Assembly: GCA_025617375.2 (NCBI GenBank)
Contig: JAMYGW020000002.1
Span: 2,976,001-3,040,000, forward strand
Reading direction: 5' to 3'
DNA: 64,000 nt
From: Acarospora socialis
Lineage: Eukaryota; Ascomycota; Lecanoromycetes; Acarosporales; Acarosporaceae
In this document: positions 1 to 64,000 of the stretch, piece after piece
Position numbering within the stretch: position 1 is the first letter of the stretch
How the letters are laid out: the number at the start of each line of letters is the position of its first letter
Program-made: the position numbers and the translations under genes
The notes under the pieces: generated by a model
The model's database searches: none
Told to the model about the DNA's origin: nothing
The model's input: only the letters and a program-made list of their open reading frames with translations

Positions 1-2890
1 TACATTAGAATCATTTCACATTCTTTTTCTGTTGTCAATATCAGTAAATGATCAAGACACATTTGCAATAAAGAACATCTTACTTGCATTGAGTCATTGT
101 CTGTGTCATTCTTCTCACTGATATTGTTTTTTTCATCACTTTCAATCTTAAAATTCAGTAATAAATCATCAGAGAGCTTAACAGCACTTAGAGACTCTTC
201 TTTCATATTATTGATTACAAAGTCATCTAATTCTTCAGTGTTGAATAACTTCTCATTTTCATTTTCAGACAAACAGATTGTCACATCTTCAGTCATGACT
301 TGCTTTACACTGCTAAAAGTTATCACATCTACAGTTCAGACATCTTCAAGAACAGTAGAAATAGTGATGACAGAAATGATATAGTTATGTGTAGTAGTAA
401 GTACTTTATGTTGTTAGAATATATCATTAAATTACTTACTTTACTTTCATATTTCTGATATTTTCTGAATTTACAATTTACTGTCAAAATTCTTACATAC
501 TTGCTCAAGAATCAGAATTCTCAGATAGTTCAAGATTTCATTGTTCAGTCATGAACTCAATTTGCTTTCAGTGTTGAATGAAAAGATTAAGATTTCATAC
601 TGTGACTTAATCAATCTGAGAGTGAATCTACATATATCAGTTAGTTCTAATGTTCAATTTTAATAAACATCATCAGCTATTTATCTCTTCAGATACATCA
701 ATTTTTTATATTTGTTTTGTCTTTATTTTTTCTGTGATCTTCAAGTTTTCTTCAGTATAAAGTGCATTGATGAGTTTCTGTTGTACTTTGTTCTCATTTT
801 CAGCATGATTCATCTGTTCTTCAAGTTATTTTGTTGCTGACTGTTAATAACATTTAATTAAATAACTAACTATCATATTACTCTGTTCTTACAAAAACAG
901 AACTTTATTAAAGTTTTTACTGCATCTATCTTTAATGTTTCATGTCTATCTTAATCTGCTTTAAGTTATTCTGTTGATTTTCTCAGTTTCAGTATTTTGT
1001 GATGTTTAATGTTGTAATCATATTTTCTTGCTTATTCAATAGCTTGAGATCTAGAAGAAAGATTCTTTCAATAAATGTATGTAACAACAGTGCATGAGTG
1101 TTAAAAATAGTTTTGCTTTCTCTTATACACTGATTTTACATCAAATTCAATGTTTTATTCTGACATTCTTAATGTAAATAATTAATCTTTGTGTTTCTGC
1201 AAGATTCTGATTACTGTTGTTGCAGTATTGAAATCTTTAACTGATTATACAGTATATCAGTCAGTGACATGTTAAAGAATGTTAGAAAAATATATTAAAA
1301 ACTATAAATGTAGAAAGTGTTATAATATCAGTCTTTTTTTCAGTCTGAGTTTTTTCTTTATTAAATGTTTCTGCTGCAGAATCTGATTGATGATTAATTG
1401 ATTATGCTTTGATTTATTAACAGAAGTGAAAAGCAGTGATGACTTCTTGTTTAATTTATCTGCAGTTTCAGTCATCTTAACTTTCTTTTTGTTTATCTTG
1501 AATCTAACACTCTGTTTTAATGTACAAGTCTTTGTATCAGATGTTTCTTGTTGTGCTGAGAGAAGATGCTGATTTGTTGAAGAGTTTGTTGTCTAAAAGA
1601 TGAATCATTGTGAAAGATGCATGTATGTACTGTTGTTTGACTATGATATTTGTTTGTTTTGATCAAATTCACTCAGTGTGTTAATGTGAATATTAAATAA
1701 AACAACATGATCTCAACTTTACATCAAGAACATCATTACATCACAAATCACAACACTACAACACATCAACACATCAAGCAACAGATACAAGCTCAAAATG
1801 TTTTGTTTTTAATGTACAGTTTTAACAGTCAACATCTAAAATGATGATGTTTAGAGAGCTAAAGAGAAAAAAGAAGAAGATATCTATTAAGTTCAAGTTT
1901 GTGCTTAAGCTCAAGCTCAATTCTGCATTCAAGTTTAAGACAGCTGCAAAGAATAAATTTACTGCATTGAATACAATGAATACTCAAACTGCTGCAGATT
2001 TGCAGACAGTAAATCTTCAGACTGCATTTGATTTACAATCAATGAACATTTCATTAACTATGTTTCAAAAAAAAAAGCAGTCATCAAAACAATCAGTACA
2101 ACAGTTTACAAAGATGATCATTAAGAGATGTGTTAAGTCAGATGATATGTATTACTTCATAATATTCTTCAATTTTAATAATTTTATCTAATGCACTCTT
2201 AATTAATGACTGCTCTGAAAGAGATTCAATGATATTAGAAGAATGTTAATTTGTTGATATCAAAACTTTTTTTCTCAAGAGTTGTTCAGTGAATTTGTCT
2301 CTTCAATAAGAAGTTGCAGATTTCAAATGTTCACTGACAAACAAGTATCTTATAAGTGTTGTAGAAGACTGCAGAGAGATTCTTGATGACATATTTGAAA
2401 AATATAGTGTGATTGTTTGAAACTTCTTCAATACAAGATTTTAATAACTACTAGACATCAATCTCTGTGCTATTCATGTCAAGTGTGTTATGATTTAAGT
2501 CAAAGATATAATCTTGATTAAACAGTTTTACAAGTGACTCTCATCTTATGATGTTACATCACTCAGATTTACATGTTAGATTAAAATATGTGATGTAGTC
2601 AAATTTGTAGTTCACAAATAAGAGATAACTTTGAGATCAGCATCAAATATTACATAGTATGCTTTTATCACAGTAAAGTAATAAGTTTATCTTGAAAATC
2701 TAAAGAAATTGTAGACATTAACAAGCAAACTGAGTCTATTAACATCTAGTCTTTTCATTTTCAATTTATTGAAATTAACATTAACAACTTCTGCTTTCTT
2801 GATCTTCTAGACAGTTGAGAAACACATAAAGTGTTAAAATAATGTGTTAAAAAGAAGAGCTCACTAAACTTATAGAGAAAATACTGATCT
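1..2890. repeat. RIP-type decayed repeat, unit 1 (unclassified)
   Basis: This very AT-rich tract essentially lacks GG, CC and CG. It resembles the next unit (about 2,891-5,046) in the same orientation. Shared landmarks are a stretch around 440-700 that matches one around 3,360-3,600 (both contain TTCTGATATTTTCTGAATT-like and ACTGTCAAAATT-like words), and a stretch near 2,325-2,375 resembling 4,735-4,790, both of which read on the plus strand as FTDK-VSYK followed by RRL. Short open frames at 97-384 and 1,841-2,191 are low-complexity and I recognise no domain. It is probably an old transposable element, but class and ends are not determinable by eye. Confidence 0.5.
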
Positions 2891-5046
2891 GTGATATTCA
2901 TTAAGTTCAATATGTTTTTCATCATTCTTTATAACATAATCTTGATTCTTTTCATCAACTTAATCAACATCATTTTCTTCATCATTGTTATCATGACTTT
3001 CATCATCATCTTCATTGAACTCACAACTCTCATCATCATCTTCATCAAATTCACAATTCTCATCATCATCTTCATCAAACAGATGCAAAAACAGATCATT
3101 TAAATGCTTAATCTTTTTCTCTTTCTTTTTATTCAAATTCATGATTCAGTTATCATTCTTCTTACTGTTTAAAGCTTCATTGTTTACTTCATTATTTGAT
3201 AAATAAATTCAAATACTCTTCACAGTTTCAAGATCACAATCAGAGTTTTGTTCAATCAGACTCTTAGTGATAACTGAAGCTGAAATAGTATAGCTGAGCA
3301 AGATAATAAGTGTTTATGCTCATTAGAATGTTTCATTAAAATACTCACTCAACATTTATATTCTTGATATTTTCTGAATTCATGATCTGCTGTCAAAATT
3401 GTTTCATATGAGCTTGAGAATTAAAGTTGTTCACAATCTCAAGACTTTGTTGACTCACTAGATACTTAATTCTTTCTCATTAACAGATAATTAAATCAAG
3501 ATTTCAATTCATTAAATCATCAAGCTGTGAATGAATCTATAAGCATATATTAGTTCTAACACATTGTTTTAACATATTATTCTATTGTAATGCTCTGCTA
3601 CTTACATCTGAAGATAAGATCTTCTTTTTTGATTTGATGTTTTTGTTTGTTATAACAATCTCAAAGTCTTTCTTCTCATTCTTCAGATCTTTGAGCTTTG
3701 CTTTGAGTTGAATTTCATGTTCAATATGCTGAATTTCTTTCTCAAGTCACACAGTTAACTTCATCAGTGCATGTTGTGCATGAAATAATGAAATCATATC
3801 ATTTTGCTTCATTCAATATCATTACTTCTTAAGATCTTCAATGACATCAATCTTTATCTGCACTTTAATATTTTCATCAACATCAATATACTTTTTGTTC
3901 TTTCTGAGCTTCTTAAAAGCATAGAACTTTGTGTTTCAATTGTGTTCAAGAGCTTGATCACAACATTTGAACATAGAAAACAAATTTTTGCATCAAATGT
4001 GATCTGATTCTGTACTGCAGTGTTTTAAATAATTATTTTCTGATTTACAAAATGTGTTAAAGTCAGATTTTATTGCTTGATCAGATTTCTTGAGTATATC
4101 AATTTCATATTTCTCTTCTTCTCTTTGTTTTCAAATCTGATTTGCAATGCTGTCATTCTCATCATTTTCTTTCTGAAAGTGAAGAGTCAGCTTGAAGTCT
4201 GTTAGAAAAATGTATTAAAAATTTTTGATTCAGTCTTCTTAATTTGATGCTTCTTCTCTGTTAACATTTTATGAGTTGTTGCATGATATTTGATGAATAT
4301 AGAATGTTTATAAAATATAAGATAATAGAGTATAGTGTCTGAAAACTTGCAAGAGATTAAGTAATGTTTGAGTTACAACAAGAGATGAATTGTCTGTTGA
4401 CTGAAATGCTGATATGTTTTGCTATTTAAAATGCAGTAATATGCATTTCTCAGTCTTCTTCATCACACAGTACAAATTGAGAAAATGACTTCTTATTCTT
4501 TTCAATTCACTTAAACATAATAACTAAACAAAAGAGATGTGCAAAACTGAGTAGTAAATACAATCACTTTGATATTTTAATACTCAGTTTTAACACACTT
4601 ACACACAAAAACTACTCTACAAGAAATATATTACTATCAGAAGTTCACAGATCTGTTAATTTCAAGCTGATTCTTTGTTTAACTGATCAGAACAATCTGT
4701 ACAAATGACAGTCAGATATATTTTAATTATGTTTACTGATAAAAAAGTATCATACAAGCTTTACAGAAGATTGCTGAGATTTTCTTGATAACTTATCTTG
4801 AAGATGAAACTTTGCTATTAAGTTCTTTTGATGATCAGTCTTCTGATTCAATTGATAGACATAAATTTTTATGTTATATATGTTAAGCAAATTATCATTC
4901 AAACAAAGAATATGACTTTTGTGCAGAAATTTTATGATTGTCTGACATCTTTTGAATTGATGCAAGATGTGAAATGATAAAATAGTCTAAGCTAGTAGTA
5001 AAGTTATTAACTTATAATGTTATCATGTTTGATCATTAGAAGAAAT
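2891..5046. repeat. RIP-type decayed repeat, unit 2 (unclassified)
   Basis: This is a second, same-strand relative of unit 1 with the same base composition. It includes a simple run of ATC/TTC triplets at about 2,995-3,085, which read on the minus strand is an Asp/Glu-rich stretch. The two units together look like a tandem or serial insertion of one family. No terminal repeats, domain or target duplication could be recognised. The exact junction between the units was not resolved. Confidence 0.45.
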
Positions 5047-5299
5047 TGTTAGAAATGTACTCTACATAGCATATGAAATATCATATACTGAATATGATGC
5101 TTTATGAGATTTCATAAATTATATATAATGAATGTACACAAAGTATATATCACATGATTGACTCAGATTGACTCACAAATCAGATTAAAGCAATCAGACT
5201 GACTTTGATTCAATTTGTGAATCAAGATTTCTGATTTAACTTGTAAGTTGAGTTAAAGTCAGATCAAATTGAGTCAGAATCAGTCTGACTTGATAATCA
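5047..5299. repeat. Possible solo LTR
   Basis: The segment begins TGTTAGAAATGTACTC and ends TAATCA, giving the TG...CA ends usual for an LTR, and it is directly followed by the Copia fragment that starts at about 5,300. Its inner part (5,150-5,290) is full of short imperfect inverted words such as GACTCA/TGAGTC and CAGACTGA/TCAGTCTG. No second copy and no flanking duplication was found in the window, so this call is weak. Confidence 0.25.
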
Positions 5300-8200
5300 C
5301 TTTATATCTGAGTTTGATGCAGAGAAAAATAATGAGATTATCATTTTGTTTAAGAAAGCTATCAGTAAGATATTCAGCTCTGAATAAGTTGTGAACTCTG
5401 AATACTTCACATACATAATTGATCAATGTTAACTTTTTAGTGATTTCTTAATACATATACAGCACTGACAAATCAAAGTTGAAAGAAGACACTTATACTC
5501 ATATTACTGTAAAGTTGCAGTCATACAGAATAAATTCAAAAACTTTATAAATCTAAGTTCAACACTTTATGTGTCTGATCTAGAAGTCAATCTTTTGTCA
5601 AAAAAACAAATATATAAAATGAAATTGTAGAGAAGCTTTAATCAGCACAGTCTTTACATGCAGAATAAACATAACAATGTTATGATAAAAGTGTTTGAAT
5701 GAGATGATGTCTATATAATTAAACATATTGTAAAAAAACTGAATGAGTTTGTTCTGTTGTTTGTCATACATATGTTATTTAATTCATAGATGACTCTTTT
5801 AATCACAGTACTGAATATGAACTTTCAGATGCAGACTGATTCATTAAGCTTTGTTAACACTTTATTTTCTGTTAACACTTCATTTTTAAGTGAAAAGATT
5901 AAGATCTACAAGCTGTAACATTAATGATTTGTTCATCTTGATTCTGTAAAACTTCATGATTTTTACAAAGTTACAACTCTTAAGAAGTCAATTCTCATTG
6001 TTGAAGACAAGAAGAATATTTGTGAAGTTTGTGTTTTCATTAAGTTTGTCAATCAGTGAGAACACAATATAAACAAAAAAAGAATCAACATTTTTGTTCT
6101 GATTTTCATTGATATATATAATTTTTTATCTCTGTCATTTATTGAACATCAGTACTTTCTGAAGATTGTGAATAACTATTTTTAAAAGATATAAATAATA
6201 TTACTGAAGTGATACAATAATGCTTTACAGAAACTGCAAGAGTAATAATTAAAGATTGAGCTTCAGATTGATGTGAGAATGCTTGCTGTATGAAGTGACA
6301 ATGTTACAAAGTTAAAATCAATTTTAAATAACTGATGCAGATTCTTTAACATTACATTGCAGTACATTGTGTTTTATATGTTTATTCAGAATAATATTGT
6401 TAAAAGAGTCATTTATAACACTGAGAATTCAGTGCACATCATGATCAAGAAAACAGAATTTTCAATAAAGTTTTAAGTGAAGACAGCATAAACAGATGTT
6501 TATCTTTACAATTAAACAACAATTAATTTCTTAATCAATAACAGACAAACAATTCTGAAAAAGATCTTCACTGATGTGCAGTTATTTATTGATTATATTT
6601 GTGTCTAAAATTGCAAATATTACTTCTATGTTGATCTCAAGTCATTATTGAAGAGTAGACAGAATAAGTTTATGAATTGAGAATAAGTGAAAGTCTTTAT
6701 GAACTATGTGAATAAAATCACAAAACAATATCTATTTTAAGTTTCAGATCTCAAGCAGATCATTAAAAGTTATGTTGTGAAGTTTGTCAAAAATGAAAAA
6801 AGAGACAGTGTTAATCTCAAACTACAAAGACAAATATTGAACATTCTATCTGAACAGAAATCAGTTAAGTAATCATAAAAAAATGTAGTCATCAAGAATT
6901 CTGCAGCATCTACAATCTTGTTTATTATTTCTGAGTAAATTCACAGATTCAGACTCATGAGTTTAAATGACAAAGAAGAATTTAAATTGACTACAAACAA
7001 TCTTGACACATTCTCATCAGACATTCATATAATGAATAGATCAATCATAATTAATTTAAATAAATCACAGACAAGTGAACAGAATGTAATTAAGCAGTTT
7101 TTACACATTAAAGTTTTCATCAGCAAAGCACTGAACATTTTAACTGAGAAAATTAAAACATTCTTATGTGTTGAGATTCTGAAGAGAAAATGAAATGATA
7201 ATGATGAAGACTTTGATGAGTTTATGATCAAGATATCATGAATTATGCTGATATTCACAGTGTTCACTGCAGATAATAAAAAAAATACTGAGAATATCAG
7301 ATCTGACATTTTCATGTTTATTATTTATGTTGAGACAGTGAGAAATTCAGTCTGAAAAAAGATATAAAAAAATGTTATTCATGCAGAATTAATAATTCTG
7401 ACAGTTAACAAAACATAAGAAGAAATTGTATCATCAAAAAATGCAAACATAGTAATCAGCAAATAAGTATTCAAATTTAAGCTGAACACTGATGAATCTC
7501 TGAATAAATTTAAAATAAAAATTATGATGAGAGATTTTTCACAAATATATAATATTGATTATAAGAACATCTTTGCATCTATAATCAAGTTCAACACTCT
7601 TTGAATCTTTCTTGTTATTGTTGTTTTTGAGAATCTTAAATATCATTAAATAAATATCAACAATATCTTCATGAAATTCTTTCTTAAAAAAATCATTTAC
7701 ATAACAGTTTCTTCTGAAGTTCAAGTTGCATCTAACTGTGTACTATGTATACTATATAGTTTTTATGATCTGAAGCAAACTGTGTAAAACTAATATAAAT
7801 GATGCATCACTGATCTGTGCAAGTTAAACTTTCATTAAAGTAAAGTTAATTCATGTCTTTTCATCAACAGTGTCAAAAGAATCATGCTGCTTCTTTATGT
7901 AAATAATATAATTATAGTCTCAGCAAATCTGACACATGTTTTCTGATTTAAGAAAGTTCTTATGAAGATATTCAAAGTTAAGAACTTAAAAAAGACACAG
8001 AAAATTCTTGACATATAAGTCATACACAATTGCAAGAAAAAAACTCTACATCTAAATCAGACTCACTATGTAAACAAGATGCTGAGAGATCTTTATATGT
8101 AATTTGATAAGCATAAGATCACAACAATTTCACTTAATAAATATGATGTTCTTTGTTTCATCAATTCAGTTGATCAAAAAATAGATTAAAGACAATATCA

Positions 8201-9156
8201 ACATGCAATTAAAAATTTAATGTATACAGTGATTCATACTTAACTGAACATCATCTTTGTTCTAAATTGACTAAATCAGTATTTTAGTGATTTTGCAAAA
8301 CATCATGAACATGTGCTCAAGAAACTGCTGTGATATGTGAGATTAATTATTAATTTTAACATTGTGTACAAACTTAGTGAAAGTCAAGTCATACTTAAAT
8401 ACTCTGACTTCAACTATGCATCAGATAAACAAGATTGAAAGTTAATTCTGAAATATGTGTATATGTTTAAAAATAAATCAATATTATGAACAAGTTAAAA
8501 GCAGAAGTTTGTTGTTATCTTAATTACAAAGACTGAATACATAATTATGTCAATATATGCAAAGACTGAAGTCTAACTTACACAGATGCTGTGAGACATG
8601 AATATGAATAAGTATTTTGAAGACAATTCATATCATGTAAACATCAAAAAAAATGAAGCTCATTGAGCAGTCTTATTTCTTCAGCTCAAAAGAGACAATC
8701 AGACTGTCTTGACTTTAATTAAAAATGCACATGTGTATGAGTGATCAAAACACATTAATATTATCTATCATCATATCTGTGATCTGCACAAGCAAAATCA
8801 GATTGATGTGAACTTTGTACTCAGTCAAAATATAATGACTGATGAATTAATCAAGTTCTTATTTAAATAAATCTTTAAGTGCTTTGTTGAACAACTGAAA
8901 CTTACTGTTAGTGAAAGTTAATAGATGCAGTGTCATTAAGTAAGAGTGTTGAGAAGTGTGATGTTCTAGCTGCTTTCATAGTTTTAATTGAAATTAATGT
9001 CAGAAATTACTCATTACTTATATAGTCTGCATGACAGAGTATGTGAACAGATAATCTTTACAACTTATATTGATCACAGTTAAGTCAATAGTGTATGTTT
9101 CACTAGATAGACAGTTAGTCAGCAGTATAGCACAAGTATTCTTTTATCTCTCAATA
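5300..9156 (+). mobile_element. Partial Ty1/Copia retrotransposon fossil
   Basis: This is a plus-strand copy of the same Copia family as the element at 54,040-59,491, which lies in the opposite orientation. Matching blocks run from about 5,305 (AAGATATTCAGCTCTGAAT near 5,363; its complement lies near 57,825) through the polymerase region to the LTR. It keeps the integrase and reverse transcriptase/RNase H portions and one LTR (8,947-9,156); the gag region and the upstream LTR are not present, so it is a broken, 5'-incomplete copy. It is heavily altered by RIP-type mutation with many breaks. Age cannot be clocked because the mutations are not random. Confidence 0.75.
8947..9156 (+). repeat. 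3' LTR of the partial Copia element
   Basis: It starts TGTTGAGAAGTG and ends CTCTCAATA. It matches, in reverse complement, the two 220-base LTRs of the Copia element at 54,040-59,491, for example the words CATGACAGAGTATGTGAA and GACAGTTAGTCAGCAGTATA. The last ten bases of the other LTRs are not matched here, so its outer edge is approximate. Confidence 0.7.
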
Positions 9157-12100
9157 CTTTGTATGAAAAATAACAAATCATCAATGAAATGATTGTTCAA
9201 CAAAAATGTACAGTGTTGTTCTGTACAATATTAAAAGATTTGAGTTAAAAAAAGTTTGTACAAATTGTAATGATGTTAAAATTCAAATCACTATATAATT
9301 CAAACTTTCTCAACTTCTTTTCATCATCAGAAGTTTATAAGAACTTTTGTCATGCAAGAGTGATGATTGTGTGATATTTGAAAGCTTGACTGTTAATAAT
9401 CACTGATGAAGAAGTTATATGACTGTTTAAAGCTATTGTGTCAGCATAAGTTCTTTGACTTTCAACAGTATGAGTTGCTTAAAGTATACAGTAATTTGCA
9501 ACTTGTCAAGCATCTTCTTCATGTTTGAAGAAAGAGTTTTAAGTTGTATGATTAAGAGAAAGAATATTCAAATCAATGATGACAGAGAAATAAGAGTTAA
9601 TAGTATCACAATCATAAAAACAGTATTTGTATTGAGCAGAGAAGTATTCAGTAGAATGCACAACATCTTTAAGAATGCAATGTGAATTTCATAATGATAA
9701 AAAAATCATTTTATATGATCTGAATTATCTAAAAAGAAAGAAGATTTGTAAACAAAAAAAATCATAATTTCTAAAAATAGACATTCAACATATCTTCTGA
9801 GTTAACATCAGTGAGTATTTCATTTTTAACAAAACTTGCTTCATCACTGTTTTATACAAAATTCTTACTTAACTTATAATGTTTATTACATTCAATCAGT
9901 TCTCTGTTTTGATATGTATAATCTTTATGAGATTTAGCAGATTCTGTCAGAATTGAATGTATCTTGAAGACAATATGTAATTATACAATAGTACATAATT
10001 ACTTGTACATCTTAACATAACATCATAAATCATCAACAAGAACATTTTCTGCTCTTACATCTTTCAAAACTATGCTCAATACTTGTAATTGTGATGTAAA
10101 TTACTTAAGAGTTACAGCAGAAAAATATTCATCAATATCTTTTTAGTCAGTATCTATTGTACAATTAATTGTGATGAAGATTTATCTCAATTATTATATA
10201 ATGTTTACATGATCATCATCACTTCTTCATTTATTCTCAACACATAATTCTCAGTGTTGATAATTTCTGAACAATAATATAATATTTATGAATTATCTGT
10301 TACTGAATTTAATCAATTGACTTACTTTTGTATGAGATGAACATTTCATAATTTCATATAATCATGAACTTCACATCAAATAATAAACATATACAGTATT
10401 ACTAGTGTAATGTGATCTGCAAAACTGATATCATTTTAAAGATCTTGCTGCATAAGATCTCTGAAAAATGTCTGTATAAGTTTTTTAGTAAATTGTACAA
10501 AGTAATATCAACATAGAAATAACTTATTCATCATCAAAACAGTTAACTTTTGATCAACTGACTTCATCAAGCTTCAATTCATTGATTGCAGTGCTGATAT
10601 TAAAGAAATAAATCTTTAATAGTTGTATATGTTCATTTGCAGTTGTACAATTCAGTGCATGATGAACTTCTACACATAATAATGTTTTCTTGTTTCAATC
10701 AGAGTACAAAATTTAAGAATGTACTTTCAGATTACAAACAACATTCAGATACTGACAGAGCACACTAACTGTTGTATGATTTGATACATCAACATAAATT
10801 CATGATAAATATCTGAAATAAACATTAATTTCAGCATAGATCTTGATGTTTTAACAGAACAGTTTGTCATAATCATTAATAAATCATAGATAATTGAGTT
10901 TCAGCACAATATATTCTTCATGTTGATATTGAAGATCTTTTATATGATGAATATGATCTTGAGAATTCAAATATTTAATTATATTAAACAAACAATCTCT
11001 AATACAGCATGTCAAAAAGTGATCAGAAATAGAATCAAAATGATATATTGATATATGTTGAATTCTTTTGTATGAAAGTGAATATAAAACAATTCTCATT
11101 CATATTCATCAATAACATCAGTATTCAACTCTTTCAATATAAGCTGTGTCATCTCTTCTTTTATTTCTTCAATGTTAAACAGAGAATGTTGATGAATCAT
11201 TTTTATCTTTTTTTGTAATTGTATAATTTCATGCAATTTAATTTCATGTTCTTTCTTCTGCAATACATATAGTATTTGAATATTATTGAGATATGTTTCA
11301 TAAAACAAAGCAACAATCTTAATTTGTAGTTCAGAAGTGTCAATGATTTTGATTTTCTTTGAAATTTGTTATTCTTGCAATTTTCACTCAATTATATAAT
11401 AACTGCAAGTGATATTCAACTTATTTTAAAGTTTTCTGTTAATATCTTGACTGAAGTGATTTTCTTAAAATAACTATATGACATAATCTTTGCAGAAGTC
11501 AAGATTCACAATTTATGCTGATATTGTAAATAATAAATTCTATTTGTATGATTTAGAAATTAAAATTTGTATGATTGTGACTGTGTATATTATTATATAA
11601 GCAAAAAAATTGAAACTTGTGTGATTGAAACTGTGTATATTCTCACATAAATAAGAAAATTGATTTTCTTTCTATAATATCAATGAACTACAGTATTGTA
11701 CAAATTAAATACAATTATATTAATTATAAATTTAATCTACTGACTTGCTTAACTTCATTATTGATATAACTATTAGTTTTGAGCACTGCAAAGAAGTGCA
11801 AGTTTTGCTCAGATATCATAACAACTTATATAATTAGATGAGAAGCAAAGAACAAAAATTAACAAAAAGATTAAAAAAATTTGTATATATTTATCACAAC
11901 ACAATAGCATTCTTCAATGATGATTCATCTTTATGCTCAGCAGATTCAGAATTTAAACTTAAGTGATGCTTTTCAACTATCACAATATTGTCATTATTTT
12001 CATCAACAACACTCTCATTATTGTTTTGTATGAAGCAGCAAGCTGTATAATTATATCATTTACAGTTTTCACATATTTCATCAAAATATTCTGCAATGCA

Positions 12101-13080
12101 ACAACATTCTGAAAAGAGTTTTAAAACTGATATGCACTGCATGCATGTTTGTTTGACTCTTTCATAAGACTGAATGAGAATGCTGTTGATGTACAAAGAA
12201 CAGTGTATTGAAATTTGCTGTGAAATAATTACATTTTATATAAACTTCACAGATCATTCAAAAAGAATCAAAAGTCTTTTACTCTGTGAACTGTGAATAA
12301 AGAGAGTGAGTTATTGTTGTTTTACTAAAAGAATAAGATTCTACTGAGTAACAGCAACAGTAATGACTGCATTGTATATGACAAGAGTTCTATATTATAC
12401 AATCTGTTAACATTAATGTATTAAAATTATTTCTGTGTACTTATATAATGATTGTGATTGAAACTGTGATAGTAATAAATTTGAAAGTGAGAGTAAAAAT
12501 AAAGTTAGATAAAAAACAGAGTGTCAGTTGTACAAAAAACTTTATTATTATTTACTTAATAAAACTGTACAGCTTGTAGAATCTATGAATTAACTCAATG
12601 ATCTATTATAATTTAAAGAATTACATTTCTTCTTGTTTTCTTTTCACTAAAAAGATGTCAGTAATATCTAATGTAGTATATTGTTGTAGATTGTATGAAT
12701 CAGAATTATATGATAACAGCTTCAATATAGAAAGTTTACTGCAATATTAAAAACATCATTTGATTTTTTCTTAATCACAGTTTTATTTTCTTCTCATCTC
12801 TTCACTTCTTCAGAATCTGTGTCTGAATGATGTCAAATTAGAATTCACTGTTATATATCTTCATATGATCAGTTTTTCAGATCAGTCTCTATATTGAGAA
12901 ATATCTACTTTATTGTTCTGTGTCTACATTATATCATTGATTACTGAGATAGAAGTGAACATTCTTGTAGATGATTGATTTGTTCATATAATGATGATGA
13001 TATTGATTACTTACTTACAGATCATCATTTCTCTACTACAATCTATGTTTATGTGTTTGTGAAAATTTGAAAAAAATTTG
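9157..13080 (-). repeat. Block A: unclassified RIP-type element with octamer array
   Basis: This AT-rich block is bounded by the Copia LTR on the left and the first GG/CG-containing DNA at 13,085 on the right. It is related to block B: minus-strand frames at about 11,096-11,175 contain LKELNTDVIDEYE and at 10,884-10,960 HHIKDLQYQHEEYIV. Block B has LEELNTEIIDDYE and CHMNDLQYHHNKYII on the plus strand. Near 12,050 (minus) a CENCK-like cysteine pair is followed by IQN, also seen in block B. It holds 14 exact copies of TTGTATGA, TCATACAA or TTGTACAA. It probably derives from a large element of unknown class. I could not find terminal repeats. Confidence 0.5.
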
Positions 13081-13679
13081 ATGTGTTGGTAATCTAGTTA
13101 TCGTCCACTGTACTTCTGTCTAAAGCATTTAGCACAACAGTTTACTCATGAAAAAAATAACTTCACATTACTCACCATCACATTACAGCAAGACACACCT
13201 GATACCACAGCTAATTTAGTTCTATCTTTCTGTACTTTCAGTCAACAAACGTTTCATCATTCATGCATATTGTAAGGGCACGCCGTAGAGCAAGGCCTAG
13301 CGCGTGACGGGCGTTGGAGGCGCGGCGCTGGTACGAGTACCGGGTTTGCGGGCTTGCTGATCCTACCAAACCGACTCTAACCGCCATCTTCGCTGACATG
13401 GTCATTGTTGAATGTGTCGCAAGTTCAGCTTTCGCATTGCATTCGCATGGGGAAACCGTGTTCTTGCCTCAATCTACTATAGGTTTGCGTCAACAGAGCA
13501 ATCGTTCGAGCCCTCAAGGTACAAATACTTAAGGACTATAGTAAAGCCACGCATTTGCTGGGAGTTTTTATACTGACACTGACACTGCCTGAAACTACCA
13601 CGATACTCTGACCACTCAACGAATCTGCTTTCATAAGCAGCAAAGCTTGACTGTAACAGCTCGAAAGAAGGACTAGATA
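13081..13679. other. Start of gene island, no gene seen
   Basis: GG and CG reappear at 13,085-13,105 and the GC level rises clearly by 13,280. I find no convincing coding frame. A 17-base word, CTCTAACCGCCATCTTC, at 13,375-13,391 recurs at 23,898-23,914. The stretch 13,590-13,679 would be the promoter and leader of the decayed gene that follows. Confidence 0.5.
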
Positions 13680-14334
13680 ATGGCTTCGGTCACGACAGCA
13701 GCCCAAACACTCAGCATTTCAACCGCCCTCGTTGCGTCCGGCGGACTCGCAACGATTTCTCTTTTCGACATCCCGGAGCTACAGTCACAGCCAGCATCTC
13801 GCTCGCCGCCATCCACTCGCTGGCTCTTTAGCAGAGGCTCGCATGTCTTTCCTCAAGCGGCTGTCCTCTCAAGCGCGGGCTTCACTTACCTGCCTACAAT
13901 GCTCTTCAGCCAACGCAGCGAGCACTATCACAGCTGCTTAGAATTGGCGCCAATGGCAGGAGGGTTAATCTCTATCTTACCACAGCGGCCTTAACCCTTA
14001 GCATTGCACCATAGACTATCTTCGTTATGATTCCGACCAACTTCAAGCTCATAGAGATGAATGAGGAAGAAGGTGGTGTGCGTAGTGTGCAGTCTCAGCA
14101 AAGTGGGCCACACCTGGCCGGCGAACGTAGTGTAGAAGACTTAGTCGAGAGTAAAGGCGACATTGGCGAGTATGCGGATCTGAGTCGTCCTCAGACACAG
14201 TCCAGTAGACAGACGACAAAGAAGAGGACGAGACAGGGCGGGAATTGCTGGGCAAGTTTGGTGTGCTGAATGCCGCGAGAGCGGTACTGATGGGTGCTGG
14301 GGGGCATAGCGGGACTGATGGCGGCTCTGGCAGC
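13680..14334 (+). pseudogene. DUF1772 / anthrone-oxygenase-like gene, frameshifted
   Basis: The start codon at 13,680 opens a frame beginning MASVTTAAQTLSISTALVAS. This resembles the first membrane segment of the fungal DUF1772 family of small four-helix membrane proteins, which includes anthrone oxygenases of polyketide pathways. The reading then moves frame near 13,882 (apparent loss of one base in CTGCC after FTY). It continues through a stretch with YNALQPTQ and NLYLTTAALTLSIAP, meets an in-frame TAG near 14,010, resumes as TIFVMIPTNFKLIEMNEEEG and shifts again near 14,220. It ends in LLGKFGVLNAARAVLMGAGG at about 14,245-14,310. At least two frameshifts and one stop make it a pseudogene. 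Its bases are not RIP-like (CG and GG are kept), so indels broke it. Family assignment is from memory of the motif style. Confidence 0.65.
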
Positions 14335-15140
14335 TTGACACGGCTCAAACTAGGTGACAACAAGACAACAAGACATAAACAAGAAGTTCAAGGACAGCGT
14401 CAGCGCAGTCTTCAGCCTCGACAGGACAATATCACGTACTTCTGCCCGGATTAGATGGCAGGGACGAGACACAAATGCTCATACCATGAAGGCATAGAAG
14501 GCTGCTCTCAGCAACTAATGATTACTTGACAATAAAACAGTCTAATGAAAGTCGAACGGGTAAAGCGAAGGGATCTTGATCAAAATAAGAATCCTGTGGT
14601 AACTTGGGCTGATATCTCTACCATGATTGCCGCTCTGTTCGGCGGCTCCAGATTCCTGCAGGAACGGATCTCCAAACGGTAAGCTAGAAGTAATGGCTTG
14701 GCAGTGCAATGGCGTGACATTGGCCCATAATATCGCCTTGCAGACACACGCCAGCCATCTTAGCCGCTCCATGCTACACCCCATATTGCGTATTGTCGCT
14801 AATACGTGAAGATACCCTGACAAGAGAAGGACATTTCAAATTTCGCTGTCGGCAATGTTTGCTGCGTCAAGGAGGAGAGGTTTAGGTGCTTGGTGCGCCT
14901 TGACGGCCCACGCACGAACCCCTCCCCACATGCGCTTTGCCACGATAAGGCAAGATTATGGTTCTGTGCACGAGACCAAAAGCCACTTCACCCCGGCTTT
15001 CCCATTTCGTGGCCCTCGCCTTCCACGACTTCATCTCTAGTATCCTGTCGAGACAGCCTTTACCAACATCTTTGTACGCCGACCTGCTTCCGCCCTCCAG
15101 TCCTCCTGCCCTTCTGCTCTCCAATTCCTTCAACACACAC
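14335..15140. other. Intergenic, upstream region of choline-sulfatase
   Basis: This holds the tail of the decayed gene and the promoter and leader of the sulfatase. Several open frames on both strands overlap here, but none has recognisable content. An ATG at 14,958 is in frame with the sulfatase and would add 61 residues (see that entry). Confidence 0.5.
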
Positions 15141-16856
15141 ATGGCGCAACGTGTACTTCCGGATACGCCACCCATCTCACCACCCAATGGCTTTCAGGGT
15201 GCAGATGGTTTCTCTACGCCTCTATTTCCCACAAAACCCAACATCCTTTACATCATGGCAGACCAGCTAGCTGCGCCAATGCTTAAGATCCACAACCCTA
15301 AATCACAGATCCGAACACCCAACATTGACAGGCTAGCAGCCAGATCAGTGGTATTCGACTCTGCTTACTGTAACTCACCACTATGTGCACCTTCTCGCAT
15401 GGCTATGGTCACTGGCCAATTACCATCGAAGATCGGCTCCTACGACAACGCTAGCCAGATCGCCTCTGACATTCCCACCTACGCTCACTACCTACGACAT
15501 CAGGGCTATGAGACTACACTTGCGGGTAAGATGCATTTTGTTGGAGATCAGCTACATGGCTATGAGAATCGTCTCACTTCAGACGTATACCCAGGAGATT
15601 TTGGTTGGGCTGTGAATTGGGATGAGCCAGACAGGCGATTGGAGTGGTACCATAACAGCAGCTCTATCGTGCAGGCGGGACCATGTGTACGGAGCAATGA
15701 GCTCGACTATGACGAGGAAGTGCTCTTCAAGTCAAAACAATATCTGTTCGACCATGTCCGAAAGGGCAAGGGCGCACGTCCATTTGCGCTGACCGTTTCT
15801 TTCACCCACCCACATGACCCCTATGTTATCGAAAATGAATATTGGGACATGTATGAAGGCGTCGACATTGACATGCCGCAAGTGGGCCCGAATGATGTGG
15901 TGCTTGACCCGCACAGCAAGCGACTGAGATATGTCTGCGAATTGGAAGGACTTGACTTTACCGAAGAGCAAATTAAGAGAGCAAGACGGGCCTATTACGG
16001 CGCAGTGAGCTACGTCGACAACTGCATCGGGCAGTTGCTGAAGGTGATCAAAGACTGTGGCCTGGACGACAACACTGCCATCATGTTCAGCGGCGACCAC
16101 GGAGACATGCTAGGCGAGCGTGGCTTGTGGTACAAGATGTCATATTTTGAGGCTTCTGTTCGCGCGCCGCTGTTGTTCAGCTACCCCAAACTCTTCCGGC
16201 CACACCGCGTCTCACAAAACGTTTCCACCCTCGATATTCTCCCCACACTTGCAGAACTTGTCGGCGCCAAGCTCATACCTGGCCTGCCTTTGGACGGAAT
16301 CTCCCTGATGCCTCATCTATATGGCGGAGACGGTGGGCACGACACAGTGTTTGCGGAGTACATGGGTGAGGGGACCGTCGCGCCGCTCATGATGATACGT
16401 CGCGGAGACTGGAAGTACATCACCTGTCCAGCAGATCCCCCACAGTTGTACAACCTGAACACAGATCCACTAGAACTCACCAACCTGGCTTCGAGCACCG
16501 ATGCTGAGGTTCAAGGAGTTTTCCGGGCCTTCGAGCAGGAAGCAAAGGGGAAGTGGAACATGGCGGACATCACAGCATCGGTCCACAAGAGTCAGCGTCA
16601 ACGTCATTTCATCCACAAGACGCTCATGATGGGCAGGTATGAGAGTTGGGACTGGACAGGTCACTGGGGTGATGACGGCCGGATCAAGTATATTCGCAGT
16701 CAGACGCCACTTGACGAGCTTGAGCTCAAGGCACGATTCCCCATTCACCAGAACTTGCCTGCCAAAAGCATGCGAGTCACTCCCAAGGGCAGGACCATTG
16801 TGGCACCCAGTAGGAGACTTAACGAGCTCGTTAGCGATACAGTGCACTATCGTTAA
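15141..16856 (+). CDS. Choline-sulfatase (sulfatase family)
   Basis: An intronless 571-residue protein that should release choline and sulfate from choline-O-sulfate (EC 3.1.6.6 type), a fungal sulfur store and osmolyte. Seen: the N-terminal NILYIMADQL metal-binding start of the sulfatase fold (residues about 34-43), and the C-x-P-S-R active-site motif in LCAPSRMAMVTG with Cys82, the residue normally converted to formylglycine. Also present are GYETTLAGKMHF, the HPHDPY motif and GDHGDMLGERG. The C-terminal part (YESWDW near 496, RFP) is typical of choline-sulfatases rather than arylsulfatases. I chose ATG 15,141 (MAQRVLPDTPP) over the upstream ATG 14,958, because the extra 61 residues look unconserved and family length is about 560-610. 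It lies alone in the island; no transporter or sulfatase-modifying enzyme is nearby. There is no signal peptide from this start, suggesting an intracellular enzyme. Confidence 0.92.
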   Translation: MAQRVLPDTPPISPPNGFQGADGFSTPLFPTKPNILYIMADQLAAPMLKIHNPKSQIRTPNIDRLAARSVVFDSAYCNSPLCAPSRMAMVTGQLPSKIGSYDNASQIASDIPTYAHYLRHQGYETTLAGKMHFVGDQLHGYENRLTSDVYPGDFGWAVNWDEPDRRLEWYHNSSSIVQAGPCVRSNELDYDEEVLFKSKQYLFDHVRKGKGARPFALTVSFTHPHDPYVIENEYWDMYEGVDIDMPQVGPNDVVLDPHSKRLRYVCELEGLDFTEEQIKRARRAYYGAVSYVDNCIGQLLKVIKDCGLDDNTAIMFSGDHGDMLGERGLWYKMSYFEASVRAPLLFSYPKLFRPHRVSQNVSTLDILPTLAELVGAKLIPGLPLDGISLMPHLYGGDGGHDTVFAEYMGEGTVAPLMMIRRGDWKYITCPADPPQLYNLNTDPLELTNLASSTDAEVQGVFRAFEQEAKGKWNMADITASVHKSQRQRHFIHKTLMMGRYESWDWTGHWGDDGRIKYIRSQTPLDELELKARFPIHQNLPAKSMRVTPKGRTIVAPSRRLNELVSDTVHYR

Positions 16857-17715
16857 GGAGATCAGAGCGGCCATGGATGAGGGATGCAAATATCTGTATC
16901 TTTCTCGAGTTCCAATAGCGAGGTGTTTTTGGCGTACTGAGTAGGAGCATAATGTTGTGAGCTGGATCGAGCTCACATGTATATTGGGAAAATAGCGCTT
17001 GAGATTGTTGCTGTGAGAAGCGCGTTCATAGCATGTCACGCGCGAAGGGGTCAAATGTATCACTAGGGATATGTATTTGATCAGACCTAGAAGCATCTCT
17101 ACGGTCTAAGCAAACGCCAGATCACGCAAATCGTTTTGCCACCGTCTATATTGAAAGTGAACTTCATCTGCTTGGCGTCGACATTGTTTGACGTGCGCTG
17201 TGAAACCCAAGAGCTGGCAATGAGATGCTCCTGCCCAATGCGGACAAGGCTTGGCATCGGTTTCAGGACATTACTCCGACCTCAGTCTAGAATCTCTGTT
17301 TCATCTACCATAATGAAATTTCAGACAATGGCAGGGAGATATTGTAATGATGTCGCAATCCCGTTATGCTGCTTGAACACAATGTATGAAACACCTCGAC
17401 CTCCCAGCAGGATGAGCCCAGTCTCCAGCATCTTCCACACCCTGCTACGCTTTGTTTAAGATGCCTACCCAGAGACTTGCGTGTGAAGAAACGTTGTGCC
17501 TCATGTCTGTCTTCCTCAAGTCTAGCTGTGCTATTCCTCTTCTAAAAGCTTTTCGCTGTTCTCTATTTCCAAGTTCTCTTCAAGCTCTCACTTGAGTATA
17601 CCTCAAGTGTTCATGTTCGATTGCTGCCGGCAGCTTTATACACTGTTTCCTTTCCTAGGACTAAGCATCTGACTATAGACGTTGTCTTCTGTTGTTTTGT
17701 ACCCGGGGTTTCATA
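16857..17715. other. Intergenic between sulfatase and secreted-protein start
   Basis: This contains the sulfatase 3' region and then the upstream region of the signal-peptide gene at 17,716. Frames at 17,136-17,459 (plus) and on the minus strand opposite it are open but unrecognised. The 17,640-17,710 stretch (TTTATACACTG, pyrimidine-rich TTTCCTTTCC) looks like a normal fungal promoter and leader. Confidence 0.45.
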
Positions 17716-17907
17716 ATGCAGTTGACATACACAGCAGTCTTGCTAGCACTGCTAATCCATACAACCTCGGCTGGACCGATCGGAAGGTCAGCGCCTTTAT
17801 GGGTGACTAAGACTGACTTACGGACAATCAAGAAAAATTATCTGAATTTTGTAACATACAACAAAATGATGATCCAAGAACATCAAGAGCATGTTTTACA
17901 TTTGTAG
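17716..17907 (+). pseudogene. 5' fragment of a secreted-protein gene, cut by block B
   Basis: ATG 17,716 opens a clear signal peptide, MQLTYTAVLLALLIHTTSAG, with a hydrophobic core and a small-residue cleavage site, followed by PIGRSAPLWV. From about 17,825 the DNA turns abruptly AT-rich and the frame runs into the decayed block, ending at 17,907. The native first part is therefore only about 35-40 residues and the rest is foreign. The likely missing part is the Ser-rich sequence that resumes at about 21,996 after block B. That joining is inference; the signal peptide and the abrupt composition change are seen directly. Confidence 0.6.
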
Positions 17908-20900
17908 AACTTGCACACAATATTCTTGAATAATTCAGCTGAGATTCAAATTCAGATTCTAGAAGATGTAGTACTACATGATCTATGTGTTACTGCTTAC
18001 ATCACTGAATCTGTTGATATGAATTGTATGATATATATTAATATATATAGTTTTTATAAGTGAATGATATTGTACAACACAGTCTCACTGAGCATATCTT
18101 AGTAATGAATGTATGTTGTACAATATAAGAGTTTGAAAAATCTGAGTCTGTAGTAAGAATTTTATATTTTATGTTGAACTGTTGCTTATGAACTTGCACT
18201 AATATATGCACACACACAACTTATTATTATTCATTATATTCAATAATTCAGCACTGTCATACAAAGACAACAAAATGAAAGATGATAGACATACTATTGA
18301 TCCTACTTCTCATAAAAACTGAATTATTAAGTGTTTTCAGAAAAATTGCATCACACAGAAGATATCTCAGCTACTTGTGAAACATCACAACATTGTGTGT
18401 AATGATTGTATGATTTGACAATGACTCAAAGATTAACAAATATCAAAAAGAATCAAGACAGATGACTCTTCTCAACTTGTTTTTTGTGTAACTGCTCTTT
18501 TCTTTGACTCTTGTGTTAATGACAAAACTATTCTACATATTGTGAGACAAGAAGAGTATAGTCTATATAGATCTTGTATGACTACACAAAAGACTGAAAT
18601 TAATTTAAAAAATCTTCATTTTTAATTGAGCAGAGACAGATGAAAATCTTAAAAGAATAGTTCTTGAAGAACTAAATACAGAAATTATTGATGACTATGA
18701 AAGAAGCATGCTATATACTCACTTTTGTACAAAAGAACATTTTGTTGTCAGATACTATATCTAAATCATACAATATACATATATTTGTTTCTAGTAACTA
18801 ATATAGTAACAGAGATTGTTTCTTTGTCATGATTAAAGAGCTTAACTCAGAAAAACATCAATGTCATATGAATGATTTGCAATATCATCACAACAAATAC
18901 ATCATTTCAGATCTCAACTATATCTGATCAATTGATGATCACAATAAGTTGAGTATGTAAGATTTTCAGAATCTATGCTGAAATAAATGCATTTTCTCAT
19001 TATATTTCATGAATCTATGTTGACATCTCAAATTATATAAAAGTCAGTGTTGCATGTCAGTATCTGAAGACAGTTAAGACAGTTAAATTTCTTTTACAGA
19101 TCTTATGATCTGATTGTGAAAAGAAAACAACATTGTGTGTTGAGATGCACACAGCACTGTGTTGTATGACACAGTCAGATATTGACTTGACTGACTGTTA
19201 CTACTATGATACAAGCACTGCAAATCAACACATCAAGACTTAATGATCTTAACTGACAAAAAGTTAGATCTTTTGCTGATATGTAAGTATTTTCTCATTT
19301 GATATTGCTTATACAATGTTAATATATTTAAAATTACTTTCATTGTCTCACAGAAGAAAAATTTTACAATTATTTATTTTCTGATGATTATATTATCATG
19401 CTGACTATATATATGTCAATTGTGCAATAAGAGATCTATGAATTTGCACAACTGTGAAATAATCACATCATACAATAACAATTCAATTGTCTCAACACTG
19501 TAACTGATCAGTCTTATATGCTATATAATTATTCAGAAACAGTTGCAGCAGAAAATTATGACATATCAGTAAACATAAATTTCATTGATCAATTACAGAC
19601 ATCATATATAAGTTAAAATATGTATTCTTAATCTACTAGTATCATACAACACACTAATTTATAAATATTGATGAATATCTTTCATCTATCATTCTTAATT
19701 AATGTGCAGAACAGCTGCAGAATTTAAATATAAAACTTTTAAATATTTATACAGAGAATACTTTTGCAGATGAATTATGATCTCATTGTGAGATCTATGT
19801 TCAATTGTGCACAATCATACAACAACATATTCAATCAGAATTAGCATCAATTCTGATTAAATTAATTAAATTATATAAAAAAATATTTCTGATCAGAATT
19901 GAACAGACTGTAGAAAATGAAGTTAATGCTCAGTTAATAGATCAGAGACAAGACACAGAGATTATACAAAATGATGATGAGATAAATATTCTCAAAAAAG
20001 AATTAAATCTCAGCATACAGTCAGAAAATCTTGAGAAAAACTTATCTGACTGAAATATCTTCTATGTAATTTCTTTTCAAAGTATATGTGTTGTATGATA
20101 TCAAAATGTCTAAATTCACATTCACTGAGTGATGTCAGAACTCAGATAAATCACATATAGAATGAAAAATCAAGCAGTACTGTAATTGATGTGATATCAA
20201 AAATTTAAATACTTTCAGTCAACAAGTAATCATTGATCTCAATATCATTTCAATTTCACTATATTGTATGACAACATCATCAGTACTATCATACATTTTT
20301 ATTACAGCAGAAACTGCATGACAAACAGTCAATATATGAATTTGCAATACTTCTTGTTCATATTCACATGCAGACATCAGTTTTCTAGACTCATGCAGCA
20401 CTGTTGTTACTGATATTGCTGTGTTTAAAGTATATTGTATGATAGTGACTCTATGTCAAAAGACTTATATCTATAAAAATGATCATAATAGACTTCATGA
20501 GATCAAGAAGTATGTAGAATGCAAAATTATTGATATGAAATGCTTTAATTGTTGTTTTTTGCATTCAGTCTTGATCATACAACAGTTTACATGTACTTGT
20601 TCTTAGAAAAATGCAGTATTCAACTTTATAATTATATTTTTGACAATCTTAAGATCTTTATTTGCACAGATCTTGTATCTGACATGTATTAATGAAATCA
20701 TATTGTATGAAAAGTTACATCTCTCACACTTGCAAATGACTGAAGCAAAGAAGATTCAATTTATTTTAAATATAGTGCAAAGAATGTCACAATAATTCTG
20801 AATTTGTTGACTTACTTTAAGTTCACATTCAGTGACTATTTGATGTTTTTGATAGTCAAAAAGAAGATTGTTGTGTCATACAATGTGAAATCTATAAAGA

Positions 20901-21960
20901 AAGAGACTATTAAGAAGAAAAAGTTGTTCAAATCACTCATCAAGAAAATTAAGAGAGAAGATAAGTTAAAGATTAAACTAAATGTGAATTCATCTTCTGT
21001 CAAGATTGAGACAGCTGCAGTAAGTTGTATGATATAGCATTAATAATATATATTGATTATTTTCATGCAGTCTTTATGCACATCAACAGAATCTCATAAT
21101 TTTAATTCAAATCTAAATTCAGATTTAGATTTATCATCAGTAGATTTCTCATCTCTTGCACATCATACAAAATTGTCAGCTGCACTCAACTAAAATATTT
21201 CTTGACTAAGTTTTATAGAGTACAATATTCAACATATAGTATCTTGAAGCTTTGCAATAAAGTATATAAAAACTTTGAAGATTTGCAATAGAGTGTTTCT
21301 CTTGTATAAGACACTCAGATCTTAGAAATGCAAAAAAGATAGTAATTTATTTGTTATATATTGCTGAAGCTTTGATTTTGAAATCAGATTTAATAGTTTT
21401 TATCATCTTTTCTACTTCTGATGATGATACATTATCTGTATTTTTATTTTGTATGATGCATTTAGCACTATGATCATTTCTCTTACAATTTTCACAGACT
21501 TTTCAAAATCATCTCTTCAATCACTGACACTTCACATATATTTTCTGAGTTACTTTCACACAGTAGTCACATGATTCTTCTGCTGACAATTCATTTCTGT
21601 TATATGATGTTAGTTAATTCACTGATCTTATTCACTTTTATAATTCATTTATTTTAATTGAATAAGAAGACTTTCTACTATTCAGATATCATACAGAGAA
21701 GCATTTATTGTAGAATTTTCACAGAGTTGAGAATTGAAGATAGAACATTAATTTATTAGAATATAGTGGTCTGAATGAGTTGCATGAGGGAGAAGCTACA
21801 ATTTTTAATATACTTATTTTGTACAACATGGAGAGAAGTTGAACTGGTGACACTTATCTTATTGACATCACATTGAACATGGAAATTGTCAATGACTAGT
21901 GGAGTGAGATTAGACATTGTTGCACTGATCTCTTGTCCAGCTCCAAGTGGTCACTGCGTC
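17830..21960 (+). repeat. Block B: unclassified RIP-type element with octamer array
   Basis: A 4.1-kb AT-rich block inside the gene island, related to block A but mostly inverted relative to it. Plus-strand words LEELNTEIIDDYE (about 18,665-18,705) and DLQYHHNKYII (about 18,875-18,910) match block A. A minus-strand CENCKRNDHSAKC zinc-knuckle-like motif followed by IIQNKN lies at about 21,435-21,500; because it has the same orientation as its block A counterpart, block B may be rearranged or composite. Intron-like sequences such as GTAAGTATTTTC...CTCACAG (19,283-19,352) are visible. It carries 22 exact copies of the octamer set described in findings. The right edge (21,770-21,960) is a gradient in which GG and CC reappear. 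Element class is unknown. Confidence 0.55.
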
Positions 21961-21995
21961 TTTCTAGATATTGAAGTTGTCGCTTATTTTAATTT

Positions 21996-23477
21996 TTGAT
22001 TGTCTGTAAGTCAGTCTTAGTCGCCCGTAGCCTTTCCCACCACACGAGAAGTGCTTTTTTTGATAGTGAAGTAGAAAACAACGATATCGTACGTCGCGCC
22101 AACAGCTACAGCAGACGATGGGTCGTCAACGACGGTCAGAGTTCTGCGCTACCGGTGGCTAGCTTCGATCATCATCATCAACATGCTACCACTACATTAT
22201 TACAAGAAGCCGCACCTTCAGTGGCCGGGACTGGCGACATTGTTGGCTCTGTGCCAGTCGTAGGTGTGGGTGGCGATAGTACATCATTACTTTCGTTGCT
22301 GAACACCGGTGTCGCAGCGAGTCGGTCACCAACAGCAGCCGCGGCACAGGGAAGCGGAGGGGAGTGACACTAACGGTCCAGCAAGCCTCCAGCACAGTAT
22401 CAAGCACAGAAGGCTAATTCAGTGACTTTGACAGTTTCTCAACAACCTTCAGCTGCCCCGTCTAGCGGCGAAAAGCAAGTTGGAAAGGTACCCGCAGTTG
22501 GCGTTGGAGGTGGGAACACTTCTCTACTCGATCTACTGAGCCCCTCCGTGGGCAGTCTCGTCCATGTCAAGTCAGGTCCAAGACGCTTCGTCTGCCGTTG
22601 TTGGTTCATTTCCAAGCTCAGTCAGCCAAACCGCAGTGTTTCCTCAAAGCACCTCCAGCAGCTCCACCGGGTCGTCCAACCTGGTAGACAGCTTGAGTCT
22701 TGCGTCCTCAAGCGCGAGCGAGGCTGGCGCTGCGACAACAACGGAGGTTCAGTCTTCCTCGAGTATTGCGCCTATTCCTGGGTCCAACAGCAGTGCCGCA
22801 GCGTCAGCTGGCAGTGCAGGCAGCAGCGCAGTGGAAACCTCTGAACCGACTACCACAGTCATGATATTTAGCATGGTCACGGAGACTGTCAGTGCTGGGA
22901 CGAGCACTTTCAGCCTCTGGTGCGGCTCAAAGCGAGGGCTCTGCTATATCCAGCATCTTGGCGACCTCTCCGAGTGAATCCGCAGTGGGTACTCTATCCT
23001 CCACGTCCGCCCAATCGAGCATTGACAGTGCGTCTGCCAGCCTTCCGTCGCCTAGTCAACAAGACGTATTATCTGTCGCCTTGAGTTCGTCCAGTGCTGA
23101 TGGCAGTGCCCCGTCAACTTCTGGGTCAGGTGACGCCTGTAGCACCTACCGTCACGATCGTTTTTGTCACCGAGTCTGCCACTTTCACCGGGTCAAACGG
23201 GGGCTATGCAACTCCACAGCCAGATGCAGGAGCTGCCAGTCGAGCTTCGAGTGCACCGGCAGTGTCCAGTGCAGTCAGCACGTCCTCCGCTCCTGACGTC
23301 GAAACATCGGTTGCCGCCACATCTAGCGTCGTCTCGCCTGAGTCCATCTCTCTGGCCCCCATCTTGACCAATATTTTGACGACGAGCTCTGCTGTCTCGT
23401 CGGAAAGTGCAGCACCAAGCAGTGAGGCGGTATCATCATCACCCGCGGTAGCTGCAGAGCAAAAGGCGGGGACTTGA
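21996..23477 (+). pseudogene. Ser/Ala/Thr-rich surface-protein gene, frameshifted
   Basis: Host-type GC content returns here. The reading moves between frames: 21,996-22,367 and about 22,422-22,560 share one frame, 22,564 to about 22,915 uses a second, about 22,915-23,120 a third, and 23,094-23,477 the first again. The content is continuous in style: NNDIVRRANSYSR, then two related units (GSVPVVGVGGDSTSLLSLL and GKVPAVGVGGGNTSLLDLL), then long Ser/Ala/Thr stretches broken by TTTVMIFSMVTETVSAGTST and PTVTIVFVTESATFTG. Such proteins are usually secreted and wall-anchored, but no GPI-type tail is clear at the end (AVAAEQKAGT). No signal peptide precedes it; the one at 17,716 beyond block B may be its own. 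Introns could explain one shift but not all. Confidence 0.6.
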
Positions 23478-24540
23478 AGCAGCAGAGGACACAAGAAATG
23501 TTCGCCGAGCTTGAGCTGGCTCACGACAACTTGCTACCATTCATGGGGCTCTGGGAACGCTATTCAAGCGGGACTTGCATCGTATCTCGACTATGGGCTG
23601 TGTGGAGGTAAAGTCCAGGGGGAGCCCTTGCTACCAGAAGCTAACCACCACAGGAGCTGACACACTATCTTCGCCATATTTACTGCACATGGAGTATGAT
23701 TTCGGCGGATCAAGCTCACCATTATGATGTCTCACATACTGGGGCAATACTCATGGGTCACTCATCACATCTACAATGCTCAACCCTATCTAGAACAAAG
23801 ATTGTTGATTTAGCCCAAAGCGGTCCTAACCGCGACAAGGTTGGTCCAATTGTATTCACAATTTCCCCCGTATATCTCTCCAGACTCAAATGTGCTGCTC
23901 TAACCGCCATCTTCTATGCTTGAGATTGAATTTGCTAGTGTAGAAGATGCACTTCGAAGTTGAAGATTCTCTGCCAAAGCGTTGCTTAGCCACAGTCTGC
24001 CAAGCTAAGGCCACGGTCTGAGCCATGCGTCCTCGGCCGGACGGAAGATCTTTCTTGAGCTTTCAGGCCTCAAACTCGAGCACTGTTAAAAGCTAGGTAC
24101 CTATCATTTCTCCTGCCTGATGCATGTAGTTGCGTGCAGTAGCGCAAGATTGGATAGTGTACTGTATTAACTTTTAGCTCACTACTAAGAGCTGTGTTTT
24201 GGGTTTCTACCAGATCGCTGGAGCATCTCCTCTGCTTTGTCACGGCTGTCTTCACCGCGGTATAGGACGCTCGAGATTGTTGACCGTGTCTAGAGTCGAG
24301 CTGTGGTTAGGGTCCATAGCTTCCCGTCAACGCCATGTATAATTCGAATGGTTTGGTTAGCCTACTAGCAATAGGGTGGGAATGGTCTGAATAGATTAAC
24401 CTGTTGAGTTACTGTCATAAAGCACTAAGAACTGCGGCGGTAATCAATTCGATTCGATGACCTGCGGCGGTTGTTTCACTCTTCGCCTTCTGGAACGAGC
24501 GTTTCGGCCGGCTTACTTGAACCACATCCCTCCTGTATGA
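23478..24540. other. Intergenic, no gene seen
   Basis: Balanced-composition DNA with only short frames on both strands. It includes the second copy of the 17-base word CTCTAACCGCCATCTTC (23,898-23,914) and a short AT-leaning stretch at 24,330-24,430. I see no domain, RNA gene or repeat ends. Confidence 0.45.
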
Positions 24541-25026
24541 GCGGTTGCCGCAATCACCAGAACCACGGATACGTCCCTTTACCAAAAAGAGCTACATCGA
24601 ACGCAGCGACTTCAGAACGGAGTCCCACCCAACTTCAAGCGCTTGATACACGGCAAGCTCGTCGGTCTGTTCAATGGCACAAACAAGTCCTACTTCATCT
24701 GTGAGACGTCGCACAAACTCGACAACGACGGAACGATGACCGAGGTCCACGCAGACCTTCTCGACGTCTCAGAAAGCGTCACCAAGAAACAAAAGCCCGC
24801 CAATGTCCACTGGGTTGGCGTGTCAGCATCGCACAACTCGCCCATCAAGCTCTCCGTAATCCGCCAATTCAGCTCGCGGTTCAGATTGGAAAGTGCCAAC
24901 CCCTCTGAAGATGACACAATGAAGGACAAGAGCAATGACAGCGAGAACATCTTTAGGAATCCTTTGGTTGAGACTGCGTTGTCGGAGCTGAGGCAGGCAA
25001 GGATGTGGGTGAGATGGCGAAGTTGA
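24541..25026 (+). CDS. Hypothetical protein fragment
   Basis: An open plus-strand frame of 161 codons without an ATG near its beginning; the first ATG is at 24,736 (MTEVHADLLDVSES). Codon content is gene-like, with NGVPPNFKRLIHGKLVGLFN, then HWVGVSASHNSPIKLSVIRQ and an acidic patch ESANPSEDDTMKDKSNDSEN. It ends ALSELRQARMWVRWRS. The lack of a start suggests either an upstream exon not recognised or a decayed 5' end. I do not recognise the family and predict no membrane segment or signal peptide. An antisense frame over the same stretch is probably a shadow. Confidence 0.35.
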   Translation, partial: AVAAITRTTDTSLYQKELHRTQRLQNGVPPNFKRLIHGKLVGLFNGTNKSYFICETSHKLDNDGTMTEVHADLLDVSESVTKKQKPANVHWVGVSASHNSPIKLSVIRQFSSRFRLESANPSEDDTMKDKSNDSENIFRNPLVETALSELRQARMWVRWRS

Positions 25027-25740
25027 GTCTCGATATATTCAGTTCCGGGTACACACCTAAGTTTGTGTCCAAGTTTGTGTATTGCCAAGGCAATGTAAAT
25101 TCGTGCCTGAGAGCTCGGCTCTGTAGTGAGGTATACCGGCAGGCACGCGGTAAGGTGTACTGTAGCTACCTTTTGCTATTGAGGAAGTAGGGTACAGGCG
25201 ACGCATGTGACGTTCAGTCCAGCGACCATTCTTCGACCTTTCTCCCCAACCCGAAAGGGATCTGGATGAATCCTGGAGTGACAATCTCAAATTCTGACTT
25301 ACTATTCGGAGCGCTCACAACACTGACATGGTATTTCTTGGTTGATCCAGATTCTTGAACGTTGCACCGAGTTGCGAACCCCATCAGGCTGAACCCACAC
25401 TTTGGTCATAGCCTCCTCCTACCTATGCGGGCAGGTCATGTACATTAGCCTCACGCCATAAGCCCAGAAGGAAATACACACAGTTTGGCCTCCAGATTTC
25501 ATGACCTGACCAATATTGGAAGGATGTTCCATACCAACGTGCTCGTTGTCAATCCATACCATCTCAGATCATGACGTCTTCAATCAATCAGCCCCTGATC
25601 CAGGGCTAACGAACTGGTCCAACAATCCACCTCCCCTCTCCTCACCTTCACCACGACCAGGTCGGCCTCAAACACATCTGGCCAAAAACCCACCACAAGC
25701 AGCAGCCAGGACCAGCACCTCTCCCTTCAAGGCTCAAACA
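25027..25740. other. Intergenic and leader of the following gene
   Basis: No convincing gene. The last 200 bases are pyrimidine-rich (CCACCTCCCCTCTCCTCACC), as is common just upstream of fungal start codons. An in-frame extension of the next gene from 25,516 is possible but looks like leader sequence. Confidence 0.45.
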
Positions 25741-26370
25741 ATGGCCACCTCACCACCCACCCCCATCCCACAACCCACCTTCGAAACCGTCTACGCCGCT
25801 CTGCGCACCCACCCGGCCCCACTCCTCCCCCCACCCCACGCCCGCTCCCCCGCCCTAAACGCCACCATCTCCTCCCTGTCCCTGCACCCCACCCTCGAAG
25901 CGGCCCTGCACATCCTCAACGCCGACTTGCCCTCGGCGCACTTTCTCGTCCGGCACATGCAAGCCGCGCCCGCGTACGAGGGCATGTACCTGCACGGGAT
26001 CCTGCACCGGGTCGAGGGCGACTACGACAACGCGCGGGCGTGGTACGGCGACGTGGCGGACAGCGAGGTCTTTAGGCATGTCTGGGGTGAGAGGGAGGGA
26101 GGGAAGGAGGGGGCGTTGGGGTTTGTGGGGAGGGTGGAGAGGTTGAGGAAGGGGAAGGGGAGGGGGGAGGGAGAGGAGGGGAGGGAGGAGAGGGAAGTGT
26201 TGGAGAGGGAGAGTGGGAGGGAGATTAGGGAAGTGGTGGAGTGGTGTGTGGGGAAGTTTGGGACGGAGGCGTGGAGGGATGCGAGTGCGGTTTGGACGAG
26301 GCCGGATGAGGAGCATAGGAAGGTCGGGAATGATATGGTTTCTGGTGGGAAGGGGTATAGGGAGTTCTGA
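25741..26370 (+). CDS. Conserved fungal hypothetical protein
   Basis: A single-exon 209-residue protein starting MATSPPTPIPQPTFETVYAA. The middle (about residues 40-105) has the helical, gene-like core LNATISSLSLHPTLEAALHI, then SAHFLVRHMQAAP, EGMYLHGILHRVEGDY and DNARAWYGDVADSEVF, a style I associate with an uncharacterised protein found widely in filamentous ascomycetes. The second half is an Arg/Glu/Gly-rich stretch (about 115-165) followed by REIREVVEWCVGKFGTEAWR. The core resembles a single TPR-like helical hairpin, but I assign no function. The upstream in-frame extension from 25,516 adds a Pro/Ser-rich 75 residues and was judged leader. The coding strand switches from C-rich to G-rich at about 26,080. 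It is convergent with Rab11. Confidence 0.7.
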   Translation: MATSPPTPIPQPTFETVYAALRTHPAPLLPPPHARSPALNATISSLSLHPTLEAALHILNADLPSAHFLVRHMQAAPAYEGMYLHGILHRVEGDYDNARAWYGDVADSEVFRHVWGEREGGKEGALGFVGRVERLRKGKGRGEGEEGREEREVLERESGREIREVVEWCVGKFGTEAWRDASAVWTRPDEEHRKVGNDMVSGGKGYREF

Positions 26371-26781
26371 CGCAGGTTGTGGTATTCAGCATGGGGAAGA
26401 TAGGGACTGGAGGTTCGTTTACTTGGGATACCTACAATTCAGGGCTTAGAAGCTATCTGTATCGAACTGCGGGTTGCAGAGTCTCAGGCAAATGTGGTAC
26501 ATAGAGCGGGTCTGCAAGATGCGGAGAACTTATGCCTCAGGTATTAGTAGGTGATCGAACGCATGAGAGGCACACAGGTCAGACTATTCCACGTTTAACC
26601 GTAAAAAGATCGAACCCTAGGTTAGGAAACCAGTTACTGGACTGCAGAAATGATGACGCCTAGAACATGTCGGAAGTACAAGTAATACCAGGTACCCTCT
26701 TGACAGACGCCGATCCTGTATCTCCCACAATCTGGAATGACAACATGACGTAGCATACTTCGAGTGTACGTGCCGTGTTCT
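26371..26781. other. Convergent intergenic region
   Basis: Shared 3' space of the hypothetical gene (plus) and Rab11 (minus). No other gene is seen. A tRNA-like T-loop word was examined near 26,610 and rejected. Confidence 0.5.
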
Positions 26782-27663
26782 TTAACAGCATTTCCCTCCC
26801 TTGTTCTCCGTCTCGGCTGACTTGCTTATCTCCAAAACTTTGCGCTCTCCGATCGGGTTCTGTGACGAATCGCCGTTGTCGAGTGCTTTGCTCGAGACGA
26901 TGCGGTAGATTTCTGTAGTGTCGAGAATTATTCCTTGTCGCAGCTGATGGAGCGAGCGAGATGATCTTGCCAAGGACGCGTACCTGTTAATATGTTCTGG
27001 AATGCGAGCTCGACGTTGCTTGCATCAAGGGCCGAAGTTTCGATGAACGACAAGTTGTTCTCGCCTGTAACAGTAAGCTTGTACGTCATGCCCTGCTTCC
27101 TCAGGGTGTACGCACTGGCAAACTGCTTCGCTTCCTCTGTCGGGACGGCCCTCAGATGTCTCAAATCGCTCTTGTTTCCTACCAGCATTATAACGATGTT
27201 CGAGTCCGCGTGGTCCCGTAGCTCCTTCAGCCACCTCATCACGTTCTCATACGTCTGCTGCTTGCTGATATCGTACACGAGCAGCGCCCCAACAGCACCC
27301 CTATAATACGCAGATGTGATAGCCCGGTAACGTTCCTGCCCGGCCGTATCCCAGATCTGGGCTTTGATGGTCTTTGCGTCAACTTGGATGGAGCGTGTTG
27401 CGAACTCGACTCCGATGGTAGACTTGGAGTCTAGATTGAACTCATTGCGGGTGAATCGACTCAACAGGTTAGATTTTCCGACTCCAGAGTCTCCGATCAG
27501 AACCACTATTAGTAGCGGTGAGGTCAGTATCTATTGACCGCGCTGCGCATCCAAAGTGAGCATGTAGAGGAGCCGCTACCTTTGAAGAGGAACTACAAGC
27601 GCTTGTTAGTGAGAATCAAGATCTCGCATCAACTTGACTTACATCATATTCGTCATTCGCCAT
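26782..27663 (-). CDS. RAB11: Rab11/Ypt3-type small GTPase
   Basis: Five exons on the minus strand: 27,663-27,643, 27,592-27,580, 27,505-27,116, 27,064-26,984 and 26,912-26,782. They give 636 coding bases, 211 residues plus stop, the usual Rab11 length. It begins [19 protein letters not shown]. Seen: P-loop GDSGVGKS, switch I/effector [45 protein letters not shown] and a C-terminal KGGKCC, whose two cysteines are the geranylgeranylation site. The protein should control trans-Golgi and recycling-endosome to plasma-membrane vesicle traffic, supporting secretion and tip growth. Oddity: the third intron (27,115-27,065) is 51 bases with no stop in frame, so a naive reading inserts 17 wrong residues between FAS and ENNLSF. 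It is divergent from the chromodomain gene, with about 700 bases between starts. Confidence 0.95.
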
Positions 27664-28364
27664 GGCTCAAGACGTCGCGAATATTGTTCAGAAGTCTAGT
27701 ACTTTGAGGCGAGGAATCAATGTTCTAGATACCGGTGGGTAGACGTTGGCGAGCTGCACCTGCGGGTTTGACTGAGAGACAAAGAAAGCTTGTAAATTTC
27801 ACACAAATAGTTCGATCTCTGCAGCGCCGTATGCTTATGGAGGTGAGAAAAGTACAATCAGCGTCTTTCTTGTACGGTACAAATCTGCTGCCTCGGCGTT
27901 ATTTGGCGCAGGAACGATGCTGGTTGGGTAATACTTCATCACAGCAGGGGCAACACTGTAGGCACGTGATGCTGCGCTAGGACTATCCGAGTCAGGAATT
28001 ATATTGACATTGCCCGGAGACGTTGTGACTTCCAATGGACCACGACTATACATGTTACCATTCGCACTACTAGTGATAGAACCTCCCTAGTTGTTTTGTA
28101 CTGCAGGACTTGGAGCAATCTGATTGAGCGTGTTGCTCATGACGACTAAGCGCCTTCATAACACAACTCACAAAGAGTGCGGTCCATGTCTCCACATGTC
28201 TTCTGCACTTTACGTGTCCTTCTTGACGTTTTATTCTTGTGCATTCCGCCTTGGTTGATGCTTTTCTTTCTCTACGTCTCAGAATTTCAGTCTGGCAAGC
28301 TTCCTATCTCCCCTGGGAGGTACTAAAAAATCCACGCGTTCGACAACAGGATATATCGACGAGT
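27664..28364. promoter_or_regulatory. Divergent promoter region of Rab11 and chromodomain gene
   Basis: About 700 bases separate the two start codons. No third gene is convincing (the frame at 27,735-27,980 has no recognisable content). The in-frame upstream extension of the chromodomain frame to 28,239 lacks an ATG, so it is leader or an upstream exon. No specific factor site is claimed. Confidence 0.5.
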
Positions 28365-31300
28365 ATGATGCCACCTCCAAAGGACCATAGGTCGCCTCAA
28401 AACACCATGAGTGACGACGAGATATCCGTCACCTCAAGTGTTATGAGTGAGGTGCAAGATGAGTACATCTTAGACAAAATCCTAGCAGAAAGAACAACCT
28501 CCAATGGCCGGCAATGGCTCGTACAATGGGAGGGTTACCCCGAGGAGAGATCAACCTGGGAACCGAGATCGTCTTTCACCTCTGAGCAGCCATTCGAAGA
28601 GTGGCGGGCCCAGAAGATGCGGATCGCGCGAGGTTATGTCAAGCCATATGACGTTGCTGCTTTCGAGAAAAGAGTAAGTGCGATTGAGAAGGCGCGAGCT
28701 ATCCGGAAAGCGAAGCGCAGAGCGAAACGAATCCGTCTGGGGCTACCAGTATCACCAGACTCAGATGAGCTAGACTCTTCGGACGAAGCAGAGGAGTCTG
28801 ACGATGATGTACCGCTGGACAGGCCCTCACGCTCACAGCGGGGCTCGCTACGTAAGATTAACACATCTCTAAACGACTTCATCATAGAAGACGATCAACC
28901 TGCCCGAAAGGAGAGCCCAAGGAAAGCAGGGATCAACAGAACTCCTAAAAGCCCAACGTCTGGTTCAGAGAACGGAGATCACCTCTCGGATGATTCCCTG
29001 GTTGAGGATCTTAGGGCTAAGGAAGTAAATAAGTATCACAAGAGACTGAAGAAGAACTACAAGCCTCGTTCAGAACTTTTCGTAAGCAAGAGTCCGGAGC
29101 CACCATCAAGGCAGCTATCGCAGACTGGGACTGCTTCAATGCAGTCACCATCATCTAGGCAGATGCCGCCGGTTGGGGCACAACGGAGACAATCGCAACC
29201 ATCTAGGCAGGTACCGCCCGCTGGGACGGATCGGAGACAATTACAGCCATCCCAAAAATTAGCACCGGCTGGATCAGATCGAAGACAGTCAATGCCAACC
29301 TTGTCATCGTCCAAATATTCAGGAACCGTAAACCGAGCGACAGGCCAACTCAAAGGTGCAGTAGGGACAGGTCCAAAGCGTTATGCTAAAAAGCAGTCCA
29401 AATACCAAGGCAAGCCAAAAGTTCAAGGCGCCGCTATCCTGGGTAGATGGGATGCTACCGTGAAGCAACGAAAACTTACGACGGTGGTTCCTGGGCTTGC
29501 ACCAAGCTTAAACGCAAAGACATTCGGCAAGTTGTCTATACAGAGAAAGTACGAGAAAGCTGGCAGAAACGAACCAGCTCCCAACCCTGAGAGTCTAACC
29601 TTCATCAACCCAAGGAAAGACAAAGCCGGGCCTCAGCCAATTACCATGCCTAAGCGTAACACGTCACCCGTTAAGACAGCCTGGGAAATCTATCAAGAAC
29701 GTCTGAAGAACGAGACCTCTGACCTTGGCGATGCGGAGAATCAAAGTGCCGTCGAACCCGAAACTGATGAAGATGTTCCAATGGATATCGACTCAGGTGG
29801 AGGACTCGACGTTACACATGCAGCTCTACAGCCAGTGAGTACCACACGCTCGAAGGAACTCATAGAGTCAGGTCGGTCAGTGCAACCTATACATACCACC
29901 GAGCACCAATTGAACGATGTGCCACTTGAGACACATACATCCGAGAAAAGGGCAGATATGCTCTCAGAACAGACACCCAATTCTGCCACTGAAATCCCTC
30001 GCAAATCTTCGGTTTCTCTCTACACCGAAAATCCAGGAGACAACTCTGTGCATGACCGCCATGAGAACCGGCATGACAATGATATGAGCCTTTCCGGATC
30101 CGGTCCCAACCCGGAAGTTTCAATACCTACCGGTCCTAGATCTACACAGGAGCCTACCCCGGATGCAGATGCTAAGCCCTTGTTGGCCACTATCCGAGTT
30201 GGCCATGATGGTCATAGGGTGGGCGCGGTGAGATTAAAGGGTCTTGAGTGGCCTTATAGAACCATGCTGTTACGGACGAAAATTGAAGGGCAACTGGAGG
30301 TTTGGTGCAAGGTCAGTTGTACAGCAAACGATTACAACAGGTATCACAATGGGGTAGGTAGCTCTGCGTTTTACCAGGGCGTTTTCATATTCACAGCTTC
30401 TCCTGCACTTCTAACTCGAAGAGTATTTACTAAGGTAGAAATAGATCGATTCAAAGCCCTTCGCTACGGGTGTTGTTGAGCCATTCTACGACTCGGCGTC
30501 ACCAATCCACGCGATGGCCGCAACATTGAACGCTCACGCATCTGGCGGACTCTACCTCCAAGATCAGTTCGCCTTGCTCATGTACCCGGCAAATACGGTT
30601 GACTGGGCTTTTCTGGACTCGAGTATACAAGCATCACCCAAGATAAGGTTGAGATTCATCATGCGAAGTCCACTTCCCCAGCCGTTTCAAAACCTGCCCC
30701 AAGACCTACTACAGGATCAAATGCTTGCAACCCCAATGTCTTTCACGGAGGAGCCAAACATCACTACCGTCTTCCGGCTCTTGTTCAACATAGACTACAA
30801 AACTCTCATCTCTCTAAATGCTAAGAAAACCAGGGAGCCAAACGTGTTTTTCCTCGTGTTTCCGGCGAGTTGCAACGATGAGCATGAGCTGGTAGTCAAG
30901 TTTCTCGAAGCCAACAGAGCCATCATCTATTCTAGCCAAACACCAGGATCCTGGGATTACTTCACAAGTCACGTTGATACTGGCGTCGTCCTAGTAAGTA
31001 TTATCCACTCCTAGTCATAGCCTGCACTACATCCCAGCCCGAACGCAAATTGCAAGTCATGCTTTCCCGTTCACGCCAGGAACCATCACAACCAGCTAAC
31101 TACCCACCACGATAGATCCACCCCACCTTCGACGCCTACCACCTCATCCCCTCGCTCCCCGCCACCCTAAAGAAGAACATTAACGTCTTCTCAATCGGCA
31201 CATTCATCGAACCCACCATTGACCCCACATCCTCACCCCCCTATAGAATCACCTACACCCCGCGCTTTGCATGCGAGCGGCTCTTCCCGCACGGCGGCGC

Positions 31301-32108
31301 CATCCTTGTCACCGAGTCCGTCTTCCTCGACGACCCGAAAGCAGCTCGCTACGTCCTGCAATGGTTCAAGGAGTCTCTCATTAAGAAACCCGCCGGGACA
31401 TGGAAGCTCGTCTGCAGACCGGGCGTTAAGGAATGGATGGCCGAGTTGGTCGACGAAGTGCCTGAAGACCGGTACCATCCCTTCCTTCTCCATCCCCATG
31501 TATACAGATTCCCCGCAACGCAATCATCTTCGCCTGCTCATCACCCTCACTACTGACCAAGCAACCGATCATCAGGGCCCTCTACGCAGAACTCTACTCC
31601 CTCCTAACAACCATCTCCCCCTCCTCCTCCTCCTCTTCTTCCCCAAATGCCTCCAGCAACCACGAAAGCGAAACCCCCCTCATCACCCCGACCGCCCTGC
31701 TCGAAACCTACACCTCGCACCCAACTCCCACGCTCAAAGCCGTCCATCTGGTCGAGTGGTTCGCCGGCTGGGCCAACTGCCACGTCCACGCCTTCCGCCG
31801 CTTTCACGTCGTGCATCCCGTCGTGGTGGAGAGGTGGGGGGAACGGTGGAGGACGGTACGTTTTCTTTCCCCCTCCTTTTCTTTCCCCTCTTTCTACCAA
31901 CTGACGCCCTTGACTCTGGTCTCCTGTCCTTCTTGTCTGTCGATCGTGCTACTGCTGGTGCTGGTGCTGATGCCGTGGTGACTAGCTGGAACTCCTGACG
32001 CCCGAAGACTTCGTGGGGTTGTATAGGCTTTCGGGCCATAATGGCGGTAGTGGTGGCGGTGAGGGGGGTGGGGATGCGGGAAGGAGGAGGAAGAGTGTGG
32101 GTAGTTAG
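28365..32108 (+). CDS. Chromodomain protein (possible heterochromatin reader)
   Basis: Five exons by my model: 28,365-30,353, 30,445-30,993, 31,116-31,471, 31,576-31,855 and 31,986-32,108, giving about 1,098 residues. Introns have GT-AG ends; two have CTAAC branch points (about 30,411 and 31,096). A chromodomain lies at about residues 32-85 (EYILDKILAERT, WLVQWEGYPEE, STWEP), keeping the Tyr and two Trp positions expected of a methyl-lysine cage. A basic helix (AIRKAKRRAKRIRLG) and acidic Ser-rich linker follow, then tandem repeats, a long disordered middle and a structured C-terminal third (LYLQDQFALLMYPANTVDW; TWKLVCRPGVKEWM). That layout recalls Chp1/CDP-type heterochromatin proteins, but the C-terminal fold is not established. 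ATG 28,407 (MSDDEISVT) is an alternative start. It is convergent with ATP2. Confidence 0.8.
29097..29300 (+). repeat. Tandem repeat within the chromodomain gene
   Basis: Three to four imperfect units of about 63 bases encode about 21-residue repeats of the form PSRQ-PP-G-RRQ-Q: SSRQMPPVGAQRRQSQ, PSRQVPPAGTDRRQLQ and PSQKLAPAGSDRRQSM. They lie in the predicted disordered linker and are likely to vary in number between strains. Confidence 0.75.
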
Positions 32109-32708
32109 GTGGATTGCTCTTAGCTCCAGCTTCAGTTTCTGGTTGTGATTCCTCGTCGGCGCCTGGCTCAGTCGTTGATGCCAAGACCGCAATCAGGGTC
32201 TGGCGTGGGAGCGGCGGAAATGCTTTGTGCTCGTACCCTGTTTTTTTGGCCAGGTAGTGGGGAGTGGGTGGCTCAGAGTGTTCTTGTTTGCAGGCTTGTG
32301 ATGAGTGAGACTTAACAGACAGATGGTCGGCATGCGCAGATACGAGTGCTATACCCTTAGTGCGAGTAAGGCTCATCGATACCATACTCCTTTGTTCGGA
32401 TTGCCTTGCCCGTTGGTCGCGTCTACGGTCTTGATATTACCCTTACCCAACCATGACTACAGTCATATGCCACATCATGACTGAAAGACAACCACCCATG
32501 TCTTCCGCTCGTTCACAGTGAGATGAACTTGAGTTTGGATTCTGTAATACACGCAAAGGAGAAGCGACACGCGACTTGTGTGATCGTTACATAGAGCAAC
32601 CTCTTCCCCTCCCCGTCGTTTCACCTTACCCACTACTCTACCGACCTTTCCACCGAAGACGTCCTGTACATGCCGCTCTTCTTCTTCTCTTTAAAAAGCA
32701 AATCCTTA
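32109..32708. other. Convergent intergenic region
   Basis: Shared 3' space of the chromodomain gene (stop TAG at 32,106) and ATP2 (stop TGA at 32,711-32,709, minus). Open frames on the minus strand at 31,734-32,385 overlap the chromodomain 3' exon and look like shadows. Nothing else seen. Confidence 0.5.
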
Positions 32709-34742
<2,034 letters not shown>

Positions 34743-35124
34743 TGTGACTGATGTCAAAGAGCCAACGATACTTGGTTAATAGTGGTTTCGAATTGGGGAG
34801 TACGAAGGAGCTGTCGTTCGGGAGAGGAGGGAAAGGCGAAAAGGAACGGGTTCCTGTGGTTGGTCGCAGTCATGTCTTGGCACGCTAGTGAGAAAATGGC
34901 TTCGCTTCTTTCATCATCATCATTATTGACGACGGGAGGTACAAATACTCGTCCCTATAACAGTTACATACGAAATATAGCACAAGTGGGATAATTACTC
35001 TCATATTACTGAACTGAGTTCGAAATGTCTGGACTCTGGTGAACTTTCCTAACTACATACGCAACATAACGGTCATTGCAAGCAACTCGAATATTCTCAG
35101 AGGGACTATACATAGGGCACTGAT
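34743..35124. promoter_or_regulatory. ATP2 promoter / branching-enzyme 3' region
   Basis: A 382-base gap between two minus-strand genes must hold the 3' end of the branching enzyme and the promoter of ATP2. I saw no specific factor site that I would name. Confidence 0.45.
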
Positions 35125-37605
35125 TTACAACGTTGATTCTAATGCAAGCACCTAGACAAGAGTCAGTAAGTGTACAGAGCCCCATGCTAGCATGATAGAA
35201 CAAAGTGTACTCACAATGGCTGTTCTCGTCGGTATGTAGACTTGGACGAAGTTCTTCCTCCCGTTCCAGGCAAATGGAGTTGTAAAGAACCTCGTACTCT
35301 TCTCGTTCCTCCCGAAACCACCAAACTCTGTGTCATCGGTGTCGAGCACGATTCGATAAGTGCCGCTTTGCTCGATCCCGACCCGGTAGTCTGCAAAGCT
35401 TTGTGTCGGGTGGAAATTGAAGATCCATAGCAGGCCGGCGCGTTCGAAAACGATGACCTTGTCCTGTTCATTCTTGAGACTGACATAGGCTTGTGGCGAG
35501 TGAAGCCATCCATATTTCTCCTCCGTCCACTGCATCTTGCTATCAAACTCGTTCAAGAACTTATAACGCAGAAGGTTGTCGTCGGGTAGATTGAATTGGC
35601 GCCGCGCGTACAAGAAGCTATTGTTGTTTCCCTCCCGTGGGAAATCCAGCCATTCAGGATGACCGAATTCGTTGCCCTCAAAGTTGAGGTAGCCTTCGCC
35701 TCCAAGGCCATGTGTGATGAGGCGAATCATTTTGTGCAAGCTCAATCCTCGCTCGATGACGGGGGTGTATTCGGTCAGAATGGACATGTGGGTATATAGC
35801 TCCTTGTCGCAAAGCCACATTAGCAGCGACTTGTCACCAACCAATCTGTAGTGATGATGTTAGCGGCTTGGGAGACGCGGAGACGCGTTTAGATATTGCC
35901 ACTCACGCTTGGTCATGACTCTCTGCGTATGCAATGGTCTTTTCACCGTGTCGGCGGTTGGTGAGTGTGAACACCAAAGCTCCCATATCCCACTCAGAAT
36001 CTTCCTTCTCCTTCAGCCATTTGATGTACATATCAGGTATGGCCATGGCGAGCCTGTAGTCGAAACCGATGCCACCAAGCGAGAGGACGAGACACAGAGC
36101 GGGCATGCCAGACACATCTTCCGCGATCGTGATGCAATGCGGGTAGAGCTGGTGCAGCATCTCGTTCGCAAGCATTAGATAGACCACACCATCTTCATCA
36201 ACACCGGGGCCAAAATACTCGTGATAACCGCCAGAAAATCCACTGTGTCCGTCTTAGCAGTGGGTCGAGCACTTGGGGCAGATAAGCAGCTCACGTTCCG
36301 ATGCCATGGTGGGTATAAAGCATACTGGTAACGCCATCAAACCGAAATCCGTCGAACTGATACTCGTTCATCCAAAATCGAAGATTGCTAAGTAAGAACC
36401 TCAAGACTTCATGACTGCCGTAATTGAAAAGTCGACTGTCCCACAATTCATGCCTTCCCTTGGCGCCACCATGGAAATATTGATGGTCCGAACCATCGAA
36501 CATGTTCAAGCCGTCTAGCACATTCTTCGAAGCGTGGCTGTGCACAACATCAAGCAATACGGTAATGCCCATGCCATGTGCCGTATCGATGAGTTCTTTC
36601 AGGTCATCAGGGGTACCGAACCGGCTACTCGCCGCAAAAAAGCTGTTGACCTGATATCCGAAGCTAGCATAGTATGCATGTTCCATGATTGCCATCAGCT
36701 GAATGACGTTATAGCCTAGATGATGTATGCGTGGTAGAACGTTCTTCGTGAACTCCTTATAGGTCGTTACCTTCAACTCGGGTGAAGATATCCCAACATG
36801 CGCTTCGTAAATTCGGGCACTGGCTGGTTTCGGTGGTTTCTGATGTTTGAAGACATAGCGTTCGCTGTCCGGAGGGTTCCAGAACACAGCGTCGTAGACT
36901 GGAGAAACAGATATATCTTGAGTAACTCGAGTGATCCACGCGGGTATCCGTTCGATCCGTTCGCCGGAGGGTATGATCATGGATATCTGTTCCTGTCAGC
37001 AGATCCTCTGATACGGACCGTTCTGTTGGGTTAATTTACCTTCACTTTTGTATTGTGGGGTATACGTGGGTGACCATCCTTTGCTGGTAGTGTTACCTCC
37101 CAAACGCCGAAGTCATCTCTCTTCATTGGTGTTGCTTCCCGATTCCAGTCATCTATAAGTAGTGCAAGTTAGTATTTTCTCAGTGTGCCAGATGCGTGTC
37201 CCATACTGAAATCACCAATGAGGTATGCTTGGGTGGCATTTGGAGCCCACTCCCGGTATGTAATATCTCCGTTCTCATGGACATTGAACCCGAATTTCTC
37301 GTAGCCCTAACTGACAATGAACGACGGCCACAGACATTCGAGCAACTACTGACCCTGCTAAACTTTTCGAGCCCACCCTCCGTATCGTCGATGGTCTTGA
37401 TCCACTTTTGCGCGTGGCTGTATCTACTTCGTAAGGCATCCTTGAATGGGGAGAGCCAGGGATCCAGCTGTACAACCCCTAAAAGTGTCAGCTGATTGAG
37501 GATGTGCAGAATAGGAGGCATTTCCGTACCAGTGCCATCGGCAGGGACCGCATCACTGCCCGTATCTCCCATGACCGAATTATCTGATGTCTGGTTCAAA
37601 GCCAT
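35125..37605 (-). CDS. GLC3: 1,4-alpha-glucan (glycogen) branching enzyme
   Basis: Eight minus-strand exons: 37,605-37,530, 37,478-37,354, 37,306-37,207, 37,152-37,040, 36,986-36,295, 36,242-35,907, 35,845-35,215 and 35,151-35,125. They total 2,100 bases, 699 residues plus stop, as expected (EC 2.4.1.18, GH13 family). It cuts alpha-1,4 chains and re-attaches them as alpha-1,6 branches in cytosolic glycogen. Seen: a CBM48-like N-terminal part ([19 protein letters not shown]), then GH13 regions: [46 protein letters not shown] with the catalytic Asp, [13 protein letters not shown] with the catalytic Glu, and AESHDQALVGDK with the transition-state Asp. The C-terminus is [16 protein letters not shown]. 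Oddity: the first intron (37,529-37,479) is 51 bases and open in frame, so it can be misread as coding. The last exon is only 27 bases. Confidence 0.96.
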
Positions 37606-38329
37606 CTTGTACTGAATCGTATCTAGCTGCTGGAAAATAGACAGTGCCGCAGCCAGCCGGTAACAAGATTAAGAGTCAATTGTGTCCATGAACAGTGTGA
37701 TATGTTGGGAGTCAGGTTACGGCATGCCCGAGTTGGTGAGGAGAGAATTCGGTCGAGAATAATGTCTTTCGCAGTGCTGCCCCTCGTAGTAAATAAATTA
37801 CCCTGTTGAGGAGGAGATGGACCCTACAGGCCACTCAACTAGGTACTGACACACTACCTACCTAGGGATACGCTCGCAACTAATTGTTAGAGGTAAGTTA
37901 ACAATATCTCTGACCATGGCAATATGGCGGGGTAAATTACATACATTACGGAGTACCTTACTCATTCTTTCTCTTTGCCCCACCTCACCGATTGACTTTT
38001 TCGTTTGGCCGAAAGTTGAACCGGAGACTGGACTACCTACGTGTAATCACCAACCAAGATTGTTGACCATTGAAAGTCACAAACAAACCGGTGAGGCAGT
38101 TCCATTTCTTAGGGTTCCTCCTAGGTACAAAGTACCTTAAGAGTACAGTGGGGTCCATAAGTGTATGCATAAACCATAAAAATTCGCGTAAATCATGTCC
38201 ACCATCCTCCACCCACCCACCCCCCAGCCATGCCACATCCACCATGTTGTCGCCGTCGGTCCCCCAAGTCAAATAGGAAGGAGTTAACTCCTTATGAATG
38301 TGAACACATATGTGGGCAGGCTGCAGAGA
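37606..38329. other. Branching-enzyme promoter and island edge
   Basis: The promoter of the branching enzyme, then the right-hand edge of the gene island. Short CCTAGGTA/GGTACC-like words recur (37,840-37,865, 38,120-38,140). A stretch beginning ACAGTGGGGTCCATAAGTG near 38,147 resembles a Tc1/mariner terminal repeat. A C-rich run (CCACCCACCCACCCCCC) lies near 38,210-38,226. GG/CC content collapses after about 38,330. Confidence 0.5.
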
Positions 38330-40876
38330 GCAAGAAAGTGAGTCAATTGACTCAGAAATACAACTGTGATTGAAGAACAATCAAGATCACAATTGAGAAG
38401 AAAAATCTATGCTCTGAAGAAAAGTCACAGTCTTGAACTGATCAATCAATGATCACAACTGAACAGAAGAATTGTCAACTTCTTCAATCTGCACAAAGTG
38501 ACTCTTGTCAGTCTCTCAGAGTCATGTCTGAAAACATTGAAGTGAATTGCTCAAAATTCACTGTTTGATGTCATCTTGCTGTTCAGAACATAAAGAAATG
38601 AAGTGTTATGTGGTCTTATTGAGGTACTTTTGCTCTTTGCACTTACTGTATTTTACAGATTGCATAATTAGCTTCTCTACTTCACTCTAGATGTTAGTCA
38701 AGTATATAGTCAGAATGTAGTGTAGAAAAAATCAACAATCTTTGCAATCTGAATAACTTGACTCATTGCTTCACACAATATTTGATAACATCAACTTTGC
38801 TTTCATCAGATCACTTCAGTGATCATATTAAATTATAAAGATCATCAGATCATAGAGATCATCAGATTTAGTTGCTTTCACATTAAATTGCTCAAGTTCA
38901 CTGATCTTAATGTTGAAAAGATCAAGCTGTTATTATATCTAGCTAAGCATCAAAACTTTCATTCATCTTACTGTTTAATTTCTCATCAATTTTACACTTC
39001 ATTTCTCTTCAATCTTATCTCTCATGATCAATTATCTCTATTTATAGCTTTTATAGCTAATCATCATGATGAATTCTCAAAATTTATCACATCTTTCAAA
39101 TTTTATCATTAATCTTACTGTACAACTACAGATCTTTATCAACACTATCTTGTATTCAAAGATTCTCACTGAAAGACAAAGACTTCTTGTTCAGTTTATT
39201 ACTTACTGTTATTTCTGATCAATCAATTTACAATTATCTTTCTCTGTCTTAAAATGAAGAGTAACTTGTTCAAGAGATTTCTCAGATCTAGACTTTTCTT
39301 CTGAGTGAGTTACAGACAAGATCACTTATATTAAGAGTTTTATCAAGCTTAAGAACATCACTGAACTGTTGTAAGAGTTAAAAGTCTTTTAAGATTATAT
39401 ACATCAAGTCAGTCTCAAGAATCAGTCTCTTTCAACTAATAACATCTCAAAAAGATTAAAACTCAACAGAAATACTTCAAGAAGCTTGTTCTCAGCTGAC
39501 ACTCTTTCATTCTTATTTAAGAATGTACACTTGTCATTCTCAATCAGTAACATTCTCAATCAAGTTACTTCAGAGTCAGACTCTTCACAATAACATTTTT
39601 CATTTACAGAAACTATCATTAAATATTTAAGTATGAAACATATCTTGATTACATCTTCAATCATGAATAATCATCACAATAACAATGATCAAAGCTCATC
39701 AAGAAATTCTCATGATAAATCTCAAATGATGTCTCAGAACTATATTGTTATTGTTTAAAATCTCTTTGTCATGATAAGACAAGTCAATGCTGTTCTGAAT
39801 TAAGATTACAATGAGAAGATATCATTGAATAATCTAAACACACAGAAATAATAATCAGACAAAGTTGACTTCTTTGATTTACATTTGAATGTCTCAATGA
39901 AAACTAAAGACATAATTCAGTTCAGAAAGAATACTTATTATTGAAATGTTTATCTATTCATTGACTGAGTTCAGAACATCATTAACATTAAAGATAGTGA
40001 ACTGATTCAATCAAATCTTAATACATATTTATGAGACATGATTCAAAAGTAATACTCTTTTAAACTTATTCAGTTAGAGAGAAATACTTTATGTGACTTA
40101 GATGAAGATGTTGAGCAATGAATAAAGACTCTTGAGAAACAGTTCAAGTCATTTACTTCAGTATGCATGATCATTTTGATGCAAGAGAAATATATCATGA
40201 AAAATGCACAAAATCATCATGAGTCAGCAAACTTTGTGCAATCAGTTGTTTAACATGTCAAGAAAGTTAGTTTCAACACAATCAAAGTTCAGCTAATCTA
40301 TGTCTGAAATTAATTAGATGTGAAGTTACACAGAAACATATTGAAGTCAAGTGACAAAACTTTTTTAACTAACTTTATTCAAACTATGAAGTTCAAGAAG
40401 CAGATATGATTTGAATTTACAAAACATGATTAATTAACTGATCAGTCAGCACAAACAAATCAAATTTTTAGTGTTGCACAAAAAACAGATAACTCTAACT
40501 TTTTTAATAACTATTGATCTTTCTGATTAAACAATCAGCAAGAAAATTTCTGTTAATTTTCTGCTCTGTTCACTAATCAATATATATTTATGTTAAATTA
40601 GTATCTCAAAGTGCTCTATCAAGAAAACTACTATTAAAATGTGTGAAAAGATCATCTAACAAACTCATCATATCAAGAATATTAAGACAGAGACTACAGC
40701 AACATCTATAATTAAATTTTATTATTGTTTATATCTCAACAGTCATTACAGATTATCAAAGCTGAACAAAATCAGACTGCAGTTTCAAGAAAGTTTGCTG
40801 AGCAGAAGCTACTGAACTGTTTAGACAGATATTAAGATGATAATGTTGATGATTTTAGATTTCACTTTGCACAACA

Positions 40877-41000
40877 GAGAAATTAAAATTATCAAGACAA
40901 TCAAAACTATCAAGATAATCAAAACTATCAAGATCATCAGAATTATCAAGAGTACCACAAATATCAAGAAAATTAAAACAATCAAAAATATCAGAAATAT
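40877..41000 (+). repeat. Short tandem repeat in the gypsy gag region
   Basis: Imperfect units of about 18 bases (AACTATCAAGATAATCAA type) repeat about six times. A Tyr-Gln-Asp-rich stretch at this place is a usual feature of gag in this gypsy family. Confidence 0.7.
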
Positions 41001-41205
41001 CAGCAGTCACAGATTATCTATGTGAAAAATGAGAAAGAAAATGTTAAATCAGTCAATAACATCAACAACAGCAATCATGAACTTAATTAAAACACAATGA
41101 ACAATGACAAAAAAGCTTATCAAACTCATGAAGAGAAGATATATTCAGAGAATCTATTGAAAGAAGTTAATGCTAATCTTGTTGATCTAATTAAATCAAA
41201 AAAGT

Positions 41206-41380
41206 TGTTGAAATTGAAACATTTCTATTACTTAATATTAGATGTCTTAATTATCTAGAAGACTAGAATACACAAAGAATAACTTTTATACATGATGACT
41301 AAGCAATATTATGTGACACAGAAGATTTTGACACTAAATTAGATAAAGTTGAACTTTTAAAGAGTCTTTTAATTTCAACA
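41206..41380 (-). repeat. LTR of Copia-2 (3' LTR)
   Basis: 175 bases, TGTTGAAATT...AATTTCAACA. It has the same length as its partner at 46,270-46,444; by my count they differ at 16 positions, all transitions, with no indel. Confidence 0.88.
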
Positions 41381-44300
41381 CTTTTTCTCAAATTTAGTCA
41401 ATCTAGACATTCTAGACAATTTAGATACTTATTTACTAGTCAGTATAGATTCTCTGATTTTATCAAAAGATAAATTTAACAGTGAAATGATGAAGAAGTT
41501 ATGAAAAAGATTGAGGTGACAGTAAGATGAGAAAGTGAGAATGAGATGAAAAGAAAAGATGTAACAAAGATACAAAAAATGAAGTGACAATGAGATTAGA
41601 ACTTGAATGTACAATCAAAAAATCAGTTGACAATCTGAGAAACTGACTTAATTACTATGATGTAGACTATGATCTGTCATACTTTATGAGTAAGTAAGTC
41701 AATTACTCAGATCACAACTAGTTGTTGTTTCATTAATTTGATTTATAAAGTCATCACAGCTAAAAGATTTAGCTGATTAAGAAAGCAACAGAACTTAATG
41801 ATGAGTAAAGACTTAATGAGTTTGTTGACTGCTTGTTCAGACATAGAGACAAACTTAAGATTAATGAGACTGCAATCAACAATTTCACAAATGAAGTGAT
41901 ACTGAATATCAATGTGCTTGATGCAGACATGAAACTCAGAGTTTTAAGCTAGATTCATAGCATTACAATTGTCAGCACAAATGACAATAAAATTACTGTC
42001 ATTAAGAAAATTAATTTTCATAAGAAAACAGTGAAGTCATATAACTTTCTTTGTTGCTTGCATTTCAGTCATGTATTCAGACTTAATGAACAACAAGACA
42101 ACAGTCTGTTGACATTTAAAACATTAATTAATAAAATCTTTGAAGAAAAGAAAAAAATAAGTGTCAATGAACTTCTGAGTATCACAACATCTGTTTTAAT
42201 CAGTATTGATATAGTCAATGAGATTTGTGTCAATGATGTCATAGATGACACTTAAGTTTGTAGTGTCAGTGAGATATTTGAAGACTCACTTGACAGTGTT
42301 GTAATGTGAGACATTTGAATTCTGACTAAACTGACTGACAGTAAAGATGATGAAGATAATGTCAGAATACATCTGTAACATAATGTACATTAGTGATTTT
42401 ACTGTTTTTTGATAGCATTAAATAGTGATGATGTCAGTCTAAATAATGAACTTCTTCATGAGTACTGCATCAGAATTCATAAATATGTTGATAAAACTGT
42501 CTGTAACTGTTAAAATGTCTTAAGAATCTTATTGATGTAAGCTGTCTAAATAAAATGAATAGTGTATTCAGAATGATTGCACTCAATCTTTATATTTAAA
42601 TAATAAAACACAGAACTGAGATCTGACATCTTGAAGATGTTAGTAAGATGTACTTTAATGTCTTAAATGACTGATTTATTCTCTTCTATAAGAAGAAAAT
42701 TGTTGATGTAGACAGTGATAATAACATTATTATTGATTTAAAAAAAGACACTATAGTCAGAATCAAGACAACAGAAATTAAACAAGATAAGATGATCATA
42801 TAGAGTTTTATATTAAAGATGAGATGTCTGCTTTAAATCATATAAAATTTTATTGAGTAAGACAATTATGTCAGAAAGTTCATATTCATGAAAAAGCTTC
42901 ATATAGATAATCTGATTGATAGAATCATAAAAAAATGTGATTGTTACATTCATTTGCTCAGTTTCTAGATCAAAATAAATGATTAAAATAAAGAGAGCTT
43001 TATAGATTTGTGACTTGACAACAGATGCAAAGATTTAATCATAGTCAACATTAAATTGCTGTTTGTAGTTCTTAACTACTCAGCAAGTCTTATAGAAACT
43101 AACTTGATCATGAGCATTACACTTGATTTTATACATTCAGCATTTTTGAAAAACATGCTGACTTAATGACACAGAAATTATTTTTCATGTGTTGTTTTTC
43201 TTTAAAAAGTGTATCTTGTTCTTCATCACTTGCTTTTACTTCTTGCACAGTGACAACTCAATGACTTGTTTATAGATAGAAGATTCAACAATGTTGCTTG
43301 AAGAAATTGCAATGTATATGTACAAAAAGTGTGCATCAAAGTCATCAAAGAATTCAGAAAGTTGAGAATTCTGAGATGAAGAGAACAAAGATGAGAATTT
43401 AAAATGAAGAGAAGAATAGTTAACTGTAATGTTAAATGATGTTGATGAGAAAGATGAGTGAGCTTTAATGATTAAATACTGTATGAATGATGTTAAGTCT
43501 CAATTTTCTGTGTTGAGCATGCTAAATTAAGATGTATTCAATGAACAAAAATTGTTCAGATTGACATCTTGAAGATTTTGAAAATGCTGTAAAAGTGAAG
43601 ATTATAATAATGATGTAACTAATTTGAAAACTCTTTCTGAAGAGAAAGAAGATTGTGATGACAAAGATGTGAATAAAAATAAGAAATTAAAAAAAAGATT
43701 GACAGTACTAAATGTCTTTTTCTTGCTGTAGATCTCTATGTTAGTTATGTTTTCATAGATGTTAATATCTTCTTTCACAAAACAATTATGAATGATGAGA
43801 ACATGTTCTAATTCTGAATTTCAAACATGATAAATAGAGCTATTATTTATGTCTAAATAGTGACATTTAAGACTGTGATCATCAAATTTGACTTTTTGCT
43901 GACATTGTTTCTTAGAAATATGTGCTCAAGCAGTAGTATCAAAGACATGAAGACTTGAGAAATCAGAAATATTATCTGTTTATGCTTCATAGAATGTTGT
44001 ATTGAGTGTATAAGTAGAAGATTAATTCTTTAAATAGATCACAGTTCAAATAATTTTTGATCAAAGATAAAACTTTAGATCAGAGTCTTTGAGCATAGCT
44101 CTAATGAACTCATAAATAATGTAATTTAGTCACTCAGAAACATCATTTTCTTCAGATGAGTAAGATATAGTAAATTTTCATGTAATGTCATTAATGATGA
44201 ATCAGTTCTTCAGAACAAAATATTTGTGCTTAAAATTAGTGCAAAAATGTTCTAAAGAATAGTTAAAACAGTCTGTTTTCATTAAAGTGATGAAGTTCTT

Positions 44301-46269
44301 GATATGCTTGATCATTTCAGTCTTAAATTTCATGAGAAACATTCAGATAAATCTGATAAAGTTATTGATGAAGATAATAAATTACTTTAAACTGTCATAA
44401 GCAGTGAGTGTAATAAATTCAACAACATTTAAATGAACAAGATCTAGTGATCAAGTTGCTCACTCAATGAGAGCATTATAGAAACAACACATCTGTCTGA
44501 TCTTAATGCATGACTTATAGATATCTTGATATTTAGAAAGATTCTTAAGATCAATATCATTAATGATTTTAGTCAGTCACTCAATATTGACATGATTTAA
44601 GTGATTTAGTCAACAGTGTCACATTTTAAAAGATATCTTGAATTCTCTGTTAGTCATAAAGACATGAGACTGAAATGTATTGTTAAGTTATAATCAAAAT
44701 AAGTCATCAACTTCAGATGCATATTTAATGATTTTGTTGTTATAACATAAGATGCAATTCTTCATGTTGAACATAATGTCTTCAGCTTGCATACAAATAC
44801 TGAAAATAAGATTTGCAAAGATGATAAGAAAGTGTATAATATTATTGAAAATGATCTTTTATATATCTTTATCAGAACAGACTAAACATAAAGAAACTTA
44901 ATTTTTTTTTATGATCTTAGCTACTTCATTAGCTGTAAGAAGAAATTTATTAATAAACTTATAAATGATAAAAAACTCACATGTTGAGCACAAGTGATCA
45001 GAGACTGCAGTGTTGACAGTTTATATGTTTATGATATAAAACTCAATGACATAAGCATGAAATTGAAACTCAACAACATCATAAACTTCAAAATGAAGCT
45101 CAGAAACATGAGCTTCAAAATAAAGCTTGACAACATGAGTATCAGAATGAAGCTTGTTGATGTGAGTTATAAAGTTAAGAGTTGTGATATCATTATTACT
45201 AGACTTGAATAAAGTGAATGACTTAGTCACTTTGTCTTTGCTCTTTTACTTAGCAAACTTAGTCATATTGAATTTCTTCTTCTTATGAAAATATTTAAGA
45301 AAGTAGTTATGTTTCTCATGATCAGTCTTTTTGCAGTGAGTGTAAAGAAGTGACAACATTGATTTGAAATTTGATTTAGAAATCAAGTTCAAGTTCTTGT
45401 TTCAAAAGATCATGATCACTGAGATCTTGTTATTTTTTATTCTAGTCTCATCAATGAGTTTGATGATGAGAGCATCAAAGATAGAAGTAATGACTCAAAT
45501 AAATTGACATTTAGTTGTGACAAAGACATCAAAAGTAAATTTCAGATTGTTAAAAAGAATCATGAATATAATTCAGTTTAGAAAGAATCATAGAATTTAT
45601 CTCTTTTAAATATTGTGATGAAGTCTTAAGCTGATTAATATAGTTCTCAATGAACTTAAAAGTGTTGTAATGATGACTGAGAAGCATAGTGAATGTGAGA
45701 TATTTGACATTAAATTCTTAAATCTCATACAACTTCTTCAATTTTAATCACATCTGATGAACAGATAGATCTTAAATAAAGTTTTTAGAGTTATTCTGAC
45801 AAGAGAGAGCTATAGTAATACATGCTCTGTTGTTTTCTCTACTTTAAATGATATATTTCAGCAAGAACTTTGAGTTCTGATTGTTGACTACTTTAGATGT
45901 GACAATGAATTTAAAGAAAGTGCTGAAAACAACAGTTCATAGATTTTTGTTCATAAGAATGAACTTGATGTTGATAATTCATGAGACATAGTTATCAGCA
46001 CTGACAAGATGAAAGAAGTTGAAAGTGCTGTTCAAAAAAGTCATAATTATGTGAGTCATTTCTGCAGAATGAACATCAAAACACATAGACTATTGAAAAG
46101 ATGAAAAAGAAGAATGTCATTTGAGAATATTAAGACAACAAAAAAGTCATTCAAGAAAGCACTCAGATAAACTATCAAAACAAGAAAAGATGCTGTCAAA
46201 ACAGTGACAGCAAGATCAATTAAAGATAAAAAAACATTCTAGATAAGACAGAAAGTCAAACTCATAATT

Positions 46270-46444
46270 TATTGAAATTGAAACATTTCTATTACTTAAT
46301 ATTAGATGTTTTAATTATCTAGAAGACTAGAATACACAAAGAATAACTTTTGTGTATGATGACTAAACAATATCATGTGACACAAAAGATTTCAACACTA
46401 GATTGAATAGAGTTGAACTTCTAAAAAGTCTTTTAATTTCAACA
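46270..46444 (-). repeat. LTR of Copia-2 (5' LTR)
   Basis: 175 bases, partner of 41,206-41,380. The terminal inverted words AATTTCAACA and TGTTGAAATT are kept, apart from one transition in the terminal TG. Confidence 0.88.
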
Positions 46445-47163
46445 GAAGTTTTACATATGTTGCTGCTGCAATTCACAGTTCAATTTAAATAATCTTCTGC
46501 ATAAGCATCTAAAGAGTTGTAAGAAAAAAATAACTGCAAAAAGAAAAAAAAAGAATAAGAAGATCAGAAATAACATAGAAATATTAAAAGCAATAATTAA
46601 GTTCTTAACTGAAGCAGCAGCAGAGATCAGTTATGTCTTTTGATTATGACATTATGTCACAGTGAAGATTGATATTGAAAAGAGCAAGAATAAGAACAAA
46701 GACTGTCTTGATACTGACTATACTATGTTCTTAATGAATCAAGCTTTTTTACAACAAACAGCATCAGAAATAACTCTTGTTAATATGCTGATTTTTATTT
46801 AAGTTTGTGACATTGAAACAAATGTACATTTAATGAAAAACTTTGTCATGATCAATTTTTTCTTCAATAAAAAAGCTAATGAAGAAATCAAGATAACTCA
46901 TATAAGAAGAAAGATTCATGTAATAGATAATCTGAAAATTAACATGCTTATTGAAATAAATATAATGAGATTAGAAGAAATGATTCTGAATCTTTGAAAA
47001 AAGCATTTAATAATTTATAGCTATGACAGTTTAAAGACATCAATTCAAATAATTTCTAAATCAGAGATGAAAATTCAGTGAGTGATTTAAACAGAAAAAT
47101 GAATCATAATATTAATTAACACAATGACTGCAGTATCAGTCAACATACAAGAAAAAAGTCTTT

Positions 47164-47524
47164 TGTAATATTCTAACCTGAGCTTTCTCAGATATGTAGA
47201 ACTAAGAGTTTGTGCTTATTAATATAATAACTGATCTGAAATGATTCTGATTTTTAACTTTTAAATTGTTATTTAAATTAAATATGATTGTTTTCATAAG
47301 AGAATTGATTCTACTATATAGAATGAGTTTGTTGTCTCTGTATTGAGCACTCTTGATGTTTTGATGTTTTGATGTTGAGAAATTGAGTTTTCAGCTTGTT
47401 TACTCATCATTGAGTTGTTGTGCTGTTATGTAACTGTCATTCAACAGTTCTCTCTGTACACACTTTAAATGAACTTTTAATCACAGACTCATGAGTTTCT
47501 TTCTTTTCAAATATGATTATAACA
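47164..47524 (-). repeat. LTR of the nested gypsy (3' LTR)
   Basis: 361 bases, TGTAATATTC...GATTATAACA on the plus strand, the same length as its partner at 52,974-53,334. I count about 63 differences between the two, all transitions. Confidence 0.87.
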
Positions 47525-50500
47525 TCATTTTTTCTCTTCAGATGTTAGTTTTCTAAAGTTTATTTAAGTGAGAGTATATAACAACTTTATCATCAGCAAT
47601 GATGCTTTCTAAAAATTTCAATCATCTAAGAATTGCAAAGAAAATTCAACTCAGTGATAATCTCATCACATTTTTTTGTGAATTCTGTACAACTTACAGT
47701 CTTAATTGTTTTGTTATGATCAGTGAAAGATCAAAATGTAATAAGTGTACTTGCTGCAGTCATTCATGTGTTGCAGTTTTGTGAGAATCTCTTAACAGAA
47801 CTTATTTTTTTCTCTGAAAGAAAATAAATGATGTAAATGCAGCTCTTGATGCTTTTATCATTAAGATGATGCATTTTCAAAAAACTTTAAATCAAACAAA
47901 TTATTGTGCTGCACAAAAGACTGACTGTTTTGTTACTGAACTTGATAATGATAATAATGAAACTGAGAATGAAGATTCTCAAACAATGTCATAACTTATC
48001 AACTCAATGTTGTCATTCTTCTGAATTAATATTGACTTCTTTTTTTAAAATATTAAAGTGTTCTCATACAGTTCTTGAGATTCTCTTTAAGTTCTCAGAT
48101 ATTTTCTGAAATATTGTAATCTTTTTATTTGATGAAATAGTGAACTTTCTCACTAATCATTTTCTTTTTTAAAATGTTCTTAACTTCATATTCTTCATTG
48201 AGTTTGACAGATGTTTCAGTGATTTAAAATGATATGAACTGATCACAGTGCTGTAGCATGAATGCATGAAATACTGAGTGTATTCTCATTTTCTTGAGTA
48301 AGTCTAGTTTATAACTTAATTTCTTAATGTTTCATATGATCTTGAATGATTCAATACTCTTATTCTTCAGCTTCTTGCTTTTTTCTTTAATTTTTATGTT
48401 ATTCATTTTTAAATATATCTTTTCTTCTTCTTCAAATAATTTTGTCTCTATTGTTTGTTCTGTCTGCTGTTCAATTTGTTTTGTCAGATCTCAGTGTAGT
48501 TTTTTCATTTGAGTAATATTTAAAATTACTTTTTGACTCTGTAATTCATGTTCTTTGAAATCTCATCATATCTTCAGATTATAGTCATAATTTACATAAA
48601 AAGATGTTTCTCTCATGATCTTGTTTCTTGTATTGTTGTATGCAAACTGTATCATTAACAACAGTCATACTCAGTCATTCTGACTCTTGTTGACATAATG
48701 TTTTAAGTATGTTTTCACTGTCTAATTCATTCATTTACTCTGTTCATCTATTTGTGAATAATATGCTGTTGACATCTTATGCTTTATCTTGAGTTCTGTT
48801 GTAAATGTTTTTCAAAATTTACTTGTAAATAGTTTGTTTCTGTTAATGATAAATTCTTTTAATAGTCTGTAATTATTAATCAATTCTTGCAGTATGATGT
48901 ATGTCAATACTGATGTCATTGCAGTTTCTCTGAATAAAATAAACATTGTGTACTTGATTAATTTGTTCACTATAATCAATATATTATTGAACTTCACTTC
49001 TCATGCTGAATTCTTTGATGATAATAACTTTGTGATGAAGTTCATGATAACTGACTTTCATGATGCATTTAATGTGTTTAGTTATGTTACTTTGTCATAC
49101 TGTCTATCTTGATTGATCTTGTTTCTTCAGCATGAATTGCACACAGTGATCATTTTAATGACTCAATTTCTAAAATTGCTGATATTGTGTCTTCTCTGCA
49201 CTAAATTCTCTGTGTGTTTAACTCTTAGATGTTTTTTGATCTTGTTGTAATAACATATTTTAATGAGTTTTTTGTTCATCAAGAAAGCTTACTTCATCTT
49301 GTACATTGTTGCTAAGTTCTTTGTGAGAATTTCTCTGTTGTCTTTGCTCAGAATTTCAGTGTATACTATTTGTATGTTTTCATGATTGAGTTGTCTGCTC
49401 AAGATATTCACTTCATTATTCTTATTATTCTTCTTGTAATATATCTGAAATTCATAGTCTGTTAGCTGCTCTGCTCAATGAATCTGTCATTAGTTGAATT
49501 GCTTTGTTGTTGCAAAGTTTCTCAGATTCTTGTAATCTGTGTAGATTTGAATTGACTTGCTTATTTTTACAAAATAAGATCTTCAGTTCTGCAGTACTTT
49601 CACTATTGCAAGAAGTTTCTTATCATGAATCTCATATCTTTTCTTGAGTTCTGATAGCTTTCTAAATTGATATGCTATGAGTTTTGATTGCTCATTCTTG
49701 ATCTGATATAGACATGCATTTACTGTAAAATTTAAAGCATCAGTTTTCAATATCTTTTCACATATTGAATTGAGTATTCTCAGATGTGCTGTTTCACTAA
49801 AACTTTTCTTTAATATGTGAAACACATTCTTCTGCTCTTTATCTCAATGTTATTTTTCACTTTTGTGTGTTAAATGTGTCAGTGATTTCACAATCTTTGC
49901 ATAGTTTGATACAAACTTTCAATAATAGTTCATTAATTCTAGAAAAACCTGTACTTTCTTGATTCTTTTTAATGTTAATTAGTTTCTGACTACTTTTGTC
50001 TTCTTTAAATTCTTCTTAATTTGTTCAGATTGAATTACATAATCTAGAAACTTAACTTTCTTAATTTCAAATCTACTTTTTGATCTCTTTACATACAGAA
50101 CTCTCTTTTTAAGCTTTGTCAGTATCTTACACACATGTTTGTGATGCTTTTTAAGATTTTCTGAGTATATCAGAATATTGTTGAGATATGTGATCACAAA
50201 ATCATTGAGATACTCTCTCAATATATCATTAATTAATCATTAAAAGATAACTGAAGCATTCTTCAGCTCAAATGACATAACAGTATATTTATAATGTTTG
50301 TATCATGTTCAGAATGCTGTTTTTCATTCTTTATCTTCTTTTATTTTAACTCAGTAGTAGGCATTCTTAAGATTTAAGCTTGTGAATCACTTAGTCTTGT
50401 TTAATTGATCTTGCAACTCTTCTATTAATGATAGAGAATAATTATCTTGATAAGTTATCTTGTTGAGTTGTCTGTAATCAACACATAGTTATTTTTTGTC

Positions 50501-52973
50501 ATTCTTCTTTAATACAAACAGAATCAGATATTCTGTTGATGATTTTGATGATTTTATGAATTCTCTTTTGAAATTCTCATCAAGATAAACTCTAACTTTC
50601 TTGAGCTGATTTTTGTTCATTGAATATAACAGCATTCACTTAAATTGCTTTTTATTCAATAACAGTATTTCATGATTTCATGACTTATATTCTGATAAAC
50701 TCATTTCTGATTGTTCAAGAATCTTATATGTGTCTTTAACTGTACATATCTCTTTTATAACTCAATCAATCTTCAGATTCTTTTTGCACAACTAAGACAT
50801 CTTTAGTATTGCATTATATCTGATTGAATTCATAATATTAAATGTTATTTCTTGTGAATTTTCAAGAATCAAGACTTTCACACAGATTTTCTCATCAATT
50901 CTTTCAATGACTTCATTCATCATTTGTATGTTAAATGAACAACACACTCACTGTGTCACTAATCTCAACATATTGACAATCTTACAATTTATAATGTTAC
51001 TGTCTGCTTCAGAATCTATTAATGTGTTGATTTAATGTTTGTCAATCTTAATCTTGATTCATATTCAATGATTATTGTCTTGTCTTTGAAACACTACTAA
51101 CTTCTTATTCTTTAGTCTTGTCAAGAGAGCTTTTCATTTTTTGACTCACTTGATCATTCAGCTTGTCTTTAAAGTTCTTAAAATTATCTTGATTTTCTTC
51201 TGATCATAAAATTTGTATATTTTAAACTGTACTGCTTAATGTGTCTTTCTGAGTGTAGTCAAAATTCATACTGATTGTACTTCATCTGCAACTAACTCTC
51301 AAAGACTTTTACTCTTTGCAGAAATTCAAGTGATATATATTCTTCACTGAAGATTCATCTGTCTTCATTCTGCATGATATATTCTTCAGATAAGTATATC
51401 TCAATCTTGTAACTTTTTGTTTTTCACACAAGAAATTCTGACATCAGTTCTCTGATGACTGTTTGTATGTTTTTTATTAGACTGTTAAATTTCTTACATG
51501 TCTTTGCTTTCTGATTTCAAGTTTCTTGCTTTTTCTTTTACATCATCTTGCAGTTTGATGTCATCTCTTTCTGAACACTTAGATCTTTCTTAATTTTTGC
51601 TTAATACTTTCTTAAAAGTTCTGTCTCAGCATTGTCTGAACTTTCTTTCATGAGTATATTGCTATTGAGAAATATTTATGATTCATCAATCTGAAATTCA
51701 TGATCATCAGTCTCTTCAATGTCATCTTTAAGAGCATTGTCTTCTTTCTCAGCATCAAGAACTTTTTTCTTGATAAGAATAGTTAATTCTTTTTTGTAAA
51801 TTGATTGACTCATCACATCATATCTATTTCTCACATCTTTGCACAGTTTCTGAAATTATCATTTAACTCTGTCTTTAGTACTCATGTGTACTCTGTACAT
51901 GTCATTGTAACAGACTATTTAGTTGAGAATGTTGTGCATTATGTGTGTATTTTTCTTAACTATCACTACAACATTTTTTCTCTTCATCTGAGATCTATTG
52001 CATTCTCAGACAAGATGTTCAGATTTTCTGCAGTTGTAATATGTTCATATCTTGTTTTGTAATATCATCTAAGACTTAATGAATCACTCTGATTGATGTT
52101 CAAACTCTGTTTATTTAGTTTTTTATGACTTCTGATGACATTTTTCAATTATATTGAGGTTTATAGAATTTGTTTTTCTATGTTTTATTAATAAAACATA
52201 TCACTTTGTTCACAGTCAGATGCTTTCTTCTTGATCTTTTATCATAGATCAATATTCTTTTTGTTTCATCTGTCATTTTCATTGACAACTATCAATGTTA
52301 ATACTTAAATTAATCATTCTCTGAAGATTGTCTGATCATTTTGCTTGAACTATTTTGTTTTTAATGAACTTTCTCAACTCACAGTAGTACTGATAGATAA
52401 ATGCTTTATTATTTTATCTGATAAGTACTGCTAACTGCTGAAACTCTGTGACATATACTGTCACTGATTCACTCTGTCACAAGAAATGAACTTATTTCTC
52501 TGCTGCTCTTTCTTTGTTAATTACTTTAAAGACTTTTCTTAGCTCTTTCTTAAACTGTTCATAGTCATTGAACATTGACTTCATGTTAGTGTTGCATTCT
52601 TCATACTTCTTTTCTAGAAACTTGTGCAGCTTGAGATCAACTCAATTGAAGACTGCATTCACAAGATAGATTGTTGCAAACAGTGTCTTTTCTTGATCAA
52701 TTTGAAACTTTAATTGATTAAATTCAATATACAGATCAAACTTAGTTACAAAAACTTACAGCTTTTCTCATATCAAAGATATTCAGTATCTGTATCTTAG
52801 ATGCACTCAGAGATAGTTGTATTGCTTGAGTTAACATCATTATTAATTGTGTCATCATTCTATCTGAAGTAAATGATAAAGATGAGTTTGTTTAAGCTTG
52901 TTTCAAGAACAAGATTGAGACATTCTTCTGTGTGTCAGACATTATACTCATTATATTGTAAAAGTGTTCAAAG

Positions 52974-53334
52974 TGTAACATTCTAATCTAAACTTTCTTG
53001 AATATGTAAAGCTAAAAGTTTGTGCTTATTAATATAACAGCTGGTCTGAAACAGTTCTGATCTTTAACTTTTAGATTGTTATTTAAGTTGAACATGATCA
53101 TTTTTATAAGAAAATTGATTCTACTATATAGAACAAGCTTATTGTCTTTGCATTGAGTATTCTTGATGTCTTGATGTCTTGATATTGAGAAATTGAGCTT
53201 TCAACTTGTTTACTCATCATTGAGTCATTGCATCATTATGTAACTATCACTTAGCAGTTCTCTCTGTACACACTTCAGGTGAATTTCTGATCATAAACTT
53301 ATAAGTTTCTTTCTCTTCAGATATGATCATAATA
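52974..53334 (-). repeat. LTR of the nested gypsy (5' LTR)
   Basis: 361 bases, TGTAACATTC...GATCATAATA on the plus strand. It keeps two GG dinucleotides (CTGGTC near 53,043 and CAGGTG near 53,280), rare survivors in this AT-rich tract. Confidence 0.87.
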
Positions 53335-54039
53335 TTTTTTAACTAATTAAAACTTTTTGTTTAAATTCAATCACACTTAACTAACTCAGAAATTAGAAGT
53401 CATCAAAGATTTCTACACTCACATAATAAATTGCAACATATTCTTTATATAAGTGCACAACACTACAGATCAATCAGTGAAGTTATTCAGATATAGTTGA
53501 CTTGAAATTCTCTTCAAATATAAAGAAGAGAAATGCTATCAGATTGATGTTAATCATCATATTTTAGTCATTAACACTGTCAAATTCATGATCAAGTATA
53601 AAGAAATGAATCAGCTGCAGCAAAGATCAATACTAAATGAGTGAGAGTTAAAAACATCAAATGAAATTATTATCTATAATGACAAACTCATCATCAAAAA
53701 GCTGATGCAAGTAGTGAACAAATATTTTAAACTATGAGAAGAAAAGAGAATCACTGTGAACATATTAAAAGCAGAATACATGTTTATTTCTTTAAGAGCA
53801 GAATGAAAAAATGAAAAAACAGCTGCTTAAATATACTCTTTAAGTTACAAAAATTACACAGTAGTGAATAAGAAGTTTAATAAACTTCATATTCAAGAAA
53901 AGATGTTCTGAATGCAACAGTTAACTTAGTTTGACTACTCAGTCTTTGTAATATGATAAGATATTCAAAAGAACATGAAAATCACACAGAAAGATTATGT
54001 AGTGATAAATATTCATGAATTAAACAAAATCAGTCAAAC

Positions 54040-54259
54040 TATTGAATTTATTGAAAGATAAAAAGAATACTTGTGCTATACTGCTGACTAACTGTCTATT
54101 TAGTGAAACATACATCATTAACTTAACTGTGATCAACATAAATTGTAAAGATTGTCTATTCACATACTCTGTCATGCAGACTATATGAATAATGAGTAAT
54201 CTTTGATATTAGTCTCAACTAAGATTATGAAAGCAGTTAGAACACTGCACTTCTCAACA
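54040..54259 (-). repeat. LTR of Copia-1 (3' LTR)
   Basis: 220 bases. On the minus strand it begins TGTTGAGAAG and ends TTCAATA. By my count 23 positions differ from the partner LTR, all transitions, with no indel. Confidence 0.9.
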
Positions 54260-57200
54260 GTTTTACTTGATGATACTGCATTTATTGACTTTCACTAACA
54301 GTAAATTTCAGTTGTTCAACAAAGTGCTTAAAGATTCATTTAAATAAAAACTTAATTAGTTCATCAGTCATCATGTCTTAACTGAGCACAAAGTTTACAT
54401 TAATTTGATTTCACTTGTGCAGATCATGAATATAATGATAGACAATGTTGATGTGCTTTGATCACTTATACACATATGCATTTTTAATCAAAATCAAAAC
54501 AATCTGATTGTCTTTCTTGAGCTGAAGAAATGAGACTGCTTGATGAGCTTCATTTTTCTTGATGTTCATACAGTATGAATTGTCTTCAAGATACTTATCT
54601 ATATTCATGTTTTGCAGCATCTGTATAAGTTAAATCTCAGTTTTTATACATATTGACATAATTATGTATTCAGTCTTTGTGATTGAAATGACAACAGATT
54701 TCTGCTTTTGACTTATTTATAATACTGATTTATTTTTAAGCATGTACACATGTTTCAGAATTAACTTTTGATCTTGTTTGTCTGATGCATAGTTGAAATC
54801 AAAGTATTTAAGCATGACTTAACTCTCACTGAACTCATACACAATGTCAAAATTGATGATTAATCTCACATATTGCAGCAGTTTCTTAAGTGCATGTTCA
54901 TGATGTTCTGCAAAATCACTAAAATACTGACTTAATTGATTTAGAACAAAGATGATATCTGATTGAGTATGAATTACTGTGTACATTAGATTTTTAATTG
55001 CATATTGATACTGTCTTTAATCTATTCTTTGATCAGCTGAATTGATGAAATGAAGAACATCATATTTATTAAGTAAAATCATTGTGATCTTGTGCTTATT
55101 GAATTACATATAAAGATCTTTCAGCATCTTGTTTACATAATAAGTTTGATTCAGATGTAGAATTCTTCTCTTGTAATTGTGTATAATTTGTATATCAAGA
55201 ATTTTCTGTGTCTTTCTTAAGTTCTTAACTTTGAACATCTTCACAAGAATTTTCTTAAATCAGAAAACATGTGTTAGATTTACTGAGACTACAATTATAT
55301 TATTTACATAAAGAAGCAGCATGATTCTTTTGATGCTGTGAATAAGAAGACATAAATTAATGTTGCTTTAATGAAAGTTTAGTTTGTGCAGATCAGTGAT
55401 GCATTACTTATGTCAGTTTTGCATGATTTACTTCAGATCATAAAGACTACACAGTATATACAGTGCACAGTCAAATGCAATTTGAACTTCAGAAGAAGCT
55501 GTTATGTAGATGATTTTTTTAAGAAAGAATTTTGTGAAGACATTGTTAATGTCTACTTGATGACATTCAAGATTCTCAAGAACAATGATGACAAAAAAGA
55601 CTTAAAGAGTGTTGAACTTAACTGTAAATGTAAAGATATTCTCATAATCAATGTCATATATCTGTGAAAAATCTCTCATCATAACTTTTGTCTTAAACTT
55701 GTTCAGAGATTCATCAATATTCAGTTTAAATTTGAATATTTATTTACTGATCATTATATTTGTATTCTTTAATGACATAATCTCTTCTTATGTTCTGTTG
55801 ACTGTTAGAGTCATTAATTTTGCATAAATAACATTCTTTTACATTTTTTCTCAAACTGAGTCTCTCACTGCTTCAGTGTAGATGACAGATGTAAAAATGT
55901 CAAATTTAATGTTCTTAATATTTTTTTCATCATCTACAGTGAATGTTGTGAATATCAGCATAGTTCATGATATCTTAATTATAAATTTATTGAAGTCTTC
56001 ATTGTTGCTGTTTTGTTTTCTCTTTGAAATCTTAATGTGCAAGAATGTTTTAACTTTCTTAGTTAAAATATTCAGTGCTTTGCTGACAGAAACTTCAATA
56101 TGTAAAAACTGCTTAATCTCACTCTGTTTACTTGTCTGTAATCTGTTTAAGTTGATTATGACTGATTTATTCATTATATGAATGTCTGATGAGAATGTAT
56201 TAAGATTATTTGTAGTTAATTTAAATTCTTCTTTATCATCTAAACTCATAAATCTGAATCTATGAGTTTGCTCAGAGACAGTAGACAGAGTTGTAAATGC
56301 TGTGAAATTCATGATGACTACATTTTTTCATAATTATTCAACTGATTTTTGTTCAGACAGAATGTTCAATGTTTGTCTTTACAGTTTAAGATCAACATTG
56401 TTTTTCTTCTCATTCTTGACAAACTTTACAGCATAACTCTTAATGATCTATTTAAGATCTGAAACTTAAAGCAGATACTGTTTTGTGATTTTATCTGCAT
56501 AATTCATGAAGATTTTCACTTATTCTTAATTCATAAACTTGTTCTGTCTGTTCTTTGACAACAATTTGAGATCAACATAGAAGTAGCACTTGCAATCTCA
56601 GATATAAATGTAATTAATGAATGACTGCACATCAGTAAAGATTTTCTTCAAAGTTATTTGTTTATTGTTGATCAAGAAATCAGTTGCTGTTCAGTTGTGA
56701 AGATAGACATCTGTTTATACTATCTTTACTTAAAATTTTATTGAAAGTTCTGTCTTTTTAATCATGATGCACACTGAATTCTCAGTGATACAGATGACTC
56801 TTTCAGCAATATTATTCTGAATAAACATGTAAAACACAATGTACTGCAGTGTAATGTTAAAAAATCTGTATCAGTCATTCAGAATTAATCTTAACTCTGT
56901 AATATTGTCACTTTATACAGTAAGCACTTTTGTGTTGATCTGAAGCTCAATCTTTAATTGTTACTTTTGCAGTTTCTGTAAAACATTATTGCATTACTTC
57001 AGCAATATTGTTTATGTCTTTCAAGAATAGTTGTTCACAATCTTCAGAAAGTACTGATGTCTGATAAATGACAGAAATAAAAAATTACATATATCAATGA
57101 AAATCAGAACAAGAATGTTGATCTTTTTCTTGCTTATATTGTGTTTTTACTGATTAACAAACTTAATAAAAGCACAAACTTCACAGATGTTCTTCTTATC

Positions 57201-59271
57201 TTCAGCAATGAGAATTGACTTCTTAAGAGTTGTAACTTTGTGAAGATCATGAAGTTTTGTGAAATTAAAATGAACAAATTATCAATGTCACAGCTTGTAG
57301 ATTTTAATCTTCTCACTTGAGAATAAAGTATCAACAGAAAATAAGATGTCAACAAAGCTTAATGAGTCAGTCTGCATCTGAGAATTCACATTTGATACTG
57401 TAACTGAAAGAGTTATCTTTAAATTGAATAATATGTGTATAACAGATAACAGAACAAACTTATTCAGTTTTTTCACAATATATTTAACTATGTAGACACT
57501 GTTCTGCTTGAATGCTTTTATTATGACATTGTTATGTTTATTTTACATATAAAGACTGTGTTGATCAAAGCTTTTCTGCAATTTCATTTTACACATTCAC
57601 TTTTCTGACAGAAGATTAACTTTTAGTTTAAATATATAGAGTGTTGAATTCAGATTCATAAAGTTTCTAAATTTGTTTTATATGACTGCAACTTCACAGT
57701 AGTGTGAGTATAAGTGTTTTTTCTTAACTTTGATTTGTTAACATCATATGTGTATTAAGAGATCACTGAAGAGTTAACATTGATTAGTTATGTGTATAAA
57801 GTATTCAGAGTTTGCAACTCATTCAGAGCTGAATATCTTATTGATAACTTTCTTAAACAGAATGACAATCTCATCATCTTTCTCTGTATCAGACTTAGAT
57901 GAGAATGAGTCATTGTTTTTCTCAGTCTCAGCATTGAAAACTTTATGCTTTCTGTTTTTGTGCTTAAATCTTATTTTGTCTTTATGATGTGAGTTGTCTG
58001 CAAATAATTTGTCTAACTTTCTGACTGACTTAACTGTGATTGAAACAAATAACTTTCTTAACTCAATGTTTTTATGAGCAGCAGAAAGATATTTACAATC
58101 TTAAATGTAATGAAAATTATGACAGAGAAGATATTTAACTAATTTACACTGAAAAGAGTGATCATTGTCAGAGCTTGACAATCTTCAATAATGATATCTC
58201 ACATCATGTTGATATAAGTATATCAGATTTTTCTCTTTGTGTTAATCTGCTTACAAAACAGTTTTAATAGTTTTTAATTGTATTTTCTTCTTTTAAAGCT
58301 TCTGCAGATCTCTCTTGATGTTTAAGATGTTTTAAGTGTTGATTGTGTTGTAAATCATTATGTAGTTTTCAGATAATGCTTAAAGAAGTGTTTAAATTAT
58401 TGTTTAGACTTAAATAGATCAGTTATATTGAACTAAGTGATCACAATCTTTCTGTCAAGTTTGCTGAGATGTGTTTATACTTCATTAATAAATACATTTG
58501 TCAACATTCTGTATTCAATAAACTTTATTAAATATTGTTTTTTAATGATCTGCAGCTTCTTTCTGTATTTGAACTTTAAGATATTTTAAGTATTCTTTGC
58601 ATTAATTTTGTCTGCAATGTACTTCTGATCATCTGCACTGATATAGATAATGAGTTAGTACAGAGTTTTTACATCAGATTTCTGACTTCTGAAATTAAGA
58701 TTGCTGAAAAAAAAGAAGAAGTTATTAGCTGAAGTGTCAACTGCTGAAATCTCAATGATGTATTATAAATCTTTGTTTATCAGTCATCTTCTCATGAAAA
58801 TAAATCATTGATTGCAGTTCTTGCAACTAAGCATTGAAATGAGTTGCTGCTTTATGAAAGAGTTGTTGAAGTTTATGATGTAACTTGTGATGATAGTTGA
58901 CATGTAGTATAAGAAATGAATAAATTAATGTAATAAGATGTACAAGAAAAAGATAATGTAAATAAGAGAAAGAATATGTTTGTGTGTGTACTTGTTTCAC
59001 TCAATCATTGAGCATCATATCAAGTTGTCAGTATGTCTCATTTTGCTCAATCTTTAAGCTCTGTATTAAGTGTCAAGAGTGTTATTTTGCTCAATCTTTA
59101 AGTTCTGTATTGACTGTCAAGAGATATTGTTTTACTCAATCTTAAAACTCTGTATTGATGATCAGTAATGTTTGTTTTGTTCAATCTTTGAGTTCTCATA
59201 TCAAGCTGTCAAGACACTAAAACAGTATACACTTTCTTTAAGAAGCTTCTTGCTAATCTGAGCTTATAATT

Positions 59272-59491
59272 TATTGAATTTATTGAAAGATAAAAAGAAT
59301 ACTCATGTTATACTGCTAACTAACTGTTTATCTAGTGAAATGTACATCATTAATTTGACTGTGATCAATATAAATTGTAAAGATTGTCTATTCACATACT
59401 CTGTCATGCAGACTATATAAGTAATGAGTAACTTCTGATGTTAATTTCAACTAAAACTATGAAAGCAGCTAGAACACTACACTTCTCAACA
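59272..59491 (-). repeat. LTR of Copia-1 (5' LTR)
   Basis: 220 bases, partner of 54,040-54,259, with identical ends. It is immediately followed on the plus strand by the CAAAC duplication and the resumed gypsy sequence. Confidence 0.9.
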
Positions 59492-62260
59492 CAAACAAAT
59501 ATCTACTCAATGTCACTACAGACTGATATCACTGCTGCAGTACAAAAGAGTAAATATATTAGCACAGTAAATATCATCAGTTTTTTTCATCAGTAATTTG
59601 TGAAATCAGAGAATCAAAGTAAGCTGACAGTAGTATTACATTGTGATCAAGAACAATATTATGTCACTATTATGAAATACAAAAACTCATCATTATATAT
59701 ACAGCAACAGATGAATAGAATTCTTCAGTCTTTTTGTGCATTCATCAGAGTATATGTAAACAACATTGTTATTTTTTTCAAAAGTCTGAAAGAACATCTG
59801 AATCATCTATGTCAAATCTTTGACTTTCTCAATGACTTAAATATCACACTCAACTCAGTCAAGTCATATCTGAAATATTCAAGCATGATTCTTCTGAGAC
59901 AACAAGTAGATGTTTTTGACTTAATTACAGCAGAGAAAAAACTTGAAGCTATTACAAAACTAACTTTTTCTTATACACTAAAGAATCTGAAAACTTACTT
60001 AAAAATGACAGAATGATTACAGAATTATATATTTTACTATATTTAAGTCATAGAATTACTGCAGTAAAGAAAGACACTATTATTAAAGAATTCTCTGCAG
60101 AAAGATTAGTCATGAAAGAATTTTGCTAAAAAAAAAAACAGTGAATAAATCAAGCAACAGAGAGCTAAAAACATTTTGATATTTACAGCAGATATTCAGT
60201 CAATTAAGTTAGTTGATTCACTTTAATCATGAGTGAAGACTATATATCAATGTGAATGCATTCAAAGCTTATAAGTTCAAAATGATAATGTATCATGTAA
60301 AAAAAGACTCAATTAATTCAGAGAATATTAAGAAGAATGAAATACAGTCTATAATGTTCTTAAACAAAACACTGAGCTCAGCAGAATGACAGTACTGATC
60401 TATGAAGCTTGAAGTTGTTGATCTGATCTGAATCATTTACAAGATTAGACACATAATAGATTCAACAACAAAATTAATCATCATCATTCACACTGATCAC
60501 ATCATCTCAACATTAATAGTTAAACAAATCTTACTATCATCATTCAATATCAATAAGCTGAACTTAAGACTCATATATGTCTTTCAGTACTTGTTTCAAT
60601 TCAAACTGAATATTTAATACAAGATTAACAAAATCAACATAGTACTCAATGCTCTATTCTATCTGACTCAACAATATTAGAAATGAAGTACAGAAGAATT
60701 ACTGAAAGAAGTGTATATTATGACAGTAGTTTTGCTGAAACTAGTATCTGATTTTAAGACTGAACTTCTCATGATGCATTAAAAAGATAAGACTTTCATG
60801 AATATTCAAGATATAATGCTGAAATGAAAGAATTCACACAATATTACTGATAAAATATCTTTTCACATTCATGATGATCTGCTTTACTACATTAATGAAT
60901 TCTTTGAGAAGTTATGTGTGTTTAAAGAAATGAAGAAGCATATTTTTTAAATGACACACAATGATTAGTTACACACTGAGTTTCATCATAACTATTTTCA
61001 ATTAAATGAGCTGTACATTAAAAACTTATTCACCAAGCTGAAGACATACATTTGACATTGTTACTCATGTTTATTGAATCAAATCAAGAAACATCAATCT
61101 TATAAGAAAATAAGATTCATTCTGACATCAGCAATGTCTTTTGACACAGTTACAATGAACTTTGTAGTGATTATGTCACTTAGATCTCAGAAGTTTGATG
61201 TTTTACTAACAGTCACAGATAAATTTTTCAAAAAAGTAAAATTAATTTCTGAGAAGATCATCTACACAGTTTTAAATTGAGTTCAATCTTATCTTGCAAT
61301 CATCACTGACTGAGATCTATCACACACAATAATTTCAGACTGCAATGTTAAATTTATGTTAACTTTTTGACAAACAACTTTTCATCATCTCAGAATTAAG
61401 CTTCTAGTCTCAACAGCTTATCATTTACAAATCAATGATCAATTTAAAAGAACAAATCAGACAATGAAGATAGCACTACATTTCTTGATAACAAAACAAA
61501 ATCTTAAGAATTAAATAACAGTTTTATCAGTCTTACAAATATCTTTAAACAACTTATTAAATCAGACTACAGAACAAACATCAAATAAGATAATTTATGA
61601 TTTCAAGCTTCAAGAAGATCTTAACATACTAAATAACAATGTTGTCTCTATCAGTTTAGTGAAAACAAGACAGATTTATCACAAGAAAGTGAAAGAAAGT
61701 ATCATCTGAGTCAGTATGAAGATCAAGTTACTTTACAATCAACATCATCATAAAATGAACATTCAATCAGAATCTAGAATTTTTCTGCAGTTGCATCATG
61801 AATATACTCTATATAACATGAAGAATAGAAAATTCTTCAATTAATGAGTTAATCTTCTTGTTGTTAAAGAAAAAATAAAGAGTTTGATGTATCATCTGAA
61901 GTTATTATCTAACTGAAAAATTCATTCAGTGATATTGATTATTCAGTTAAAATCAGTTTCAACAGAAAAGAATCTCTGAAAGAGACTGATTTCAGATTAT
62001 TGTGATTCAGTAAAGACTGAGAATGATATTGTGAATTTAAAATCATATGAGATTGAGAAGATTCTAAAGAAACAAATTCAGAAAACATGAGAATATCTCA
62101 AAATCAAATATCTTGTTCAATGATTAGATTGAAAATCTGAATAAAATGAATAAATTAATAAAAAACACCTGAATTAAATACAAGAACTGATTCAGAAGTT
62201 CACTCAAGCACAATAGTGTAGTTTAATCATGCAAAGACTCTATTCTTATTAAATATATGT

Positions 62261-64000
62261 ACTGACAAATGCTAATACTAAAAGTAATTGTTAAAATTTC
62301 ATGCACTAAAATCATTCACTTGTAGTGATAATCACATCTCAGCAATGCATTCATATCAGAAATCACCTTATATGCAGTAACTACAACAGCTGCATTTCAG
62401 AGACATTGATAACATTTTTGAGAGAATTATAATCAGTAAGAACTCAGACTTGTTAAGTGTGATCAGTAAGTGAACTTCATGACAAAGCTCAGTGAGCATC
62501 ATTGACAGAGTTCAACAACACAGCTCACACTCAGAGTTTAGTTTACAGCAATGAGTGAGTTCAGTGACAAAGCTTCAATCACTAATGCTCACAACAAAAC
62601 ACAACAACAACAATCTTATCAACTCATCTCACAGACACCAACTACACTCTTGAAAGAGTCAGAATTGATGAGCTTTGACACAAAACTCACTCAACAAACT
62701 CACATTTTCTCAGTTAAATATCATTCAACACTCATCTTGTCTATCAGTCTCATTCTTCATTCATGATTGTACTGTTATCTTAACTGATAACTCACTCAGT
62801 TATTACTGAAACTATCACAGAAATGATTACAATGTCTCAACAATTGATTAAAAGTGATGAGAAAAAGAAAAAATGAAAAAAAAAATCTAACAACAGTCTG
62901 AAGAATATCAAAATGCAAATAATCAATGAAAGTTGCAAATCAAAATTCATCTCAAGCATCAAAATCAACAACAACTCAAATACATTAATCAAACTACAGA
63001 AGAAAGCTGACAAGAAATAACATTGTTAACAGTGTTGAGATGAGATAGAGAGAAAGAAAATGCAAAAAAGATTGATGAAAAAACTGAAGATAATAAAGAG
63101 AAAGATGAAAGCTGAGTTAATTGTGCAGCAAAACATAAGAGAGACACATCAGACAAAGCTAGAAAAACAGATGATGAAGACTTTGATACTTACACTATTG
63201 ATTTTTAAGATGAACAACTCAACAGTTAAATCAATGTTGTTGAGCAATAATTTCAAATACATCAATCAAGACAAAGAAAATATCACTACACTCAACAACA
63301 GTACAATCACATTTTATAACTTATTCACTCAGCATCACAACATCATCAAAAAGAAACTTCATATCATTATAATTGAGAAAATCATCAATGATAGTAAACA
63401 AAAAAATGAATCAATCATATTGCTGTTAAACATGATAAGTCATAACTTCATGACTTAAACATTAATTTGACTTATGCACATCATGACACTTCTTGAACTG
63501 AATAAACACAAGATAGTATGAAAACATCAAGATAAATTTAAGAGAATTGTGTTAGAAGACTTGTTGAAATGTATGATGATTGAAGAAGAAAGCACAATGA
63601 AAAACACAATTTAAGATTTAACACAGACATGTTTCATGAGAATTGAAAAGATAGAGACAATCTCACTGAAATTTTTGAAACTCAGTGCATCAGCTTTAAC
63701 TCAATTAACTTTGCTGAAGTAGTTGATAAAAGAAAATATAAATTTGAACTTACTGATCTTGAGTCAGTCTGTAAAAGAATTGATAATTGAAAAGAATAAA
63801 ATCAATGACAAAATCAATTAACTCATGACTGAGTACACAAATGAGTTGTCAGAACAAATCACAAATAAATATGATGATATTGAAGAAAATTTTGTTCAAG
63901 TTAAAAATGTCATTTATGACATCTGCATGATCAAGATTCTTAAACATGATGAAAATACAGATAGCATCATTATGATTAATGAGAACATTATTGTAATGAA
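62261..64000. repeat. Unclassified RIP-type decayed DNA
   Basis: AT-rich DNA of the same kind as the rest of the right arm, running off the window. Frames at 62,551-62,766 and 63,060-63,458 (plus) are Lys/Gln/Asn-rich without recognisable domains. A same-strand near-repeat of about 30 bases (GTGA-TTCA-GACAAAGCT) occurs at about 62,470-62,500 and 62,556-62,580. The 3' LTR of the outer gypsy would be expected at the start of this tract but was not identified. Confidence 0.45.

Follow-up and report, generated by a model that had tools for sequence, protein, structure and literature searches.

A palindromic octamer array, putatively of protein-binding sites, in CpG-stripped DNA transposons of Acarospora socialis

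The transposon copy and its relatives

The window analyzed here is a 64,000-nucleotide stretch of the Acarospora socialis genome (contig JAMYGW020000002.1, positions 2,976,001 to 3,040,000). Its block B is a dead, mutation-silenced copy of a terminal inverted repeat (TIR) DNA transposon. This element, F1, is complete and CpG-stripped, lies on the forward strand at 17800–22027 (4,228 bp), and carries a 32-bp TIR at each end, the left at 17800–17831 (forward) and the right at 21996–22027 (reverse). The two TIRs, located from the sequence and by searching for their outer 22 bases as a pattern, are three transitions apart, and the sequence directly outside them is a TA target-site duplication (17798–17799 and 22028–22029). 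TA also stands directly before the TIR at four of the five other places examined (L061 to L064, not L065). A search of the genome with F1 returned 46 matches, with several copies fragmentary; the family comprises about ten copies at 83%–90% identity, the window's copy counted, and one older copy at 77%–80%. The mobile element that the first-pass annotation had thought possible is thus borne out by TIRs, TA on both sides, and some ten dispersed copies, the features of a class II element; the TA duplication is that of Tc1/mariner elements.

F1 probably has two genes. The first, a decayed transposase gene with introns on the forward strand, extends over approximately 18500–20050, as judged from reading frames and from a transversion phase bias relative to the sister family F2; this codon-phase bias is present in most segments of the gene and opposite in one (q1670–1745). 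The second, a probable gene (ORF2) with approximate limits of 20300–21193 on the same strand, is marked by long stop-free stretches across copies, its intron and end being set by eye. The probable intron, 21020–21070, reads GTAAGT...CAG in the window and has a conserved 5' end (GTAAGT in 9/10 copies, GTAAAT in 1/10). Weak profile matches and known motifs suggest, weakly, that the transposase of F1 and F2 is integrase-core-like. The profile is rva_4 (PF24764), with 12 matches at E-values of 0.004–0.26 and 14.9–20.9 bits, all below the curated cut-off of 26, and E. coli also matched among 14 controls. Six of these matches are in F2 copies, five at other places from the F1 search, one in the relative L045, and none in F1; at an E-value of 0.001 PF24764 had no match. 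A Pfam search of seven stop-free pieces (six from F1 or F2, one from the flank of L013) gave only weak, unrelated names and no convincing match.

F2 is found in block A and elsewhere. In the window, one part with the same octamer array and conserved sites lies at 9156–11821 on the reverse strand (89% identity to copy L040), and the other element end lies at 12623–13108 on the forward strand, placed by alignment to L039–L041 and set by eye; it adjoins TA and has a TIR-like sequence that differs from that of F1. The nine F2 rows used below represent eight distinct copies, L041 and L037 being the same locus. F2 can be aligned to F1 in the 5' half only, where about 56% of columns are identical (window versus L040). 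A third relative, F3 (L045), is a truncated copy of 2.2 kb.

An array of former CpG palindromes

Three octamers derivable from the palindrome TCGTACGA by loss of CpG had been reported 22 times in block B, and all 22 are present at the starts given. Markov versions of block B (300 each) contain on average 1.1 (first-order) or 1.3 (second-order) of them, with maxima of 4 and 6. Across ten F1 copies, one of them incomplete and the 78% copy left out, the pattern TYRTAYRA is conserved at 24 places in 90% or more of the copies, against nine for the runner-up among 256 patterns of the same form. At a threshold of at least 60% there are 26 places, to which 21449 (TYRTAYRA in 5/9 copies) was added by hand. 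The resulting array of 27 former TCGTACGA sites spans 18070–21826, with starts at 18070, 18116, 18257, 18406, 18574, 18725, 18766, 18864, 19033, 19162, 19309, 19468, 19642, 19815, 19962, 20091, 20264, 20435, 20575, 20703, 20876, 21025, 21163, 21302, 21449, 21600, and 21819. It begins 270 bp in from the left end of the element and stops about 200 bp short of the right end, and those outermost stretches hold no conserved octamer site. The information sits in the octamer, the flanks holding at most 0.24 bit.

Comparison of copies also alters the membership of the array. The octamer at 18024, counted as its first member in the first-pass annotation, was rejected as a conserved site, as 11 copies read TTGCATGA (six), TTGCATAA (two), TTGTATGA (two), and TTGTATAA (one). 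Of the variants proposed to fill long gaps, those at 19309 and 21600 are array sites, and the third, given as 19972, is at 19962. The gap between 18766 and 19162, described as empty, holds two sites: 18864, which in the window is TCATATGA, a fourth CpG derivative outside the original count, and 19033, which is TTATATAA in the window and TTGTACAA or TCATACAA in 4/10 copies. The site at 21302 fills another gap. The array had been placed in block B only; the octamer recurs at 9159–12984, in and around the related element.

Open coding stretches (18725, 21163), the ORF2 intron (21025), and the non-coding ends all hold sites, which agrees with the earlier view that this is not a protein repeat. The octamers contain GTACGA, and a reading as 5' splice sites was rejected, since open coding stretches have sites too; the one clear intron at 21020–21070 begins with its GTAAGT five bases ahead of its octamer.

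The ancestral form TCGTACGA, first proposed from the window alone, is well supported as the general form of the array sites by alternation of TG and CA between copies, which points to an ancestral CpG. Such alternation is seen among F1 copies at 33/54 half-sites, versus 100/683 other YR columns, and among F2 copies at 31/56 half-sites. Both CpGs are evidenced at only 10/27 F1 and 9/28 F2 sites, and neither alternates at 4/27 and 6/28, respectively; at some sites (18070, 20435) the CpG may never have existed. An ancestor with generally a single CpG was rejected, given that both CpGs alternate at 10/27 sites. Intact TCGTACGA occurs at 374 places in the genome versus 638 for the reversed octamer, and two patterns for a pair of TCGTACGA at start distances of 124–178 bp found none in the genome, so that no intact array is left. 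Separately, the remnant L061 has TCGTACAA at its position 359, with one CpG intact; we left it out of the evidence because the alignment there is ambiguous. Decay by RIP or at CpG is known in fungal repeats (PMC9409882). The repeats described here are likewise mutated at CpG; this is the mutational background, from which the array stands apart.

Conservation of sites and spacing

F2 keeps the octamer at 28 places and the second-ranked of the 256 patterns at nine; the sites at 3364–4264 are based on three copies. The 28 include position 1829, which reads TTATATAA in 7/9 rows, and exclude 1866, and the CpG alternation count took 1866 (8/9 rows) in place of 1829. All 11 F2 sites in the alignable 5' half fall on F1 site columns, nine exactly and two within 2–5 columns (read from the window and L040 rows when six copies of each family are aligned), whereas 1,200 shifts gave at most two exact coincidences. 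An alignment artefact was rejected, as the sites still coincide when octamers are masked beforehand (seven exact, four within 1–7 columns). F1 and F2 share ancestry, and their 5' halves are therefore not independent inventions. It is these near-identical site places that make the octamers look like selected protein-binding sites, and conservation of positions across two families argues for a binding-site array, one of the natures first suggested, as the likeliest.

The array is not found in all related or similar sequence. L045, a single truncated copy, lacks it, with two sites where the corresponding stretch of F1 in the window has 15 under the same rule. A different array in L045 was rejected, only background words being found there, in what is a weak test on one copy. 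The remaining CpG-free tracts in the window are without the array, and equal octamer density in unrelated tracts, which would have spoken against a special array, was not seen: block C has only three strict matches in about 25 kb.

The spacing of about 130–175 bases noted at the outset holds, and periodicity tightened rather than faded as copies were added. In F1, 22 of the 26 adjacent gaps are within 128–174 bp, averaging 152.0 bp among themselves (SD 15.3), and the remaining four are 41, 46, 98, and 219 bp. The mean step is 152 bp in F1 and F2 alike, and the coefficients of variation of the gaps are 0.25 and 0.21, versus 0.95 for random positions; the F2 spacings come from a hand-made list of 29 places, of which one (L040 108) is present in a single copy. 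About 150 bp is roughly one nucleosome step, a scale that the 152-bp mean fits. The spacings also show a weak 10.5–10.9-bp preference (p = 0.0045 in F1, 0.13 in F2 alone, 0.004 pooled), and phasing of the sites by this test, chosen post hoc, is only suggestive.

What the octamers may do

Before CpG mutation, F1 would have borne about 27 copies of TCGTACGA, one per 152 bp or so, regardless of exon, intron, or non-coding DNA. In the simplest mechanism, a sequence-specific protein would bind each palindrome as a homodimer; it may be the product of ORF2, the N-terminus of the transposase, or a factor of the host. With a dimer seated at every nucleosome-sized step, the whole element could then be kept in a defined chromatin state, most plausibly an open one, against host silencing or CpG-directed mutation; it is the spacing value alone that suggests this chromatin role. 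That the octamers are under selection as dimer-binding sites whose effect is on the DNA or chromatin of the entire element we regard as a serious possibility, just short of probable, in which the protein, its dimeric state, and its chromatin role are all putative and derived from sequence. The fuller claim, that a selfish transposon lineage writes a chromatin code along its entire length, with a palindrome per nucleosome step selected through exons and introns and read by a dimeric protein in defense against silencing and CpG-directed mutation, is tentative and on balance somewhat unlikely.

The octamers might instead be sites at which transposase binds to aid excision or synapsis, comparable to the subterminal repeat clusters of Ac/Ds and En/Spm but spread over the full length. 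The motif is element-specific and kept together with a transposase lineage, and the array-free L045 belongs to a more distant one; however, the element ends, where such sites are expected, have no conserved site, and the octamers also occupy the element's interior, so we consider this unlikely. Decidedly unlikely is a role as nucleosome-phasing or linker sites, each nucleosome having one, for a host chromatin factor that the element exploits or through which it is controlled. The shared 152-bp step and the weak 10.5–10.9-bp preference are what one would expect of such sites, but that preference is not significant in F2 alone and the intact octamer is infrequent in the genome.

Host transcription factor sites driving the element's genes seem very unlikely, even though the same octamer occurs within 16–20-bp tandem elements in the Pfcyp51 promoter of Pseudocercospora fijiensis (PMC6637983): exons and introns are evenly covered over 3.8 kb, unlike a promoter, and the relevant passages of that source name no binding factor. 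Iteron and centromere-like plasmid arrays have a look of dispersed palindromes, which the array resembles. An array serving replication or segregation in an extrachromosomal stage of the element is nonetheless highly improbable, for in its TIRs and TA duplication the window copy matches an ordinary cut-and-paste element, and copies lie in assembled contigs, where an episomal stage would be invisible anyway. Regular spacing alone would be compatible with an old tandem repeat, yet a by-product, whether remnants of such a repeat or of protein-coding constraint, is scarcely credible: no tandem repeat of score ≥50 was found between 12.5 and 26.1 kb, there is almost no information beyond the octamer, sites lie across genes, introns, and non-coding DNA, and L045 has a homologous transposase without the array.

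If the preferred reading, of selected dimer-binding sites, is right in its chromatin form, the 8-bp octamer is a concrete probe with which to fish out the binding protein, and it becomes directly testable whether transposons specify a chromatin register of their own. Alternation of TG and CA between copies also recovers such sites from CpG-stripped sequence. Our search of the literature on TCGTACGA, on transposon motifs and arrays, and on fungal integrase-core DNA transposons, in which subscription journals were thinly covered and which is no proof of absence, found no such array described.

TA-duplicating TIR transposons of the Tc1/mariner type have fungal examples, and F1 resembles them in its TA target duplication and TIRs; it differs in its length of 4.2 kb, its probable two genes, and a transposase that is, weakly, rva_4/integrase-core-like. 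In En/Spm (TnpA) and Ac/Ds, subterminal repeats crowd the element termini. F1 likewise has many copies of a short, putative binding motif within a TIR transposon, but its ends are free and its body is covered. To our knowledge, sequence-specific anti-silencing by transposons has been described mainly for plant VANDALs, and F1 and F2 would, if the proposal is true, represent a second anti-silencing design, built differently, with regular palindromes over coding sequence at a step near one nucleosome. In the parts of the Arabidopsis studies bearing on these motifs, the VANC21 motif YAGTATTAY is dense in one VANDAL family and rare in related families, and VANC motifs have one orientation and lie mainly in non-coding tandem repeats with fast turnover (PMC5735166, PMC10398659). 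F1 and F2 share with VANDAL21 and VANDAL6 a short element-specific motif at high density in a single family. In contrast to the VANC motifs so described, the octamer, with its putative binder, is a palindrome, evenly spaced, present also in coding stretches and outside any tandem repeats found, and its positions are conserved between divergent families.

The F1 element and its surroundings

The window consists of gene tracts of normal GC and three AT-rich tracts with zero CpG (1–13101, ~17823–21956 and ~38259–64000). Some 43 kb of AT-rich sequence thereby lacks any CpG; its borders are sharp, and CpG in the intervening gene tracts is near expectation. CpG-free tracts are the mark of a CpG-directed, RIP-like repeat mutation familiar from fungi. 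A chromodomain ORF of 746 aa (Pfam PF00385; 28239–30479, plus strand) lies between such tracts, and a choline-sulfatase-like ORF (14958–16856, plus strand) lies ~0.9 kb from the F1 insertion.

Block B, the complete F1 element of the window, ends in 32-bp inverted repeats (17800–17831 and 21996–22027, three transitions apart) and is flanked by TA at both ends. A 4.2-kb F1 query gives 46 matches in the genome (31.1 Mb in 38 contigs, of which the window is 64 kb). About ten F1 copies stand at 83%–90% identity, the window copy included and several fragmented; one older copy stands at 77%–80%, and 16 places match in one segment only, at 64%–68%. In a pattern search, the outer 22 bases of the terminal inverted repeat (TIR) occur 18 times at three or fewer mismatches and the reversed pattern not at all, and TA precedes the TIR at four of five additional loci inspected. 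The TIRs of block B, the flanking TA and the dispersed copies together therefore identify F1 as a family of TIR DNA transposons. Short right-end remnants, each preceded by TA, lie in GC-normal surroundings at L061, L062 and L064 (from position 201), the first retaining TCGTACAA at 359; L063 holds the TIR alone, also after TA and in GC-normal surroundings.

The octamer array and its spacing

All 22 octamers that the first-pass annotation reported in block B are present at their positions. By chance, 1.1–1.3 would be expected. The reported site at 18024 drops out of the array, and the longer gaps in the reported series are occupied by sites that read, e.g., TCATATGA or TTATATAA in the window's own copy. 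The degenerate octamer TYRTAYRA is found at 24 F1 places in at least 90% of copies, compared with nine places for the best of 255 other NYRNNYRN patterns; at 60% or more of copies there are 26 places, and adding 21449 brings the array to 27. The ends are site-free, with no conserved site less than 270 bp from the left end or less than ~200 bp from the right.

The ten F1 copies diverge chiefly through CpG-type mutations, so the ancestral state was judged per site. TG in some copies and CA in others is seen at 33 of 54 F1 half-sites versus 100 of 683 other YR columns, an alternation that reads as the signature of former CpG at those half-sites. Counted by site, it affects both CpGs at ten, one or both at 23 and neither at four. 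Among window-copy octamers (18024–21826), 18 carry same-strand double changes (TTGTATGA, TCATACAA), the non-site 18024 included, and opposite-strand changes are fewer (four TTGTACAA, one TCATATGA). It is as if both CpGs of one site were usually hit together on one strand.

Twenty-two of the 26 F1 gaps fall within 128–174 bp (mean 152.0, SD 15.3). Over all F1 gaps the coefficient of variation is 0.25 versus 0.95 for random placement, and none of 5,000 random sets is as low. The mean step in F2, the sister family, is also 152.0 bp (25 gaps, from a list of 29 places). F1 spacings bunch near 129, 139, 149, 159 and 170 bp, with a preferred step of 10.9 bp (p = 0.0045); F1 with the F2 3′ part prefers 10.5 bp (p = 0.004), and F2 alone shows no significant preference (p = 0.13). 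Since this test was picked after the numbers were known, the 10.5–10.9-bp step is a hint.

Conservation of site positions and controls

F2 lies at 9156–11821 on the minus strand and elsewhere at L036, L037 (= L041), L039, L040, L042–L044 and L046; its description rests on nine distinct copies, ~89%–91% alike, with TIR-like ends unlike those of F1. Eight copies share 28 conserved TYRTAYRA places, the next pattern reaching nine. The two families can be aligned in the 5′ half only, at ~56% identical columns. F2 has 11 sites there, nine on the identical column as F1 sites and two at 2–5 columns; F1 site 18766 has no F2 partner. Sliding one site set along the other yields at most two coincidences in 1,200 shifts, and masking the octamers (N or random letters) before alignment leaves seven exact coincidences, the other four lying at 1–7 columns. 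Within the nine sites that match exactly, 100% of columns keep their purine/pyrimidine class, as expected of positions preselected as sites, versus 73% outside. The octamers are thus old, fixed in position as the sequence around them drifted. What the analysis computed is the element, the array, the positional conservation and, at many sites, an ancestral CpG.

The octamer density that drew attention to block B is absent from unrelated AT-rich, CpG-free tracts of the window: block C has three strict matches in ~25 kb. The best pattern in 4.1-kb tracts outside F1/F2 reaches 14, versus 27 in F1. L045, a truncated third transposase relative and a single control (n = 1), has two sites in 2.2 kb versus 15 in the window's F1 copy, and a genome search found no further copy of it. 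This relative (L045/L047, G000:C2:2922299-2924499) is seemingly single-copy, adjoins common-repeat copies and lacks an octamer array. A repeat of ~220 bp occurs at over 40 places (L048–L060 and others), several pairs of them ~5.8 kb apart, and probably represents the LTRs of a retrotransposon present in many copies. Genome-wide, TCGTACGA is not frequent (374 places versus 638 for its reversal), and a genome pattern search found no surviving pairs of intact TCGTACGA at array spacing.

Coding context and possible role

Across most segments of q1100–2080, transversions separating F1 from F2 are biased towards a single codon position; q1670–1745 departs from this pattern. The longest run free of shared stops (q1901–2252) lies on the plus strand. 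Pfam rva_4, an integrase-core family, gives 12 weak matches in relatives (E 0.004–0.26, all under the cut-off): six in F2 copies, five at other places matching the F1 query, one in L045 and none in F1. We take the broken reading frames to show the rva_4 motif pattern. A second gene seems to terminate near 21193, and its intron (21020–21070) has GTAAGT in nine of ten copies. Octamer sites occur in open coding stretches (e.g., 18725 and 21163), in the intron (21025) and in the non-coding ends.

A function in RNA or protein would follow strand, frame and gene limits, to all of which the octamers are apparently indifferent, and one acting at the ends would place sites there, where they are avoided; what remains would be a function of the DNA over the element's full length. 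The palindromic form suggests a dimeric protein as reader, and the 152-bp step, close to nucleosome scale, suggests one dimer per nucleosome. Judged from sequence, the octamers are very probably selected protein-binding sites, and within this binding-site reading a chromatin role is a possibility that we hold tentatively. Binding, a dimer, chromatin and anti-silencing are what we infer.

The same octamer is described in tandem promoter elements of banana-pathogen isolates with reduced fungicide sensitivity (PMC6637983), a match that may be coincidence. The nearest described case known to us is VANC/VANDAL, in which proteins encoded by the element recognise short, densely packed motifs and strip silencing from it (PMC5735166, PMC10398659). 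Dense short motifs on the element are the point of likeness; VANC/VANDAL has another motif form, lies mainly in non-coding tandem repeats and turns over rapidly, unlike the F1/F2 array. Because motif form, location and turnover differ, we claim likeness and not membership: by analogy, the array may work like an anti-silencing array.
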